Source: Methyloprofundus sp.
GTDB taxonomy: Bacteria; Pseudomonadota; Gammaproteobacteria; Methylococcales; Methylomonadaceae
Length of the DNA: 64,000 bases
Direction: 5' to 3'
Assembly (NCBI GenBank): GCA_012960135.1
Contig: DUBW01000075.1
Span: 1-64,000, forward strand
Part shown: positions 1 through 64,000 of the stretch, one piece after another
Numbering within the stretch: position 1 is the stretch's first letter
How the letters are laid out: every line of letters starts with the position of its first letter
Notes under the pieces: generated by a model
The model's input: only the letters and a program-made list of their open reading frames with translations
The model's database searches: none
Told to the model about the DNA's origin: nothing
Translations under genes and position numbers: made by a program

Positions 1-441
1 GACTTCGGCATTAATACGCCCCGTGATATCAGTTGTAAATAACTTTAGATTATCTCTTAGCGTTTGCAGGCGATAGTTTTTGTCATCGAAGATACCTTGC
101 CCCAGCATCATTCTCAGTGTTCTATGTTCATTGGTCAGTGCTAGCGTAAGGATCCTAAGACCAAAATATTCCACTGCTCCATGCCGGGCAACCTTTGTTT
201 GATACCACAGGAACCTTTTATCACTATCCTTTTTGCTCTGGTGCAGAATGACTTCTTGAAGAATTTTAAAAACAGCTTCTTTCAAAGATTTTGTTGTAAT
301 CCAAATAGCATGAGTGGAATATCATCACGTGATGACACATCAATGACGATACTGGCAATATCTACTTGTCCTATTTCTAGTTGTGACGAGATGATATTCC
401 TTATGTCTTTTTTGCTCGAAGTTTTGGTAAGTTAGGGATGA
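1..441 (-). pseudogene. ISNCY-type transposase remnant, cut by left edge
   Basis: The minus strand carries the N-terminal part of a transposase in broken pieces. Reading from about 440 downwards I see IRNIISSQLEIGQVDIASI and DIPLMLFGLQQNL followed by a stop, then PGMEQWNILVLG in one frame, then NEHRTLRMMLGQGIFDDKN and LQTLRDNLKLFTTDITGRI in another. These blocks resemble, from memory, the first third of ISNCY-type transposases (a GMEQW..LVLG block, then an H.TLR.MLG.G block). At least one internal stop and one frameshift are present, so the copy is inactive. The rest would lie to the left of the window. The plus-strand open frame over the same bases is a shadow. Family assignment is moderate; that it is a broken gene is fairly sure. 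Confidence 0.6.
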
Positions 442-711
442 TATTGAAGACTCAAGATTTTCCAGCGCACTTTTAGGATATTAGGTCACATTTAAAAACA
501 ATGACTTATCTGTTTTTAATGAAAAATACTAAAATGGTGGTTTTTGAATCTTCAATCGTTTTATTAGCCATCATTACAACATAGCGCGATGATTTTAAAG
601 GAAAACATTTATTTCCGTTCAAGCACTAAGTAGTTCGTACGCGCAAATAGATAGAGATGCATTGGTAAAACAAAGCGTTGCTTCCATACTAGATATCACT
701 CAACAAAGTAA

Positions 712-1194
712 TTAACTCGCAATTTTTTGATAAGCAGAATTGAAATATAGTAATGGCTCACCAACATTGCACCGGGTTTGTTGAATTTCACCAATAACCA
801 CCCAATGTGTTCCCGCCTTAAACTGATTCACGACGATACATTCCATAATCGCAAGCGCTTCATCTAAAACCGGCACCCCTACTTCGCCTTTATGCCAGGC
901 TACATTTTTAAAGCGTTCATCCATGCTAGTGCCACCGGCGAATTGATTCGAAACTTGCTCCTGCGCACTGGTTAAAATATTCACTGCGAATTTTTTATTT
1001 TCCAGAATCGCATCGCCAGTTTCCGTTGTCTCATTAAGGCACACTAAAATTTGCGGCGGGTCCATGGAAACACTGGTAAATGAAGTTGCCGTCATACCTA
1101 ACTCACCGTCTTTAGATTGCGCGGTAACAACCGACACACCACTTGCCCACAGCTTAAGCGTGTTCTTAAATTCCTGATTATCAATAGCCATCAT
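712..1194 (-). CDS. Flavin reductase-like (FMN-binding split barrel) protein
   Basis: A 160-residue protein of the flavin reductase-like family (HpaC/RutF type), which reduces FMN or FAD with NAD(P)H or holds flavin for a partner oxygenase. Family signatures are the N-terminal LWASGVSVVTA, then GMTATSFTSVSMDPPQILVC (flavin-binding strand and loop) and FAVNILT further on; the C-terminal GTHWVVIGEI.. block closes the barrel. Length is normal. Two ATGs are adjacent at the start; a GAGGTAA ribosome site lies just upstream, and the second ATG (1191) has the better spacing. The gene stands alone, divergent from pgk, with no oxygenase partner nearby, so the substrate cannot be named. Family confident, role open. 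Confidence 0.85.
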   Translation of the reverse strand: MMAIDNQEFKNTLKLWASGVSVVTAQSKDGELGMTATSFTSVSMDPPQILVCLNETTETGDAILENKKFAVNILTSAQEQVSNQFAGGTSMDERFKNVAWHKGEVGVPVLDEALAIMECIVVNQFKAGTHWVVIGEIQQTRCNVGEPLLYFNSAYQKIAS

Positions 1195-1360
1195 TTACCT
1201 CAATTTTATTTCTAGCTGGATTTCGAATTCACTCATTGATTCGATCAATGAGTGAATATGCAGGCTTAATTTAATCACAAGACAGAGTTAAGGTATAATA
1301 TTTTTTATTCAGTACTAGATTTACTCACTGTTTTAAATCTAGTCCCATCGTTATTAACAC

Positions 1361-1457
1361 TTAGGAGCAAGGATTTAATAAAATCCGGAAGTTTGACGCA
1401 GAAAACGGGCAAAAGGACACGTCAAGACCCGGATATTATTAAATCCTCACTCCTTAA
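1361..1457. repeat. Short palindromic MITE-like repeat, copy 1
   Basis: About 95 bases with inverted ends: the left end reads TTAGGAGCAAGGATTTAATA and the right end is its near-complement, TATTAAATCCTCACTCCT. The inside (GTTTGACGCAGAA, CGGGCAAAAG, GTCAA) matches the outer parts of the copy at 36069-36221, which also has a central palindrome missing here. It sits in the pgk upstream region, so it may lie in that transcript's leader. No coding potential. Confidence 0.7.
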
Positions 1458-1498
1458 TTAATTAATTTATTTATTTACACTTCACCACGGAGACAGCA

Positions 1499-2671
1499 AT
1501 GCCAGTAAAAAAAATGGCTGATTTAGATTTAAATGGTAAACGGATTTTAATCCGCCAGGACCTTAACGTACCCGTTAAAGATGGCGAGATTACCAGTGAT
1601 ATCCGCATACGTGCCAGTTTGCCAGCAATCAAACTTGGCCTCGATTCAGGTGCTGCCGTTATGCTCATGTCGCATCTAGGTCGCCCAACTGAAGGTGAAT
1701 TTGACTCAACAGCATCATTACAATCCGTTGCAAAGCGTTTGTCAGAACTACTAAGCTTGCCGGTTCGTCTGGAAAAAGACTGGATCGATGGCATAGAAAT
1801 TCAGCCCGGCGAAGTCGTTTTATGTGAAAACGTGCGTTTTAATGTTGGTGAGAAAACAAATAGCCCCGAGTTAGGCAAAAAAATGGCGGCGTTATGTGAT
1901 ATTTTTGTGATGGATGCCTTTGGTACTGCGCATAGAGCACAAGCATCCACTCATAGCGTTATTGAGCATGCGAAGATCGCCTGCGCTGGGCCTTTATTAT
2001 CTGCAGAATTAGAAGCGTTGGGTAAGTCCCTAAATAATCCAGTAAGCCCTGTTGTCGCCATTGTTGGCGGCTCGAAAGTTTCCACCAAATTAACCGCATT
2101 AGAATCCCTATCTAAGAAAGTTGACCAATTGATTGTCGGCGGTGGTATTGCTAACACATTTATCGCTGCTGCTGGCTATTCAGTCGGCAAGTCTCTATAT
2201 GAAGCAGACTTAATTGACGATGCAAAAGCATTAATTGCAGCAGCTAAAGCTAATAATTCTGATATCCCTATTCCCGTTGACGTAGTTTGCGCAAAAGAAT
2301 TTTCTGAAACTGCAGAAGCAACCGTCAAAAATGTAGCTGATATTGCTGATGATGATATGGTGCTGGATATAGGCCCTGAAACGGCTAAGCAATATGCCGC
2401 AATGTTAAATTCTGCTAAAACCATCGTATGGAATGGACCTGTCGGTGTTTTTGAAATAGACCAGTTTGCAGCAGGTACAAAAACATTAGCTTGTGCAATC
2501 GCCGATAGTGCAGCCTTTTCTATCGCTGGTGGTGGCGACACGCTGGCCGCTATTGATAAGTATGCCATCAAAGATAAAATCTCTTATACCTCTACCGGCG
2601 GTGGCGCTTTTCTGGAGTTCTTGGAAGGCAAAGAACTCCCTGCTATTACAGCCCTTGAAGCCAAGAGTTAG
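1499..2671 (+). CDS. pgk: Phosphoglycerate kinase
   Basis: Cytosolic glycolytic/gluconeogenic enzyme transferring phosphate between 1,3-bisphosphoglycerate and ADP to give 3-phosphoglycerate and ATP. All family landmarks are visible: DLNVPVKDG and SHLGRPTEG in the N-terminal substrate lobe, [11 protein letters not shown] and GGGIANTF in the hinge/nucleotide region, WNGPVGVFE, and the glycine-rich GGGDTLAAI near the C-terminus. At 390 residues it has normal bacterial length. The ATG follows a GGAGA ribosome site. In a methylotroph its product feeds serA (36.3-37.8 kb) and the gluconeogenic arm. It is monocistronic, with a repeat element upstream and a hairpin downstream. Certain. Confidence 0.98.
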
Positions 2672-2716
2672 TCAGTAAATAAGGACATAAGTTTGTTCCT
2701 AACAATAATTATGTAG

Positions 2717-2762
2717 AAAAAAACTTTCCTTGAAACTTATTTTTCTAAAGGAAAGTTTTCTA
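2717..2762 (+). terminator. Hairpin downstream of pgk
   Basis: AAAACTTTCCTT and AAGGAAAGTTTT form an inverted repeat with a 15-16 base AT-rich loop, about 45 bases after the pgk stop and before rpoZ. The T-run is part of the stem rather than a clear tail, so it is a weaker terminator than others in the window. Confidence 0.5.
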
Positions 2763-2832
2763 AGAAGTTAAAAGTCCAATATAATAGACTGTTAAGTTAT
2801 ATTACAATTAAATATCCACAAAAGGTTTAAAA

Positions 2833-3078
2833 ATGGCACGTGTTACCGTTGAAGATTGTTTAGATAATGTTGAAAACCGCTTTGAACTAGTTTTATTAGC
2901 ATCACAAAGAGCACGCCAGTTAGAAAAAGGTGCTGATGAATTTGTTACTCGCGGAAAAGATAAAGATACTGTTGTTGCATTGCGCGAGATCGCTGAAGGG
3001 CATGTCACTAAAGAAAATATTGACGCCCTACACCAGGTAGGTGATCCTGCTGATGCTTTCCAGAACGCACTAAGCTAG
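2833..3078 (+). CDS. rpoZ: RNA polymerase omega subunit
   Basis: The 81-residue omega subunit, which helps fold and assemble the beta-prime subunit of RNA polymerase and forms part of a ppGpp site. The start [20 protein letters not shown] and the following [11 protein letters not shown].. are the conserved gammaproteobacterial omega sequence, and the length is slightly below the 91 of E. coli. It is followed after three bases by spoT, the standard arrangement that links omega to the enzyme making and breaking ppGpp. Certain. Confidence 0.97.
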
Positions 3079-3081
3079 GAT

Positions 3082-5250
3082 ATGAGTGCTCAGGCTCTCA
3101 CTGCGATTGGTGAAAGACCTGAGCAGCTTCTATTTGACGAACTCAATACCTTACTGAGTAAATATTTAGATGCACCCCATTTAGACCAGGTTTTCCAGGC
3201 TTATCAATATGGTGCCGAACACCATAATGGCCAATTTCGTAAAACTGGCGAGCCTTATATATGCCACCCTCTTGCAGTCGCTATATCTCTTGCGAAAATG
3301 CGTATGGATGTGCATGGAATTATGGCGGCCATTCTTCATGATCTTATTGAAGATACCGATGTCAGCAAAGAAAATATCCTCGAATTATTTGGTGAAGACG
3401 TCGCAGAATTAGTCGATGGTGTTACCAAACTTACCCAGCTAAACTGTAAAACCAAAGCTGAAGCACAAGCGGAAAATGTACGCAAGATGTGTCTAGCTAT
3501 GGCTAAAGACATGCGCGTTATCATCGTTAAGCTGGGTGATCGTTTGCATAATATGAAGACTTTAGGCGTTATGCGTCCGGAAAAAAAACGCCGTATTGCT
3601 AAAGAAACCATAGACATCTATACGCCTATTGCTAACCGCTTGGGCATGAACAATATCCGCCACCAACTGGAGTCATTGTGTTTTGAAGCAATGTACCCCA
3701 TGCGTTACAGAATACTAGACGGTGCGGTAAAAAAAGCACGCGGCAATCGCAAGGAAATTATTGAGAAAATCACTAATTCCCTGAAAACAAGGCTACATCA
3801 GGAACATGTTAGCTGCGATATCCAAGGAAGAGAAAAGTACTTATACAGCATCTATAAGAAAATGCTGGCTAAGAACCTCTCTTTCTCAGATATTTTTGAT
3901 GTCTACGCCTTTCGAATTCAATGCGCTGATGTGGGTACCTGCTATCGTGTCTTGGGCATAGTACACAACCTATTTAAGCCTATCCCGGGTAAATTCAAAG
4001 ACTATATCGCCCTACCCAAGGCAAATGGCTACCAGTCTTTACACACTATTTTAATTGGCCCTTACGGAGTACCAATTGAAATCCAGATACGTACACACCA
4101 GATGCATCGCATGTCCGAATCCGGTATTGCCGCGCACTGGCTATATAAATCGGATGATGAAGAACACATCAACTCTAAAACCCGCGCGAATGAGTGGGTA
4201 CGTGATTTACTGGAAATCCAGAAAACAGCCGGTAATTCGCTGGAATTTCTTGATAACTTAAAAATCGATTTATTCCCTCAGGAAATTTTCGTTTTCACCC
4301 CTCAAGGCACTATTATAAAACTACCACGCAATTCCAGTGTGGTTGATTTTGCCTATGCTGTACATACAGATATAGGCAACTCCTGCGTCTCTGCCCGTAT
4401 CGATAAACGCTTAGTCCCCTTACAAGCCAAGTTAGAAAATGGAGTCACTATTGAAGTGATTACTGCTACCTGGGCACGACCGAATCCGCTTTGGTTAAAC
4501 TATGTTGTTACCACTAAAGCCCGCACAGGCATACGCTCTTACCTTAAGCACTTTAAGCAGCAAGAAGCGATCAACCTGGGACGTCGTCTACTAGAAAAAG
4601 AACTTCAAGATATTGGCATGTCTCTTGATGATGTCTCTGAGATTATGCAGCAGCAACTATTACAGGCAATCAAGCTGGAGAAGATAGATGCGCTGTATGA
4701 AGAAATTGGCCTGGGCAATAAAATGCCATTTTTAATTGCCAAACAACTCAGTCAGGATGATGTAAGCGCCCCTATAAAACTGGAAGACACAGAAATACGC
4801 AAAGAAACCCCATTGACAATCAAAGGCTCAGAAGGCATGGTTGTCACTATTGCAAAGTGTTGCCGACCGATACCGGGTGATCCGATCGTGGGTTATTTCA
4901 ACCCAGGCAAAGGAATTGTTGTGCATCATCATGAATGCCCAAATAGCACTAATGAACGTAAAAAATCAACTAACTGGCTCGAAGTTGAGTGGAGTCATGA
5001 TGCATCAGGTGAATACCCAACTGAAATACGCCTGGAGTTACTCAACCAACCCGGAACCCTGGCAACCATTGCTTCGACTATTTCAAAAATGGACTCCAAT
5101 ATAGAGAGTGTCATTATTTCCGATCAGGATACACGGGTTTCTGTTGATTACATTACCTTGACTGTCAAAGATAGGTTACATTTAGCAAATATAATGCGTC
5201 AGCTTAAAAAGTTATTTATCGTTTTAAAAATTACCCGCACAAGAGGCTAA
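3082..5250 (+). CDS. spoT: Bifunctional (p)ppGpp hydrolase/synthetase SpoT
   Basis: Stringent-response enzyme of 722 residues. Domains in order: HD hydrolase with [11 protein letters not shown] (about 53-63) and the catalytic HDLIEDT (86-92); RelA/SpoT synthetase domain with [20 protein letters not shown] and [13 protein letters not shown] domain ([13 protein letters not shown]); and a C-terminal ACT domain ([17 protein letters not shown]). The intact HD motif and the KFKD variant of the RXKD loop point to a bifunctional SpoT/Rel rather than a synthetase-only RelA. The ATG is three bases after rpoZ, implying translational coupling, and ridA follows after eight bases. Certain as family; relative activities are inferred. 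Confidence 0.97.
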
Positions 5251-5258
5251 GACTATTT

Positions 5259-5660
5259 ATGCAAAAAGAGAGCATTCACACTGACTCTGCTCCAGAGGCA
5301 ATTGGCACTTATTCACAAGCTATTAAAGTAGGTACGACTGTCTATCTATCTGGACAAATCCCACTCGACCCGAAGACCATGCAAATTGTTAACGGTGATA
5401 TCAGCGCCCATATCAAACAAGTATTTGATAATTTAACGGCTGTTGCCCAGGCAGCTGGCGGTGACTTACAAGATATTGTTAAATTGAATATTTTCCTCAC
5501 CGACTTATCACATTTCCCGATTGTTAATGAAATAATGGGGCACTATTTTAATCAGCCCTACCCTGCCCGCGCAGCAGTTGGCGTAGCTGCTTTGCCAAAA
5601 GGTGTCGAGGTAGAAATGGATGCCATTATGGAATTACAGTCTTCGGAATATAATTATTAA
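5259..5660 (+). CDS. ridA: RidA family 2-iminobutanoate/2-iminopropanoate deaminase
   Basis: A 133-residue RidA (YjgF) protein that hydrolyses reactive enamine/imine intermediates released by PLP enzymes. Conserved blocks are the N-terminal [25 protein letters not shown], the middle [17 protein letters not shown], and the C-terminal [20 protein letters not shown], which contains the arginine that binds the substrate carboxylate and the VE(V/I)E motif. It lies directly after spoT and before recG, as in many gammaproteobacteria. Several PLP transaminases in this window (Dat, Sga) could generate its substrates, although that link is inference. Confidence 0.95.
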
Positions 5661-5765
5661 TGATCAGCTAATACAACCCTCCGACTTTTCATGCGCTCAG
5701 GGGTGATTTAGCAGCCGTTGACATTACATCTAGGTTAATCATCACCTACTTATTAATCTCTTAAC

Positions 5766-7859
5766 ATGGATTCACAGACCCTTCTTAAGCAATCTGTTGT
5801 GTCATTAAAAGGCATTGGTGGACAAACGGTAAGCCGCCTGGAAAAGCTGGATATCCGCCAGCTTAGAGATTTCATTTTTCACCTCCCTTTACGTTACGAA
5901 GATCGCACCCGCGTGCAAACGATCAATAAATTAATACCCGGTAGCACAGCATTAATTTGTGCACGCGTTGTTAGCAGCTCTATCCTCAATCGCGGGCGGC
6001 GCAGCTTGATTTGCCAGATCAGTGATACTACCGGTCATCTCAGTCTGCGCTTTTTTCATTTTACAGCCAGCCAACACAATAGCCTAAGTGCCGGCACATT
6101 AATCAGCTGCTTCGGTGAGATTAAAGATGGTTACTCAGGCTATGAAATGATTCACCCCGAATACAAAGTGATTCAGCAAGAATCAGATTGCATAACTAGC
6201 GATAGCTTAACGGCAGTTTACCCATTAACTGAAGGACTACGCCAGGCTACGTTACGAAAAGCAGTGCAACAGACATTAACTCTCTACAATAACAACCCGG
6301 ACTCGTTGCCTGATTTATTACCTGTCGCCGTATTATCGAGATTTCAATACCCCTGTCTAAATGACGCGTTAAAAGCACTACATACACCCGCACCTGGCAT
6401 ATCGGTTAACGCATTACTCAATATTCCTAATCCTGCTTTAAAGCGCCTTGCCTTTGAAGAGTTAATCGCTCATCAATTAAGTCAATTGCAACGTAAATTG
6501 GCCGATAAGCAATGGCAAGCCCCCCCTTTAAAGAGTAGTGCTAAACAGACACAGCAGTTTCTGGATAATCTAAGTTTTCAATTAACTCATGCACAGCAAC
6601 GTGTTATTAATGAAATCAAGATGGACTGTGCAAACAACTCGCCTATGCTACGTCTTATTCAAGGCGATGTCGGATCCGGAAAAACAGTAGTTTCTGCTTA
6701 TGCCGCCCTACTCGCTCTGAGTAGCAATTTTCAAGTCGCCATTATGGCACCGACTGAACTACTCGCAGAACAGCATTTACGTAACTTCAGCCTCTGGTTT
6801 GAGCCGTTTGATGTGCAAATCATCTTCTTAACCGGACAACTAAAAGGTAAGCAGCAGCGGCAGCAGGCACTAGAAGCTATTGCTGATGGCAGTGCCGGCA
6901 TTATTATTGGTACCCATGCGCTATTTCAGGATGCTGTCACATTTGCCCGTTTAGGGCTCGTTATCATTGATGAGCAACACCGCTTCGGTGTCAATCAACG
7001 TATGGCACTCAGAGATAAAGGTCAGCATAACAACAGCAAACCCCATCAATTAATCATGACCGCGACGCCCATTCCGAGAACACTGGCGATGCTTAATTAT
7101 GCAGATTTGGATATTTCAATAATTGATGAACTGCCACCGGGTAGAATTCCAGTCGTTACTCGTGCCATTTCTGCTGATCGTCGTAACGAGGTCATCGCCA
7201 AAATCAGCAACTGGGTACAGCAAGGCAGGCAAAGCTACTGGGTATGTACCCTGATCGAAGAATCCGAAGTTTTACAATGTGAAGCCGCCGAGAAAACTGC
7301 CGTGCTGTTAACTGAAACATTAGCCGATGTACGCATCGGCCTGGTACATGGCCGTATGAAAGCAGCAGACAAAGACCAGGTCATGCAGGCTTTTAAAGAA
7401 CACCAGCTAGATTTACTGGTTGCTACAACGGTGATTGAAGTCGGTGTTGACGTCCCCAATGCAGGCTTAATGATTATTGAAAATCCCGAACGACTTGGGC
7501 TCTCCCAGTTACATCAGTTACGTGGACGTGTGGGCCGGGGAAGCGATAACAGCTTTTGTCTGCTGATGTATCAATCACCCCTATCCAATACCGCAGGAGA
7601 GCGGCTTAATATCTTACGCGAAACCAGCGACGGCTTTATTATTGCCGAAAAAGACTTAGAATTACGCGGACCCGGTGAGATGATGGGCACCCGGCAAACA
7701 GGACAAATGCACTTTAAAATTGCCAACCTGGAGCGCGATACTGATTTATTAGATCAGGTCTCAGAAGCCGTCAATATTATCCAGCAGAGCTCTCCTAAAA
7801 ACATACAACCATTGATTGATCGCTGGTTAGGTACAACAACAAAATATGCAGAGGTTTAA
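5766..7859 (+). CDS. recG: ATP-dependent DNA helicase RecG
   Basis: Branched-DNA translocase of 697 residues that remodels stalled forks and Holliday junctions. An N-terminal wedge/OB domain (about 1-180, with FHLPLRYEDRT) precedes the helicase core: Walker A GDVGSGKT, motif Ia APTELLAEQH, the DEQH box IIDEQHRFG, motif III MTATPIPRT, motif V VATTVIEVGVDVPNA and motif VI QLRGRVGRG. Length matches the family. About 100 bases separate it from ridA with no terminator seen; ubiC follows after five bases. Certain. Confidence 0.97.
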   Translation: MDSQTLLKQSVVSLKGIGGQTVSRLEKLDIRQLRDFIFHLPLRYEDRTRVQTINKLIPGSTALICARVVSSSILNRGRRSLICQISDTTGHLSLRFFHFTASQHNSLSAGTLISCFGEIKDGYSGYEMIHPEYKVIQQESDCITSDSLTAVYPLTEGLRQATLRKAVQQTLTLYNNNPDSLPDLLPVAVLSRFQYPCLNDALKALHTPAPGISVNALLNIPNPALKRLAFEELIAHQLSQLQRKLADKQWQAPPLKSSAKQTQQFLDNLSFQLTHAQQRVINEIKMDCANNSPMLRLIQGDVGSGKTVVSAYAALLALSSNFQVAIMAPTELLAEQHLRNFSLWFEPFDVQIIFLTGQLKGKQQRQQALEAIADGSAGIIIGTHALFQDAVTFARLGLVIIDEQHRFGVNQRMALRDKGQHNNSKPHQLIMTATPIPRTLAMLNYADLDISIIDELPPGRIPVVTRAISADRRNEVIAKISNWVQQGRQSYWVCTLIEESEVLQCEAAEKTAVLLTETLADVRIGLVHGRMKAADKDQVMQAFKEHQLDLLVATTVIEVGVDVPNAGLMIIENPERLGLSQLHQLRGRVGRGSDNSFCLLMYQSPLSNTAGERLNILRETSDGFIIAEKDLELRGPGEMMGTRQTGQMHFKIANLERDTDLLDQVSEAVNIIQQSSPKNIQPLIDRWLGTTTKYAEV

Positions 7860-7864
7860 CTACA

Positions 7865-8425
7865 TTGAGCAATAAGAGCAGCTTATATCCCAAAGAGCCT
7901 ACCTGGTTTTGCAACCGTTTAAAAAGCCGCTTAAATATTCCTAACAGCGCAGCTTCATGGATTTATGAAACCGGCTCTATTACTCAGAGGCTCAGGGATT
8001 ACTATGGCCCAAGAGTAAGGGTTCAGATTCTAAATAACCAATGGCAAAGGTCTTTTATCTCAGAAAGCAGACTGCTTAACACCCCTACTGAAAAATATAC
8101 CCTAACCCGCGAAGTACTGCTTTATGCAGATGACACCCCCTTAATACTTGCGCGCACCATTATTCCCCAGCACACCATCAGTAGCGCGCATCGGAATCTG
8201 TCACATCTAGGCAACCGCCCTCTGGGCGAAGTTATTTTTTCTTACCCCAGACTGGAAAGACTTGCACTGGAAATAACCCAGGTTCAGTGTCATCAGTGGA
8301 AGCATTCTATACAACAAACAACCCAGATCGACCAAGCCTTATGGGGTCGTAGAACAGTTTATGCCATTCACCACCACCCCCTATTGGTCAGCGAATTTTT
8401 CTTACCGGTCATTTTTCAGCATTAA
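7865..8425 (+). CDS. ubiC: Chorismate--pyruvate lyase
   Basis: Cytosolic enzyme splitting chorismate to 4-hydroxybenzoate and pyruvate, the first committed step of ubiquinone synthesis. Family signatures: SWIYETGSITQRLR near residue 31, REVLLY, ARTIIPQHT, LGNRPLGEVIF, and the C-terminal WGRRTVY...LLVSEFFLPVIF. The arginines and the LGE block that bind product are in place. It starts with TTG five bases after recG, so translation is probably coupled. No ubiA follows; the next gene is gloA. At 186 residues, length is slightly above E. coli UbiC. Confidence 0.93.
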   Translation: MSNKSSLYPKEPTWFCNRLKSRLNIPNSAASWIYETGSITQRLRDYYGPRVRVQILNNQWQRSFISESRLLNTPTEKYTLTREVLLYADDTPLILARTIIPQHTISSAHRNLSHLGNRPLGEVIFSYPRLERLALEITQVQCHQWKHSIQQTTQIDQALWGRRTVYAIHHHPLLVSEFFLPVIFQH

Positions 8426-8476
8426 AAGTACATTTAATTATAATCACCTATTACACCCTAGAAAATAAGGAATAAT

Positions 8477-8917
8477 ATGCGCTATCTACATACTATGGTC
8501 AGAGTACAAGACCTGGACGCTTCACTACATTTTTACTGTCAGCAACTAGGCTTACAAGAATCACATCGCTTTGATGATAAAGCCGGACGCTATACGCTAG
8601 TGTATCTAAATGCTCCTGCCGATGCTGATCAAGCAAGAAATACCGAGGCTCCATTGCTCGAGTTAACCTATAACTGGGATACTGAAGCGTATGCCGGTGG
8701 ACGAAACTTTGGTCATTTAGCTTTTGAAGTGGATGATATTTACGCTACTTGTCGACAACTTGTGGATAGTGGAGTCACTATTAGCCGGCCTCCCAGCGAT
8801 GGTCATATGGCATTTATTCGCTCACCCGATCTAATCTCTATCGAGCTCTTGCAAAAAGGCGAAGCACTAAGTCCCGCTGAACCCTGGATTTCTATGCAAA
8901 ATATCGGAGCTTGGTAA
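8477..8917 (+). CDS. gloA: Lactoylglutathione lyase (glyoxalase I)-like
   Basis: A 146-residue single-domain VOC protein. [20 protein letters not shown] with the first metal-ligand histidine, [13 protein letters not shown] with a glutamate ligand, [15 protein letters not shown] with the second histidine, and SIELLQKG with the final glutamate match the nickel/zinc glyoxalase I pattern, H-E-H-E. It would isomerise the methylglyoxal-glutathione adduct to lactoylglutathione. Clear ribosome site AAGGAATA. It ends the rpoZ-to-gloA run and is followed by a strong terminator. The fold and metal residues are sure, the exact substrate likely. Confidence 0.9.
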
Positions 8918-8935
8918 AAACATCCAGGCAAAAAA

Positions 8936-8968
8936 AACGCCTGTTACCGGACCGTAACAGGCGTTATA
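8936..8968 (+). terminator. Rho-independent terminator after gloA
   Basis: ACGCCTGTTAC and GTAACAGGCGT form a perfect 11-bp stem with a short CGGACC loop about 20 bases after the gloA stop. A run of A lies on the left; the right tail (TATAAAG) is weak in T, so it would work best on the minus strand but is well placed to end the rpoZ-gloA run. Confidence 0.75.
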
Positions 8969-9047
8969 AAGAATAAACTGGATAACGAGGAGAAATCAAG
9001 TTTATTGGTACTGCCATAAGGGTACTACATGAAAAATCTATACATAC

Positions 9048-9212
9048 TTAGCCGTGTAAACGAGCACTTTGTTGGACATTACTAATAATAGCCGAAGCTG
9101 CAAACACAACTGCCGAGACAATAAATGCACCGGAAATAAAACTATAAAGGCCAGTTAAAAATAATACACCGACTACAATATCTTTTTGTAAATCTGTCAT
9201 TGTTTGCTTCAT
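9048..9212 (-). CDS. Possible small membrane protein
   Basis: A 54-codon open frame, MKQTMTDLQKDIVVGVLFLT.. to ..SNVQQSARLHG. One long hydrophobic stretch (about residues 13-43, IVVGVLFLTGLYSFISGAFI and on) with polar ends would make one or two membrane helices. The ribosome site is weak. I recognise no family. It is the only sensible reading of the 424 bases between the gloA terminator and the group II intron. Low-moderate confidence. Confidence 0.35.
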   Translation of the reverse strand: MKQTMTDLQKDIVVGVLFLTGLYSFISGAFIVSAVVFAASAIISNVQQSARLHG

Positions 9213-9392
9213 TAGATCGTTCAAATATTAAGTATTTAATACACACTATACATTCATATAAGAAAATAACAATATAGCAATTAATTATCAATTTATTTCC
9301 CAAAAAGAAACAATAGATCTATTTCTACAACCTCGCTCCTCATTGATAATAAGCAATAAGTCTAATACCTTTATACTAAGACCCGCATTCTA

Positions 9393-10027
9393 GTGTACCC
9401 AGCACGGGCCAAAACTAATTACCTTAATGGAGGTAATCAGAAGTAGTAACGACAACCCCAGCGAAACGCAAGGAGAAAACCGTTAGGCCAGCCTTAAAGA
9501 AGCACGTAGCAAATGCACGACCGTAGGAACACGAACAAGAAGTGAGGCAGAGTGGGGGCGATGAATGCGCTAAAAAACACCAAATCCAACAGTTACCAAA
9601 AGACACATCAACTAGCTCTTAGCGGCGCGGGCAGAAAGTTTTAGTACCTTACCTGGGGAGGTCTTTGATATGAGAGTATTAAAGAACTAAGCAAAAACCA
9701 TGGTAGTGAAAAAACCGCTGTAATGGAGGTGAAGTGAAGGACTGAAGAATCTAGTTCATTAATCCAAATGAGGCTAGTTAGACGCGTGCGGTAAACTACC
9801 TCCTTAGTAGAAAATCAAGTATCAAAATAAATTCTTGAAGAACGAAATCTTCTCAGATGTGAGACAAAACTAACGATGACAGGAGAAAGAAAGTGACGAA
9901 TGAATTATAAGATATCATAATTCACAACAGCGTCAATTGTTGGATTCAACCGCCGTATGCGGAAAACCCCACGTACGGCGGTGTGGGAGAGAACACGGGC
10001 GCAATCCCGTTTTCCCGAGCGCTCTAT
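9393..10027 (+). ncRNA. ORF-less group II intron
   Basis: The right end carries a textbook 34-nt domain V (9949-9982): ACCGCCGTATG pairs with CACGTACGGCGGT around a CGG/AAAA/CCC tip. It is followed by a domain VI-like stem (9985-10017, GGGAGAGAAC..CGTTTTCCC) and a CTCTAT end. The left end GTGTACCCAGCACGGGCC resembles the domain I start (GUG..CCCAG..GGG) of bacterial group II introns; the fifth base departs from the GUGYG consensus. Internal blocks such as CCCAGCGAAACGCAAGG look like domain I. No reverse transcriptase frame is present; the only place for one, domain IV, is short and AT-rich (about 9860-9945). It sits in an intergenic gap and would need a maturase from elsewhere. Ends are approximate. 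Confidence 0.75.
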
Positions 10028-10131
10028 GCTGTACTGAAGACCCCACTTCCGAATTTAGTTGTTTACTTTAGTTCGTGCTCGTTCCTTAGTGAATAACATA
10101 TTTAAAATATTCGTCCTGATCCTACTTATGT

Positions 10132-10183
10132 GATAATAAGCGGTTTTTAGGTTTTACTGCGTATTATCGCTTATTAGTTTTTT
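10132..10183 (+). promoter_or_regulatory. Hairpin plus T-run abutting mtaB start
   Basis: AATAAGCG (10134-10142) and CGCTTATT (10168-10175) form an inverted repeat with a loop of about 25 bases. It is followed by GTTTTTT and only a few bases later by the mtaB ATG. It looks like an intrinsic terminator or attenuator in the mtaB leader, and it leaves no obvious ribosome site. Low-moderate confidence. Confidence 0.35.
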
Positions 10184-10188
10184 ACATT

Positions 10189-11475
10189 ATGTTAGTACAT
10201 CTGAGGACTCTAGGTTGTCGTCTTAACGAAGCCGAACTGGAAAGCTGGGCGCAAGCCTTTCAAAATGCAGGGCATAAAATCACCCGCGAACAAAATAAAG
10301 CACAGCTAATTATCGTCAACTCTTGTGCTGTCACTCAAGATGCCGTGCGCAAATCTCGTCAATTGATACGCCGAATTCATCGAGATAATCCCGCCGCAAA
10401 AATTGTTGCCAGTGGCTGTTACGTCACCTTACAAGCAGATGAAGCCGCAGAATTACTCGGAGTCGATTTAATCGTTAGTAACCAGGATAAAGACCGCCTG
10501 GTAGAACTTGCCATTGCAGAATTAGACCTCCCAACAATGCCTGCCATGTCGACCGAACCCGCTGAAATATCCTTATTTAGCCGGGGTAGACAACGCGCGT
10601 TTATTAAAGTCCAGGATGGCTGTCGTTATCGCTGCACCTTTTGTATCGTAACAGTTGCACGGGGTGAAGAAAAAAGCACTCCCATAGAGAAAATTGTTCA
10701 GGAAATTAATAATTTTGTTGTTCAAGGGGTTAAAGAAGTGATACTAACCGGCGTCCATTTAGGCGGTTATGGATCCGATATCAATCAAAACCTTGCCGAG
10801 TTAATCCAGGCAATCCTTGATCAAACCCAAGTTCCCCGTCTGCGCTTAGGTTCGTTAGAACCCTGGGACCTACCCGAAAATTTCTTTGCTTTATTTAATA
10901 ACCCACGCCTAATGCCGCATCTTCACCTGCCGCTACAAAGTGGCTCAGACAGTGTATTAAAACGTATGGCCAGGCGTTGTAAAACAGCAGAATTTAGTCA
11001 GATTATCCATCAGGCACGTCGTCAAGTACCCAATATCAATATTACCACTGATATCATCGTCGGTTTCCCGGGAGAAACAGAGCACGAGTGGCAAGATAGT
11101 TATAATTTCATTAAACAGACCGGCTTCGGTCATATACATATTTTTACTTACTCTACTCGCAGTGGAACAAAAGCAGCAGCACTGCCAGACCCAGTGCTAA
11201 ACACGATTAAAAAACAGCGTAGTCAGGAATTACACCAGCTCGCCGAGCAAATGAAGCAAAGCTTTATGCAGCAAAACCTCGGAGAATCGGTAGATATTTT
11301 ATGGGAAGGGCAAAAAGAAGAAATTAACGAGACTCAACACAGGGTCTTTGGCTACACTCCAAATTACATACGTGTAGCAACTATGATTAGTGATGGTGAA
11401 TCAATAGAAAATCAAATTATCCCTGCCCTATCAAGGGAGATTAATGAAAATTATCTGCTAACAGAACGGGTATAG
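10189..11475 (+). CDS. mtaB: tRNA t6A37 methylthiotransferase MtaB
   Basis: Radical-SAM enzyme adding a methylthio group to N6-threonylcarbamoyladenosine-37 of tRNA. The N-terminal UPF0004 domain shows its three cluster cysteines (TLGCRLNEAE, VNSCAVTQ, ASGCYVT). The radical-SAM centre is DGCRYRCTFCIV with the CxxxCxxC triad, followed by the family blocks GVHLGGYG, HLHLPLQSGSDSVLKRM and DIIVGFPGETE. A C-terminal TRAM-like region ends the protein. LGCRLNEAE distinguishes MtaB from MiaB and RimO. At 428 residues, length is normal. The annotated ATG directly begins the conserved strand, so the start is well supported despite a poor ribosome site. Confidence 0.93.
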   Translation: MLVHLRTLGCRLNEAELESWAQAFQNAGHKITREQNKAQLIIVNSCAVTQDAVRKSRQLIRRIHRDNPAAKIVASGCYVTLQADEAAELLGVDLIVSNQDKDRLVELAIAELDLPTMPAMSTEPAEISLFSRGRQRAFIKVQDGCRYRCTFCIVTVARGEEKSTPIEKIVQEINNFVVQGVKEVILTGVHLGGYGSDINQNLAELIQAILDQTQVPRLRLGSLEPWDLPENFFALFNNPRLMPHLHLPLQSGSDSVLKRMARRCKTAEFSQIIHQARRQVPNINITTDIIVGFPGETEHEWQDSYNFIKQTGFGHIHIFTYSTRSGTKAAALPDPVLNTIKKQRSQELHQLAEQMKQSFMQQNLGESVDILWEGQKEEINETQHRVFGYTPNYIRVATMISDGESIENQIIPALSREINENYLLTERV

Positions 11476-11513
11476 AATTTGTTTGTTTAAATCATGTTTT
11501 TACCATGAAGAGC

Positions 11514-11955
11514 ATGAGAGCATAAAGAAAGATACCAATCGAGGCCGAGTAGACAGACTCTCCTAACACGACATAATGGAGTAACAGGGTAGGTCTTCTG
11601 TTGCTCTCGAATAACAACATACTTTACTCAACTTATTTCGTAAAGAAGACCGCTGCCTTTTTTAATATTTCGGGTTCCATATGTAATTGCACAACTTACT
11701 TACGTAGCCTGACTCATTCAGTCTGACCAGATAAGCTAGGCGTTGATTTTGTTTCGACTGTGGATCCTCGTTCTGCTCTAACCCAACGCTCAATCGCACT
11801 TAAGTATACACCTAAGCTATCTACGGCTTGTTAATGGGTATATCCTTTCTCAATCACTAATTTGGCTGCATCTTGTTTGAATTCAATATTATAGCCAGGT
11901 CTTTTTGGTTTTGTTTGCTTACGCATCTTCACCTCTAATGGACATGATAAATCTG
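11514..11955 (-). pseudogene. IS3-family orfA remnant
   Basis: On the minus strand an ATG at 11926 opens MRKQTKPKRPGYNIEFKQDA and AAKLVIEKGYTH, then a stop, then QAVDSLGVYLSAIERWVRAE; further on MEPEILKKAAVFFTK is the typical end of an IS3 orfA, followed by stops. The start-proximal helix-turn-helix resembles the transposase_8 domain. GGACACTTCAAAAGACAG just upstream looks like an element end. orfB is missing. The element is dead and truncated. It fills much of the mtaB-SulP gap; the remaining bases to 12096 hold nothing I can name. Confidence 0.6.
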
Positions 11956-12096
11956 TCTTTTGAAGTGTCCTGTTTTGTTAAACCATTTCAATCCACGGTG
12001 GCATTGGCTTGTTGCAGTATTTCTAAAGCACCGGCAGGAGTGCTTGATTGCTGTGTTTCTCTATCTTAATGTTCTCATGACTTTATTATTTCCAGA

Positions 12097-13746
12097 TTAA
12101 TTGTGTTCAGATGCGCTTACTGACGAGTCGTAAACAGTAGATTGATTGTTATTTTTGCCCAATAAGGCTTTGTCGACCGGCTCCAGACTCCCGTAACCAT
12201 TAAGATTGATAATCTTTAACTGAATATCTTTACGTTTAGCCTCTGCCTTGAAGTTATTAATGATCTCGTAAACATCATAATCGATATATCTTGAATCCGA
12301 GGCATCGATAACGACTTTGGAATGGTCGGGAATTCGACCCAGAGTCTTCAAAATATTTGCCTTGTTCAGAAACGAAACCTGTTCCGATAGGCGGATAATA
12401 AAGGTTTTGTCTTCATGTTCCTCGTGGTAATAACCCGACACTTTGTAATTTTCCAGCAGTACACACAGCAGTGCTATGACTAGACCAATTCCTATGCCTA
12501 ATAATAGATTGGTAAATACCAGACCAAGGATTGTCGCTAGAAAGGGGATGAAATGATACATGCCTGTTTTGTACATTTTTACAAACAGTGCTGGCTTAGC
12601 CAGTTTGTAACCGACTACAAACAGAATAGCGGCCAGACAGGCCAATGGAATCAGGTTAAGTAATGCCGGAATTAACATGACTGTGATCAGTAGCAATAAG
12701 CCATGCACGAATGCAGAGGCTTTAGTTTTAGCACCTGCCTGAATATTGGCAGAACTACGCACTATGACCTGAGTGATTGGTAGTCCTCCAATTAGACCTG
12801 ATGCACTATTAGCGAGCCCTTGCGCAATCAGTTCACGATTGGTCGGTGTCACTCTTTTGTCAACATCCAGTTTGTCAGCGGCTTCGACGCAGAGCAAGGT
12901 TTCCAGACTGGCAACGATAGCTAGGGTTAAAGCGGTCAGATAAACCTGTGGATTGTTAAACTGAGAAAAATCAGGAAAAATAAACTGGCTCAATAGGTCA
13001 GCACTGGTCTCAGCAACAGGAATACTAACCAAATGCTCTGTTTCCAATGTTAGCTCTGGATAAAATATTCGTAGCAGCTGGCTGATCAGTATGCCAACAA
13101 ACACAGCGATTAATGACCCAGGGAACAACTTGAAGATCCGGTTGGTTTTCATCACAGGTAGTTCCCAGAGAATCAGGATTACCAGTGATATGATCGAGAT
13201 AATTATTGCACCGGGCGTGATAAAATTGAGTATATGAGATAATTCGTTGAAAGAATTATAGCCGTCGCCCTGAAAAAACGACAAATCCCCCTCGTAGTCT
13301 CGGTCATAACCCAGAGCATGAGGAACCTGCTTAATAAAAATGATAATGCCGATACCGGCTAACATACCGCTGATCACCGAGGAAGGGAAAAAATAGCCTA
13401 TGATACCCGCTTTGGCTATACCCATACCCGCCTGAATGATACCCGCCACCACGAGCGCCAACAGAAAAGTCTCGAATCCAAGATCCTGAATCGCGGTTAA
13501 TACGATGACTGCAAGACCTGCGGCAGGGCCACTAACTCCCAAGGCTGACCGGCTCACCAGAGGGACCAGAATTCCTCCCATGATGCCGGCTATTAACCCC
13601 GAGAACAGTGGTGCACCTGAAGCCATCGCAATCCCTAAGCATAGCGGAACGGCAACCAGAAACACAGCTATACCCGCGGGTATATCATGGCGAAGATTCG
13701 ACAAAACGCCTAAATCTGAACGGTGTGGTTGAGTCGCTTTCATCAT
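12097..13746 (-). CDS. SulP family anion transporter with STAS domain
   Basis: Inner-membrane SulP permease of 549 residues. The N-terminal half has many hydrophobic segments starting with DIPAGIAVFLVAVPLCLGIA, then the family block LVSRSALGVSGPAAGLAVIV and later NSASGLIGGLPITQVIVRSS. A C-terminal STAS domain (about 430-530) includes KVVIDASDSRYIDYDVYEII. SulP proteins carry sulfate, bicarbonate or related anions, some with sodium; the substrate is not decided by sequence here. A bicarbonate role would suit the neighbouring PEP carboxylase, but that is inference. GAGGG precedes two adjacent ATGs. It is downstream of ppc on the same strand, separated by about 400 bases of repeats. Confidence 0.9.
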   Translation of the reverse strand: MMKATQPHRSDLGVLSNLRHDIPAGIAVFLVAVPLCLGIAMASGAPLFSGLIAGIMGGILVPLVSRSALGVSGPAAGLAVIVLTAIQDLGFETFLLALVVAGIIQAGMGIAKAGIIGYFFPSSVISGMLAGIGIIIFIKQVPHALGYDRDYEGDLSFFQGDGYNSFNELSHILNFITPGAIIISIISLVILILWELPVMKTNRIFKLFPGSLIAVFVGILISQLLRIFYPELTLETEHLVSIPVAETSADLLSQFIFPDFSQFNNPQVYLTALTLAIVASLETLLCVEAADKLDVDKRVTPTNRELIAQGLANSASGLIGGLPITQVIVRSSANIQAGAKTKASAFVHGLLLLITVMLIPALLNLIPLACLAAILFVVGYKLAKPALFVKMYKTGMYHFIPFLATILGLVFTNLLLGIGIGLVIALLCVLLENYKVSGYYHEEHEDKTFIIRLSEQVSFLNKANILKTLGRIPDHSKVVIDASDSRYIDYDVYEIINNFKAEAKRKDIQLKIINLNGYGSLEPVDKALLGKNNNQSTVYDSSVSASEHN

Positions 13747-13880
13747 TTAACCCTCTTATTTATCTTTTCATATTGAAAAAAACGTGTTGAAGCCTTGAAT
13801 AGCTATTTGTGTATGCTAAAGCCTACGCCCCTCACCCTGTCATTTGCAAAATGAATTGTTTCTGGGTTGAAAACACCTCA

Positions 13881-13910
13881 ATATACTTCGCGTGGCTGCG
13901 CGAAGTATAT
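13881..13910. repeat. Perfect palindrome made of MITE-end sequence
   Basis: ATATACTTCGCG, a 6-base loop, then CGCGAAGTATAT. The arms equal the terminal sequence (TATACTTCGC) of the repeat copies at 30556 and 48576-48732, as if both ends had been joined with the middle lost. It could also act as a hairpin between ppc and the SulP gene. Confidence 0.6.
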
Positions 13911-14029
13911 ATCCAGATATTGTCCGTTTAGCTTCATTTTAGTGCCGCGCCTATTTTGAATTGTCTGATGATCCGATTCAATTACTAGAATGCGCACGGA
14001 ATAAACTGGGCCATCTAGCACAGGATTTT

Positions 14030-14100
14030 TATTCATATTCAAGGCGCAGAAATAGTTACATAGCTTGCTACGTAACTATTTCTGCAACGAAAAAGATGGA
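14030..14100. repeat. Palindromic repeat core, copy at 14 kb
   Basis: GCAGAAATAGTTACATAGC and its complement GCTACGTAACTATTTCTGC (14047-14086) form a near-perfect 18-bp stem, preceded by TTCAAGGC and followed by AACG. The same core, with different arms, occurs at 36115-36165 and 48632-48682. It lies about 50 bases beyond the ppc stop and could form a strong hairpin there. Confidence 0.7.
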
Positions 14101-14141
14101 TAAAAAGACCCGTGTGTAAGTGTGTCGTCCTCGTTGCTTAA

Positions 14142-17033
14142 TTAACCCGTGTTACGCAAACCCGCCGCTATAGCATTGATGCTGTTAAGAAGCTCAGGCA
14201 ACCAGAGCGCTTTTTCTTCCTCGGAGCCCTTTTCTGACTTGTAGCGCCTTAGCAGAGCAATCTGAATATTATTCAAAGGCACTAGATAGGGATTTCGACG
14301 GCTTAGTGAAAGTGCAATGCTGGGTGTGTCAGCCATTAAGGCTTGATTGCCACTGATTTCAAGAATGCGTTGTTCGGAACGCGTGTATTCATCAGCAATC
14401 AGGGTATAAACCGTTTGTGCAATTTCCTGGTTCTGTCCCAATAGGCTGTACTGTGCACCTATATCAAGATCAGTTTTAAATAGCGCCATCTGGATATTGC
14501 TAACCAATGCCCTAAAGAAAGGCCAGTCCTGATACATTTCTTTGAGTTGCGCATCACCATGTTGTTTAGTCCAGTTATCTAAAGCATACCCCGTACCTTG
14601 CCAGGCAGGGAAAGTGAGCCGCGCTTGAGCCCAGCCAAAAATCCATGGAATGGCGCGGATAGATGATTTAGATAAATTTCCCTTTTTGCGGTGTGACGGG
14701 CGAGAGCCTATATTCAATAATCCTATCTCGTTCACCGGCGTTGCTTCGTAGAAAAAGTTAAAGAACCCTGGAGTATCATCAGTTAGTTTTCTAAAACAGG
14801 CTTCGCCATCTTTCGCCAGTTTTTGCATGATCTCAAGGTACTCTGGATTATCCTGCTCTTGACTTTGCACAATTCCTTTACTAGCTTTCATCAAGCCAGT
14901 TACCCCCAGAGAGAGTTCATACATTGCCGTTTCAGTATTACTATATTTGTAGGACAGTACTTCACCCTGTTCAGTGAATTTAATGGAGCCGCGGACTGTC
15001 CCCGTAGGCTGTGACAGGATGGCAAAGTGTGTTGGCCCGCCACCACGACCAACGGTTCCACCGCGCCCGTGAAATAAACGACAATCTACTTCGTGCTCAT
15101 CGGCTAATACCATGATTTGCTGCTGCGCCAGGTAGAGTCCCCAGGCAGAGGATAGGTTCCCACCATCTTTTGCCGAATCAGAATAGCCGAGCATGATTTC
15201 CTGCTGGTTGCCAGATGCTTCAAGAAGAGCTTTGTAAGTAGCATTTTCAAAAACTGCCTGCGTTACCGGCACGATGTGTTCTAGGTCTTCGATGGTTTCA
15301 AATAAAGGCGCAATGCGAATATCGCAGTAAGCTTTCCCCGCGTTATAACCTGCCAGGCCTGCCTGATGCGCTAAAAACAACACTTCCATGATGTGACTAG
15401 CTTCATGCGTCATTGAAATAACGTAGTTATTAAAGGCCTTCTCACTGATTTCTTTACGCATCTCACGCACAACGTTGAACACCGCCATAACTTCTTTAGT
15501 CATTGGGTCAAGTGCCAGGTGTTGAATATCGATGATGGTTGCGGATGCAACATGTTGGGCAAGAATTTCCAGCTTTTCTTTTTCGCTCAGGCTTTTATAG
15601 GCTACACCTAGATGCGAAAACAGGTCAGCGACCGCATCGGTATGTACAGTAGATTCCTGACGAATATCTAAACGCATCAAATAGAAACCGAAGGTTTTGG
15701 CCAGGCGAATCAAATCTTGTAATTCTGCATTCGCTACTTTTTCATCGCCATGACTGCATAGTGAGTGATGAATCAATTCCAGGTCTTCCAAAAAGTCCGA
15801 CTCACTGTGATAGGCAAACAGACTTTTATCAATTGGGGCATCGTTAATACGTGCTTCAAGGTATTCGATATTCTGCTGCAGTCTGCCGTTTATGAGAGCT
15901 AGTAAACGACGGTATGGCTCATCTTTAAATCGCTCAAGACGTTTTTTAAAAACAGCGGCAATTAAATCAACATCTGCACTATCTGAGCGCTTAATCACGT
16001 CCTGTGAAATAGGACTGATAAAGCGAGAGTGCGTTAGCTTACAACCCAGATCAAGTACTCGTTTCTGATATTCATAGAATACAGCCCGAGACTGTAATAG
16101 TAGGGCCTGAACTGTTGTGTTATGCGTTACAAATGGATTACCATCTCTATCCCCCCCAATCCATGAACCAAAAGTCAGGAAGTTTGGTGTTTCAATGCTA
16201 TCGTCAGGGTAGTGTTTAGCAATAGCACGTTCCATGTAGCGATAAACCTCTGGAACAGCATCAAATAACGACTGGCGAAAGTAGTATATTCCATTACGAA
16301 TTTCATCTTCAACCGTTGGCTTCTGGCGACGCACTTCATCAGTCTGCCAAAGCACTTGAATTTGCATCTCAAGATTTTGATAAATGGAATCTTTTACATA
16401 CTTATTATTGTAAGTATCCGCTTCATTCAAGGCTCCGATATCCAGGAATATTCGCCTTAAATTATCCATTACTGCGCGTCGTTTTGATTCAGTTGGGTGA
16501 GCAGTGAATACAGGAATATAGTGCAATTTGTTTAATAGCGTTTGCACCTGTTCAGCATTTAGGCCTTGTGCTTTAAATTCACCTAGGGTATTGAGCACAG
16601 AACCTGTCCAGAATGGCCCATCTGATTTAAGCTGGCTTTGTCTTTCGTGATACTGATGCTCTTCTTCTGCTAGATTGACTAAACTAAAATACAAGTTGAA
16701 TGCGCGAATAATCGGAGCAAGTTCTTTTGCAGACAGAGATTCGATAAACTCGGTTAATTCAGCTTGTAATGCTGGGTTTTCTGCTTGCTCAAGCTGCAAG
16801 TAACCCGTACGCAGCTTTTCAACAGCATCATAAGCGGGCTTGCCAACTTGTGATTTAATCACTTTACCAAGGATGTTGCCTAGTAATTTAATACGTGCTC
16901 TGAGTTGCTTATCTCTAATTTCGCTATCAGCGGCTATGGAGTTTTGAATAGCGTTAATGGCAATTTCAGCATCTGTATTAGATTGACTATCCTTAGCTGT
17001 GCTTGTTAGCAAAGTCTCGTTTTCTATATTCAT
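14142..17033 (-). CDS. ppc: Phosphoenolpyruvate carboxylase
   Basis: Cytosolic enzyme fixing bicarbonate onto PEP to give oxaloacetate; in methylotrophs it refills the TCA cycle and serves serine-cycle-type carbon flow. Catalytic landmarks: VFTAHPTESKRRAVM with the active histidine, GSWIGGDRDGNPFVT, LGYSDSAKDGG, the glycine loop FHGRGGTVGRGGGPTH, and the invariant C-terminal RNTG. The frame stays open upstream to 17354, but that part is antisense to a decayed IS66 element. I place the start at the ATG at 17033 (MNIENETLLT), which has AGGT ahead of it, giving 963 residues, near or slightly above the family norm. Identity is certain, the start likely. Confidence 0.96.
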   Translation of the reverse strand: MNIENETLLTSTAKDSQSNTDAEIAINAIQNSIAADSEIRDKQLRARIKLLGNILGKVIKSQVGKPAYDAVEKLRTGYLQLEQAENPALQAELTEFIESLSAKELAPIIRAFNLYFSLVNLAEEEHQYHERQSQLKSDGPFWTGSVLNTLGEFKAQGLNAEQVQTLLNKLHYIPVFTAHPTESKRRAVMDNLRRIFLDIGALNEADTYNNKYVKDSIYQNLEMQIQVLWQTDEVRRQKPTVEDEIRNGIYYFRQSLFDAVPEVYRYMERAIAKHYPDDSIETPNFLTFGSWIGGDRDGNPFVTHNTTVQALLLQSRAVFYEYQKRVLDLGCKLTHSRFISPISQDVIKRSDSADVDLIAAVFKKRLERFKDEPYRRLLALINGRLQQNIEYLEARINDAPIDKSLFAYHSESDFLEDLELIHHSLCSHGDEKVANAELQDLIRLAKTFGFYLMRLDIRQESTVHTDAVADLFSHLGVAYKSLSEKEKLEILAQHVASATIIDIQHLALDPMTKEVMAVFNVVREMRKEISEKAFNNYVISMTHEASHIMEVLFLAHQAGLAGYNAGKAYCDIRIAPLFETIEDLEHIVPVTQAVFENATYKALLEASGNQQEIMLGYSDSAKDGGNLSSAWGLYLAQQQIMVLADEHEVDCRLFHGRGGTVGRGGGPTHFAILSQPTGTVRGSIKFTEQGEVLSYKYSNTETAMYELSLGVTGLMKASKGIVQSQEQDNPEYLEIMQKLAKDGEACFRKLTDDTPGFFNFFYEATPVNEIGLLNIGSRPSHRKKGNLSKSSIRAIPWIFGWAQARLTFPAWQGTGYALDNWTKQHGDAQLKEMYQDWPFFRALVSNIQMALFKTDLDIGAQYSLLGQNQEIAQTVYTLIADEYTRSEQRILEISGNQALMADTPSIALSLSRRNPYLVPLNNIQIALLRRYKSEKGSEEEKALWLPELLNSINAIAAGLRNTG

Positions 17034-17194
17034 GTATTTACCTGTATGACCGGCAAGTAGGCCGATGGGCTCTATTAAAATTACTAGTTTCGCAAAGTAA
17101 CTGAAGTTACGTTCTGTCGACAAACTCAAATCATAAGAAATAAGGATAAAATATTTATTGCACATTGCCAAGAATTTTTCTGACAGGTTCCAGG

Positions 17195-18247
17195 CTTCCG
17201 TATCCAGTGAGATTAGCAATCTGCAAAAGAAGAGCTGGATATTATTCCTGCTAAAGTGCGTGTTCTTGAATACATGCAAGAAAAAACGGGCTTTGTCGAA
17301 CTCGTTGAAGGCGAAAAACAACGTCAAGTTAAGTCCGCACAAAGGGCCAAACATCCTATTGCCAGAGCAATGGGATGCATTATTTTAATGTGTTTTATCA
17401 TTATTGCCAAGTATGCTGACGGCTTACCTTTATATCGGTAAGAAGGCACCTTGTTACGTTATGGCAGAGAACTCTCCAGAGCAACATTAGAAAACTGGAT
17501 GATCGCACTGGCTAAACCACTTCAGCCCCTGATTAACCTGATGCGAGAGCATCAACATGCAGGGGCAGTGATACGGGGCGATGAAACACGGGGGCAGGTA
17601 TAAAAAAGCCTGAGCGGGCCACCCGGTGAAAAAAGCGCTTTGTTTGAGCATGATCCATCCCGAAGTCAGAAGGTGCCCATGCGCCTGCTTGATGGTTTTA
17701 GTGCCTACCTGCAAACCGATGGTTGTGCGAGCTATAGTGCCGTCAGTATCATTCAACCAGGGTGCTGGGATCACGCGCGTCGTTATTTTAAAGATGCCCA
17801 GAACGCTCAGCCCAAAGCCAAAAAGAGAAAAAATAACAAACCCTCAAAAGCAGGTAAAGTGCTGAGCCTGATTAACAAGCTGTATATCATTGAACGAGAA
17901 ATTAAAGAATGGTCAGTAGATGAAAAATATCAGCAACGACAGGAGAAGAGTATTCCAATGCTGAATCAGCTCAAAACTATCTGGAAGAAAGCCAACATAA
18001 AGTACCTAAAGATAGCCTGACAGGTAAGGAAATGACTTATCTGAGTAACCACTGGAAAAAACTCAATGTGTATTGCACCCATGGAAAATTCAATATTAGC
18101 AATATCCTGGCGGAAAATGCGATTCGCCCGTTTGTGATAGGGCGTAAAGCCAGGTTATTTTCTAATACACCCGCACAGGTGCTCACTGCTTTACCTTATG
18201 CTGATACTGTTGATAACAGTCGAAGCTTTGTTGCCTTGGAATATTAA
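17195..18247 (+). pseudogene. Decayed IS66-family TnpC transposase
   Basis: Pieces of an IS66-type transposase in several frames: KEELDIIPAKVRVLEYMQEK near 17227, RAKHPIARAMG, a stop after DGLPLYR, then RYGRELSRATLENWMIALAK, a stop after RGDETRGQV, then DGFSAYLQTDGCASYSAV and GCWDHARRYFKDA, then after another frame change NILAENAIRPFVIGRKARLF. These correspond in order to the TnpC core including the DE(T) and DG motifs, but the N-terminal third and other IS66 genes are missing. It is a non-functional relic immediately upstream of ppc. The bases from 17034 to 17194 hold the ppc leader and no gene. Confidence 0.8.
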
Positions 18248-18271
18248 AAACCTGATATTTCTGAATAGGGA

Positions 18272-18299
18272 TAGTACGCGCTCTATTGAGCGCGTACTA
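18272..18299. terminator. Perfect 12-bp hairpin after IS66 remnant
   Basis: TAGTACGCGCTC and GAGCGCGTACTA with a TATT loop. No T-run follows on the plus strand. It may mark the end of the IS66 relic or act as a stop signal. The stretch to 18536 shows nothing else. Confidence 0.4.
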
Positions 18300-18536
18300 C
18301 TGATGTTAATTTCAATGCAAGCTATAGCAGACTGTTACCACGAAGAACAAGCCTATATTCTTGGTTTTCTTCATTGCGGGACTAATGGATACTAGCATCC
18401 TAAGTAGAAGACGTTATTTAGATTATTGCTGACAAGAAAGAAGAGTAGTGGCAGATTAATCAAAGATCCCTATGAGAAGCGGTTCATACACTACTATTAC
18501 TTGAATTATTTTTTGACTTCCTTTAACTTTTCAATG

Positions 18537-19142
18537 CTATGCAAGTGCATTAATAATCGAATTCACCACCGGTACGGCCAGTTCATTGGTCTTGATATTC
18601 ACCCCCAGGTCAGCTAACTGAGTCACTTGTAAACCCTGATAGCCACAGGGATTAATATAACTAAACGGTTTTAAATCCATATCATTATTTAAGCTCAGCC
18701 CATGATAACTGCAGCCTTTTTTAATACGCAAACCAACTGAGCCGATTTTTTTATCCTGTATATAAACGCCTGGTGCATCCGGTTTGGCAATTGCCTGCAA
18801 ACCATATTGGGATAGCGCTACTATCATCGACTGCTCGATAATTGTTACTAACTGGCGCACACCTAATTCTCTGTGTTTAATATTGACTAAGATATAAACA
18901 ACTAATTGCCCTGGTGCATGATAGGTAATTTGTCCGCCACGATCGGTATTAACCACTGGTATATCAGATACGTGCAGTAAATTCTCGGGCTTACTATTGA
19001 GCCCCTGAGTAAACACAGGGGGATGTTCGACTATCCAGAGTTCATCGGCACTATTTTCATCCCTTGCCAAGGTATAGTCCTGCATTTTTTGCCAGCAACG
19101 TTGATAATCTTGCCTCCCTAAGTGACGTAGCTTAATATTCAT
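18537..19142 (-). CDS. lipB: Octanoyl-ACP:protein octanoyltransferase
   Basis: Transfers octanoyl from acyl carrier protein to lipoyl domains, the first step of lipoate cofactor assembly. Visible signatures: [34 protein letters not shown], the catalytic lysine in [20 protein letters not shown] and the catalytic cysteine in INPCGYQGL. 201 residues, normal. Its start overlaps the DUF523 gene end by 11 bases, so it is the last gene of a long minus-strand run that also encodes AceF, whose lipoyl domains are its targets. lipA is not in the window. Confidence 0.96.
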
Positions 19143-19635
19143 AGTCGGTCACTTTTTGGATAAAGTCATCCAGGTCATTCACCTTAGAGACTAGATTACT
19201 TTGCAACATCGGCAAATCAGGTTTTAGCTTGGTAAGCGTTGCTGCAAAAATGCCTGTACCATTATGCTGCATTTCTCCTGCCGCATTCCATTGCTTACAG
19301 TTAGCGACACCGCAGCTAGGTGATTTATCCTTTAAGATCATTCCGGAGATTTTATGACTGCTCAGGAACATCTGTGCGTATGTGTTCATCTGTTCTGTTA
19401 AATCTGTAACAGGGTGAATACTCGTTAATAAATGTATCTTCGTACCCTGCTGGTGTAATTCAATTTTCTCACGCGGGACGCCTAGACCTATTTCTACTTC
19501 AGGGCAAACGGCAGTGATATTAAAACGATCGGCTAACCGTTGTATGATGATTTTATTTTCCTGATGTGCCCCTTCATAGCGGACTTTATGTCCTAGAAGG
19601 CAGGCGCTAATTGCTATAGACTTTTTTTGCGTCAT
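19132..19635 (-). CDS. DUF523 family protein
   Basis: A 167-residue DUF523 protein. The family pattern of conserved cysteines is present: [16 protein letters not shown] at the N-terminus, [18 protein letters not shown], and [13 protein letters not shown]. No biochemical role is established to my knowledge. The cysteines suggest metal or cluster binding or redox chemistry, which is inference. It lies between ybeD and lipB and overlaps lipB by 11 bases. Confidence 0.85.
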
Positions 19636-19660
19636 ATAGGTCTTTGCGACACAGTCCGCT

Positions 19661-19942
19661 CTACAGTGTCATTATGATGTCAGGGCACGCCGTTAAGTCC
19701 ATATAGATAGCATCCAGTTGTGCCTTGCTTTGCGCTTCGACTTCTACGGTAATCGAGATATATTTACCGCCTTTACTGGCACGAGTCTTGACTGCATTTT
19801 CACTTAAATTATCCACATGACGGCGGACAAGCGCCACCACGATTGCATCCAGATCGGGGATGTTTTTACCCATTGCCTTGATGGGGAACTGGCAAGGAAA
19901 CTCAAATAGCGAGTCATGATCTTCGGTTACTGGCTCAGTCAT
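19661..19942 (-). CDS. ybeD: YbeD/DUF493 family protein
   Basis: A 93-residue DUF493 protein, with the typical SLFEFPCQFPIKAMGKN opening and SKGGKYISITVEVEAQSKAQ in the middle (ferredoxin-like/ACT-like fold). In E. coli the homologue ybeD lies between dacA and lipB, and here dacC, dat, ybeD and lipB occur in the same order, supporting orthology. Its start overlaps the dat stop by four bases (ATGA type). A regulatory role in lipoate metabolism has been suggested for the family but is not shown here. Confidence 0.9.
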   Translation of the reverse strand: MTEPVTEDHDSLFEFPCQFPIKAMGKNIPDLDAIVVALVRRHVDNLSENAVKTRASKGGKYISITVEVEAQSKAQLDAIYMDLTACPDIIMTL

Positions 19943-20778
19943 AATACTTCTCGTTTATATTCTTGAAATAATTTCTGCATAGTTTTCCAGACTGGCCCCA
20001 CCTGCCCATCACCAACTGGCTTATTATCCAGAGTGATGACTGGTAAAATTTCACGCGTAGAACTCGTCAACCAGATTTCACTTGCCCTACGCAAATCTGC
20101 TTCTAAAATAAGCCCGACACGCATACTCATTCCATTTACTTTTGCCAAATCAATAATCACATCGCGGGTGATGCCGGGCAATATTTCATTACTATTGGCT
20201 GGGGTGATCAAGATATCATCAACCACGGCAAACACATTACTTGCCGCACCCTCTGTTGCATAACCTTCTTTTAATAAAATAGCTTCTGCGCATGCCTGAT
20301 CAACCGCTTCCTGACGCAATAAAATATTCGCCAGTAAGGTAGTTGCTTTAATACTGCATAACTGCCAACGCATATCGTCCAGGGTAATGGCCTGTACGCC
20401 ATTTTCCCGGGGGAAAGGCGCAATAGCAGAACACATGGCAAAAACAGTTGGCTTACAATGCTCTGGAAATGCATGATCTCGTTTATCTGCAACGCCGCGC
20501 GTAATCTGCAAATATATATATTGCGCATCACCTTCGACTAATAACGGCTGTAGAATATCCAGCCATTGCTGAGTATTTAAAGCGAGTGGCAAACGTATCG
20601 CATTTAAACTATTATTCAGCCGCTGCAAATGTGCTTCCAGACAAAACAACTGGCCAAAATAGGCGGGGATGACTTCATAAATCCCATCGCCAAATAAAAA
20701 TCCCCGGTCTAATACTGAGATCTTTGCCTCTGATAAAGGCAAATACTCGCCATTCAAATAAACTATTTTATCTTGCAT
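19939..20778 (-). CDS. dat: D-amino-acid (D-alanine) transaminase
   Basis: PLP fold-type IV aminotransferase of 279 residues. Signatures: VYLNGEYLPLSEAKISVLDR, the RGFLFGDGIYEVIP block, the catalytic lysine in LCSIKATTLLANILLRQ, the ATEGAASNVFAV phosphate-binding block, and WLTSSTREILPVITLD. SIK.. and YEVIP favour D-amino-acid transaminase over branched-chain transaminase or aminodeoxychorismate lyase. It would interconvert D-alanine and D-glutamate with their keto acids, for wall precursors or D-amino acid recycling. It starts four bases after dacC, whose product releases D-alanine in the periplasm, an attractive functional pairing. Confidence 0.88.
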   Translation of the reverse strand: MQDKIVYLNGEYLPLSEAKISVLDRGFLFGDGIYEVIPAYFGQLFCLEAHLQRLNNSLNAIRLPLALNTQQWLDILQPLLVEGDAQYIYLQITRGVADKRDHAFPEHCKPTVFAMCSAIAPFPRENGVQAITLDDMRWQLCSIKATTLLANILLRQEAVDQACAEAILLKEGYATEGAASNVFAVVDDILITPANSNEILPGITRDVIIDLAKVNGMSMRVGLILEADLRRASEIWLTSSTREILPVITLDNKPVGDGQVGPVWKTMQKLFQEYKREVL

Positions 20779-20782
20779 AGGT

Positions 20783-21943
20783 TTATTTAATTAACATTAA
20801 AGCTGAGTCATAGGTGCGCTGTAAAAAACTGCCTTTTTCTACAGTATTTAGGGCAACTAAAGGCATAGACCTAACTGTTTCATCGCGCAATGTAACATTA
20901 ACTACACCGAGCTGGTCACCTTGTTTTACCGGCGCCATAATTTTGACATCAACACTGGTTGCCGCTTTCATTTCCGTATAATGTCGTCTGGATATAGTCA
21001 CGTATAAATCTTCACCAACGCCTAAACTAACCGTATCACTAGCTCCTTTCCAGACTCGGGCAGTTGTTAGCTCGGTATTTGCTTCATAGAGTTTATGCGT
21101 GTCATAAAAGCGGAAACCGTAATTCAATAAGGTCTGGCTTTCATTAGCACGGGCGCTTTTACTTTTAGTACCTAAAACAACTGAGATCAGGCGCATTTGT
21201 TCGCGTTTCGCTGAAGCAATCAAACAATAACCTGCTTCTTCAGTATGCCCTGTCTTGACACCATCGACGGATTCATCGCGCCATAATAAAATATTACGAT
21301 TTTGCTGGGTAATATTGTTATAAGAGAATTCTTTGACTGAATCCCAACGGTAATACTCTGGAAATTCCTTAATAACCGCACGCGTTAAGATGGCTAAGTC
21401 TCGTGCAGTTGTGTAATGCTGATCAGGAACAGGCAGTCCGGTGGCATTCATAAAGTGCGTACTGTGCATTCCCAAACGCTGCGCTTGCTGGTTCATCAAT
21501 TCGGCAAAAGTGTATTCATCGCCGGCAATATGTTCCGCGATGGCAACACTGGCATCATTACCTGATTGAATAATAATGCCTTTTAATAAATCCTCGACCT
21601 TGACCTGTTTATTGACCTCAATAAACATTTTAGAGCCTGGTGTGCGCCACGCTTTCTCACTGATAGTTACCATATCATCAAGACTGAGACGATTATTACT
21701 TAACTCACGAAAAGCAATATAGACGGTCATGATTTTTGTTAGACTCGCCGGGGGCAGCACTACATCCGCATTTCTCTCTGCCAGAATCCGGCCGCTATCA
21801 AAATCCTGTAAGAAATAACTGCTCGCAGCCAGACGTGGAGGTGCCGGGATTTTTATTTCACCTTCCGCATAACTGTGCACTGCAGGTAATAATAAAGAAA
21901 TAAAAAGAACTAGTTGTATATTTTTCTGTATTTTTAGGAACAT
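20783..21943 (-). CDS. dacC: D-alanyl-D-alanine carboxypeptidase (PBP5/6 type)
   Basis: Periplasmic low-molecular-weight penicillin-binding protein removing the terminal D-Ala from pentapeptide stems. Order of features: signal peptide (residues 1-27, ending HSYAEG), SxxK motif in PASLTKIMTVY, SGN motif in IIQSGNDASVA, KTG motif in DGVKTGHTEEAGYC, then the PBP5 C-terminal beta domain (ATSVDVKIMAPVKQGDQLG) and a final amphipathic segment for membrane attachment. I take the ATG at 21943 (386 residues); an in-frame TTG six bases earlier is less likely. dacA or dacC cannot be separated by sequence alone. Confidence 0.93.
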   Translation of the reverse strand: MFLKIQKNIQLVLFISLLLPAVHSYAEGEIKIPAPPRLAASSYFLQDFDSGRILAERNADVVLPPASLTKIMTVYIAFRELSNNRLSLDDMVTISEKAWRTPGSKMFIEVNKQVKVEDLLKGIIIQSGNDASVAIAEHIAGDEYTFAELMNQQAQRLGMHSTHFMNATGLPVPDQHYTTARDLAILTRAVIKEFPEYYRWDSVKEFSYNNITQQNRNILLWRDESVDGVKTGHTEEAGYCLIASAKREQMRLISVVLGTKSKSARANESQTLLNYGFRFYDTHKLYEANTELTTARVWKGASDTVSLGVGEDLYVTISRRHYTEMKAATSVDVKIMAPVKQGDQLGVVNVTLRDETVRSMPLVALNTVEKGSFLQRTYDSALMLIK

Positions 21944-22099
21944 AAACAAGGAATATGAACGATAAGTTGAAAAAATTATAACATGCAGGTGATTGATTTT
22001 TTTTCATGAAAGAGATAAATTTCTTCCAGCTTTTATGCCCTGCATGGTAAAAATAAATTTTTTAATGCGCTATCCCATCGATAGCAATGGTTTGGTGTT

Positions 22100-22888
22100 T
22101 TATTCAGCAATATAGTAGCAACTTTCCAGGCCTATTGCTTTTAATTTTGCGCTGATAATATCTGCTTCTGTCACCGAAGAAATAGGTCCAATCTGTACTT
22201 TAAAAAGTTTGCTTTCCAACTCACCCACAGTCACAACTCTATGTTTTTTCAGCTGCAATGCAGTTAAACTTTCCTGCACTAAAGCCGCATTTTCCTGTGT
22301 TGCAAACGCGCCAACCTGATAATAAACCTTTTTGGCAAGTTCTAAGCTGGTAGCCACTTTAACATCACCCGGCTGAATAGCGACGACATCAACAAAACCC
22401 GTACCAGCTTTATCTAGTCCTAATTTTGTCGCTGCCGCAAAGGATAAATCAATAATTCGGTGCGCGTGAAAAGGCCCTCGATCATTGACTCTAACAATAA
22501 TGCTGCGCTGATTATCTAAATTTGTGACTTGGACATAACTGGGTATGGGCAATGTTTTATGCGCAGCTGTCATTGCCCACATATCATAAACGTCCCCTGA
22601 CGCAGTTGTTTTCTGGTGAAACTTAGTGCCATACCAGGAAGCTACGCCCTGCTGCCTATAGTCTTTATTGGTAGGTAACACATGATAAGTTACACCTAAA
22701 ACCACATAAGACTCAGGATTAACCGAAGCCGACCAGGGCTCATAGCGAGGCACCGCATCCGGAATAGCACTAACATCAATAGCAATATTTTCCGGGCGTC
22801 CATCCTTTACCACAGGTGGCTCAGTCTTTTGTGGCGCTGAACAGGCACTTAGCCATACTACCAAAAAGACTAAACTCGCTCTATTCAT
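22100..22888 (-). CDS. rlpA: Septal ring lipoprotein RlpA
   Basis: An outer-membrane lipoprotein with a lipobox (LSAC, Cys at about residue 16). A double-psi beta-barrel domain (about 80-170) includes QGVASWYGTKFHQKTTASG, AHKTLPIPSYVQVTNL and the conserved RVNDRGPFHAHRIIDLS. A C-terminal SPOR domain (about 185-262, YYQVGAFATQENAALVQESL) targets denuded glycan at the septum. Family members with these DPBB residues act as lytic transglycosylases on denuded strands. The start overlaps mltB by eight bases. 262 residues. Confidence 0.94.
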   Translation of the reverse strand: MNRASLVFLVVWLSACSAPQKTEPPVVKDGRPENIAIDVSAIPDAVPRYEPWSASVNPESYVVLGVTYHVLPTNKDYRQQGVASWYGTKFHQKTTASGDVYDMWAMTAAHKTLPIPSYVQVTNLDNQRSIIVRVNDRGPFHAHRIIDLSFAAATKLGLDKAGTGFVDVVAIQPGDVKVATSLELAKKVYYQVGAFATQENAALVQESLTALQLKKHRVVTVGELESKLFKVQIGPISSVTEADIISAKLKAIGLESCYYIAE

Positions 22889-23888
22889 TGATAGTCTTGG
22901 AATATTGCTGCTTTACTGCCTGACTCAATTGCAAGACTGCCAGGGCATAAAGTGGGCTATGATTATACCGGGTAATAACATAAAAATTTTCTAGGCCTAC
23001 CCAGAGGTCTTTGCCTTTTTCTTGTTCAAAACTTAATAATTTAAGTAATTCATCATCGGCTATTTGCGCAGGCAACTGAACCTGCAAGGCTTTTAGTTGC
23101 ACCGCCTTAATATCAGGTTTTAAACCTTTGCTCAATGCCTGCTTATATTGTTCACCCGTCGCAGTTACTGGAAAAGCAATCTCTTTATCTGCCTGCCAGT
23201 GGTGTTTGGCAAAATAATTCGCCACACTGGCAATAGCATCTGCCGGATTAGTCCATATATCACGCTTGCCATCACCCTCATAATCAGTGGCAAAATTTCG
23301 ATAACTGCTAGGCATAAACTGTGGCATGCCCATCGCCCCCGCATAAGAACCAACCGGTTCTAAAGGATTCATTTTTTCTTCGCGACACAATATCAGGAAG
23401 TTCTCCAGCTCACTTAGGAAAAACTTGCTGCGCTTTGGATAGTCAAAACCCAGAGTAGCCAGCGCATCAATAACTCTGTGTCCACCAGTACGCTCCCCGT
23501 ACAAGGTCTCCACGCCGATAATTGCGACAATAATTTCTTCGGGAACGCCGTAAAGCTGTTGCATCGCTGCTAAGCTTTGCTGATTATCCTGCCAGAATTT
23601 AACCCCGCCCTGGATGCGCGAGTCGCGGATGAAAATTTTACGATATTTATACCAAGGCATCCCTTCAGCCGGGCGAGTCATGGCTTCGATTATCTTCGGT
23701 TGCAACTCGACAGAATCGAATAGTATTGCTAACTCAGCCTGGTCGAATTGATGCTCTTCGACCATTTTGTTAATAAATTTATCAACCGCCACTCTATCTT
23801 TAATCTCGGCAACTTTAGTTTCTGCCTGGGTAAATGAACTAATGCTTAAAGATAAAAAAAACAATATTGCAAGTATTCGCTTTTGCAT
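22881..23888 (-). CDS. mltB: Lytic murein transglycosylase B
   Basis: Periplasmic muramidase cutting peptidoglycan with 1,6-anhydro ring formation. A signal sequence (1-22, ending FTQAE) has no lipobox cysteine, so this is probably a soluble or loosely anchored form. The catalytic glutamate lies in IGVETLYGERTGGHRV; further blocks are TLGFDYPKRSKFFLSELENF, GSYAGAMGMPQFMPSSYRNF and YEGDGKRDIWTNPADAIASV. At 335 residues it is typical. It follows lpdA after 43 bases and overlaps rlpA. MltB, RlpA and DacC thus form an envelope-remodelling set. Confidence 0.95.
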   Translation of the reverse strand: MQKRILAILFFLSLSISSFTQAETKVAEIKDRVAVDKFINKMVEEHQFDQAELAILFDSVELQPKIIEAMTRPAEGMPWYKYRKIFIRDSRIQGGVKFWQDNQQSLAAMQQLYGVPEEIIVAIIGVETLYGERTGGHRVIDALATLGFDYPKRSKFFLSELENFLILCREEKMNPLEPVGSYAGAMGMPQFMPSSYRNFATDYEGDGKRDIWTNPADAIASVANYFAKHHWQADKEIAFPVTATGEQYKQALSKGLKPDIKAVQLKALQVQLPAQIADDELLKLLSFEQEKGKDLWVGLENFYVITRYNHSPLYALAVLQLSQAVKQQYSKTINE

Positions 23889-23931
23889 AATATGAGATTT
23901 GAGTGAAATAAATTAGGTATGTAGAGCGGAC

Positions 23932-25344
23932 TTATTTTTTTACATACAGATCGGTAATCGTACCGGTCACCATCTCTGCAGCAAAAGCAAAGGTTTCTGA
24001 GAGTGTAGGATGCGCATGAATACTTAAGCCAACGTCTTCGGCATCAGCACCCATTTCCAGAGCCAGAACCGCTTCAGCAATAAGTTCTCCGGCATTCGGC
24101 CCCACCATACCAGCACCTAGAATACGTCCTGTTTCCGGATCACACAGCACCTTAGTCAAACCTTCACTTCGGCTTAAACATAAAGAACGACCACTTGCAG
24201 CCCACGGAAACGCACCTTTATCATAGGCAATACCTTGCTCTTTTGCCTGATTTTCAGTCAGCCCCATCCATGCGACTTCCGGATCTGTATAAGCCACCGA
24301 AGGAATCGTTAAGGCATCAAAGCCTGACTTGTGCCCCGCTGTCACCTCGGCTGCTATCTTGCCTTCATAGACCGCTTTATGTGCCAGCATAGGATTGCCG
24401 ACTATGTCACCGATAGCAAAAATATGTGGGATATTTGTTTTTTGCTGTTTATCAACCGCTATAAAGCCGCGTTCATCAACATTAACGCCCGCCTTATCTG
24501 CACCGATTAACAAGCCGTTAGGTTTACGCCCGATAGCGACCAATACTTTTTCAAAGACTTCTGGCTCTGGTGCTTTATCACCGCCAAAAGTCACTTTAAG
24601 CCCGTCATCCTGAGGCACAATACTTTCAACTTTCGTTTTTAACCAGATATTCTTATATTGCTTTTTAATATGGCGTTGCAATGGCGTGACTAAATCTTTA
24701 TCACAGCCCGGGATAATCTGATCCATTAATTCAACCACGCTGATTTCAGAACCCAGTGCATGGTAAACCGTTGCCATCTCCAGGCCGATAATTCCGCCAC
24801 CGACAATCAGCAGTTTCTTAGGGACATCCTGCATATTCAATGCATCAGTCGAATCCATCAAGCGAGGATCATCATTAGGAAAAACCGGAATTTTATTAAC
24901 CTGAGATCCTGCAGCAATAATAGCATTTTCAAAGGTGATTTTCTGTGTGCCTGTCTCACTGACAACATCCAGTGAGTTAGCTCCGGTAAACTGCCCTAGC
25001 CCCTGCACTACTTTCACTTTACGCTGTTTAGCCAAGCGCGCCAGGCCACCCGTTAAAGTCTTAGTTATGCCTTCTTTCCAGTCTCTGATTTTATCCAGAT
25101 CAAATTCAGGTTTGCCAAAGCTCAGGCCATGTTGCTCGAAGTGCTCTGCTTCATGCACGATTTGTGCAACATGCAATAAAGCCTTGGAAGGAATACAACC
25201 CACATTCAGACATACTCCGCCTAAAACCGGATATTTCTCCACCAAAACAACTTGTTTGCCTAAATCTGCTGCACGAAAAGCTGCTGTATAACCACCAGGA
25301 CCGCCACCTAATACCAGGACTTCTGCATGTATAGTATCTGCCAT
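23932..25344 (-). CDS. lpdA: Dihydrolipoyl dehydrogenase (PDH E3)
   Basis: FAD enzyme reoxidising the lipoyl groups of the pyruvate dehydrogenase complex with NAD+. An N-terminal FAD fold GGGPGGYTAAFRAADLG, the redox disulfide GGVCLNVGCIPSKALLH, the NAD fold IVGGGIIGLEMATVYHALG, IFAIGDIVGNPMLAHKA, and the C-terminal dimer-interface HAHPTLSE with the catalytic histidine/glutamate pair are all present. 470 residues. Twelve bases after aceF, so the three subunits are co-transcribed. Confidence 0.97.
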   Translation of the reverse strand: MADTIHAEVLVLGGGPGGYTAAFRAADLGKQVVLVEKYPVLGGVCLNVGCIPSKALLHVAQIVHEAEHFEQHGLSFGKPEFDLDKIRDWKEGITKTLTGGLARLAKQRKVKVVQGLGQFTGANSLDVVSETGTQKITFENAIIAAGSQVNKIPVFPNDDPRLMDSTDALNMQDVPKKLLIVGGGIIGLEMATVYHALGSEISVVELMDQIIPGCDKDLVTPLQRHIKKQYKNIWLKTKVESIVPQDDGLKVTFGGDKAPEPEVFEKVLVAIGRKPNGLLIGADKAGVNVDERGFIAVDKQQKTNIPHIFAIGDIVGNPMLAHKAVYEGKIAAEVTAGHKSGFDALTIPSVAYTDPEVAWMGLTENQAKEQGIAYDKGAFPWAASGRSLCLSRSEGLTKVLCDPETGRILGAGMVGPNAGELIAEAVLALEMGADAEDVGLSIHAHPTLSETFAFAAEMVTGTITDLYVKK

Positions 25345-25356
25345 ATTCTTATCTCC

Positions 25357-26979
25357 CTATAGTAATAAGCGGCGAATATCGCCTAAATATTTAATCAGTG
25401 TAGACATAAATCGAGCCCCTTCTGCGCCATCAATGACCCGATGATCATAGGTCAAATCCAGAGGAAGCATTAATTTAGGTTCAAATTCAGAGCCATTCCA
25501 CACAGGCTTCATTTCTGAGCGTGTCACACCTAAAATAGCAACTTCAGGCGCGTTGACAATCGGGGTAAACGCTTTACCACCGATCCCACCTAAACTGGAA
25601 ATTGTGATACAACCACCACGCATATCTGCGGGGAGTAATTTACCATTACGCGCTTTCTCACTCAGTTCAGATAAATCCCGGGTTAATTCGGCAATACCTT
25701 TTTTATCCACACCTTTTAACACCGGGACGACTAAACCGTTAGGTGTATCAACCGCAATACCGACATTAAAGTATTTTTTCAAAATCAAAGACTCTCCATC
25801 AGGTGATAAAGAACTATTGATTTTTGGAAAGTGTTGCATTGCAGCGACCAGCGCTTTAACGATAAAGATCAAGCCTGTCACTTTTATCTCAGTCGATTTA
25901 TCTGCATTCAGTGCCTTGCGAAAAGCTTCCATTTCGCTAATATCAGCTTCGTCATGATATGTCACTAGCGGTAAGTTTAACCAGACCCGGCTTAAATTCT
26001 GCCCGGTCAGGCGTTGTATTTTACTCAGCTTTTGCTCTTGAATCTCACCGAACTTACTGAAATCTACTGCCGGAATTGGCGGTATTCCCGCGCCACCTTG
26101 TAATGGCACACCTGATGTCATTACTTGTTTGATAAAGTTCTTAACATCGTCTTTTAAAATACGCCCCTTGCGCCCACTACCCTGCGTAATCTGGCTAATA
26201 TCCACGCCCAATTCACGGGCAAATAAACGTACACTTGGGCTGGCATGAGCCGATCTACCTGACTGGCTGACAACAGCTACATTCGAGTTGCTTGCGGCAA
26301 CGCTTTGTTTAACAGGAGCCGGCGTTGGCGCAGAACTGCTAACAGGCGCTGCTGTTTTTTCTTGTTGATTAACAGCGGCTACGGGTGGCTCTGCGGACTG
26401 TACTTCCAGGCTGATAATTAAAGCCCCTTCAGAAACCTTATCGCCAACCTTAATAAACACATCTTTAACAATCCCGGCATCGGTCGACGGCAAATCCATA
26501 CTCGCCTTATCAGTTTCTAAAACAGCAAGCGTCTGCTCTTTTTCTACCGTGTCGCCCGTTTGAATTAATACCTCGATCACATCAATATCAGCCACATCAC
26601 CGACATCCGGGACTTTGACTTCAATAATACTAATGCTACCGCTAGCTTCAACTGGCTGCGCAACTGGAACCTCTGCCTGTTCGGGGACATCGATTTTAAC
26701 ATCCTCTACCCCGATTACTTCTTCAGTCGCAACACTTTCACCCGCTTCCAGAATAACCACCAAAGCCCCTTCGGACACCTTATCACCGACACTGAAATGA
26801 ACCGATTTCACGATTCCTGCCGCACTGGAGGGCAAATCCATACTGGCTTTATCTGTTTCTACCACGGCCAGGGTCTGCTCTACTGCAACAACATCACCCA
26901 CTTTCACTAATACTTCAATGACATCCATATCAGCAACATCACCGACATCAGGCACTTTTACTTCTGTTAATAGCGTCAT
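25357..26979 (-). CDS. aceF: Pyruvate dehydrogenase E2 (dihydrolipoamide acetyltransferase)
   Basis: Core of the PDH complex, 540 residues. Two tandem lipoyl domains each carry ETDKASMDLPS (lipoylated lysine at residue 44 and again near 163), separated by an acidic/alanine-proline linker. Next come a peripheral-subunit-binding domain (SPSVRLFARELGVDISQI) and the catalytic domain (about 300-540) with the active-site TYDHRVIDGAEGARF. Two lipoyl domains rather than the three of E. coli is common outside enterics. The lipoyl lysines are substrates for LipB in the same run. Fifteen bases after aceE. Confidence 0.97.
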   Translation of the reverse strand: MTLLTEVKVPDVGDVADMDVIEVLVKVGDVVAVEQTLAVVETDKASMDLPSSAAGIVKSVHFSVGDKVSEGALVVILEAGESVATEEVIGVEDVKIDVPEQAEVPVAQPVEASGSISIIEVKVPDVGDVADIDVIEVLIQTGDTVEKEQTLAVLETDKASMDLPSTDAGIVKDVFIKVGDKVSEGALIISLEVQSAEPPVAAVNQQEKTAAPVSSSAPTPAPVKQSVAASNSNVAVVSQSGRSAHASPSVRLFARELGVDISQITQGSGRKGRILKDDVKNFIKQVMTSGVPLQGGAGIPPIPAVDFSKFGEIQEQKLSKIQRLTGQNLSRVWLNLPLVTYHDEADISEMEAFRKALNADKSTEIKVTGLIFIVKALVAAMQHFPKINSSLSPDGESLILKKYFNVGIAVDTPNGLVVPVLKGVDKKGIAELTRDLSELSEKARNGKLLPADMRGGCITISSLGGIGGKAFTPIVNAPEVAILGVTRSEMKPVWNGSEFEPKLMLPLDLTYDHRVIDGAEGARFMSTLIKYLGDIRRLLL

Positions 26980-26994
26980 AATAAACTTCTTCTG

Positions 26995-29676
26995 TTAGAT
27001 TAACCAAGGCGCAATGATATCTGCATTAATATTATATTTTTTAATAGCCTCATCTATTTTCGCAGCATCGAATTCACCTTTATCTGCCAGACTTTTCAGC
27101 GCTGCAATAGTAATATGATGGCGATCGACTTCAAAGAAACTGCGTAATTTCTCTCGCGTATCAGAACGGCCAAAGCCATCGGTACCCAGAACCGTATAGT
27201 CAGCATTTATAAAAGGTCGAATTTGCTCGGCGAAAGCCCGAATATAGTCAGTTGCGGCAATCGCTGGTATCTCTGTTTTTGTAAGATATTTTTCTACATG
27301 AGAAACCCGTGCTTTTGCTGTCGGATGTAAGCGATTCCAACGTTCACAAGCCACACCATCACGAGCCAGCTCAGTAAAACTAGTACAACTCCAGAGGTCT
27401 GCTTCAACGCCCCAGTCATCACGTAATAATGCCGCCGCCTCAACGACTTCACAAAAAATCGTACCCGAACCCAGCAGGTTTACCTTAGGTGCTTTTTTAC
27501 GGCTAATGCCCGACTGGAACAAGTGCATGCCTTTTAGAATATTCTCAGCCGCGCCATCAGGCATCGGTGGTTGATCATAGTTCTCATTCATCACCGTAAT
27601 ATAGTAGAACACATCTTCCTGTTCAGCATACATGCGACGCAAACCATCCTGCACAATAACCGCTAATTCATAACCATAAGTTGGATCGTAAGAAATACAA
27701 TTAGGAATGGTTGCCGACATTAGATGACTATGGCCATCTTCATGCTGCAAACCTTCGCCATTCAAAGTGGTACGCCCTGCTGTACCGCCGAGTAAAAAGC
27801 CCCGAGTACGCTGGTCAGCAGCTGCCCAAATCAAATCACCGACACGTTGAAAGCCAAACATGGAATAGTAAATAAAGAACGGAATCATCGGTACATTGTG
27901 CGTGGAATACGAAGTTCCCGCCGCAATCCAGTCGCATAAGCCGCCTGCTTCATTAATTCCCTCTTGCAGCACCTGCCCGGCTTTATCTTCTTTGTAGTAC
28001 ATTAATTGCTCGGCATCTTGCGGTGTATATAGCTGACCGACTTGTGACCAGATACCTAATTGGCGGAACATACCCTCCATACCAAAGGTACGTGATTCAT
28101 CAGGTACGATTGGTACAATACGCTCGCCAATTTTTTTATCTTTGACCAGAATATTAAGAATTCTGACAAATGCCATGGTAGTGGAAATACCATGGCCTGC
28201 TTTAGTACCATCTAGTACTGCTTGAAAAGCGCTTAGTTCAGGAACTTCCAGAGCGTCAGATTTTTGTCTCCGTGCAGGAATATGACCACCCAGTGTAGTT
28301 CTGCGCTCCAGCATGTATTTATATTCTTCTGAGTCTTCAGCAAATTTCAAATACGGTAAGCTCTCAATTTCTTTATCCGTCACCGGAAGTTGCCAGCGGT
28401 CACGGATATTAATGATTGATTGCAGACTCATTTTTTTCTGCTGATGGCTGGTGTTCTGTGCTTCACCCGAGTCTCCCATACCATAACCTTTAATGGTTTT
28501 CGCCAGGATAACGGTAGGCTGATCTTTATGCTCATTAGCGGCCTGGTAAGCGGAAAAGACTTTAATTGGATCATGGCCACCACGATTAAGTGACCATATA
28601 TCTCTATCGGTATATTCAACAACCAGTGCTTTTAACTCAGGAGTATTAAAGAAATGCTCCCGCACATAAGCGCCATCTTTGGATTTATAAGTTTGATAAT
28701 CACCATCGACGCACTCCATCATGCGCTTCATAATCAAACCCTCTATATCTTTAGCCAACAACGCATCCCAATGCCGACCCCAGATCACTTTGATTACGTT
28801 CCAGCCTGCGCCACGGAAGCTACCTTCTAACTCCTGAATAATCTTGCCATTACCACGCACCGGACCATCCAGGCGCTGCAAATTACAGTTAACCACAAAA
28901 ATCAGATTATCCAGCTGCTCACGACCCGCCATGGTAATAGCGCCCAGTGTTTCTGGTTCATCGGTTTCACCATCACCCAAAAAGGCCCAGACTTTACGAT
29001 CTTCTGTTTTAGCAAGTCCCCGACTCTGCATATAGCGCATAAAACGCGCCTGGTAAATCGCCATAATGGGACCCAGCCCCATAGAAACCGTAGGGAATTG
29101 CCAGAAATCAGGCATTAACCAGGGATGCGGGTAAGAAGAAAGGCCATTACCACCGACTTCCTTACGAAATTGATCCATTTGCTCTTCAGGAAAACGGCCT
29201 AATAAATAAGCCCGTGCATAATCACCAGGACAGGAATGGCCCTGCACGAAAACCATATCAGCGCCTCGCTTTTCTGTTGCGGCATGCCAGAAATGGTTAT
29301 GCCCAACATCATATAAAGTAGCCGCTGATGCAAAGCTGGCAATATGCCCACCTACATTAGTATGCTTATTGGCTCTTAATACCATCATCATTGCATTCCA
29401 GCGCACATACGCGCGAATTTTACGCTCGATAGTGGTCATCCCTGGATACTTGGGTTGTTGTTCCACAGTTATGGTATTGACATAAGCGGTATTCGCGCTA
29501 AAGGGAATGGCTGCACCTGAAAGTCTAGCCATTTCGACCAACTGACTAATTATAAACTGGACCCGTTCATTGCCATCCTGCTCTTCAATAGCGCCTAATG
29601 CTTCCAACCATTCTTTAGTTTCTTCCGGATCTATATCAAGCTGATCTAGCATATTGGCATTTAAACCATTACTCAT
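26995..29676 (-). CDS. aceE: Pyruvate dehydrogenase E1 (homodimeric)
   Basis: Thiamine-diphosphate enzyme decarboxylating pyruvate and acetylating the E2 lipoyl group. Landmarks: HFWHAATEKRGADMVFVQGH, the ThDP/Mg motif FLGDGETDEPETLGA with GAGWNVIKVIWGRHWDALL, VAKT-like ILAKTIKGYGMG, and GLQHEDGHSHLMSATIPNC. I place the start at the ATG at 29676 (MSNGLNANML) preceded by AGGAG; an in-frame TTG five codons upstream is less likely. This gives 893 residues, normal for the AceE type. It is the first gene of the long minus-strand run. No pdhR regulator is adjacent. Confidence 0.97.
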   Translation of the reverse strand: MSNGLNANMLDQLDIDPEETKEWLEALGAIEEQDGNERVQFIISQLVEMARLSGAAIPFSANTAYVNTITVEQQPKYPGMTTIERKIRAYVRWNAMMMVLRANKHTNVGGHIASFASAATLYDVGHNHFWHAATEKRGADMVFVQGHSCPGDYARAYLLGRFPEEQMDQFRKEVGGNGLSSYPHPWLMPDFWQFPTVSMGLGPIMAIYQARFMRYMQSRGLAKTEDRKVWAFLGDGETDEPETLGAITMAGREQLDNLIFVVNCNLQRLDGPVRGNGKIIQELEGSFRGAGWNVIKVIWGRHWDALLAKDIEGLIMKRMMECVDGDYQTYKSKDGAYVREHFFNTPELKALVVEYTDRDIWSLNRGGHDPIKVFSAYQAANEHKDQPTVILAKTIKGYGMGDSGEAQNTSHQQKKMSLQSIINIRDRWQLPVTDKEIESLPYLKFAEDSEEYKYMLERRTTLGGHIPARRQKSDALEVPELSAFQAVLDGTKAGHGISTTMAFVRILNILVKDKKIGERIVPIVPDESRTFGMEGMFRQLGIWSQVGQLYTPQDAEQLMYYKEDKAGQVLQEGINEAGGLCDWIAAGTSYSTHNVPMIPFFIYYSMFGFQRVGDLIWAAADQRTRGFLLGGTAGRTTLNGEGLQHEDGHSHLMSATIPNCISYDPTYGYELAVIVQDGLRRMYAEQEDVFYYITVMNENYDQPPMPDGAAENILKGMHLFQSGISRKKAPKVNLLGSGTIFCEVVEAAALLRDDWGVEADLWSCTSFTELARDGVACERWNRLHPTAKARVSHVEKYLTKTEIPAIAATDYIRAFAEQIRPFINADYTVLGTDGFGRSDTREKLRSFFEVDRHHITIAALKSLADKGEFDAAKIDEAIKKYNINADIIAPWLI

Positions 29677-29772
29677 CCCATACTCCTGCAATTTTATGTA
29701 TTGTGCCTATACCGGCCACTCTAAAAACTATTCTCGGCTGGACAACAAGACGGCCCACCCCGCGTTACTTAT

Positions 29773-30194
29773 CTAGGTTTCTGCATTGGCAATCGCTTCT
29801 GCAGCCAATGCCGTTACTCTATCCCAATCTTTATTCTTCACTGCACCTGCGGGCACTAACCAGGACCCACCGACACAAGCTACATTTTTAAGTGCCAGAT
29901 AATCATTATAATTACTCGGCGATATACCACCCGTAGGGCAAAAGGTAATGTGTGGAATCGGTCCTGCAATCCCTTTTAACATGGGAATGCCGCCTGCCGC
30001 TTCTGCCGGAAAGAATTTAAAATGATCCAGCCCATATTCCATACCGAGCATCAGTTCTGAAACCGAAGCAATTCCTGGAATTAATGCAATATCACTTTTA
30101 TTTGCTGCCGCTAAAAACTTCGGGGTGAACCCCGGGCTAATGGCAAAGACAGCACCCGCTTCGCTAACCGCCTGTAATTGTTCCGGCGGGGGAA
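29773..30194 (-). pseudogene. eda: KDPG aldolase fragment (C-terminal two thirds)
   Basis: Encodes the C-terminal part of 2-keto-3-deoxy-6-phosphogluconate aldolase: [51 protein letters not shown] with the Schiff-base lysine, [20 protein letters not shown], and [11 protein letters not shown]. The first 65-70 residues, which hold the catalytic glutamate and substrate arginine of the family, are absent. The upstream open codons come from edd in another frame. The sequence jumps directly from edd into mid-eda at about 30185-30195, so one deletion removed the rest of edd and the start of eda. The enzyme cannot be complete as it stands. Confidence 0.85.
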
Positions 30195-30452
30195 TCTTTA
30201 TAGGATTCATGCGCAGATAACATATCATTATAAGAAGAGATAATCGCAATATTTGCTTTCTTATCACTGGCTAAATCAGCCTTATCTCCAGTATTACACG
30301 CTGCAAAACCGTGCGATAGATTACCACAAGCCAGAGTTGACCGATGCGGTCCTTGCTCGGCAGCCTTATCTATATGTTTTAAATTAAAGATTACGTACGA
30401 CACGACTACGCTCAATGATTTTTTGAGTGACGTCTTCTACTACTGGATGCAT
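30186..30452 (-). pseudogene. edd: 6-phosphogluconate dehydratase fragment (N-terminus)
   Basis: The ATG at 30452, with GAGGAAAAAGG ahead of it, opens MHPVVEDVTQKIIERSRVVR, matching the Edd N-terminus, then stops. A second frame resumes RSTLACGNLSHGFAACN and [19 protein letters not shown], which match Edd residues of about 35-80 in E. coli. There the similarity ends and eda sequence begins out of frame. So edd has one early frameshift and lacks nearly all of its roughly 600 residues. With the eda fragment it records the loss of a local Entner-Doudoroff pair. Confidence 0.85.
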
Positions 30453-30555
30453 TTAGCCTTTTTCCTCTAAAGTTACGCTAACAGTAACATTTCACAAATG
30501 TAACGAGTTCTAATCACGATATTATACAGCAACACCGTACCAACAAAAACCACTG

Positions 30556-30617
30556 TATACTTCGCGCGGTCACGGATGCGGTTGTTTAGCCTGTAGAGCG
30601 GACTAAAGTCCGCCCTA
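30556..30617. repeat. Half MITE end plus small GCGGACT hairpin
   Basis: TATACTTCGCGCGGTCACGG (30556-30575) equals one end of the element at 48576-48732, without its partner end. It is followed by TAGAGCGGACT / AGTCCGCCCTA (30594-30617), a hairpin whose arm overlaps the stop codon of the TRAP gene and may serve as its terminator. Related hairpins occur at 36037 and 55376-55442. Confidence 0.55.
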
Positions 30618-31700
30618 CACTATAGCCCTGGCTTTTAAAAAGGCCTGTTCAGATAAAGCACTCCATTGAGAGACCTGAGCTCTAAACTGGCTAAATGAAG
30701 TATAAATTTTCTTACTTAACGGGTCTTTATCTGCCAGTTCAAGTACCACCTCATCAGAAAGTTGTTTTAATTTGCGCAACACATCATCAGGCAACGGCAT
30801 TAGCTTGACACCATGCTTATTAATCAAAGTATCCAGAGCCTGATTATTTTTCGCCGTATAATCAGACAACATATCCATATTGACTGTTTTACATGCTGCC
30901 ATCACAATACTTTGCAAGTCTACTGGTAATTCATTAAACGCCTGTTTATTTATCATTGCCTCGATGGTGGAACCCGGCTCATGCCAGCCAGGGTAATAAT
31001 AATATTTAGCCACCTTATAAAAACCAAACGCCAGATCATTATAAGGCCCAACCCATTCCGTAGCATCCAGCGCTCCAGACTGCAAAGACGTAAATAGCTC
31101 TCCACCCGGTATATTTACTGTAGTTCCACCCGCTCTGCGCAACACTTCGCCACCTAAGCCAGGAATACGCATTTTCAAACCTTTTAAATCAGCTACGGTT
31201 TTTATTTCCCTGTTAAACCAGCCGGCCATTTGCACACCCGTATTACCCGCTGCTGCCGGAATTAAATTAAACGGTTCATAGAGCTCTCGCCATAGTTCGA
31301 TGCCACCACCATAATACAGCCAAGCATTCATTTCCTGAGCGGTTAAACCAAACGGCACTGAAGAAAAAAATTGCGTAGCTTCATTCTTGCCCTTCCAGTA
31401 ATAGGCACCCGAATGCCCCATTTGCGCAGTCCCTCTGGAGACTGCATCAAACACTTCAAAAGCGGGAACTAATTCATTTGCGCCGTAGACTTTTACTTTA
31501 ATACGCCCGCCACTCATCTCGTTAATCTTCTGTGCCAGCTGATTTGCACCTACGCCCAGACCCGGGAAATTCTTCGGCCAGGCAGTGACCATTTTCCATT
31601 TATACTGTGCTTTGGCATGCACAACACCGGGTGCAAGCAATGCCCCACCGACCGCTACTGCACCCACACCAGTTTTATTAATAAAATCACGTCTTTTCAT
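30615..31700 (-). CDS. TRAP transporter DctP-type substrate-binding protein (orphan)
   Basis: Periplasmic solute-binding protein of 361 residues. A twin-arginine signal (MKRRDFINKTGVGAVAVG, cleavage near VHA) suggests export in folded form. The mature part is a DctP/TakP fold: WKMVTAWPKNFPGLGVGANQ, GAYYWKGKNEATQFFSSVPF, LKGLKMRIPGLGGEVLRRAG with the carboxylate-binding arginine, GGELFTSLQSGALDATEWVG, and KYYYYPGWHEPGS. The last blocks resemble TakP-like binders of keto acids. No DctQ or DctM membrane subunits lie nearby, so partners must be elsewhere. The exact ligand is unknown. Confidence 0.9.
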   Translation of the reverse strand: MKRRDFINKTGVGAVAVGGALLAPGVVHAKAQYKWKMVTAWPKNFPGLGVGANQLAQKINEMSGGRIKVKVYGANELVPAFEVFDAVSRGTAQMGHSGAYYWKGKNEATQFFSSVPFGLTAQEMNAWLYYGGGIELWRELYEPFNLIPAAAGNTGVQMAGWFNREIKTVADLKGLKMRIPGLGGEVLRRAGGTTVNIPGGELFTSLQSGALDATEWVGPYNDLAFGFYKVAKYYYYPGWHEPGSTIEAMINKQAFNELPVDLQSIVMAACKTVNMDMLSDYTAKNNQALDTLINKHGVKLMPLPDDVLRKLKQLSDEVVLELADKDPLSKKIYTSFSQFRAQVSQWSALSEQAFLKARAIV

Positions 31701-31799
31701 ATTGGATCACCTCGTTCTTGTTTTTTTATTTTACCGAATTATCCTGCTTGCAATCCTGCCATCAACGAAAAGTTAATTATCAAAACCAGCTACAAAATA

Positions 31800-31840
31800 A
31801 AAAGCCGTATTAATTGTCTATGCAATTAATACGGCACCCT
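31800..31840 (-). terminator. Terminator between carbonic anhydrase and TRAP gene
   Basis: GCCGTATTAATTG (31804-31816) and CAATTAATACGGC (31823-31835) form a perfect 13-bp stem. Read on the minus strand it is followed by TTTTTATTTT, so it ends transcripts from the carbonic anhydrase gene. Confidence 0.85.
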
Positions 31841-31960
31841 ATTGTGATATGTGTTTTTACTTGTGGAGTTTCAGGACAGACACTCTGCAAATAATATAAC
31901 ACGCCAGCAAAACAGCCTGTAAAAAACTTTCCTTACCATTCGACTACACAACATATTAAA

Positions 31961-32701
31961 TTAATACTTAAAAGTGACTTTCCCAGTCTCCATATCATAC
32001 ATTCCACCAACAATCTTGATCTTTCCCTGCTGTTCCATTTCTCTCAGGATGGGGCTATGTTCACGAATATTATCGATGGTATCCGAGACATTCTGCTCTG
32101 CAACCATATGTACAAATGATTCATTTTCACTCGTTTTATTACCAGCATAGTGACTGAAATGATTAACAGCCGGCTTAATGTTATCCAGCATAGACGTAAT
32201 ATTGCCCAGTTGCACATCATCAATCGCGCCTTTTATTGCACCGCAATACTCATGCCCCAGCACTAAGACCAACTTTGCCCCCGCCACCTTACAGGCATAT
32301 TCCATACTCCCGAGTATATCGGTATTTTCAAAATTACCTGCCACACGCGCAACAAAAATATCCCCTATGCCCAATTCAAATATATCTTCAACAGGCACCC
32401 GGGAATCAATACAGGATAACACTATCCCTTTAGGATGTTGCCCCATAGCGGCTTGCCGGACCTGCTCGGAATGATTGCGAAAGGTATTAGTATCGGCGAC
32501 AAAGCGTTGGTTGCCTTCTTTCATTCGTTTGATAACATCATCAGGCGTTAGCTTATCTTGCTGTTCTTGGGTAAATACCTGATTCGCCCAGAATTCTGCA
32601 TCATGCTTTGCGACTGAAGAAGGTGGCGTTGCGCAGGAATACAGCACCAACACGGAACAGCAGCAAACAACAAACCGACTGGCTTGTTTAATCATCATCA
32701 A
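31961..32701 (-). CDS. Beta-carbonic anhydrase, predicted lipoprotein
   Basis: A 246-residue beta-class carbonic anhydrase, interconverting CO2 and bicarbonate. Zinc ligands and the catalytic dyad are visible in LSCIDSRVPVEDIFELGIGD (Cys, Asp-Arg) and LGHEYCGAIKGA (His, Cys). The N-terminus is a lipoprotein signal (VLVLYSCATPPSS, lipobox LYSC), so the enzyme should be exported and membrane-anchored, not cytosolic as most beta enzymes are. A good RBS (TAGGAG) precedes the ATG cluster. It sits alone, with its own terminator. Export is inferred from the signal. Confidence 0.93.
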   Translation of the reverse strand: MMMIKQASRFVVCCCSVLVLYSCATPPSSVAKHDAEFWANQVFTQEQQDKLTPDDVIKRMKEGNQRFVADTNTFRNHSEQVRQAAMGQHPKGIVLSCIDSRVPVEDIFELGIGDIFVARVAGNFENTDILGSMEYACKVAGAKLVLVLGHEYCGAIKGAIDDVQLGNITSMLDNIKPAVNHFSHYAGNKTSENESFVHMVAEQNVSDTIDNIREHSPILREMEQQGKIKIVGGMYDMETGKVTFKY

Positions 32702-33132
32702 TAAACTCCTAAAAATACCTACACATAGGGAAGAAATTCTGCACTTGGCACAAAACTTCCAAGTACGAATTATGCCGTTGATTCAAAATAAAAAGTTATA
32801 AATCGGCTTTAATTCATTGATAATATTACTCCTCCGCAGGTCTATTTCAAAGCAATAGGTGAATAAAAAATCACTGAATGATCTTGTCATGCGCAGTTAA
32901 CCCAGTACAACAACGCAAGCCATATAGCTTACCTGGAAAAATGAGCTCTAGTGAAGATTTTGACAAGCCTTTTCCTTAGATTTAGTGTCGGTGTTAAGCA
33001 TACACAGCTAACTGAGGTTTAATAGATGCCGTATCCAACAAAATAAAAATAATAACGCACAAATGGCGTACAGTAAGATACATTATTGGAGACTATCGTA
33101 TACATTCAACTGAAACTACTAAACAAGAGCGT

Positions 33133-33381
33133 ATGCATATCCGCCTTGATACACTGTCAAAAAAACTGGAAAAAGCAGCTAGCTATAACCATAAAAAGCT
33201 TTCTGAGTTTGTGCTTACTCAGTCTCTCGCTGCGGCTGAGTCCATTATTAACGAACATGAGCATATCACTCTATCCAGCAATGACTCGGTGCTATTTTTA
33301 GATGCACTGGCAAACCCACCCCAAAAAAATAAAAAATTAAGCTTAGCCACCAAATTACATAAAAAGTCTGTGCTTAGTTAA
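33133..33381 (+). CDS. DUF1778 (TacA-type) antitoxin, orphan
   Basis: An 82-residue ribbon-helix-helix protein of the DUF1778/TacA family: RMHIRLDTLSKKLEKAASYN at the N-terminus and the family tail SVLFLDALANPPQKN, which normally wraps a GNAT acetyltransferase toxin. The similarity continues upstream of the ATG (in frame TETTKQER). A GGAG ribosome site is placed before an in-frame ATA at 33109, so the native start may have been lost. Downstream only a broken piece of a toxin-like start is seen. About 430 bases upstream (32702-33132) hold no recognisable gene. Confidence 0.75.
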   Translation: MHIRLDTLSKKLEKAASYNHKKLSEFVLTQSLAAAESIINEHEHITLSSNDSVLFLDALANPPQKNKKLSLATKLHKKSVLS

Positions 33382-33383
33382 TT

Positions 33384-33480
33384 ATGCCGCTAAATATTAC
33401 TGCTCTTAACTCAGTACACCAGCGAAAATTATTTTACGTATAAAAAGAGTTGCTTCGACTTTTAGGATGAGAAGTGTATT
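33384..33480 (+). pseudogene. Possible GNAT toxin remnant
   Basis: Two bases after the antitoxin stop an ATG opens MPLNITALNSVHQRKLFYV, then a stop, then KELLRLLG and a stop. The pattern (short lead, H.RK.F, then a helix) and the position fit the first 25-30 residues of TacT-type GNAT toxins, which usually overlap or abut the antitoxin. No acetyl-CoA-binding region follows. Weak but positionally meaningful. Confidence 0.35.
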
Positions 33481-33552
33481 ATTAATTGATTTTAAAGATA
33501 TTTAATTCTCAATCCAGCGGCTTTACCTAAATGCCGAGGTCAGGTATTCTGA

Positions 33553-33723
33553 GTATACAGTTATGCGGAACGGATCAGGCTGGAAGTAGAGCAACAGGGA
33601 AAAATACTGAGCGGACAATTTCTTGGTCACGAGATCACCATAAACATCCGCCTGTACCATCAAGAGTTTAATAGCTATGATATGATTATCAGCAGAGCTA
33701 ATACGGCCTTGTATCATAGCTAA
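33553..33723 (+). pseudogene. Unrecognised open fragment without a start
   Basis: A stop-to-stop frame of 56 codons reads AERIRLEVEQQGKILSGQFL and continues GHEITINIRLYHQEFNSYDM to ..TALYHS. It has no ATG, GTG or TTG start with a ribosome site. The composition looks like real protein (mixed charged and hydrophobic periodicity), but I know no family for it. It may be the C-terminal end of a lost gene in this decayed gap. Confidence 0.3.
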
Positions 33724-33830
33724 ACAAAAAGGCTGAAATTGTATAACGGTATCTGACTCTATATTTCTAGGATAATATTCCTACTAAGCGACTTAGGATC
33801 GTGCACAAAATAATAATCAGGATAAAACTC

Positions 33831-35333
33831 ATGCTGGATTTTTTGATCAAATATCGCGGGATATTTGTTGTTCTTTTCGTTCTCCCCGCCTCGCTTATTT
33901 TTAAAGCGTATATGAGAACCCGCAACCGCCTGGCATTCTGGCAAAATAGCGCCCCTGAAAAGCATGCTGATAGAGTTAAAAAGGTACAGCAACAAGTTAA
34001 AGACTGGCAAGAAAAAACCGGTGGCAATATCCCCATGTGTACTGCCAGACCAGGTTGGCAGGCGATGTCTCTGAAGCAGGGAAATTATAAAAAGACCCAT
34101 TATCAGGTCGATGTCAGTTTGATGGATATTTTAGAAATTGACGCGGAAAAAGGCACCGTTCGCGTTGAGCCTATGGCTAATATGGGCCAGATATCAGCCA
34201 TGTTAAAACCTTTAGGCTGGTCTTTAGCAGTTGTCCCTGAACTAGATGCTTTAACTGTCGGCGGCTTGATAAATGGCTTTGGTATAGAAGCGAGTTCGCA
34301 TAAATACGGTCTGTTTCAGCATATCTGTGAGAGCCTGGAAATTGTCACCGCCAATGGCGAGCTAGTTAAATGCTCTAAAGATGCAAACAGCGAACTCTAT
34401 TATGCAATCCCCTGGTCTTACGGCTCTCTTGGCTTTTTAGTCTGTGCAGAAATAAAAATCGTCCCCTGTAAAGATTATGTGCACCTCACATATATACCCT
34501 ATACAAGCAAACAGGCCCTGGTAGACAGGTTTACCGAGGAGTCGCTAAAGCCCTTTGATGAAGCCTATGAGTTTATTGAAGGTCTAATGTATTCTGAACA
34601 GGAAGGCGTATTAATGCTAGGCAACTTTGCCGACAAAGTGCTCGCAGGTACAACCAGAAATGCACTCAATAACTTCTGGAAACCATGGTTTTATGAGCAT
34701 GTGCGTAGTATCTTGAAGCAAAACAAGGAACAGGAAGAATATATTCCTTTACGTCATTATTATCACCGCCATACCCGCTCATTTTTCTGGGAAATGGAGC
34801 AAATCGTTCCTTTTGGCAATAGCACCTGGTTTCGCTACCTATTAGGCTGGATGTCACCGCCGGAAATTTCGTTAATCAAGCTGACTGAAACAGAAGCCAT
34901 TCATGAATTATATGATGTCCATCATATGGATCAGGATTTCCTATTACCGATAAGTACATTGGACCAATCACTTTCCTATTTCCATCAGGAAGTGGATTTC
35001 TATCCTTTATGGCTCTGCCCTATGCGTGTGTTTGATACGCCTATACGCGGCATGGTAAACCCCTCAGCAAATGAGCAAATGTTTGTTGATGTTGGAATCT
35101 ATGGAGAGCCTACTGTGCCTAACTATAAAGCTAAAGATACAACTCGCAAGTTAGAAGCCTATATGCGTGAAATCGGGGGGTTTCAAGCTTTATATGCGGA
35201 TACTTATCAGACGCGTGAAGAATTGCGCGAGATGTTTGATCATAACTTACTGGATAAACTACGCGAGCAGACAGGAGCTTTAAAAGCGTTCCCAGAGCCT
35301 TTTGATAAAGTATCACGCGCTGCTAGAACCTAA
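33831..35333 (+). CDS. FAD-linked reductase, DHCR24 (delta24-sterol reductase)-like
   Basis: A protein of about 500 residues resembling eukaryotic DHCR24/DWARF1. An N-terminal membrane helix (IFVVLFVLPASLIFKAYM) precedes a vanillyl-alcohol-oxidase-type FAD domain: VDVSLMDILEIDAEKGTVRV, LGWSLAVVPELDALTVGGLI, EASSHKYGLFQHICESLEIV. The family-specific C-terminal part includes RHYYHRHTRSFFWEMEQIVP and FYPLWLCPMRVFDTP. The reference enzymes reduce the C24-C25 double bond of sterol side chains with NADPH and FAD. Some Methylococcales make sterols, giving a plausible substrate. I choose the ATG at 33831 (AGGAT ahead); a GTG at 33801 is possible. Other sterol genes are not in the window. Confidence 0.8.
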   Translation: MLDFLIKYRGIFVVLFVLPASLIFKAYMRTRNRLAFWQNSAPEKHADRVKKVQQQVKDWQEKTGGNIPMCTARPGWQAMSLKQGNYKKTHYQVDVSLMDILEIDAEKGTVRVEPMANMGQISAMLKPLGWSLAVVPELDALTVGGLINGFGIEASSHKYGLFQHICESLEIVTANGELVKCSKDANSELYYAIPWSYGSLGFLVCAEIKIVPCKDYVHLTYIPYTSKQALVDRFTEESLKPFDEAYEFIEGLMYSEQEGVLMLGNFADKVLAGTTRNALNNFWKPWFYEHVRSILKQNKEQEEYIPLRHYYHRHTRSFFWEMEQIVPFGNSTWFRYLLGWMSPPEISLIKLTETEAIHELYDVHHMDQDFLLPISTLDQSLSYFHQEVDFYPLWLCPMRVFDTPIRGMVNPSANEQMFVDVGIYGEPTVPNYKAKDTTRKLEAYMREIGGFQALYADTYQTREELREMFDHNLLDKLREQTGALKAFPEPFDKVSRAART

Positions 35334-35341
35334 TAACAATT

Positions 35342-35367
35342 GGGGAGTAGGCTAAAGCCTACTCCCC
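35342..35367. terminator. Bidirectional hairpin between convergent genes
   Basis: GGGGAGTAGGC and GCCTACTCCCC form a perfect 11-bp stem with a TAAA loop, nine bases after the DHCR24-like stop and just before the serB stop on the other strand. It probably serves both. Confidence 0.7.
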
Positions 35368-35372
35368 ATATA

Positions 35373-36014
35373 CTATAATAAATACGGCAAAACGGTCTGC
35401 AAGTCTGGGCTATCAACAAACACGTCAGCCTGTTCACGCACAATGCCACGCGCTACAACTCCGCCAAAACCGATGCAATAAGCCCCTGCTTTCTTAGCTT
35501 CCATATCGGTATTACCATCACCAATCATAGCCATCTTTAAACCCGCTTCATTCAACTGCGCACAAACCTCAGCCTTGCCGCCATTCCTGGCTAAAGGCGA
35601 TTGCTGGTTAAATTTCAGGTAATCACCATTACTAGCGAATACAACCTCAACAGCATGTACATGGTCAGCATCAACCTGTAACTTTTCAGCTAATGGTAGT
35701 ATTGCCTGCTTTAGCCCGCCACTAATAATATGTACTTCCTTACCCTGACTATGCAATTGCTGAAAGACCTCTTCTACACCCTGGACCATTTTTTCTATAT
35801 ATAAATCGGCCACCCAGTCTATTGCTTGCTGGTCAGGTTTAATTAAATCCAGTCGCTGCGCATAAACCGACTCAAGAGATACTTCACCATTCATTGCTGC
35901 ATTGGTTAATGCGGCCATTTCAGCACCACAGCCTGCGCGTTCGGCCAACTCATCGATACCTTCTATCTCGCTTAAGGTACTATCACAATCAAAACAAATA
36001 ATATCAAAACTCAT
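35373..36014 (-). CDS. serB: Phosphoserine phosphatase-like HAD hydrolase
   Basis: A 213-residue HAD phosphatase. Motif I is CFDCDSTLSEIEGIDELA with the nucleophile DCDST, motif II the serine in HIISGGLKQAI, and motif III/IV the lysine in NGGKAEVC and MIGDGNTDMEAKKAG. The EGIDELA helix cap resembles phosphoserine phosphatase, which releases serine from phosphoserine. It lacks the N-terminal ACT-like domain of long SerB. serA is next upstream on the same strand, a strong functional hint. serC is not in the window. Confidence 0.87.
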   Translation of the reverse strand: MSFDIICFDCDSTLSEIEGIDELAERAGCGAEMAALTNAAMNGEVSLESVYAQRLDLIKPDQQAIDWVADLYIEKMVQGVEEVFQQLHSQGKEVHIISGGLKQAILPLAEKLQVDADHVHAVEVVFASNGDYLKFNQQSPLARNGGKAEVCAQLNEAGLKMAMIGDGNTDMEAKKAGAYCIGFGGVVARGIVREQADVFVDSPDLQTVLPYLL

Positions 36015-36036
36015 AACTACTCATATAAAAATGGGG

Positions 36037-36055
36037 TAAAGCGGACTTGAGTCCG
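36037..36055. repeat. GCGGACT hairpin
   Basis: AGCGGACT / AGTCCGCT small inverted repeat between serA and serB. Same arm sequence as at 30594-30617 and in the 55376-55442 cluster, so part of a dispersed short-hairpin family. Confidence 0.5.
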
Positions 36056-36068
36056 CTAAGGATTGAGG

Positions 36069-36221
36069 GTTTAATAATAAAGGTAAGTTTGACGCAGAAC
36101 TTTTGTTCGTTTTCAAGGCATAGCAATAGACGCATAGCAAGCTACGCAACTATTGTTACAACGCAAATACGGGCAAAAGAACAAGTCAAAAACTGGAAAT
36201 TATTAAATCCTTGCTCCTAAG
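36069..36221. repeat. MITE-like repeat, full copy
   Basis: About 150 bases with arms AAGTTTGACGCAGAA and CGGGCAAAAG..AAGTCAA and an end TATTAAATCCTTGCTCCTAA, matching the copy at 1361-1457. The middle holds the palindromic core (AGCAATAGACGCATAGCAAG / GCTACGCAACTATTGTTACA) shared with 14 kb and 48.6 kb copies. It fills most of the serA-serB gap. Confidence 0.7.
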
Positions 36222-36254
36222 GGAGGCAAACTTTAATTGCGGGAAACGTCCGTT

Positions 36255-37838
36255 CTACATTACTATTTGTATGGCTGACTCAACAGCTCCGACTTCACAT
36301 AGTTCCTGTAACAAGGAATCTTCTAGTTTTTCAGAGACGCTAATCACTGCCATTGCATGTTCGCCATCTTCTGCGACACCAACCTGCATACGCGAGATGT
36401 TAACGTTAGCTTTGCCTAATACGGTACTGATAGCCGCAATGACACCGGGTTTATCTGCATGTTGGGTGACCAGTAACACGCCTTCAGGTATGACTTCAAT
36501 TTCATATTCATTAATATGTACGATACGCGGATGCTTATCGCCAAGTAAAGTACCACATAAGGTAATTTCTTCTTCGCCACAACAGGCTTTAATTTCAACT
36601 AACGCCAGATAGCCAGAAATCTCTTCTGTTTTTGCTTCGGTTAAGTTAATTCCCTGGCGTTTGGCAATATTTTCAGCATTGACACTATTGACAGGTGTAG
36701 ACACATGACTTTCTAGCAAGCCTACTAAAGCGGCCACTGTCACTGAACGTGCCTGTGCTTCTGTGGCTTTGCCAAATAGAGAGACTTTAATGCGCTCAAT
36801 AGGTTTAGTCGCCAAACCAGCCAACACTTTACCCAGACTGGTAGCTACCTCCATATAAGGTTCAGATGCTCGCAAATCATCAGCAGAAAGTCGCGGTAAA
36901 TTTAACGCATTAACTGCTTCACCAGTTTTAAGAAAAGTCACTGCCTGACGTGCAATTTCAACACTCACAGCCACCTGAGCTTCTTTAGTCGAAGCACCTA
37001 AATGCGGGGTAAAAACGATATTGTCCAGTTCCAGTAAGGGTGAATCCTTCGGTGGCTCATTTTCATAAACATCCAGCGCAGCACCTGCAATATCACCATT
37101 TTTTAATGCATTGTATAACGCGGCTTCATCAATTAAACCACCTCTAGCACAGTTAATAATCATGGCTGTTTTTTTCATCATGGCCAATTGTTCCTGACCA
37201 ATAACACCGCGTGTCTTTTCCAGTAACGGACAATGTAAGGTTAAATAATCTGCCTGTTGTACTAATTCATCCAAATCTACCCTTTGCGCACCACACTCTG
37301 CGAAAATATCCGGCGCTACAAAGGGGTCATAAGCGATAACATTCATTCCTAGACCAGCACCGCGTCGGGCAACAATACGTCCGATCGTGCCAAAACCTAA
37401 AATAGCCAAGGTCTTATGCGAGACTTCCGCACCCACCAAAGTAGAACGCTCCCACTTGCCTTCACGTATTGATTTATCCGCTTTAGGTAAATTGCGGCTT
37501 AAGGAAAACATATGCGCGATGGCCAATTCAGCCGTTGTTGTCGCATTCGCGTCCGGGGTATTCATCACAATCACCCCCCGCTCTGTTGCGGCAGGTATAT
37601 CGACATTATCCACACCAATACCGGCACGCCCTACTAGCTTCAGGTTTTTACCCGCACGTAGCACTTCCTCTGTCACTTTGGTGTCACTACGGATTAATAA
37701 AGCGTCATAATCAGCAATCGTTTCGCATAATTGCGCTGGACTCATGCCGGTATCAATATGAACCTGTATCCCTTCTTGTTCATTTAAAAAGTTGACCCCT
37801 GCATCAGCTAATTTATCGGAAATAAGAATCTTTTTCAT
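36255..37838 (-). CDS. serA: D-3-phosphoglycerate dehydrogenase (long form)
   Basis: Oxidises 3-phosphoglycerate to 3-phosphohydroxypyruvate, the entry to serine synthesis. 527 residues: N-terminal substrate lobe, GRAGIGVDNVDIPAATERG, NAD-binding LGFGTIGRIVARRGAGLG, catalytic ARGGLIDEAAL and HLGASTKEAQVAV, then an intervening ASB domain and a C-terminal ACT domain (VTQHADKPGVIAAISTVLGK) typical of the long Bacillus/actinobacterial type rather than the short E. coli form. The ACT domain usually allows serine feedback. In a serine-using methylotroph this sits at a key branch point with pgk and sga. Confidence 0.96.
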   Translation of the reverse strand: MKKILISDKLADAGVNFLNEQEGIQVHIDTGMSPAQLCETIADYDALLIRSDTKVTEEVLRAGKNLKLVGRAGIGVDNVDIPAATERGVIVMNTPDANATTTAELAIAHMFSLSRNLPKADKSIREGKWERSTLVGAEVSHKTLAILGFGTIGRIVARRGAGLGMNVIAYDPFVAPDIFAECGAQRVDLDELVQQADYLTLHCPLLEKTRGVIGQEQLAMMKKTAMIINCARGGLIDEAALYNALKNGDIAGAALDVYENEPPKDSPLLELDNIVFTPHLGASTKEAQVAVSVEIARQAVTFLKTGEAVNALNLPRLSADDLRASEPYMEVATSLGKVLAGLATKPIERIKVSLFGKATEAQARSVTVAALVGLLESHVSTPVNSVNAENIAKRQGINLTEAKTEEISGYLALVEIKACCGEEEITLCGTLLGDKHPRIVHINEYEIEVIPEGVLLVTQHADKPGVIAAISTVLGKANVNISRMQVGVAEDGEHAMAVISVSEKLEDSLLQELCEVGAVESAIQIVM

Positions 37839-37941
37839 GCTCTTGTGTCTCGTGACTTGTGCTGCGCTAATGCGCTAAATAAACGCTACAGCTTATCAGT
37901 TTTGCTATAATCATAATACTGATAAATCCATTTCTTTGTTT

Positions 37942-39252
37942 ATGTCCGAATACAGCAAATCCTTTTTTTCGTTACAATCCTGGAAACAGCGCCTGGTATT
38001 CTGGCTAGGGGCAGTTATCATTGGTTTATTAATCTCGACCATGACCTTGCTGAGCGAATGGGCTTCTGAATTTTATCGCACTGTTTCTTTAGCTTATCCG
38101 TGGTTTAATTTTGTCGTGGCCCCTTTTGGCCTGGCTTTAACCGCCTGGATTACCTTTCGTTTTTTCCCGGGCAGTCAAGGTAGTGGCATTCCCCAGGTAA
38201 AAACGGCACTAGAGCTTTCTCATACCATGGAAGAGCGCTCTAAACTGGTATCATTTCGCATTGCTATCGGTAAAACTTTTTTACCCATTATGGGCTTGTT
38301 ATCAGGTGCATCGGTAGGGTTTGGCGGACCAGCTACCCACGTTGGTGCATCACTGATGGCATCACTCGGTAGAGCTTTTAAATTCCCGGCACATTATATG
38401 GAAAAGGGATTGCTTCTGGCTGGCAGTGCCGCAGGATTTGCCGCCATGTTTAGCGCCCCTCTAGGCGGCATTATGTTTGCCATCGAAGAAATGGGGCGTA
38501 CTCTGGAAGAACGAATTGGCACACTGGTGTTAACCGCAATTATTTTTTCCGGTGTGACCACCTACTCGATTTTAAATCATACGATTTATTTTACTGACAA
38601 TCAATTGAGCCTACCCTGGGGGTATGGCTGGCTGGCTATTCCCCTGTGTGGAATCAGTGGTGGCCTACTCGGTGGAATTTTTAGCAAAATTATCGTTAGC
38701 GGTCAGAACCATATAAAAAAACGAGGGTATCCGATTGTTCGGGTCGCCTTTATTTGTGGCTGCGTGATTGCTTTGCTCGGTTATTTATCCCAGGGTGAAA
38801 GTTTTGGTACTGGATATCAGCTTGCCAGAAATATTTTGCTTGAACAGGCTACAGTAGATCCACTCTTTCCCATCTATAAAATGTTAGCGACTATCGCGAC
38901 TTTTTTTAGCGGCATCCCCAGTGGTATCTTTGTTCCTTCCATTGCAACCGGTGCTGGCCTGGGGGCTAATCTGGCAAACTGGTTTCCGATAGCCCCGACA
39001 TCAGTGATCATCTTACTCAGTGTTACCGCCTATTTCGCGGGTATGCTGCAATCACCACTAACCTCATTTGTCGTAGTGCTGGAAATGACCCATAGCCATG
39101 ACCTTTCTATCCCTTTAATGGCTGCTGCTTTTTGGGCTTCTGGAACGTCCAAGTTAATTAACCCTCAACCCTTATACCGTGCTTTGTGCACCGCCTATCA
39201 AGTACATAATAACAACGTTAGCCCAGATAATGCTAAACAGACCAAAAAATAG
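37942..39252 (+). CDS. clcA: CLC family chloride channel/transporter
   Basis: A polytopic inner-membrane CLC protein of 436 residues. The selectivity motif GSQGSGIPQVK is present near residue 80, and IEEMGRTLE carries the internal proton glutamate position. The second signature, GREGP in classic antiporters, reads GFGGP here (residues 126-130), so the external gating glutamate is a glycine. LGGIMFAIEEMG and GIPSGIFVPSIATGAGLGA follow. No C-terminal CBS domains. ATG at 37942 chosen over an in-frame TTG at 37936. The tlpA-like gene overlaps its end by 23 bases. Confidence 0.9.
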   Translation: MSEYSKSFFSLQSWKQRLVFWLGAVIIGLLISTMTLLSEWASEFYRTVSLAYPWFNFVVAPFGLALTAWITFRFFPGSQGSGIPQVKTALELSHTMEERSKLVSFRIAIGKTFLPIMGLLSGASVGFGGPATHVGASLMASLGRAFKFPAHYMEKGLLLAGSAAGFAAMFSAPLGGIMFAIEEMGRTLEERIGTLVLTAIIFSGVTTYSILNHTIYFTDNQLSLPWGYGWLAIPLCGISGGLLGGIFSKIIVSGQNHIKKRGYPIVRVAFICGCVIALLGYLSQGESFGTGYQLARNILLEQATVDPLFPIYKMLATIATFFSGIPSGIFVPSIATGAGLGANLANWFPIAPTSVIILLSVTAYFAGMLQSPLTSFVVVLEMTHSHDLSIPLMAAAFWASGTSKLINPQPLYRALCTAYQVHNNNVSPDNAKQTKK

Positions 39253-39739
39253 CTTACGTCTGGCATTGTTCTATTGCTTTTTATTGGCTGCACTAGGCTT
39301 ATTTGCCTTCCTGACGCGAACAATGCAGCCCCCTGATGTCAGTATTAAAACCATCACTAATAAAACGATTAACTTAAGCGCTTTACGTGGCCGGGTTGTT
39401 TTAATTACTTTCTGGGCCAGTAACTGCCGCAGCTGCCTGAAGGAAATCGTGCACTTTAAGAGCCTATATAATGATTACCATCAAGCTGGTCTGGAAATCA
39501 TTGCCATTGCCATGCAATATGATCGCCCTGATCATGTTGTTGCTGCCAGCAAATCGATGCAGATACCTTATGATATCGCTCTGGATTTAACCAATAAATT
39601 AGCAGTCGCTTTTGGCGATGTCCGTCTAATACCGACAACGATACTCATTAACCCTAATGGGGATATTGTATACAACACGACTGGCATTTTCGATTTAGCA
39701 AACATGCAGACTCGAATTGAATCATTAATAACTCAATAA
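39230..39739 (+). CDS. TlpA-like membrane-anchored thioredoxin
   Basis: A 169-residue protein with an N-terminal membrane anchor (LRLALFYCFLLAALGLFAFL) and a periplasmic thioredoxin fold. LITFWASNCRSCLKEIVHF holds the redox CxxC (CRSC), and the cis-proline region is VRLIPTTILINPNGDIVY. AhpC/TSA-type proteins such as TlpA reduce disulfides in cytochrome maturation or periplasmic repair. I start it at the ATG at 39230, inside the end of clcA; further upstream codons are clcA shadow. hemJ follows after 12 bases, so a heme-related role is possible but unproven. Confidence 0.85.
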   Translation: MLNRPKNSLRLALFYCFLLAALGLFAFLTRTMQPPDVSIKTITNKTINLSALRGRVVLITFWASNCRSCLKEIVHFKSLYNDYHQAGLEIIAIAMQYDRPDHVVAASKSMQIPYDIALDLTNKLAVAFGDVRLIPTTILINPNGDIVYNTTGIFDLANMQTRIESLITQ

Positions 39740-39751
39740 AAAATACCAACT

Positions 39752-40177
39752 ATGCTCTGGCTAAAAGCGTTTCACCTGATATTTATGGTCACCTGGTTTG
39801 CAGGCTTATTTTATTTACCTAGGCTCTATGTCTACCACGCAATGAGTGAGGATGAAATCAGTAACGAGCGTTTTAAAATAATGGAACGAAAGTTATTTTA
39901 CGGCATTATGACACCCGGCATGGTCATCACCTTTGTGTTTGGTATCTGGATGCTGATAGATTACGCCTGGGGAATGTATGCAGCGATGGGCTGGCTACAT
40001 GTAAAATTAACCTTGCTGACGCTGTTGCTGGTATACCACTATTTTTGCTACCGCTATCTAGTAGATTTTAAATTGGATCGTAACCGCCACAGTCATGTTT
40101 TTTATCGCTGGTTTAATGAAATACCCGTTTTATTCTTGCTCGTCATCGTTATTCTGGCAGTGGTTAAGCCGTTCTAG
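39752..40177 (+). CDS. hemJ: Protoporphyrinogen oxidase HemJ
   Basis: A 141-residue integral membrane protein of the HemJ (UPF0093/TIGR00701) family, which oxidises protoporphyrinogen IX in heme synthesis. Four membrane helices; WLKAFHLIFMVTWFAGLFYL holds the conserved histidine, followed by PRLYVYHA, KLFYGIMTPGMVITFVFGIW and GWLHVKLTLLTLLLVYHYFC. The C-terminal FNEIPVLFLLVIVILAVVKP is typical. Preceded by the thioredoxin-like gene, convergent with the small protein at 40202. Confidence 0.93.
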   Translation: MLWLKAFHLIFMVTWFAGLFYLPRLYVYHAMSEDEISNERFKIMERKLFYGIMTPGMVITFVFGIWMLIDYAWGMYAAMGWLHVKLTLLTLLLVYHYFCYRYLVDFKLDRNRHSHVFYRWFNEIPVLFLLVIVILAVVKPF

Positions 40178-40201
40178 ATTGTAAAAATCCGCATAAAAAC
40201 T

Positions 40202-40393
40202 CTAACGCATTAAATAATGGGCAGCAGCCAGGATAATCAGCTGAATAAAGTTCAGCACCCAAAAATAGAGTACAAATAATGCCCATTTAACCTGCCGTGA
40301 TTTATCTGTGTCTTTAAATCGGACTAATAGCCAGCCGCCAAGAATGGCAACTGACAATATCACCGCACCTATCAATGCATAATTCACGCTCAA
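40202..40393 (-). CDS. Small two-helix membrane protein
   Basis: A 63-residue protein with two hydrophobic helices (about 5-24, ALIGAVILSVAILGGWLLVR; and 37-57, WALFVLYFWVLNFIQLIILA) joined by a charged loop, RFKDTDKSRQVK. Its ATG overlaps the ftsK stop by four bases, so it is translationally coupled to ftsK. I do not recognise the family. Real on context and hydropathy. Confidence 0.65.
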   Translation of the reverse strand: MSVNYALIGAVILSVAILGGWLLVRFKDTDKSRQVKWALFVLYFWVLNFIQLIILAAAHYLMR

Positions 40394-42741
40394 TCCTGCA
40401 TTGGCGGTGGCGCGAGGACTTGCCGCATGCCGCTGCCTTCAGCAGGGCTAACGACACCGGCCATTTCCATCGCTTCTATCATTGATGCGGCGCGGTTATA
40501 GCCGACTTTTAAGCGGCGCTGTACACTAGAAATAGACGCTTTACGCGATTCAGTGACAAATGCCACCGCCTGGTCATACAGGTCGTCCATTTCGGAATCA
40601 ACAGCATCCTGCCCAGTAACAAAAGGTCCTTCATTGGTTTCTGAATATTCCTGCATAATCTCAATCAGATAATTCGTTGGGCCTGTTTTTTTCAAGAACT
40701 CTACCACATGATGCACTTCGTGATCATCGACAAAAGCACCATGCGCACGCATGGGAATATTGATTCCCGAAGGCATAAATAGCATATCGCCGTTACCCAG
40801 TAAAAATTCAGCACCGCCCTGATCCAATACAGTCCGAGAATCGATACGCGAAGACACCTGAAATGACAATCGTGAAGGGACATTAGCCTTAATCAAACCG
40901 GTTAACACATCGACAGACGGCCGCTGTGTTGCCAGTATCAGATGGATACCCGCCGCACGTGCTTTTTGTGCCAGGCGCGCTATTAATTCTTCTACCTTTT
41001 TACCAACGATCATCATCATATCGGCTAATTCATCCACAACGACAACAATATGGGGCAAAGCACTTAATGTTGGTATGCTTTCTCCCTCTGCCAGCTCAGT
41101 AGTATAACTATACATAGGATCTTGAATTGGCTCACCTCTTTCCTCGGCATCGCTGACTAATTTATTAAAGCCCGCCAGATTTCTGACACCTACTTTAGAC
41201 ATTAGTTTATAACGTCGCTCCATTTCAGCGACAGCCCAGCGTAAAGCATTGGCAGCGTCCTTCATATCTGTGACGACCGGAGTTAATAAATGTGGAATGC
41301 CATCATAGACGGATAGCTCCAGCATTTTCGGGTCTATCATTATCATCCTGACTTCGGCAGGTGTGGCCTTATAGAGCATACTCATAATCATAGTATTAAT
41401 AGCCACCGACTTACCTGATCCTGTCGTACCTGCCACTAAAAGGTGGGGCATTTTAGCTAAATCAGCTACAACAGGAGCGCCCGCAATATCTTTACCGAGA
41501 AAAAGACTCAGTGGAGATTTTGCTTTTATAAACGCTGATGACTCTAGACCCTTCCTAAAAGAAACCATTTCCCGTTCCTGATTCGGAATCTCCAGCCCTA
41601 TTACCGACTTGCCAGCTATGACTTCAACAACTCTAACACTGGTAACTGATAAAGAACGCGCCAGATCTTTTGCCAAACCAGAAATCCGACTGACCTTGAC
41701 TCCTGCTGCAGGCTGCATTTCAAAACGGGTAATAACGGGACCCGGTAACACTCCCGTCACTTCAACAATGACATTAAAGTCCTGCAAGGATTGCTCTACG
41801 AGGCGCGACATATCTTCTAGTTCATCAGCAGAATAACCGCGAACTTTAACCACCCGTAAATCCAGTAATTCAGTATCCGGCAAAGCTCCGGGCTCTACAT
41901 CCTTAAATAAATCAGTTTGCACTTTTTTACTGACAACGGGTTGTGCAAACAGTTGCTCAGGCATGATTACTTCCGGTGTCGACGACTCAGAAAAATTCAT
42001 GACCGGCGCTTGCTTGACCTTAACTTTTGGTTTAGCTGGCTCGGGCATTTCATAACGTTTTACGTCAGATACTTCTTCTGGCTCTACCTCTGTTTGATCG
42101 AGATGATATGCATCTTCTTTTCTGGTTGTTAACTTATCCCAAAGCAAAGCGATTTGTCTATAGCAATGCGCGCTGAAAACCAGGGTATTTCTACCCACTA
42201 TTTCCATCATTGTTACCCAGGAGATATGCGTATACAGGGTTAGTCCTGAGAAAAACACGGCGATCAGCAACAGCGTTGCACCTGAATTACCAAATGTAAT
42301 AACCGATGCTTCACCCAGTTCCTGGCCAATAATGCCGCCACTATTTCGAGGTAATTCAATCTGACAGCGTAATATATGTAAAAAACAGAAGGTGCTCGCA
42401 GACATAATCATTGCCACTAGCCCCAACCAGCGCATATATTTGAAAAAGCCAGCTACATCCGCTATTTTGTGGGTAAAAAACAAATATCCCTGCCAAAAAA
42501 TTATCACCGGAAAGCTAAAGGCAACCACGCCAAAGAAACTAAATGAAAAATCAGCTAACCATGCGCCTACCATACCACCTGCATTACTGATAGCCATACC
42601 TGTGCCGCTATGTGACCAGCCTGCATCCTCATGACTAAAGGATATAAGTGATATTAAATAAAAAAGAGCGACGACGATAAAACCCAGCAGAGCAGTTTCA
42701 CGTAAACCCCTAACCGATCTTTCTTCCATTACTGCCGCCAT
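40390..42741 (-). CDS. ftsK: DNA translocase FtsK
   Basis: Septum-located motor that clears and sorts chromosomes at division. 783 residues from the chosen ATG at 42741 (MAAVMEERSVRGLRETALLG, AGGTG upstream); the longer frame is not supported. Four N-terminal membrane helices, a short linker (about 210-300), then the alpha-beta motor with Walker A AGTTGSGKSVAINTM, Walker B HIVVVVDELADMMM, and AARAAGIHLILATQRPSVDV, and a C-terminal gamma winged-helix (SVQRRLKVGYNRAASMIEAM) that reads KOPS sites. The linker is much shorter than in E. coli. Confidence 0.97.
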   Translation of the reverse strand: MAAVMEERSVRGLRETALLGFIVVALFYLISLISFSHEDAGWSHSGTGMAISNAGGMVGAWLADFSFSFFGVVAFSFPVIIFWQGYLFFTHKIADVAGFFKYMRWLGLVAMIMSASTFCFLHILRCQIELPRNSGGIIGQELGEASVITFGNSGATLLLIAVFFSGLTLYTHISWVTMMEIVGRNTLVFSAHCYRQIALLWDKLTTRKEDAYHLDQTEVEPEEVSDVKRYEMPEPAKPKVKVKQAPVMNFSESSTPEVIMPEQLFAQPVVSKKVQTDLFKDVEPGALPDTELLDLRVVKVRGYSADELEDMSRLVEQSLQDFNVIVEVTGVLPGPVITRFEMQPAAGVKVSRISGLAKDLARSLSVTSVRVVEVIAGKSVIGLEIPNQEREMVSFRKGLESSAFIKAKSPLSLFLGKDIAGAPVVADLAKMPHLLVAGTTGSGKSVAINTMIMSMLYKATPAEVRMIMIDPKMLELSVYDGIPHLLTPVVTDMKDAANALRWAVAEMERRYKLMSKVGVRNLAGFNKLVSDAEERGEPIQDPMYSYTTELAEGESIPTLSALPHIVVVVDELADMMMIVGKKVEELIARLAQKARAAGIHLILATQRPSVDVLTGLIKANVPSRLSFQVSSRIDSRTVLDQGGAEFLLGNGDMLFMPSGINIPMRAHGAFVDDHEVHHVVEFLKKTGPTNYLIEIMQEYSETNEGPFVTGQDAVDSEMDDLYDQAVAFVTESRKASISSVQRRLKVGYNRAASMIEAMEMAGVVSPAEGSGMRQVLAPPPMQD

Positions 42742-42953
42742 AACAGAACACCTAATATCTATAAAAAACAAAACAATAGACCAATCATTACATAATTCAC
42801 ATGAAATAAAAAGGACTATTTCTTTAATTTATACTGCTTATCTGGAGAAGATAAGTATTCTATCTTTGTATTTTCTCTGTTTCTGTTGAGGTCAACAGAT
42901 TACAACTGTGGTAATATTTGCGTTCTTAAAAAAATAAAAATCTGGAGGATGGT

Positions 42954-43958
42954 ATGTCCAAAATTCGTTCTATTGTTTCTGCAATAGCGCTTGCTAGTTC
43001 TGTTTCAGTCGCTTCTGCCTGGGATGCGCTCCCGACAAAAGCACCTGCACCGGCAAATAACCCAACAACTGCTGCAAAAGTTGAATTAGGTCGCATCTTG
43101 TATCACGACCCTAGACTTTCATCTACAGGGACTGTGTCATGTGCATCATGTCATAACACCATGTTAGGTGGTGAAGATAATCGTCCTAACTCTATGGGTG
43201 TTAATGGACAGACTGGTGGACGTAGTGCTCCGACAGTATGGAACTCAGCATTTAATGAAGTACAATTTTGGGATGGCCGCGCTGCCAGTCTTGAAGATCA
43301 AGCTGCTGGCCCAGTGACTAACCCGATAGAAATGGGCATGAAGAGCTGGGATGATGTGGTTGCACGTTTACAATCCATAGATGGCTATGATGCATATTTT
43401 GTTAAGGCCTTCGGCGCTAACTCAATTTCTAAAGATAATGCCACTAAAGCAATCGCTGCTTACGAAAGAACGTTAATTACCCCAAACAGCCCATATGACA
43501 AGTTTGCCAAAGGTGATAAAAAAGCCTTAACAGCGCAACAAGTACGTGGACTTAATAAAGCTGTTGAACTGGGTTGCGTAGGCTGTCATAGTGGTCCTGC
43601 GTTTAACGGCCCAGGCACGTTCCAGAAATTCCCGTTAATTGATAACGCTTATCTGGAAAAACAATACAAACTCAGTGCTGACAAAGGTCTTTATGAAGTC
43701 ACTGGCAAAAGCGGCGATGAGAACATGTTTAAAGTTCCCACACTACGTAATATTGCTTTAACAGCGCCTTATTTCCATAATGGTTCGGTTAAAACACTGG
43801 ATAAGGCCGTTAAAATCATGGCGAATGTTCAGTTAGGACAAAAACTAACTGATGCTGAAGTCAATGATATTGTTGCTTTCTTAAACGCTTTAACAGGCCA
43901 ATTTCCTAAACAAGAAATGCCAGTTTTACCAGGCACACCAGGAACAACGTTTAATTAG
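42954..43958 (+). CDS. Di-heme cytochrome c peroxidase
   Basis: A periplasmic peroxidase of 334 residues reducing hydrogen peroxide with electrons from small cytochromes. Signal peptide ends ASA near residue 22. Two heme sites: CASCH (63-67) for the peroxidatic heme and CVGCH (208-212) for the electron-entry heme. FKVPTLRNIALTAPYFHNGS holds a conserved ligand region; VEFWDGRA-type block reads VQFWDGRAASLEDQA. GGAGG just before the ATG. In methanotrophs related dihaem proteins are copper-linked surface proteins, which is background only. Strong terminator follows. Confidence 0.93.
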   Translation: MSKIRSIVSAIALASSVSVASAWDALPTKAPAPANNPTTAAKVELGRILYHDPRLSSTGTVSCASCHNTMLGGEDNRPNSMGVNGQTGGRSAPTVWNSAFNEVQFWDGRAASLEDQAAGPVTNPIEMGMKSWDDVVARLQSIDGYDAYFVKAFGANSISKDNATKAIAAYERTLITPNSPYDKFAKGDKKALTAQQVRGLNKAVELGCVGCHSGPAFNGPGTFQKFPLIDNAYLEKQYKLSADKGLYEVTGKSGDENMFKVPTLRNIALTAPYFHNGSVKTLDKAVKIMANVQLGQKLTDAEVNDIVAFLNALTGQFPKQEMPVLPGTPGTTFN

Positions 43959-43974
43959 ACTTATCCTGGAAAGA

Positions 43975-44018
43975 GGTGACGGCCAGTTATTAATAGACTG
44001 GCCGTCACCCCTTTCCTT
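43975..44018 (+). terminator. Terminator after cytochrome c peroxidase
   Basis: GGTGACGGCCAGT and ACTGGCCGTCACC form a perfect 13-bp stem with an 8-9 base AT loop, followed by CCTTTCCTTTATC, about 15 bases beyond the stop. Confidence 0.85.
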
Positions 44019-44224
44019 TATCCGAATAGAAGACTTTGTCGGCTAGGATGGAGTTTACGTAACCCCAGCAATTTCTCTCAAGTCTCAAGCAATAATTTTA
44101 TCTTATCTGCAGCCCAACACTGCCCTTATTAATAGATAAGGCTTTTATATTCCTTTACTGGGCTTCGTACCTCAACCTCAGGCTACAATCATTCCCGCTT
44201 AATCACAATAATGCTCCGCTCAGC

Positions 44225-45000
44225 TTACATATACTCCTGAGCCGTAAATATGTGTAATTCTGATTGTAAAATTTGTATTATCTGCCCTGCGGACTGTTGC
44301 GAACATTGTTTAATAATACGCTCAATTGTTTGTTTGCCAAACTGCTTACGCTGCTCATTCTGAGCACCTGTGACACCATCAGAGCAGAGCACAATAATAG
44401 CACCGTGTGCTAGAACAATGCTGCAGACATGAATACCCGTGAAGTTCTTTTATACTGCCAGAGCCTGTTGATATCCAGAGTACTGAGTTAGTTTATCTGC
44501 CGAATAATGAAACACATTATTTTGCCCAAGATTCAGGCAATTAAAAGGTGTTGTTAGAACACTCTAGAATAGCTAGACCTAGCTGCACAGGTCCATTTAA
44601 GGGTATCCTCCAGAAAATAATCATTCATTTGCTTGGCAATAAAACTTAATGACTTCCCTTGTTTAACAAGCGCACGAAAAATAGCTAGGCTAGCATCTTT
44701 ATCTGCGAAGCCATCTTGTAAATCAGTCGCTAGCACAAATAGCAGAAAGTCACAGACTTCGCCGCAACTAGCGCCTCCCGCATTACTTCAGGATTGCATT
44801 TGATAACCCATTAATTCGATTTCTACATTTTCATTAGCTAATGCATACTGCTTGGTGGCATTATGATCTAGGCAATGTCCTGCAACGACCTTTTTCTGAA
44901 ATCTAACAGGATGTTTCAGACCCGCTGATAGATTGATTAAAACAGTCGCCACGCCATCTAAAAGGGAGCTGTGCTCCTTATCCGCATCAGAAGTTGGTAA
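44225..45000 (-). pseudogene. Broken SpoIIE-type serine phosphatase
   Basis: Minus-strand pieces in several frames: ANENVEIELMGYQMQS then a stop, SNAGGASCGEVCDFLLFVLA then DLQDGFADKDASLAIFRALV, KQGKSLSFIAKQMNDYF, and finally LAHGAIIVLCSDGVTGAQNE with QFGKQTIERIIKQC. The blocks follow the order of the PP2C/SpoIIE phosphatase core (GGD-like region, helix pair, then the D-G-VTEA motif, here SDGVTGAQ). Internal stops and frame changes make it a pseudogene. The bases to 44225 on the left and the short stretch from 45001 to 45141 hold nothing certain. Confidence 0.65.
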
Positions 45001-45141
45001 TGAATGGTAATACCCGGGTTAGAGCACAGCAGGTATATGCCGATGCCTGGACTGAAGGTCCAGGCTGTTATTTGAGTGAAGCGGAGATTTAAAAAGTTAA
45101 TCCTAAAATGTGTCTTAATGTAACTTTGCTAGATGCAAATA

Positions 45142-45492
45142 TTATTTTTGCTCTTCAGGCTCAACTAGCTCATCACCATCTGTGTCCAGTTTATCAATGA
45201 TTTTTTCAGCATCTTGTTCAACACTATCTTCCATGTTCATAATCACTTGATCAATGGCTTTTTGAGACTTTCCTTGCCTCTGCATTTTAATTGCTTTTGC
45301 GATCGCATCTTCTCTTAGCTCTACTTCAACTTCATCAGAAGTAATATATCCATCCTTATTCTGATCATACTCAGCAACTGCACTTGCTTTCGTCGTACCA
45401 GTATAAGGAATATACCCTGAGTAGCCTGCGTTCGCATCGAATACAGTTAAAGCTAACACAGCAGGTAGTAGACCCATTATTATTTTTTTCAT
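45142..45492 (-). CDS. Exported EF-hand protein
   Basis: A 116-residue secreted protein: signal peptide (about 1-22, cleavage after FDANA) and two EF-hand loops, DQNKDGYITSDE (about 43-54) and DTDGDELVEPEE near the C-terminus, each with the D-x-D/N-x-D-G calcium pattern. Between them is a charged helical segment. The likely role is periplasmic calcium binding. No recognised partner nearby; the phosphatase relic is downstream. Confidence 0.85.
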   Translation of the reverse strand: MKKIIMGLLPAVLALTVFDANAGYSGYIPYTGTTKASAVAEYDQNKDGYITSDEVEVELREDAIAKAIKMQRQGKSQKAIDQVIMNMEDSVEQDAEKIIDKLDTDGDELVEPEEQK

Positions 45493-46043
45493 TACGCTAT
45501 CCGATTAATTTCTTATGAAAACTAATAATAACACGGGAACTTATCAGACGAAAGCATGCAAATATAAAGCTCAAAAAAGAACAGTCACTTAACTATTTAT
45601 ATGCCTATTTTATTAAGACTTGAAGTGTACTGCATATTAAAAGACTCATCTACCAAGTTCTGAAAGCCGTACTGCAAAGCTTGCCTGATTTGTTTTAGCT
45701 CCCTGGCAAACTGATTTTCAGCGATTCAAAGTATTTAATGCAGCACAAGTAAATCAATAGGATAGAAAATAGTAAAGAGCAGAGATTAAAAGAGCTTGAC
45801 CAGACACACGAATATCATGAGGTGATAAAAAGAAAACTAATTTATGTTTAGTGCCGCTACTCCAGCCTTACTGATTCAAGGAGACGGAAAAGTGTGCCTT
45901 GTGGAAATGATGGGCATTAACAAGTCCAGCTACCCGAGATACTCTGAATCGATACTGATTTTTTCACGACTTGAAGTGTATCATTATCTATGTCATGATT
46001 GACAAATTTTTCCGATAATTTTAACCTTTTAAGAGGCGTTTCA
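45493..46043. other. Long intergenic stretch before sga
   Basis: No gene seen. Two features stand out: the 12-mer ACTTGAAGTGTA occurs twice (about 45620 and 45969), and a TTGACA box (45998-46003) lies 17 bases before TAACCT, a weak but possible promoter directly ahead of the sga ribosome site. Confidence 0.4.
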
Positions 46044-47210
46044 ATGGCTGGTCGTAACCACCTGTATATCCCTGGTCCCACTAATTCTCCGCATGAAGTA
46101 TTAAGTGCCATGCACCTTCCAATGGAAGATCACCGCGCGCCTACATTCCCACTGTTGCTCAAGCCGGTTTTAGAAGACTTAAAAAAAGTATTCAGAACAG
46201 AAACAGGACAAGCCTTTATTTTTCCTGCAACGGGAACAGCGGGCTGGGAAATTGCTTTAACTAACACTCTAAACCCAGGTGATAAAGTACTGATCTATCG
46301 CTTTGGTCAATTTAGTCATTTGTGGATGAGCATGGCTCAGCGCCTAGGCCTGGATGTAGAAATGCATGAAGTTGAATGGGGTAAAGGCATCCCATTAAAT
46401 GACCTGGAAGCGCGCTTAAAAGCAGACAGCACACATGAAATCAAGGCTGTACTAGCGACGCATAATGAAACAGCGACGGGTGTAACCAGTGATATGGCTG
46501 GTGTGCGTAAAGCAATGGACGCATCCAGTCACCCTGCTCTCTTATTTGTCGATGGTGTCAGCTCTATCGCAAGTCTTGATTTCCGAATGGATGAATGGGG
46601 TGTTGATGGTGCAATCAGTGGCTCGCAAAAAGGTTTTATGTTACCTGCCGGCCTTGCTATCCTAGCTTTCAGTCAGAAAGCACTTGCCTTAACAGAAACG
46701 GCAACTTTCCCACGCTGCTTTCTAGATCTAAAAGACCAAATGGCGCAGAATGCCTTGGGTTACACTCCTTACACGCCTTCGACACCAATGATACACGGCC
46801 TACGCGCAGCACTGGATATTTTATTAGAAGAAGGTATGGAAAATGTTTATGCCCGTCATCACCGCTTAGCCGAAGGGACGCGTAAAGCTATTGCTGCCTG
46901 GGGATTAAAGCTTTGTGCCCAGCCAGGATTTGAATCAGATACTGTTTCTGCCATAGTCGTACCAGAAAATAAAGATGCACGCGATGTGATTGCAACAGCA
47001 TTCAATAAGTACGATATTTCTTTAGGTGCCGGCTTAACAGAAGTGATGGGCAAAGTATTCCGTATTGGCCATATTGGCGATATGAATGATGTTTCTATGC
47101 TTGGTGCGATTGCCGGTGTAGAGATGGCATTGCTGGATAATGACTTTGATATTACACCAGGAAGTGGTGTTGCTGCAGCTATCGAGTACTATCGTTCAAC
47201 TGCCGCATAA
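46044..47210 (+). CDS. sga: Serine--glyoxylate aminotransferase
   Basis: PLP class V aminotransferase of 388 residues, transferring the amino group of serine to glyoxylate to give hydroxypyruvate and glycine, a serine-cycle step. Signatures: AGRNHLYIPGPTNSPHEVL, LPMEDHRAPTFPLLLKPVLE, FPATGTAGWEIALTNTLNPG, and the PLP lysine in DGAISGSQKGFMLPAGLA. IPGPTN and HRAP near the N-terminus are characteristic of Sga. I use the ATG at 46044 with AGAGG seven bases ahead; the upstream in-frame ATG at 45999 is inside the promoter region. No other serine-cycle genes (hpr, glyA, mtk) adjoin, so the pathway is incomplete locally. Confidence 0.94.
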   Translation: MAGRNHLYIPGPTNSPHEVLSAMHLPMEDHRAPTFPLLLKPVLEDLKKVFRTETGQAFIFPATGTAGWEIALTNTLNPGDKVLIYRFGQFSHLWMSMAQRLGLDVEMHEVEWGKGIPLNDLEARLKADSTHEIKAVLATHNETATGVTSDMAGVRKAMDASSHPALLFVDGVSSIASLDFRMDEWGVDGAISGSQKGFMLPAGLAILAFSQKALALTETATFPRCFLDLKDQMAQNALGYTPYTPSTPMIHGLRAALDILLEEGMENVYARHHRLAEGTRKAIAAWGLKLCAQPGFESDTVSAIVVPENKDARDVIATAFNKYDISLGAGLTEVMGKVFRIGHIGDMNDVSMLGAIAGVEMALLDNDFDITPGSGVAAAIEYYRSTAA

Positions 47211-47229
47211 GTACTATTTATAAGTTTTT

Positions 47230-47264
47230 AAGGCATCACTGCGATAAACAGTGGTGCCTTTTTT
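47230..47264 (+). terminator. Terminator after sga
   Basis: AGGCATCACTG and CAGTGGTGCCT with a short loop, followed by TTTTT. Well placed to end sga transcription before the desaturase gene. Confidence 0.9.
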
Positions 47265-47336
47265 ACGCAATATATAGCCACCGGGTCTTTTACAGCCCCT
47301 ACGCCTTTCATAAGCGGTTGATTTATAGGAATTAAA

Positions 47337-48476
47337 ATGAGTTTAAACAGCTATCAAAATGTCGATAGAATAGCACTAGCCAAGGACCTTGATGCTATCC
47401 ATAAAGAAACTTTGTCACGTATTGGCGATCAGGACTTCAAACACTTAAAAAAGATGGAGCGCTGGGGTCAGCTATGCTCATTACTGGGCTATGGTACTGC
47501 ATGGATTTTCCCTAATCCGGTTTCTGCATTGCTAATTAGCCAGGGCAGCTTTACACGCTGGACACAAATGACACATCCCATAGTGCATAAGGGCTATGAC
47601 AAGATTACAAATATTCCTGAGAAATATACTAGTAAAAAATTTGCCCAAGGCTGGCGACGATTCTTAGATTGGCCCGACTGGATTACTCCAGCAGGCTGGC
47701 ATCAGGAACACGATATATTACACCACTACAATCTAGGGGAAAAACTAGATCCTGACCATTTACAAAATAATATGGAATGGTTAAGACAGTCACAAATCCC
47801 TATGTGGTTGCGTTTTGGTATCGTTGGTATTTTTACTGCTAGCTGGAAAATTTTATATTACACGCCTAGAGCACATAAAGAGTTACGTATAAGCCAGGCA
47901 CGTCAAAATGGCGAAACTCCCCCGGAACTAACGCGTAAGGGCGCCTGGAGTTTTTATACTAAACAGGGCCGAGCATTGTGGCTGGAAAGTATTTTGCCTT
48001 ATATCGGATTTCGCTTTATCTTATTACCCTTGTTATTTCTACCACTAGGCAACTTTGCCGCAATCAGTGTCTTACTGACCTCGATTCTGGCTGAAGTCTT
48101 TACCAATATGCATTCATTTCTGGTTATCGTACCTAATCATGCAGGTGATGATGTCATGATGTTTGAAAACAAAGGCAAAGGCAAAGGTCGAGGAGAGTTT
48201 TTTCTGCGTCAGATTCTCGGGTCCGTCAATTATCCTACCGGATCAGACTTGAATGACTTTTTTTATGGCTGGTTAAATTATCAGATAGAGCATCACTTAT
48301 GGCCCGATATTCCATTAAGTCAATATCAACATGTTCAGCCCAAAGTTGTCGAAGTGTGCAAGAAACATGGTATACCCTATCGACAGGACTCCGTATTTAA
48401 AAGATTAATGAAAGCTGTTGATATTATGGTGGGGCGTACATCCATGCTAAAGCCTCGGACAGAAGCAAGCGGGTAA
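47337..48476 (+). CDS. Fatty acid desaturase family protein (front-end type boxes)
   Basis: A membrane di-iron desaturase-fold protein of 379 residues. Histidine boxes: THPIVHKGYD (about 79-86), GWHQEHDILHHYN (about 121-131), and QIEHHLWPDIPLSQY (about 315), the last being the QxxHH box of front-end desaturases. Hydrophobic segments lie between them. There is no cytochrome b5 domain. Likely substrates are membrane acyl chains or another lipid; the regiospecificity is not deducible. GGAATT-type RBS is weak. It stands alone between the sga terminator and a repeat element. Confidence 0.85.
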   Translation: MSLNSYQNVDRIALAKDLDAIHKETLSRIGDQDFKHLKKMERWGQLCSLLGYGTAWIFPNPVSALLISQGSFTRWTQMTHPIVHKGYDKITNIPEKYTSKKFAQGWRRFLDWPDWITPAGWHQEHDILHHYNLGEKLDPDHLQNNMEWLRQSQIPMWLRFGIVGIFTASWKILYYTPRAHKELRISQARQNGETPPELTRKGAWSFYTKQGRALWLESILPYIGFRFILLPLLFLPLGNFAAISVLLTSILAEVFTNMHSFLVIVPNHAGDDVMMFENKGKGKGRGEFFLRQILGSVNYPTGSDLNDFFYGWLNYQIEHHLWPDIPLSQYQHVQPKVVEVCKKHGIPYRQDSVFKRLMKAVDIMVGRTSMLKPRTEASG

Positions 48477-48575
48477 AGAACCTCTATGTGGGACGGGATA
48501 TTCGGAGGGCTGTTTCCTCTAGCGATTCCGGAGAAAATATAACTACCAGCTGTTTTAAAACTGGCAGTAAATAAC

Positions 48576-48732
48576 TATACTTCTGGCAGTCACGGATGCA
48601 GTTGCTTATTGCGCTGATTTTTGTTGCGGTTAAGGCGCTAAAGCAGGCGCATAGCAGGCTGCGCAACTACTTTAGCAACGCAGCTATCCGCAAAAGGTCA
48701 GTTGAAAGGAATCCGTAACCGTGCGAAGTATA
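48576..48732. repeat. MITE-like palindromic element with terminal inverted repeats
   Basis: About 157 bases. The left end TATACTTCTGGCAGTCACGG and the right end, read in complement, TATACTTCGCACGGTTACGG match at most positions. The centre (48632-48682) carries AGGCGCTAAAGCAGGCGCAT paired with GCGCAACTACTTTAGCAACG, the core also seen at 14 kb and 36 kb. No gene inside. Confidence 0.75.
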
Positions 48733-48748
48733 AACGGCAATACTTGGT

Positions 48749-49114
48749 TTAGAAGCCGCGCTTAACTATCTTGCATTGAACTTCTACATCATGCATATAG
48801 CAACGGAATTTTTCCTTACCTTCATAATCGCCGTCACAAGCTTCGCAAACTAATTTTCCATTGTCCAAAACCTTATCCCTACCCCAGCCATAAGCAATAT
48901 GCTGGCACATTATTTTAGTATATTTTTCAAAGCGATAACTACCAGGAATCGTTTGTTTCTCAGCTTTAGCTTTATCCTTACAACCTGCCGTTGCCTTCAA
49001 GTCTCCAGTAACAATTCTCTTCTCCCAGTCACCTTCACGACCCTCACTTGCAGCAAATGATTGATTAGAAAAAACGAATAGCAAAGCAAAGCAAATAAAT
49101 ACATTAAATTTCAT
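48749..49114 (-). CDS. Small exported cysteine-rich protein
   Basis: A 121-residue protein with a signal peptide (MKFNVFICFALLFVFSNQSF, cleavage near AA). Six mature cysteines (GCKDKAK, KIMCQHIAYGWG, KLVCEACDGDYEG, FRCYMHDVEVQCKIVKRG) suggest disulfides or metal binding in the periplasm. The start at 49114 has AAGGTGG ahead of it; an ATG 18 bases upstream is less likely. I recognise no family. Confidence 0.7.
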   Translation of the reverse strand: MKFNVFICFALLFVFSNQSFAASEGREGDWEKRIVTGDLKATAGCKDKAKAEKQTIPGSYRFEKYTKIMCQHIAYGWGRDKVLDNGKLVCEACDGDYEGKEKFRCYMHDVEVQCKIVKRGF

Positions 49115-49254
49115 AGTTCCCACCTTTTTCATTATTATTTTTAAGTTTATTATTTTATCACTGTCGCAATCAAAATGAAATATACCGGACGGCTAATATT
49201 TCTATCATGCTATATTTAATATTGCTTATATTGCAAACAGACGAGAGACTACCG

Positions 49255-49583
49255 TTGAAAAAACTTTAAAACTATTAACCCTAGCTAGCTTGTTTTTTGC
49301 ACCCTTAGCGTATGCAGAAAAAACAATTCCACTGGAAGATAATTCGCTAATACTCGGTGAATGGAAACTTTATGCTGAAACACCCGCCTTGCACAAGGAA
49401 AAGAAAATGGTGCAAAATAAGTGGAACTTTCGCAAAAATGACACCTTGACGTCTACTGCATATGATCCAAGAATGGATGGCATACAAACGATAGATGTTA
49501 AATACTCAGTTGAGGGTGGAGTGATCGTAAAACAACTCCAGCCAGGAAGGTCAAAAACAGAGAACTGTAAGGTAATGATATGA
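49255..49583 (+). CDS. Small exported protein with frameshifted signal region
   Basis: A mature region (EKTIPLEDNSLILGEWKLYA to ..SKTENCKVMI, about 88 residues) follows a signal peptide KLLTLASLFFAPLAYA. The signal is open only from about 49265; a TTG at 49255 with GAGAG ahead is out of frame by one base in a run of six A. Adding one A would restore LKKTLKLLTLASLFFAPLAYA-like continuity. Either a real one-base loss or a sequence error. A shorter TTG start at 49290 is possible but would give a poor signal. No family recognised. Confidence 0.5.
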
Positions 49584-49745
49584 TCCTGCATTGTAAATAT
49601 CTGTACTACTGATTAAAACGCTAGAGATTAAATTGTCTGCACTGTATTCTGAGTTTATTAATACTAAATAAGCCCAGAATACAGAGTGATTCTTAAGTAT
49701 CAAACCTACCCTACTTTCCAATACCCTCCCCACTTTAATATCTCT

Positions 49746-49949
49746 TCAACTTGCCATAGCAAATTCATACTCATCTAGCTTTATTCTATAAACTGCTGAA
49801 CGAGCCGGATTTTGACTCGCTATTGTTTTTTGTTGCAAGCCCATTAAATCAATAATTTGGGGGCTTATCATAGCATCCACACCAAGATATTCATCGTCAT
49901 TTGAGACTCTATTCACAATCTTTTTTTGTAAAAAATAGGTTGTTTGCAT
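49746..49949 (-). CDS. Hypothetical protein
   Basis: A 67-residue open frame, MQTTYFLQKKIVNRVSNDDE.. to ..KLDEYEFAMAS, with a good ribosome site (GAAGGTAA) before the ATG. It is hydrophilic with a helical DAMISPQIIDLMGLQQKT stretch. No family recognised. It is supported mainly by the ribosome site and the absence of any better reading. Confidence 0.4.
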   Translation of the reverse strand: MQTTYFLQKKIVNRVSNDDEYLGVDAMISPQIIDLMGLQQKTIASQNPARSAVYRIKLDEYEFAMAS

Positions 49950-50480
49950 TTACCTTCTCAATTTTATAAAAAAATTTATTATGCTTTGCTAATGTTACAT
50001 AAAAATGACAAGCCAGACTTAAAACTACTTTTGCAACGCATACCAAAGGATGAACTAATGTCTCCCAAATGCGACCCTTATTATCATGCACTTGCCAATT
50101 AAGGGATTTCGGCAATAAACACCTGTTTCAGAAACGTTTATATTCACAATTATTTATAACAATAGTGCCCGTCGTCGCTATAACACGACGCTATAAGTTA
50201 CATAAAAATCACACTTTCACAAAAAGGTATTACAATAATCAAGCTACTTACTTTGCAAAGGATATAAGCGATTGATTTAACAGTTAATATCTACTTATTT
50301 TTCAGTAACAAATCAAACTTGGCATTAAAACTGCTTTAATAATATTAAATTAATACAACCTGTGGATTCCTAGTCTAGCCAAAACCAGGAATTGTTATTT
50401 TCTCCACATCTTATATTATTTTTTTTACATGCTTATCAGATCTCTGTCAGATATTACTATTAATTATTTAAGGAATAAAA
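49950..50480. other. AT-rich stretch without a supported gene
   Basis: Several short frames on both strands lack ribosome sites or protein-like composition. I found no recognisable gene, RNA or repeat. Confidence 0.4.
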
Positions 50481-50747
50481 ATATTAAATAAAATCATCTT
50501 CGTAAGTTTATTCATATTTAGTGCTCAAAATGCAATGGCATTTGGTCTAGAGGACGTAAATAACGCTGCAAACTCAGCTAGTGCTACAGCTGATTCTGCA
50601 CAAAACGCATCCGATAAAGTACAAGAAAAATCAGTACCCAATATAGCTAAAGATGTCGCCAAAGAAAGTGCTTCTGGTGGCGTTAATGGTGCAGTTAGCG
50701 GCGCAGCAGCAACTAGCTCTATAGTTAAAGGCAGCACTAAGCGCTAA
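50481..50747 (+). CDS. Small exported alanine/serine-rich protein, apparent AUA start
   Basis: An 88-codon frame, xLNKIIFVSLFIFSAQNAMA as a good signal peptide, then FGLEDVNNAANSASATADSA and an Ala/Ser/Gly-rich helical mature part ending VKGSTKR. AAGGA lies six bases before an ATA codon at exactly the expected start position; no ATG, GTG or TTG fits the signal. Either the start codon has mutated (ATG to ATA), or AUA is used. An internal ATG at 50535 would lose the signal. A strong terminator follows. No family recognised. Confidence 0.5.
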   Translation: MLNKIIFVSLFIFSAQNAMAFGLEDVNNAANSASATADSAQNASDKVQEKSVPNIAKDVAKESASGGVNGAVSGAAATSSIVKGSTKR

Positions 50748-50791
50748 ATCTGGATTGAATAAATCATAATTCTCTCTATTTATAGATTAAA

Positions 50792-50832
50792 GCAAAAAGC
50801 CTGACCTCCGCTAGGAGGTCAGGCTTTTTATT
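50792..50832 (+). terminator. Strong terminator after the 50.5 kb gene
   Basis: AAAAAGCCTGACCTCC and GGAGGTCAGGCTTTTT form a perfect 16-bp stem with a GCTA loop. T-runs on both strands make it bidirectional, also serving the glrR side. Confidence 0.92.
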
Positions 50833-50932
50833 GCCTACCTAAATAACACCATCTACCCCTCCCTGTATGACACGGGCTAGACTATACTTTCGCGCAAAAA
50901 CTTGCCCATCAAGGAGCTCACTCAACACGCAT

Positions 50933-52294
50933 TTACTTAAATCTAGTCGGTTTCAATTGATGCCGCTCCAGTAGTTTATAAAACTCGGTACGGTTACGCT
51001 TCGCTAAGCGCGCTGCCTGGGTAACATTGCCATCAACAGATTTCAACAATTTAATAAGGTACTCTTTTTCAAATTGGCATTTTGCTTCTTTTAAACCCTG
51101 CAAGGTGTTACTTTTCTCCTGCAAGACTCTTTCCACCAGATTTACCGGGACTATAGGGGTTGTCGCCAGCGCCGATACATGCTCGACTACATTTTGTAAC
51201 TGCCGGATATTACCTGGCCAATCATAGCTCAGTAACAGCTCCATTGCCTGGTTCGAAAAACCTTTAGCAACATAACCATAAGTGCTCTCAGGGTGAGTAA
51301 TAAAATAATTAGCTAACAGAGAAATATCTTCGCGGCGTTCAGATAACTTAGGTAATGTCAGTGTCGCTACGTTCAAACGATAATACAAATCCATTCTAAA
51401 TTCACCGTCATGTGACTTTTGTTCCAGATCATGATGGCTCGCTGAAACAATGCGCACATCAACAGCTATGCTACTATTAGCACCAACAGGCCTAATTTGA
51501 CGCTCTTGCAAAGCCCGCAATAGTTTGACTTGAAAAGCCGCAGACATATCCCCTATTTCATCCAGAAATAAGGTTCCCGTATCTGCCGCCTGAAATAAAC
51601 CTTGTCGATGTTCAAAAGCCCCTGAAAATGCACCTTTACGATGACCAAATAATTCAGATTCAAGCAGGTCTTCCGGTATAGCACTACAATTGACGGCAAT
51701 AAAGGGAGCTTCATGACGTGGGCTTGCTTTATGAATAGCCTGGGCAATTAATTCTTTACCGGTTCCACTTTCACCGTGAATAAACAAACTGGCATCACCT
51801 TGAGCAAGGCGTTTAACTTCATTTAATAGATTCTCCATTAATTGACTGCGCGTCAATATTTTAGCTCGCCAGTCCTCCACTTCCTTGCCGTGTGAGTTAC
51901 CAGAACTAAGCGTTAAAGCTTTAGCAATTTTATCCAGAAGTTCTCCATGATCTATCGGTTTGGTAATAAAGCCAAACACCCCCTCACAAGTAGCGTCAAC
52001 CGCCTCTTTAATGGTGCCATGCGCACTAATAATAATAATGGGTAAGGTAGGGTAGTTTTGTTGAATTAGCCTACTAAGTTGCACCCCATCCATTTCATCC
52101 ATACGTAAATCAGTAATAATAAGATCAGGATAACACTGCGGAATAAGACTTAAGGCTTCAATACCACTCCCCGCTGTTATAACTGTCAATCCCACAGCTG
52201 TGAATCGTAAAGAGAGTAGTTCCAGTAAACTGGGATCATCATCTACTAACAGGATGCTTTGTTTATTAAATTGATTAGGAAAACTGTTACTCAT
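50933..52294 (-). CDS. glrR: Sigma-54 response regulator GlrR-like
   Basis: A 453-residue bacterial enhancer-binding protein: receiver domain with the phospho-acceptor Asp62 in DLIITDLRMDEMDG, AAA+ sigma-54 domain with FIHGESGTGKELIAQAI (Walker A) and LFLDEIGDM (Walker B), and a C-terminal Fis-type helix-turn-helix GNVTQAARLAKRNRTEFYKL that closely matches GlrR/QseF. The sigma-54 contact loop reads GAFSGA instead of GAFTGA. It follows qseG and glrK in the E. coli order. Targets in E. coli include rpoE and the sRNA GlmY; targets here are unknown. Confidence 0.93.
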   Translation of the reverse strand: MSNSFPNQFNKQSILLVDDDPSLLELLSLRFTAVGLTVITAGSGIEALSLIPQCYPDLIITDLRMDEMDGVQLSRLIQQNYPTLPIIIISAHGTIKEAVDATCEGVFGFITKPIDHGELLDKIAKALTLSSGNSHGKEVEDWRAKILTRSQLMENLLNEVKRLAQGDASLFIHGESGTGKELIAQAIHKASPRHEAPFIAVNCSAIPEDLLESELFGHRKGAFSGAFEHRQGLFQAADTGTLFLDEIGDMSAAFQVKLLRALQERQIRPVGANSSIAVDVRIVSASHHDLEQKSHDGEFRMDLYYRLNVATLTLPKLSERREDISLLANYFITHPESTYGYVAKGFSNQAMELLLSYDWPGNIRQLQNVVEHVSALATTPIVPVNLVERVLQEKSNTLQGLKEAKCQFEKEYLIKLLKSVDGNVTQAARLAKRNRTEFYKLLERHQLKPTRFK

Positions 52295-52301
52295 TGTTTA
52301 A

Positions 52302-52766
52302 TCATTCATCTATACTGGTTTCAATAGCTTTCAGCGCGTCAATTTTTCCCACTAGATCTTGTCTTTCTTGCTTTAACTGATTGACTTTCTCCAATCCTTT
52401 GAGCCAGCTCAAATGCACATGTGTCAACCATAATAATTCAGGATAAATTTTTTTTTGCTTTTCTAGTGTTGTTAAAATTTGTATTGCTTGTTCACTATTC
52501 ACACAACTATTATTGGGCTCAGTAACCTGTAATGCTAAAATCCAACCTGAATGCCAGTCACCCTCTTGATATAACTTTGCATAGCTTGCACAGGTTTCTG
52601 TTGCTGCATTCTTATATTCAGAGGCGAAATTTGCGCCATATTCAAAAAGCTGTTCAAGGTTTTGAGGTATTTCCTGACCTTTCTCAGTCGAATGGATATA
52701 TGGAACGTACTGACAAGCAGTCAAGCTGACAAGCAAAGTAGAAAAAATAGGGACCGAGTACTTCAT
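52302..52766 (-). CDS. qseG: QseG-like lipoprotein
   Basis: A 154-residue lipoprotein with a lipobox (LTAC, Cys near residue 18). The mature part is alpha-helical with a C-terminal coiled-coil-like segment (EKVNQLKQERQDLVGKIDAL). It lies between glrK and glrR, overlapping the glrK end by four bases and eight bases from glrR. In E. coli QseG (YfhG) occupies this place, sits in the outer membrane and activates GlrK. Assignment rests on position, lipobox and size more than on sequence identity. Confidence 0.8.
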   Translation of the reverse strand: MKYSVPIFSTLLVSLTACQYVPYIHSTEKGQEIPQNLEQLFEYGANFASEYKNAATETCASYAKLYQEGDWHSGWILALQVTEPNNSCVNSEQAIQILTTLEKQKKIYPELLWLTHVHLSWLKGLEKVNQLKQERQDLVGKIDALKAIETSIDE

Positions 52767-54301
52767 ATTGATATATTATTTTGCATAAACTCTTTGGGCT
52801 CTAAAGGTAATGTAACTAAAAAGTGAGCACCACAATATTTTTCATCTGATTCCATTAAACTGACCCGACCTTTATGAGCCTCGACATAAGTTCTAACAAG
52901 ACTAAGTCCTAGTCCGGAGCCTTTTATTTTCCAGTTTTCCGGTACAGGTTGTTTATAAAATTCATTAAAAATATCCACTTGGTGACTTTTTGAAATACCA
53001 GGTCCCTGATCAGCAATTAATAGTTGTAAACTATTATTTATAACACTCAGTTTAATCAGAATTCGACCCGCTTGAGGTGAAAACCTAAGTGCATTAGATA
53101 GCAGGTTACTCATCACTATTCTAATTTTATCGCGATCAGCCACTAAATCAACCGATTTTTTTTCAAACTCAATACTAACATTTTTACTATCAAGTAGTAA
53201 CTGATACTCTACACAAACGGACTTTATTAACTGGTTAAGATTGAATTGGGAATAATTCATTGCAGCCAATGTAGACGTCATTTGTTGATATTCAATCAAA
53301 TTTTCAATCAAACTGCGTAATCTAATATTGGCTATTTTTAACAACTTGATAATCTTATGCTGCTCTGCATTTAATTCGCCAACAACTTCATCTTGAAGCA
53401 GATCTGCACCTTCGATAAATATTGCCAATGGTGTTTTTAGTTCATGGGAGATGTTTTTAATAAAGAACTGCTTGCTACTCTCAAGTTGATTGAGCCTTAG
53501 TCTAAGCCACTCTAGATGACGCCCTAGTTCACGCAAGTCACTTGGCCCTTCTATACGAATACGCTGATTAAATTGCGTATATCCCAGCTTATGTATTGTC
53601 TGCGTAATATTCTTAATGGGTTTATTAATTAGATACGATAATAACAAACCCAGCAAAAAAGCTAGTATGATAGAAATCAATGCCGAATAGGTTACTTGAT
53701 TTCTGACTAATATTGCTAAAGCTGATAATGACTCGGAAACTATATAAATTTGCTCATTTACTTGGGTTATCAATTGACGTCCATCTTCACGCAATCGGAC
53801 ATATTCTTTAATATCTTCTGTCGACAACGTACCGGTACCTTTTATAAGTAATATTTGATCATATAATTTAAGCTCATCCTGAGTAAGCCTACTTAATAAG
53901 GTCTTTATCTCTGGCGGGAGCCGGAGCTGACTTATACGCGCCGCAATATCAACAAATTTCTGATGACTATTTTGAAAGATAGTGAATATTTCTGCATCTT
54001 CAAGTATTTTATATTGACGGATACTACGATCCATATCTAATAAATATTTGAGCAGTGCCTCACTACTCTCAGAGACACGCACAGTCTGAAACAATTTAGT
54101 ATGACTTTGCTCAGTATAATTCTGAATATTGTTGACACTGTAAACTAGCGTTAGAATCAATGGCAATGTTACCGCAAAAAAGATAATGATTGTCCATTGA
54201 AAAATAGAGCCTAACTGAAACAGACGGCCCAGTTGCCACCATTTTTGTTTACGACGATTCTGTAACGACTGCTCAGGTACGGGAGAGTTATTTGTGTGCA
54301 T
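52763..54301 (-). CDS. glrK: Sensor histidine kinase GlrK-like
   Basis: A 512-residue inner-membrane kinase: two membrane helices (about 30-52 and 195-215) flanking a periplasmic helical sensor domain, a HAMP linker, a HisKA domain with the phospho-histidine in ISHELKTPLAIFIEG, and an ATPase domain with NLLSNALRFSP (N box), DQGPGIS and GSGLGLSLV. It leads the qseG-glrR set and matches the GlrK/QseE architecture. It starts 35 bases after a DUF4105 gene, which may belong to the same transcript. Confidence 0.92.
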   Translation of the reverse strand: MHTNNSPVPEQSLQNRRKQKWWQLGRLFQLGSIFQWTIIIFFAVTLPLILTLVYSVNNIQNYTEQSHTKLFQTVRVSESSEALLKYLLDMDRSIRQYKILEDAEIFTIFQNSHQKFVDIAARISQLRLPPEIKTLLSRLTQDELKLYDQILLIKGTGTLSTEDIKEYVRLREDGRQLITQVNEQIYIVSESLSALAILVRNQVTYSALISIILAFLLGLLLSYLINKPIKNITQTIHKLGYTQFNQRIRIEGPSDLRELGRHLEWLRLRLNQLESSKQFFIKNISHELKTPLAIFIEGADLLQDEVVGELNAEQHKIIKLLKIANIRLRSLIENLIEYQQMTSTLAAMNYSQFNLNQLIKSVCVEYQLLLDSKNVSIEFEKKSVDLVADRDKIRIVMSNLLSNALRFSPQAGRILIKLSVINNSLQLLIADQGPGISKSHQVDIFNEFYKQPVPENWKIKGSGLGLSLVRTYVEAHKGRVSLMESDEKYCGAHFLVTLPLEPKEFMQNNISI

Positions 54302-54335
54302 AAAAATAAAATATCACGAGTCAAGTTGGCACAAA

Positions 54336-55319
54336 TTAGTGCCTTATTTTTAAGGAAAAATCTTCAGAGCTATTATCATCAGATACATACTGATTAATAT
54401 GAAAATACTCCCTCGCCTCGGGAAAACTTAGCTCAGTGTCAATAACTCCATTTTCATAAAGCATCTGATCCGAATATCCATTCGCAATTATCCGCCAGTC
54501 AAACCGGTTTTTTGGCGACGCGATGGCATTAAAATCAGCACGTAGAGTAGTGAAACAATTATGGGTGATAGTATTATAAAATTCGGGCTCCTGATAAAGC
54601 TTATTAACTCTAGCCATAATCACTTCAAAAACCTGGCGAATTTTTTGCTTGCTCAGCATGGTTGGATAAAAGTACACATCTTCTGGATCTAATTTACGGA
54701 AGTTGGTTCTTAAGCGAATAACATCGCGCTCATCTGCCAGAATATAAATCATCTCATACTGGTTGAAAAAACCCGATATAAGGTTCTGTCGCTCTCCTTT
54801 TTCCAAACGTGTTTCAGCTGAAACAGCCAGATAATCGCCATTACTAAACCCAAAACTCAATATCGTATGTGCAAAAGTAGTGCCACCACCCCAATAGGAC
54901 AGCAGAAAACCCAGGCTTTCCAAATCGTCCAGATCATAGGTTTTAGTATAATAATTTTCAGTAAAATTCGTCTCAGTTCGATAGTCAAAATTGCGTATAT
55001 CATGCACAGTGACTTGGTTTCCTTGAGTGATCACATAAGGAGATTTAGCGACACTAGGCATCCAGTCACGATTATTTGAAGCTGGCATATTCATCCAGGC
55101 AATTGTGACTACAATATATGCCAGAATAATCAGCACTAGCGCCAGGTTTCGCTTGGCAACAAGAAAGAAAACCAGTGGAATAACCAGAGCAAATAACCCG
55201 GCAACCATACTAGCTAATAGCTTATCAGGCAGGATAATAAAATAAATGGCAACCGAACACCAAAGCCAGAAAACAAACAGAATGAGATTGAGAAACATAT
55301 TGGACATAAATTTAAGCAT
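54336..55319 (-). CDS. DUF4105-like membrane protein
   Basis: A protein of about 327 residues from the ATG at 55319. Two or three N-terminal membrane helices precede a DUF4105-like domain with RDWMPSVAKSPYVITQGNQV, DDLESLGFLLSYWGG, FAHTILSFGFSNGDYLAVS, ETRLEKGERQN and ITHNCFTTLR (conserved H-N-C). These positions look like a cysteine-peptidase-type core with H and C, an inference. The frame is open to 55421, but that part runs through a repeat. It precedes glrK by 35 bases; no role known. Confidence 0.75.
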   Translation of the reverse strand: MLKFMSNMFLNLILFVFWLWCSVAIYFIILPDKLLASMVAGLFALVIPLVFFLVAKRNLALVLIILAYIVVTIAWMNMPASNNRDWMPSVAKSPYVITQGNQVTVHDIRNFDYRTETNFTENYYTKTYDLDDLESLGFLLSYWGGGTTFAHTILSFGFSNGDYLAVSAETRLEKGERQNLISGFFNQYEMIYILADERDVIRLRTNFRKLDPEDVYFYPTMLSKQKIRQVFEVIMARVNKLYQEPEFYNTITHNCFTTLRADFNAIASPKNRFDWRIIANGYSDQMLYENGVIDTELSFPEAREYFHINQYVSDDNSSEDFSLKIRH

Positions 55320-55375
55320 GGCAATTAGTTTATCTTTGTAGCCTAAAATTATTTTGCAAACTGTAAATAATATAG

Positions 55376-55445
55376 AGCGTGGCTTTAGCCCGCTCATTAA
55401 GCGATAGTAGAACAATAACAAGGCGGACTAAAGCCACACCCTACC
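55376..55445. repeat. Short hairpin repeat cluster
   Basis: TAGAGCGTGGCTTTAGCCCG and GGCGGACTAAAGCCACACCC form a long imperfect inverted repeat around a short AT loop. The arms relate to the GCGGACT hairpins at 30594 and 36037. Located between the RND gene and the DUF4105 gene; may act as a terminator. Confidence 0.55.
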
Positions 55446-55470
55446 CGCCAAGAAAATAATCAAACCCGCC

Positions 55471-58400
55471 CTAACCTGCCTCTGCTTTACTAAAGCGTTC
55501 AGAAAGGCTTTGCATAACAGCATAAAAAACCGGCGTAAAAATTAAAGACATACAGACGGCGGCGATCATTCCGCCAACTACTGCCGTACCAATGGCTTGC
55601 CGGCTTGCTGCACCAGCACCACTGGCAACCACCAATGGTAAAAAACCTAAAACGGAGGAAAAGGCGGTCATTAAAATTGCCCTAAAGCGGAGTCTTGACG
55701 CTTCAACTGCTGAGTCAAAGATAGCCACGCCTTTGGCTCGTTGTTCAGAAGCCAATTCAACAATCAAAATCGCATTTTTACTCGCCAGGCCAATAATCAG
55801 TACGATACCAATCTGAGTATAGATATTATTATCAAACTCCCGCATCATTAATGCCGCGACTGTGCCTAATAAGGCCAAGGGAACCACGAGCAATACCGCC
55901 AGAGGTAAAGACCAGCTTTCGTATTGTGCGGCTAATACCAGGAACACTAGAACAATCGCCAGAGCAAAAATAACAAATGCCTCATTACCCACTTTTTTCT
56001 CTTGATAGGACATCCCCGTCCACTCGAATCCCATAGCAGCAGGAAACTTACTCTTTGCCATTTGCTCCATTAAATTCAAGGCTTCGCCTGAACTAAATCC
56101 CTCTGCAGCACTCCCTGTAATAGACGCGGCTGGATACAGATTATAACGTAAAATAGTTTGCGGACCTAAGGTCTCATCTACTCGAATTAAAGTCCCTAAA
56201 GGTATCATCTCACCTTTTCGATTGCGCACCTCTAACTGGCGTATATCTTCCGGTTTTGAGCGAAACTCGGAATCAGCTTGCACTTTCACCTGCCAGGTGC
56301 GGCCAAACTTATTAAAGTCATTGACATAGGCGGAACCTAAATAAGCCTGTAAAGTACTGAATACATCGTTTAGCGGAATATCTAAAGTCTTGGCCTTGGT
56401 TCGATCCACCTCGGCAAATAATTGCGGCACACCGGCTCTAAAGGTTGAATTTAAACCTGCCAGACCCGATTGACTATGGCTATCTGCAATCATTTCATTG
56501 GCCATACGTTGTAATTCATCTAGACCCACGTTACCTTTATCCTGGATCTGCATTTGAAATCCTCCAGAAACACCTAAGCCTGGGATAGCTGGTGGCACGA
56601 ATGTAAATACAATCGCTTCCTGTATGGCTCTAAATTTCTGATTCAGATGTTTTAATATTGCTTCCTGAGTTTCATTCTCAGCCGTGCGTTCATCCCAGGG
56701 TTTCATCACCACAAAAATTGTCGCAGCATTCGATGCATTAGTACCATCTATCATCGAAAAACCACCGAGTGACACCCAGTCTTGAAGTCCCGGCGTTGCT
56801 TCTAAAATTGCATTAATCTGCTGCAACACTTCATCAGTGCGTTGCTTGGATGCCGCATCGGGTAATTGCACACTGGTAATTACATAACCCTGATCTTCCA
56901 CTGGCAAGAAAGAGGAAGGGATTTTGCCAAATTGCCAACCACTAACGACGGCAATAGCTAAGGCAATTAGCATCATTAGAAAGCCACGCCGAACTACCCG
57001 TTTTAAAAAGTTGGCATAGCCATTGGATGCTTTTTCAAAAAACCGGTCAAACCCTCGAAAAAAAGCATTCTTATCCTTTTTAGTAGGACGTAACAATAAG
57101 CCTGCCAATGCAGGGCTTAAAGTTAAGGCATTTAATGAACTAAACACGGTCGAAACCGCAATGGTCAAGGAGAACTGTCGATACATTTCGCCGGTAATGC
57201 CGGGTAAAAAAGCGGTCGGCACGAACACCGCCAATAACACCAACGTGGTTGCCACCACAGGCCCCGATACATCTTGCATTGCCTGAATTACTGCCGCTCT
57301 TGAACTCATGCCTTGGTCGATATAAGCGGCGGTCGCTTCTACCACCACGATCGAATCATCGACGACAATCCCTATGGCTAATACCAGACCAAACAGAGTC
57401 AGCATATTTAAAGAAAAGCCCATCATCGCCATCACGATAAAAGTCGCAATCAGAGAAACAGGAATAGTAACCGCCGGAATCAGTGTTGCACGCCAGTCTT
57501 GCAGGAAAATAAATAACACGATAAACACCAATGCCCCCGCCTGATAGAGGGTAACAAAAACTTCATCGATTGAGGCACTGACAAAAAGCGTGGTATCGTA
57601 CGGAATTTTATACTCTAGGCCCTGCGGAAAATTAGCCGCAAGCTCTTGCATTTTTGCGCGAACCTGATTAGCAACATCCAGCGCATTCGCCCCAGGTAAT
57701 TGATATATGCTGATACTGGCTGAAGGCGAGCCGGTCATACTGGAACTGATATCGTAAGTTTTACCGCCTAACTCTACGCGTGCGACATCTTTTAAACGGG
57801 TAATATTGCCAGTCTCTCCGGTTTTGATAATCATCTCTTCAAACTGGGCTATATCCGTTAATCGACCCAGAACATTAATCGTATATTGAAAATTAATTCC
57901 CTCTGGAACCGGAGGCTGGCCAATTTGTCCGGCAGCAACCTGAACATTTTGCTCGCGCATCTCATTCAAGACGTCCTGAGTGGTAATCCCACGAGATTTT
58001 AATTGCTCAGGATTTAACCATATGCGCATGCTGTAATCACTGGGAGGAAAAATCAACACATCACCCACCCCTTTGATTCGGCTGATTTGATCACGAATAT
58101 TCAGAGTGGCATAATTGCTTAAATACAGTTCATCAAAAGTTTCATCGGGTGAAATCAGTGACACAAATAAAATAATATTGGCTGATTTCTTTTTGGTATT
58201 AACCCCTTGTCGGTTAACCTCCTCAGGTAGATTCGGCGTCGCCAGAGCCACCCGGTTTTGCACCATGACTTGCGCCATATCCAGATCGGTACCCACTTCA
58301 AAGGTAACCGTCAAAGTATAAGAACCATCCCCCGCGCTAGTGGAAGACATATACAGAGAATTTTCCACGCCATTCACCTGCTGTTCTATCGGTGCAGCAA

Positions 58401-58584
58401 CCGTCTCAGCAACAACCTGAGCATTAGCACCGGGGTAAGAGGCTTTCACTTCAACAGTTGGTGGAGTAATTTCAGGATACTGCGCACTGGGCAAGCTAAG
58501 TACCGATACAATCCCTGCGATCAGCAAAACAATGGAAATAACGCTGGCAAAAATCGGGCGTTCGATAAAAAATCGAGAGAACAT
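55471..58584 (-). CDS. RND efflux pump inner-membrane transporter (AcrB/HAE1 type)
   Basis: A 1037-residue hydrophobic/amphiphilic efflux RND protein. N-terminal FFIERPIFASVISIVLLIAG, a first periplasmic domain, then TM helices 2-6 with the proton-relay aspartates in VLAIGIVVDDSIVVVEA, the second periplasmic domain, and TM helices 7-12 including GIVLIIGLASKNAILIVELA. Length is normal for AcrB. It would pump drugs, detergents or bile-like compounds out of the periplasm with the adaptor encoded upstream; a TolC channel must come from elsewhere. Confidence 0.95.
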   Translation of the reverse strand: MFSRFFIERPIFASVISIVLLIAGIVSVLSLPSAQYPEITPPTVEVKASYPGANAQVVAETVAAPIEQQVNGVENSLYMSSTSAGDGSYTLTVTFEVGTDLDMAQVMVQNRVALATPNLPEEVNRQGVNTKKKSANIILFVSLISPDETFDELYLSNYATLNIRDQISRIKGVGDVLIFPPSDYSMRIWLNPEQLKSRGITTQDVLNEMREQNVQVAAGQIGQPPVPEGINFQYTINVLGRLTDIAQFEEMIIKTGETGNITRLKDVARVELGGKTYDISSSMTGSPSASISIYQLPGANALDVANQVRAKMQELAANFPQGLEYKIPYDTTLFVSASIDEVFVTLYQAGALVFIVLFIFLQDWRATLIPAVTIPVSLIATFIVMAMMGFSLNMLTLFGLVLAIGIVVDDSIVVVEATAAYIDQGMSSRAAVIQAMQDVSGPVVATTLVLLAVFVPTAFLPGITGEMYRQFSLTIAVSTVFSSLNALTLSPALAGLLLRPTKKDKNAFFRGFDRFFEKASNGYANFLKRVVRRGFLMMLIALAIAVVSGWQFGKIPSSFLPVEDQGYVITSVQLPDAASKQRTDEVLQQINAILEATPGLQDWVSLGGFSMIDGTNASNAATIFVVMKPWDERTAENETQEAILKHLNQKFRAIQEAIVFTFVPPAIPGLGVSGGFQMQIQDKGNVGLDELQRMANEMIADSHSQSGLAGLNSTFRAGVPQLFAEVDRTKAKTLDIPLNDVFSTLQAYLGSAYVNDFNKFGRTWQVKVQADSEFRSKPEDIRQLEVRNRKGEMIPLGTLIRVDETLGPQTILRYNLYPAASITGSAAEGFSSGEALNLMEQMAKSKFPAAMGFEWTGMSYQEKKVGNEAFVIFALAIVLVFLVLAAQYESWSLPLAVLLVVPLALLGTVAALMMREFDNNIYTQIGIVLIIGLASKNAILIVELASEQRAKGVAIFDSAVEASRLRFRAILMTAFSSVLGFLPLVVASGAGAASRQAIGTAVVGGMIAAVCMSLIFTPVFYAVMQSLSERFSKAEAG

Positions 58585-58588
58585 AGTC

Positions 58589-59761
58589 TTATCCTGCTTT
58601 TGAATCTGTTTGAGGGCTAACTACGCTACCAGGCCTGGCTTTTTGCAAACCTTTAATAATAACCTTATCATCTACTTTAACGCCTTTCTCAATAACAACC
58701 ATGCCATTCAGATGTTGTCCCAAAGTGACAGGTCGCTTCTCTACTTTGTTTTCATTATTTACCACTAATACATAGCGCCCGCTTTGGTCTGCAGCGATAG
58801 CTCGCTCGTTTACTAATAAAGCATCTGGTGTTGTTCCTATCGGCAAACGTAAACGAGTAAATAATCCTGGCAATAAGCGAGGTGGCTTTTCAGAATTAGA
58901 AAAAACACCGCGTAGTTCTATTGTTCCTGTACTGGTATTTATTGATGACTCACCAAAATCTAAAACCCCTTCGTGCGGATAGCCGTCTTCATCAGCCAGG
59001 CCAAGTAAAAGAGGAATATCTAATTCCTGATCCGACATTAAATCCGAATTATGGCCTGCTTGTTTAGATTCTTTTCCCCTTAACGTCATTAGGCTTAATA
59101 AATCGCGCTCATTCAAATGAAAATAAACATACATCGGTTTATATTGAGTAATAGTGGTTAATAAAGTGGCATCACCTTCACCAACTAAATTACCTATATC
59201 GACCATATTTCTACCAACTCGCCCAGCAATTGGGGCGGTGACTTGTGTATATGCCAGTTGAATTTCTGCACTATGCACCCACGCAGCCTTTAAACCTATG
59301 GATGCCTGAGCCACATCACGCTCAGTTTTGCGGCGTAAATAATCGGTTTTGGAAATATAATTTTTCTTGATTAGTTGCTCGGCGCGGTTTAACTCAACCT
59401 GAGCCCGATTTAACTCGGCTTTAGCACTGACTAATTCTGCCTGAGCTGCTTCTAGTTCTGCCTGATAGGGTTCCGGGTCAATAATGAATAATAAATCTCC
59501 TTGCTTAACCTTAACCCCCGGAGCAAAGTGCATGCTTTGTAAAATACCAGATACTCGTGCCTTTACTTCAGCAAAGCCTACGGATCGTGTTGTGCCGGTA
59601 AATTCCAGATATTCTGTGACATTTTTTTGAATAGGCTTGCTAACAGTCACGTCCGGGGCTGGTGGAGCAATATATTCATTTTTTGACTCACAGGCGGCAA
59701 GCAATAGCGCTAGCAGCCCGATTAGATATTGGCAAAACCAACGATGCTGAGAAAGGCTCAT
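58589..59761 (-). CDS. RND efflux periplasmic adaptor (AcrA type)
   Basis: A 390-residue membrane-fusion lipoprotein with a lipobox (LAAC, Cys about residue 24). The lipoyl-like half domains (EVKARVSGILQSMHFAPGVK and later TQVTAPIAGRVGRNMVDIGN) flank a coiled-coil hairpin (ELEAAQAELVSAKAELNRAQ), followed by beta-barrel and membrane-proximal domains (LPGLFTRLRLPIG). It starts the two-gene pump operon, five bases before the transporter gene. No regulator is adjacent. Confidence 0.94.
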   Translation of the reverse strand: MSLSQHRWFCQYLIGLLALLLAACESKNEYIAPPAPDVTVSKPIQKNVTEYLEFTGTTRSVGFAEVKARVSGILQSMHFAPGVKVKQGDLLFIIDPEPYQAELEAAQAELVSAKAELNRAQVELNRAEQLIKKNYISKTDYLRRKTERDVAQASIGLKAAWVHSAEIQLAYTQVTAPIAGRVGRNMVDIGNLVGEGDATLLTTITQYKPMYVYFHLNERDLLSLMTLRGKESKQAGHNSDLMSDQELDIPLLLGLADEDGYPHEGVLDFGESSINTSTGTIELRGVFSNSEKPPRLLPGLFTRLRLPIGTTPDALLVNERAIAADQSGRYVLVVNNENKVEKRPVTLGQHLNGMVVIEKGVKVDDKVIIKGLQKARPGSVVSPQTDSKAG

Positions 59762-60344
59762 AAATAAATCTCAAATAAGGGCAATAATAGACAGGATAGA
59801 CTTATTAAAGCATAAGCCTATAACAAGTAGAATTTTTAATTAGCGAATGCAAATAAACGACTAATTGGCCTGTGATATGTGAGGATGTCGAATGTTTTCT
59901 GCATTGCCTCAACTTTATGCGGGTGACACTGGGACTAGGCATTCTTTGTATAAGGAATGCTAAACAATATAGAACTCAATACCGGCACAAAACTCTGTCT
60001 TAATACCACTGCAAAGTCCAGCCCGGACAAGCCGTTGATATAATACGAAAAATTAAAGCAGATAGTCTATACATTCCATTTCCCTTTGAGATGAGCTCCA
60101 TTTTGCCAATGACTGATTAGCAAATAGTAACCACTATAGTCAATTTACTTTAAAAATAAGTATGTTTTCAAATCAACAGCTCATTCCTTTATTGCTCAGT
60201 AAAAACTTGCTCCTGGACCTGACGAAGCCCTATAGTTTTTACGCTAGATATAAAACACGGTGTAGTGCAAATATATTGTAGCCAACATTCCTATGGATTC
60301 ACTAATCCATTTGAGTTAAAGTACCATTTTTAAGCAAACAAATA
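59762..60344. other. Intergenic stretch, divergent promoter region
   Basis: No gene found. It separates the divergent adaptor gene and the DUF4136-like lipoprotein gene, so promoters for both should lie here. A small hairpin GCATTCTTTGTATAAGGAATGC-like (59939-59960) is the only structure seen. Confidence 0.4.
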
Positions 60345-60902
60345 ATGAATCTTATGAAAAAAACACTTTACCCTGTCACATTATTTATTCTAGCCATTTT
60401 TCTATCGGCTTGTGCATCTACAACGAAAGATATAGAAGTTGAAACAGCATCTGACCCTAAGGTTAATCTACAAGCTTATAAGACTTATGCCTGGTTAGGA
60501 TCTGCAGAGATACTAAACGACCCTGAAGGAAAATGGCAGCCGGCAAAATTTGATGTTTCTAGCGATATTAAATTTCTGATCGACAGCCAATTACGCGACA
60601 AAGGCCTTACCGAAGTAGCTGACCAAGATGCAGAAATCGCAATGAGCTTCTTTACTGGCGTAGATATGGCAGCCCAGCAGTTACAAGCTAACCCTGATAC
60701 AAATGTTGAAATCCCAGAAAACGTTCCTAAAGCCGCTTTAATCGTTGCTGCTCTGGATATAAAAACAGGTTATGTCATTTGGATGGGCGTTGCTTCTGGT
60801 GATGTCAAAGAAAGTTCTACAGTTGCAGAAAAGAAGGCGCGTATAGCCTATACAGTGAAGAAAATGTTTAACCCACGTTTTTATGATTCGTGGTTCAAAT
60901 AA
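60345..60902 (+). CDS. DUF4136-like lipoprotein
   Basis: A 185-residue predicted lipoprotein (LSAC lipobox, Cys about residue 23). The mature region begins with a KVNLQAYKTYAWLG block and has SDIKFLIDSQLRDKGLTEVA, AEIAMSFFTGVDM, and VIWMGVASGDVKESS, consistent with DUF4136. These domains are found in small outer-membrane lipoproteins of unknown role. Followed by a compact hairpin (60914-60936). Confidence 0.8.
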   Translation: MNLMKKTLYPVTLFILAIFLSACASTTKDIEVETASDPKVNLQAYKTYAWLGSAEILNDPEGKWQPAKFDVSSDIKFLIDSQLRDKGLTEVADQDAEIAMSFFTGVDMAAQQLQANPDTNVEIPENVPKAALIVAALDIKTGYVIWMGVASGDVKESSTVAEKKARIAYTVKKMFNPRFYDSWFK

Positions 60903-60913
60903 CACCTATATTG

Positions 60914-60936
60914 TAGGGTGCGTTAAACGCACCCTA
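60914..60936. terminator. TAGGGTGCG hairpin
   Basis: TAGGGTGCG and CGCACCCTA with a TTAAA loop, 12 bases after the DUF4136-like gene; an often-repeated short hairpin type in gammaproteobacteria, probably acting as terminator. Confidence 0.6.
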
Positions 60937-60999
60937 TTCACTAAATTTATATAATCAACTGCATCTCGGCACAGTAAGGAGCGGAGCAAGGATATAAAT

Positions 61000-62043
61000 A
61001 TGTCTATCAAACAAAGCTCCATCCTTATCTCCCTAGCCGCAATATGTATTGTTATTGCCAGCATGAAGGCGGCGGCGCCCATCTTAAACCCCTTATTTCT
61101 CTCAATCTTTATTGCTATAATTTGCCTACCCTCGCTGGCATGGTTAGAAAAAAAAGGCCTTTCGTCTACCCCGGCTATACTACTGGTAATAATCGCTTTA
61201 TTTATAACCATTGGTACCGTGGGAGTTTATATTGTTAGTGCCGTTAATGAATTTTCTCAGCAATTACCTACTTATCAAAATAATCTAAAACTGCAGACGA
61301 GCTCTATGATTCAGTGGCTAGGTAAGCTGGGGATAGAACATACTATCAATATTGATTTATTTAAGGAATTTAATGCCGGCAAGGTTATGAAATTTATAGG
61401 TGGGTTGATTAGTAGTTTAGGGGCCGTTTTTGCCGATATGTTCCTGATCCAGTTAACAGTCATCTTTATCTTGTTTGAAAGCTACTCATTCCCGCAGAAA
61501 ATTCAGGCGGCCTTTGGCGATTCTAATCTTAGTTATCATTCTCACGAAATAGTCGCCAGAATCAATCAATACCTTGCCATTAAAGCGATAACCAGCCTAG
61601 TAACCGGCCTGATAATAACACTATGGCTATCAATATTGGGCGTTGATTTCCCTATTCTATGGGGTGTGATCGCGTTTATGCTGAATTTTGTACCAACCAT
61701 CGGCTCTATCATTGCAGCTGTCCCGACAGTACTACTGTGCCTGGTACAACTGGGCGTCAATAGCTCCTTATTAGTGATGTTAGGCTATTTTGTGGTCAAT
61801 ATGGTGGTGGGTAATATTTGGGAGCCGCGTATTATGGGGCGAGGCCTAGGCTTATCTACTCTAGTGGTATTTCTGTCCCTGACCTTCTGGGGCTGGGTAT
61901 TTGGCAGTGTAGGTATGTTACTCTCTGTGCCTTTTACCATGATAGCAAAGATAGTTCTGGAAAAAAATCCTGATACCCGCTGGATTGCAATATTACTGGG
62001 TTCTGGAGATGACTTGCCAGAACCAGAACAGCAAGCGCTATAA
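61000..62043 (+). CDS. AI-2E family transporter
   Basis: A 347-residue polytopic membrane protein of the AI-2E (PerM/YdiK/TqsA) family. Hydrophobic segments at both ends with the family's conserved C-terminal half: IKAITSLVTGLIITLWLSIL, LGVDFPILWGVIAFMLNFVP, TIGSIIAAVPTVLLCLV, NMVVGNIWEPRIMGRGLGLS. Some members export autoinducer-2; others are Na+/H+ antiporters, so the substrate is open. Convergent with prs, whose end overlaps by six bases. Confidence 0.9.
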   Translation: MSIKQSSILISLAAICIVIASMKAAAPILNPLFLSIFIAIICLPSLAWLEKKGLSSTPAILLVIIALFITIGTVGVYIVSAVNEFSQQLPTYQNNLKLQTSSMIQWLGKLGIEHTINIDLFKEFNAGKVMKFIGGLISSLGAVFADMFLIQLTVIFILFESYSFPQKIQAAFGDSNLSYHSHEIVARINQYLAIKAITSLVTGLIITLWLSILGVDFPILWGVIAFMLNFVPTIGSIIAAVPTVLLCLVQLGVNSSLLVMLGYFVVNMVVGNIWEPRIMGRGLGLSTLVVFLSLTFWGWVFGSVGMLLSVPFTMIAKIVLEKNPDTRWIAILLGSGDDLPEPEQQAL

Positions 62044-62913
62044 AATATCCCGCACTGCTTGTGCCAACAATGTATGCAGATGAATACTGGCGCTAGCATG
62101 AGTAATACTATCCGTACTCCAGACCTCCTTTACACCCGACTGTAAAATATGCGCCTCTGCATCACCACAAAACAAAGGGTGGGTGATCGCCGCATAAACC
62201 TCAACTGCGCCAGCCGCGTACAGCAAAGTGGTTGCCCTGGCTAAAGTTCGACCCGTACTGGCCATATCGTCAATAATCACTACCGTTTTGTGCTGAAAAT
62301 CATGATCAGCCAACGTCATTTCCACCTGCGTATCACCCAGACGTATTTTTTCAGCAACCGAATAGTCAAAACCTATTTCTTTAGCAATCGCGGCAACCCA
62401 TTGTTCCGATTCACTATCCGGTCCCAGTAAAACAGCATGGGAAAACTTCTGTTGCAGAAACCGGGCTATTTCCTCAGTTGCCGTCAGGCTAATCGCATTA
62501 TCAATTGGAATCGCCTGATTTAATCTCGAAATACGATGTAAATGCGGATCGACCGTAATTACATCATCAAATATATCCGCCAATATTTTCCCGATAATAC
62601 GCTGACTCACCGCTTCTCCAGGCTGATTCGCAATATCCTGCCGCATATAACATAAATACGGTGCGACTAAGGTCAATCGTTTAACCCCCTGCTCACGTGC
62701 TGTTTTAGCACACAACAGCAGTTCGATTAATTTATCGTTGGGTTGATTAAGGCTACGGCAAATAACAATATGTTCTGGCAAATCAACCGGTAAGCGCAAC
62801 AGGCTTTCACCATCGGGAAACTGGTGCAGGAACACCTCCTGCAATTGCACATTCAGTGCAGCAGCCAGGCGTTGCGCTTGGGGTAGATATTCGGGAAATC
62901 CAAGTACCAACAT
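62038..62913 (-). CDS. prs: Ribose-phosphate diphosphokinase family protein
   Basis: A 291-residue PRPP synthetase-type protein. FLHQFPDGESLLRLPVDLPE, VAPYLCYMRQDIANQPGEA (flexible-loop/ATP region), TVDPHLHRISRL (metal site) and the PRPP-binding loop VVIIDDMASTGRTLARATTL are present. It is shorter than and different from the canonical 315-residue Prs, closer to the archaeal-like group, so a second paralogue for housekeeping is likely elsewhere. It is paired with a thymidine-phosphorylase-family gene nine bases upstream. The product is probably PRPP for that partner, or it consumes ribose phosphates made by it. Confidence 0.85.
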   Translation of the reverse strand: MLVLGFPEYLPQAQRLAAALNVQLQEVFLHQFPDGESLLRLPVDLPEHIVICRSLNQPNDKLIELLLCAKTAREQGVKRLTLVAPYLCYMRQDIANQPGEAVSQRIIGKILADIFDDVITVDPHLHRISRLNQAIPIDNAISLTATEEIARFLQQKFSHAVLLGPDSESEQWVAAIAKEIGFDYSVAEKIRLGDTQVEMTLADHDFQHKTVVIIDDMASTGRTLARATTLLYAAGAVEVYAAITHPLFCGDAEAHILQSGVKEVWSTDSITHASASIHLHTLLAQAVRDIL

Positions 62914-62922
62914 AGTACACCT

Positions 62923-64000
62923 CTAAAATGCAATTAACGGTTTTAAGATCTGCTCATGCTCACCAATACTGTAGGCATTATTTTGCTCTGCCAGTTTTTT
63001 TGCAAAATTAAAATCGGCTGGAAATTCAGCATGAATCTGATACAAAGGCTCACCTTTTACGACCTGATCTCCCAGTTTTTTAAACAGGTCTACCCCCGCT
63101 TTTTTAACCATCGGCGCACCAGCAATACCGGCAATTTTTGCCATTTGAAAATTATCAATATGGGTAACGACGCCATCACGATCCGCACCGACCTGATAAC
63201 ATAACTTACCGGGTTGTAAGTCTATTTCCTTTTCACCCTGGGCTTTAATAATATCATTCATCTTTGCACAGGCCCGCCCTGATTCAAGTATATCTCTAGC
63301 AATCGCATAACCTTGCCCACCACGCACATCGGGGTCAAATTCGATAATCCGTCCCGCTAGCAAGAGCGATTTCTGACGTAAATCAGCAGGCGCATCCACC
63401 TCATTATTCAGTACCTGCATAACATCCCTGGCTTCCAGTACTGGCCCTATACCCTTGCCTATCGGTTGACGACCATCGGTAATCATCACTTCCAGATGAA
63501 TATTCAGCTGATCTCCAACGAATTCGAATAGCTTACGCAAAGCCAGTGCCTGGCGCATTTGTCTGACTTTAGCCGTTGGGCCCACAGGAATATCAATAAT
63601 TAAATGCGTCGAACCGGCGGCGAGTTTTTTCGACAAAATAGATGCCACCATCTGCCCTTGTGAATCAATACCCAACGGTCTTTCTACCGAAATCAGCATA
63701 TCATCAACCGGTGCCAGTTTAGCGGTGCCGCCCCATACCAGACAACCTCGCTGCTGACGTACAAGATCCCGTAACTGTTGCGGTGTAAGATTAATATTCG
63801 CCAGTACCTCCATGGTGTCTGCCGTACCCGCAGGTGAAGTAATCGCCCGGCTAGATGTTTTCGGGATTAACATTCCATGCGCGGCAACAATCGGCACCAC
63901 TAACATCGACGTCCTATTGCCTGGAATACCCCCTATGCAATGCTTATCGGCTACGAGAGACTCGTGCCAATCCATCCTCTCGCCTGATTGCAACATAGCT
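62923..64000 (-). CDS. Thymidine phosphorylase family protein (partial, right edge)
   Basis: The C-terminal 357 residues of a nucleoside phosphorylase class II protein; the N-terminus is beyond the window. Visible: [20 protein letters not shown] (catalytic and phosphate region), [80 protein letters not shown] and the C-terminal [12 protein letters not shown]. This resembles the long (about 500-residue) DeoA-like/AMP-phosphorylase group rather than the 440-residue E. coli DeoA. Such enzymes split pyrimidine nucleosides or nucleotides with phosphate. Coupled with prs. Confidence 0.85.

Follow-up and report, generated by a model that had tools for sequence, protein, structure and literature searches.

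The window analysed here is a stretch of 64,000 nucleotides of Methyloprofundus sp. DNA, and its source genome (G000) was compared within a set of 18 genomes of the Methyloprofundus-group genus, G000 included. On the minus strand of the window, running from 30452 to 29773, the first ~270 bases of edd lead straight into the last ~427 bases of eda in a different frame, and this collapse of the edd-eda pair is real and confirmed. The 5' remnant of edd (30184..30452, minus strand) starts with an ATG at 30452; edd positions 23-87 are readable in a second frame, and profile search places positions 23-87 of the 601 of TIGR01196 at 30167-30415 on the same strand (E 3e-21). Alignment with four intact edd sequences revealed one extra A near 30384, because of which the frame opening at the ATG reaches a stop after 22 codons. 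The 3' remnant of eda (29773..30199, minus strand), in which eda sequence resumes at codon ~79, is open up to its own stop and matches positions 70-202 of the 204 of TIGR01182 (29776-30267, minus strand) as well as positions 70-196 of the 196 of PF01081. Going by the coordinates, three different frames are involved, one each for the ATG, the body of edd, and the body of eda. An earlier sequence-only reading of this DNA had described an edd reduced to an already frameshifted start that runs out of frame into the middle of eda, and both points are borne out.

The deletion junction (~30183..30199, minus strand) falls inside an imperfect GATT(C/A)CC repeat. This repeat is common to edd and eda of G015 (edd GATTCNCC; eda GATTACCA) and less exact in G010, G007, and G006; the deletion may have arisen there through slippage or end joining. 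That the pair was collapsed by a deletion, as the earlier reading also held, agrees with the distances found in relatives, since between the same two points all 13 of the same-genus genomes measured carry 1,851-1,949 more bases (the measurement left out G011 and G013, both of which match eda). Relative to intact orthologues, the disabling lesions are a frameshift, an early stop, and a deletion of 1.85-1.95 kb (13/13 comparisons).

Immediately downstream of the eda remnant, as in relatives, lies aceE (26995..29691, minus strand), a full-length open frame, followed by an open aceF (pyruvate dehydrogenase E2; 25357..26979, minus strand) named by sequence reading and place. Upstream is a gene for a dctP-type TRAP transporter binding protein (30615..31700, minus strand), which also lies next to edd, on its upstream side, in G006, G007, G010, and G015. 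These four genomes, the nearest by eda DNA identity, keep an intact dctP-edd-eda-aceE order (the contigs of G006 and G015 stop inside aceE), which excludes chance and answers the comparison with close relatives that had been proposed. The window thus has the order of the intact Methyloprofundus edd-eda-aceE region, but the middle 1.85-1.95 kb is gone and edd is frameshifted. One copy of a dispersed ~35-bp genus repeat lies upstream of the edd start and outside the deletion (30556..30590, no strand assigned); it has many matches in genus genomes, most of them in G010 and G001. A short inverted repeat is visible by eye just after it, at ~30592-30622.

Could the fusion be an assembly artefact across the short repeat, or a deleted minority strain captured while most cells keep the operon? 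The position of the junction at such a repeat would fit, as would the high strain heterogeneity reported, in the text of PMC8788690 available to us, for two mussel symbionts sequenced there. However, the same edd remnant carries a separate frameshift, the flanks are syntenic with relatives, the G000 assembly holds no further edd or eda copy, and two relatives (G001 and G002) have no edd, eda, or traces of them near aceE. The separate frameshift, together with the absence of the operon from two relatives, makes an assembly error unlikely, and we regard this explanation as distinctly improbable. The site is very probably a recent pseudogene pair, produced by a one-base insertion in edd and a deletion of ~1.9 kb, in either order.

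State and age of the remnants

The catalytic N-terminus of eda had been described as gone, which is only partly so. About 78 N-terminal residues are missing, among them the part holding LEITLR, and HFKFFPAEA, which holds the equivalent of Lys133, is retained. The available text of PMC5334617 gives Lys133 a catalytic role and assigns substrate recognition to Glu45 and Arg49; the Glu and Arg of LEITLR are the putative counterparts of these two residues of the E. coli enzyme, judged from spacing and not from an alignment.

Both remnants remain close to their intact counterparts. Compared with eight relatives, the eda remnant gave dN of 0.047-0.092 and dS of 0.80-1.92, with ratios of 0.036-0.076; the edd remnant gave dN of 0.020-0.091 and ratios of 0.024-0.101 for seven of the eight, one comparison yielding no estimate. 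On the own branch of the G000 eda, three-taxon arithmetic with G010 and G007 gave dN of ~0.044, dS of ~0.32, and a ratio of ~0.14, and the amount of amino acid change on this branch is well below that expected from neutral drift over it. Since the edd and eda remnants are so little diverged, the loss is recent, in agreement with the earlier reading. The same data bear on whether a C-terminal eda product is still made and used: the open frame of 164 aa is free of stops, the lysine motif is kept, and pairwise dN/dS is below 0.1. A low dN/dS is equally expected after a recent loss, however, while the ratio on the G000 branch (~0.14) compares with 0.005-0.078 for the intact pairs listed in the underlying dN/dS analysis, and the ~78 missing residues include the LEITLR part; continued use of the remnant is in our judgment barely credible.

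Loss of the Entner-Doudoroff pathway within the genus

The G000 assembly yielded no second edd or eda. It is 90.09% complete and in 92 contigs, so that another edd/eda, phosphoketolase, or phosphofructokinase (PFK) gene could sit in a gap. The only other TIGR01196 match in G000 is a PF00920 gene on contig C59, which falls below the edd cut-off and was taken as ilvD. Of the two possibilities raised by the sequence-only reading, reliance on another route or a second edd/eda copy, the first is the one supported; the assembly showed no second copy.

Apart from G000, 15 of 17 genus genomes have a match to eda (PF01081), the exceptions being G001 (98% complete) and G002 (77%). Fourteen of the 18 have edd above cut-off; the others are G000 (a fragment), G001, G002, and G011, the last a 63%-complete genome with eda. 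The aceE locus is present in both G001 and G002, with no edd, eda, or trace of either nearby. Searches for residual edd or eda near aceE in G001 (L191), G002 (L192), and G019 (L193) found none: blastn returned four matches (18-28 bases, E 0.11-0.37), of which L191 and L193 each had two and L192 none, and tblastx gave no match at 0.01. In G001, a transposase of the IS701 family lies ~0.7 kb upstream of aceE.

In aceE trees of 15 genomes, G000 groups with G001 with moderate support only (75/88, nucleotide/protein), these two group with G010 (100/96), and the clade then takes in G007 and G002 (95/100). In eda itself, however, G000 is nearer to G007 (84%) than to G010 (82%). Because G010 and G007 have an intact ED pathway, the loss in G002 is a separate event. 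Separate losses are probable for G000 and G001 too; a shared ancestral loss was considered and judged unlikely, as the remnants in G000 show little divergence and lesions in a further gene, pta (below), differ between the two genomes. If aceE mirrors the species tree, ED has probably been lost about three times in the genus, and the readable edd-eda scar in the window marks one among several parallel losses.

Among the 23 relatives from outside the genus, 16 are without eda. Two genomes of the same family but other genera, G019 and G021, likewise lack eda, and neither has an edd that passes its cut-off; they keep a PF00365 match, a phosphoketolase, and a fructose-6-phosphate (F6P) aldolase with Ala at position 129.

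Remaining routes from methane carbon to trioses

It is generally held that RuMP methanotrophs must have PFK/FBA, ED, or phosphoketolase if they are to obtain trioses from methane carbon. The reactions of transketolase, transaldolase, and HPS leave the count of sugar-phosphate molecules unchanged; stoichiometry thus implies that a net gain of trioses depends on a cleavage that brings in phosphate or yields an additional phosphorylated product. G000 has HPS above cut-off (on contig C4), as does G001, and G000 is a RuMP methanotroph of the Methyloprofundus group with recent ED loss, as the sequence-only reading had conditionally supposed.

The glycolytic variant named there, if read as ordinary glycolysis, is not supported as the substitute. 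PFK (PF00365) has no match in the 90%-complete G000 and is missing in 17 of the 18 genus genomes, while all 23 genomes outside the genus match PF00365. A PfkB-type phosphofructokinase was also sought in G000 and rejected: the first PfkB-family match is HldE (687.8 bits, cut-off 521), and the second, under every cut-off, is nearest to a nucleoside kinase (104 of 450) and to ribokinase. The sole PFK match in the genus (G014:C161:167-1036) comes from a genome with 7% contamination and may lie on a stray contig. Phosphoketolase (PF09364), whole or partial, occurs in 10 of the 18 genus genomes, with no match in G000, G001, G002, G006, G007, G011, G015, and G016. RuBisCO was found in none of the 18.

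A further gene in decay is pta, which adjoins an aldolase gene. In G000 its pieces lie in different frames (L278:10294-12342, contig C11), and in G001 it is also broken, by different lesions (L279:10674-11934, contig C12). The pta part beside the aldolase matches in one frame in G003, G005, G007, G008, G009, G010, G012, G014, and G015 (stops not counted), that of G009 being a 697-aa open frame; no match was found beside the aldolase in G004, G016, and G017, and the survey of this neighbourhood left out G002, G011, and G013.

With these routes missing or broken, fructose-6-phosphate aldolase (FSA) is probably the main remaining way from methane carbon to three-carbon units. The FSA of the genus would split F6P into dihydroxyacetone (DHA) and GAP, and a DHA kinase would then phosphorylate the dihydroxyacetone; we propose that G000 tolerates the loss of ED because the genus already cleaves F6P in this way. 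Such a scheme supposes that the G000 aldolase is active and carries flux, and that a DHA kinase is present in G000 by analogy with four genus members for which one has been published. A scan of 282 sequences for a DhaK motif (the window and the loci, including five RuMP-cluster stretches; most of G000 lies outside this set) gave a single hit, in G022, a member of another genus.

Much of this picture has precedent. In the text of PMC8788690 available to us, INp10, WF1, and the endosymbionts of B. japonicus and B. platifrons are listed as having no pfk or fba and as having fsaA and dhaKL, and the B. japonicus endosymbiont as also having no ED and transcribing fsaA highly. That endosymbiont belongs to the same genus, and the absence of ED and of pfk parallels the absence of ED and of a PFK match in G000; FsaA-DhaKL was proposed there as the glycolytic route. 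G000 differs in that the edd-eda fusion scar is still readable. According to a passage of PMC10199937, the Idas modiolaeformis symbiont has ED only and that of B. japonicus resembles it, in contradiction to PMC8788690 on ED; we prefer the version of PMC8788690, since its authors sequenced the B. japonicus symbiont. Judged from that text, the basic metabolic conclusion (no pfk or fba, FsaA-DhaKL, and ED loss) is already published, and G000 is a further instance.

Alternatively, some route that escaped detection may have taken over instead of FSA, such as a serine-type cycle or a phosphoketolase or PFK hidden in a gap of the incomplete assembly. The window itself has a full-length Pfam match to PEP carboxylase (14142-17354) and, at 45999-47210, a class V aminotransferase gene (Pfam), both of which could serve such a cycle. 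Set against this, the text of PMC8788690 at hand describes four genus members as having an incomplete serine pathway and INp10 as missing hydroxypyruvate reductase, and the 98%-complete G001 is also without PFK, phosphoketolase, RuBisCO, and ED. We consider an undetected route unlikely and retain FSA as the probable replacement. According to the same source text, the two mussel endosymbionts studied lack oxaloacetate-forming anaplerotic enzymes, yet the window has its PEP carboxylase match. A fragment of an IS66 transposase lies near that gene, at 17640-18020.

The fructose-6-phosphate aldolase and its Ser-129 form

An FSA-type match (>100 bits, whole or in pieces) is present in 17 of the 18 genus genomes; the other, G006 (66% complete), has a transaldolase-size match only. 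The G000 gene is intact (contig C11), and the 12 best PDB matches of its product are all named fructose-6-phosphate aldolase (187-198 bits, vs. 116 for the best transaldolase). Chain 1l6w of FsaA, of E. coli origin, is among its closest solved relatives, and Q59, K85, T109, Y131, and R134 of that chain are conserved in the G000 aldolase. Tyr 131 and Lys 85 of the FSA active site are thus both present, whereas transaldolase B has Phe in place of the Tyr; exchanging this Phe178 for Tyr is reported to give transaldolase B FSA activity (PMC3962226, in the part available). The G000 aldolase differs from FsaA in having Ser rather than Ala at position 129 and in falling below the curated FSA cut-offs (208.7 vs. 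245.95 bits for TIGR00875; 265.8 vs. 306 for NF009296); the TIGR00875 cut-off was passed in none of our 41 genomes, G009 included, vs. 8 of 14 control genomes.

Of the 17 genomes with an FSA-type match, G000, G001, G002, G007, G010, G011, and G015 (loci L253, L256, L259, L262, L264, L267, and L269) have Ser at FsaA position 129; the remaining 10 have Ala. In a tree of 21 aldolase proteins, with G038 left out, the Ser types form a single cluster with support of 100, the deeper nodes being weak. In all five of the seven Ser-type genomes whose neighbourhood was inspected, pta adjoins the aldolase. ED-less genomes make up three of the seven Ser types and none of the 10 Ala types (Fisher p 0.051, uncorrected for relatedness); since Ser probably arose once, this association is a lead and not a test. 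Nor does Ser force the loss of ED, because four Ser-type genomes still have eda. An indirect search of the literature did not turn up the association.

As a tentative explanation, which we hold to be possible but less probable than not, a sub-clade may have exchanged or rapidly remodelled its F6P aldolase into the divergent Ser-129 form, making other carbon-splitting routes dispensable; ED would then have been lost about three times, phosphoketolase would have gone in most members, pta would have decayed, and FSA with DHA kinase would be left as the sole net triose-forming step. If true, this would add one more naturally occurring cleavage variant of the RuMP cycle, operating on its own. Several observations count against a link to Ser-129. 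The A129S exchange in FSA is reported to raise efficiency toward DHA 17-fold (PMC3962226, in the part available), but that gain concerns DHA as substrate and not F6P cleavage; moreover, phosphoketolase is retained in G010, a Ser type, and missing from G016, an Ala type. The divergent aldolase nevertheless offers a concrete, testable candidate cause of the ED losses, and a lineage in which PFK/FBA, ED, and phosphoketolase are missing or broken provides a natural test of whether FSA can carry all C1 assimilation.

Divergence within the genus suggests that the aldolase was replaced, or went through a burst of change, because aldolase identity is lower than aceE identity. The G000 aldolase is 54-57% identical to the Ala types of the genus, which are themselves 63-85% identical to that of G009, whereas full-length aceE products of 12 genus genomes are 85-95% identical to that of G000 (81% for a 172-residue piece from G004). 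Scored against FsaA 1l6w, the Ala type of G009 reaches 222.0 bits vs. 197.4 for the G000 aldolase.
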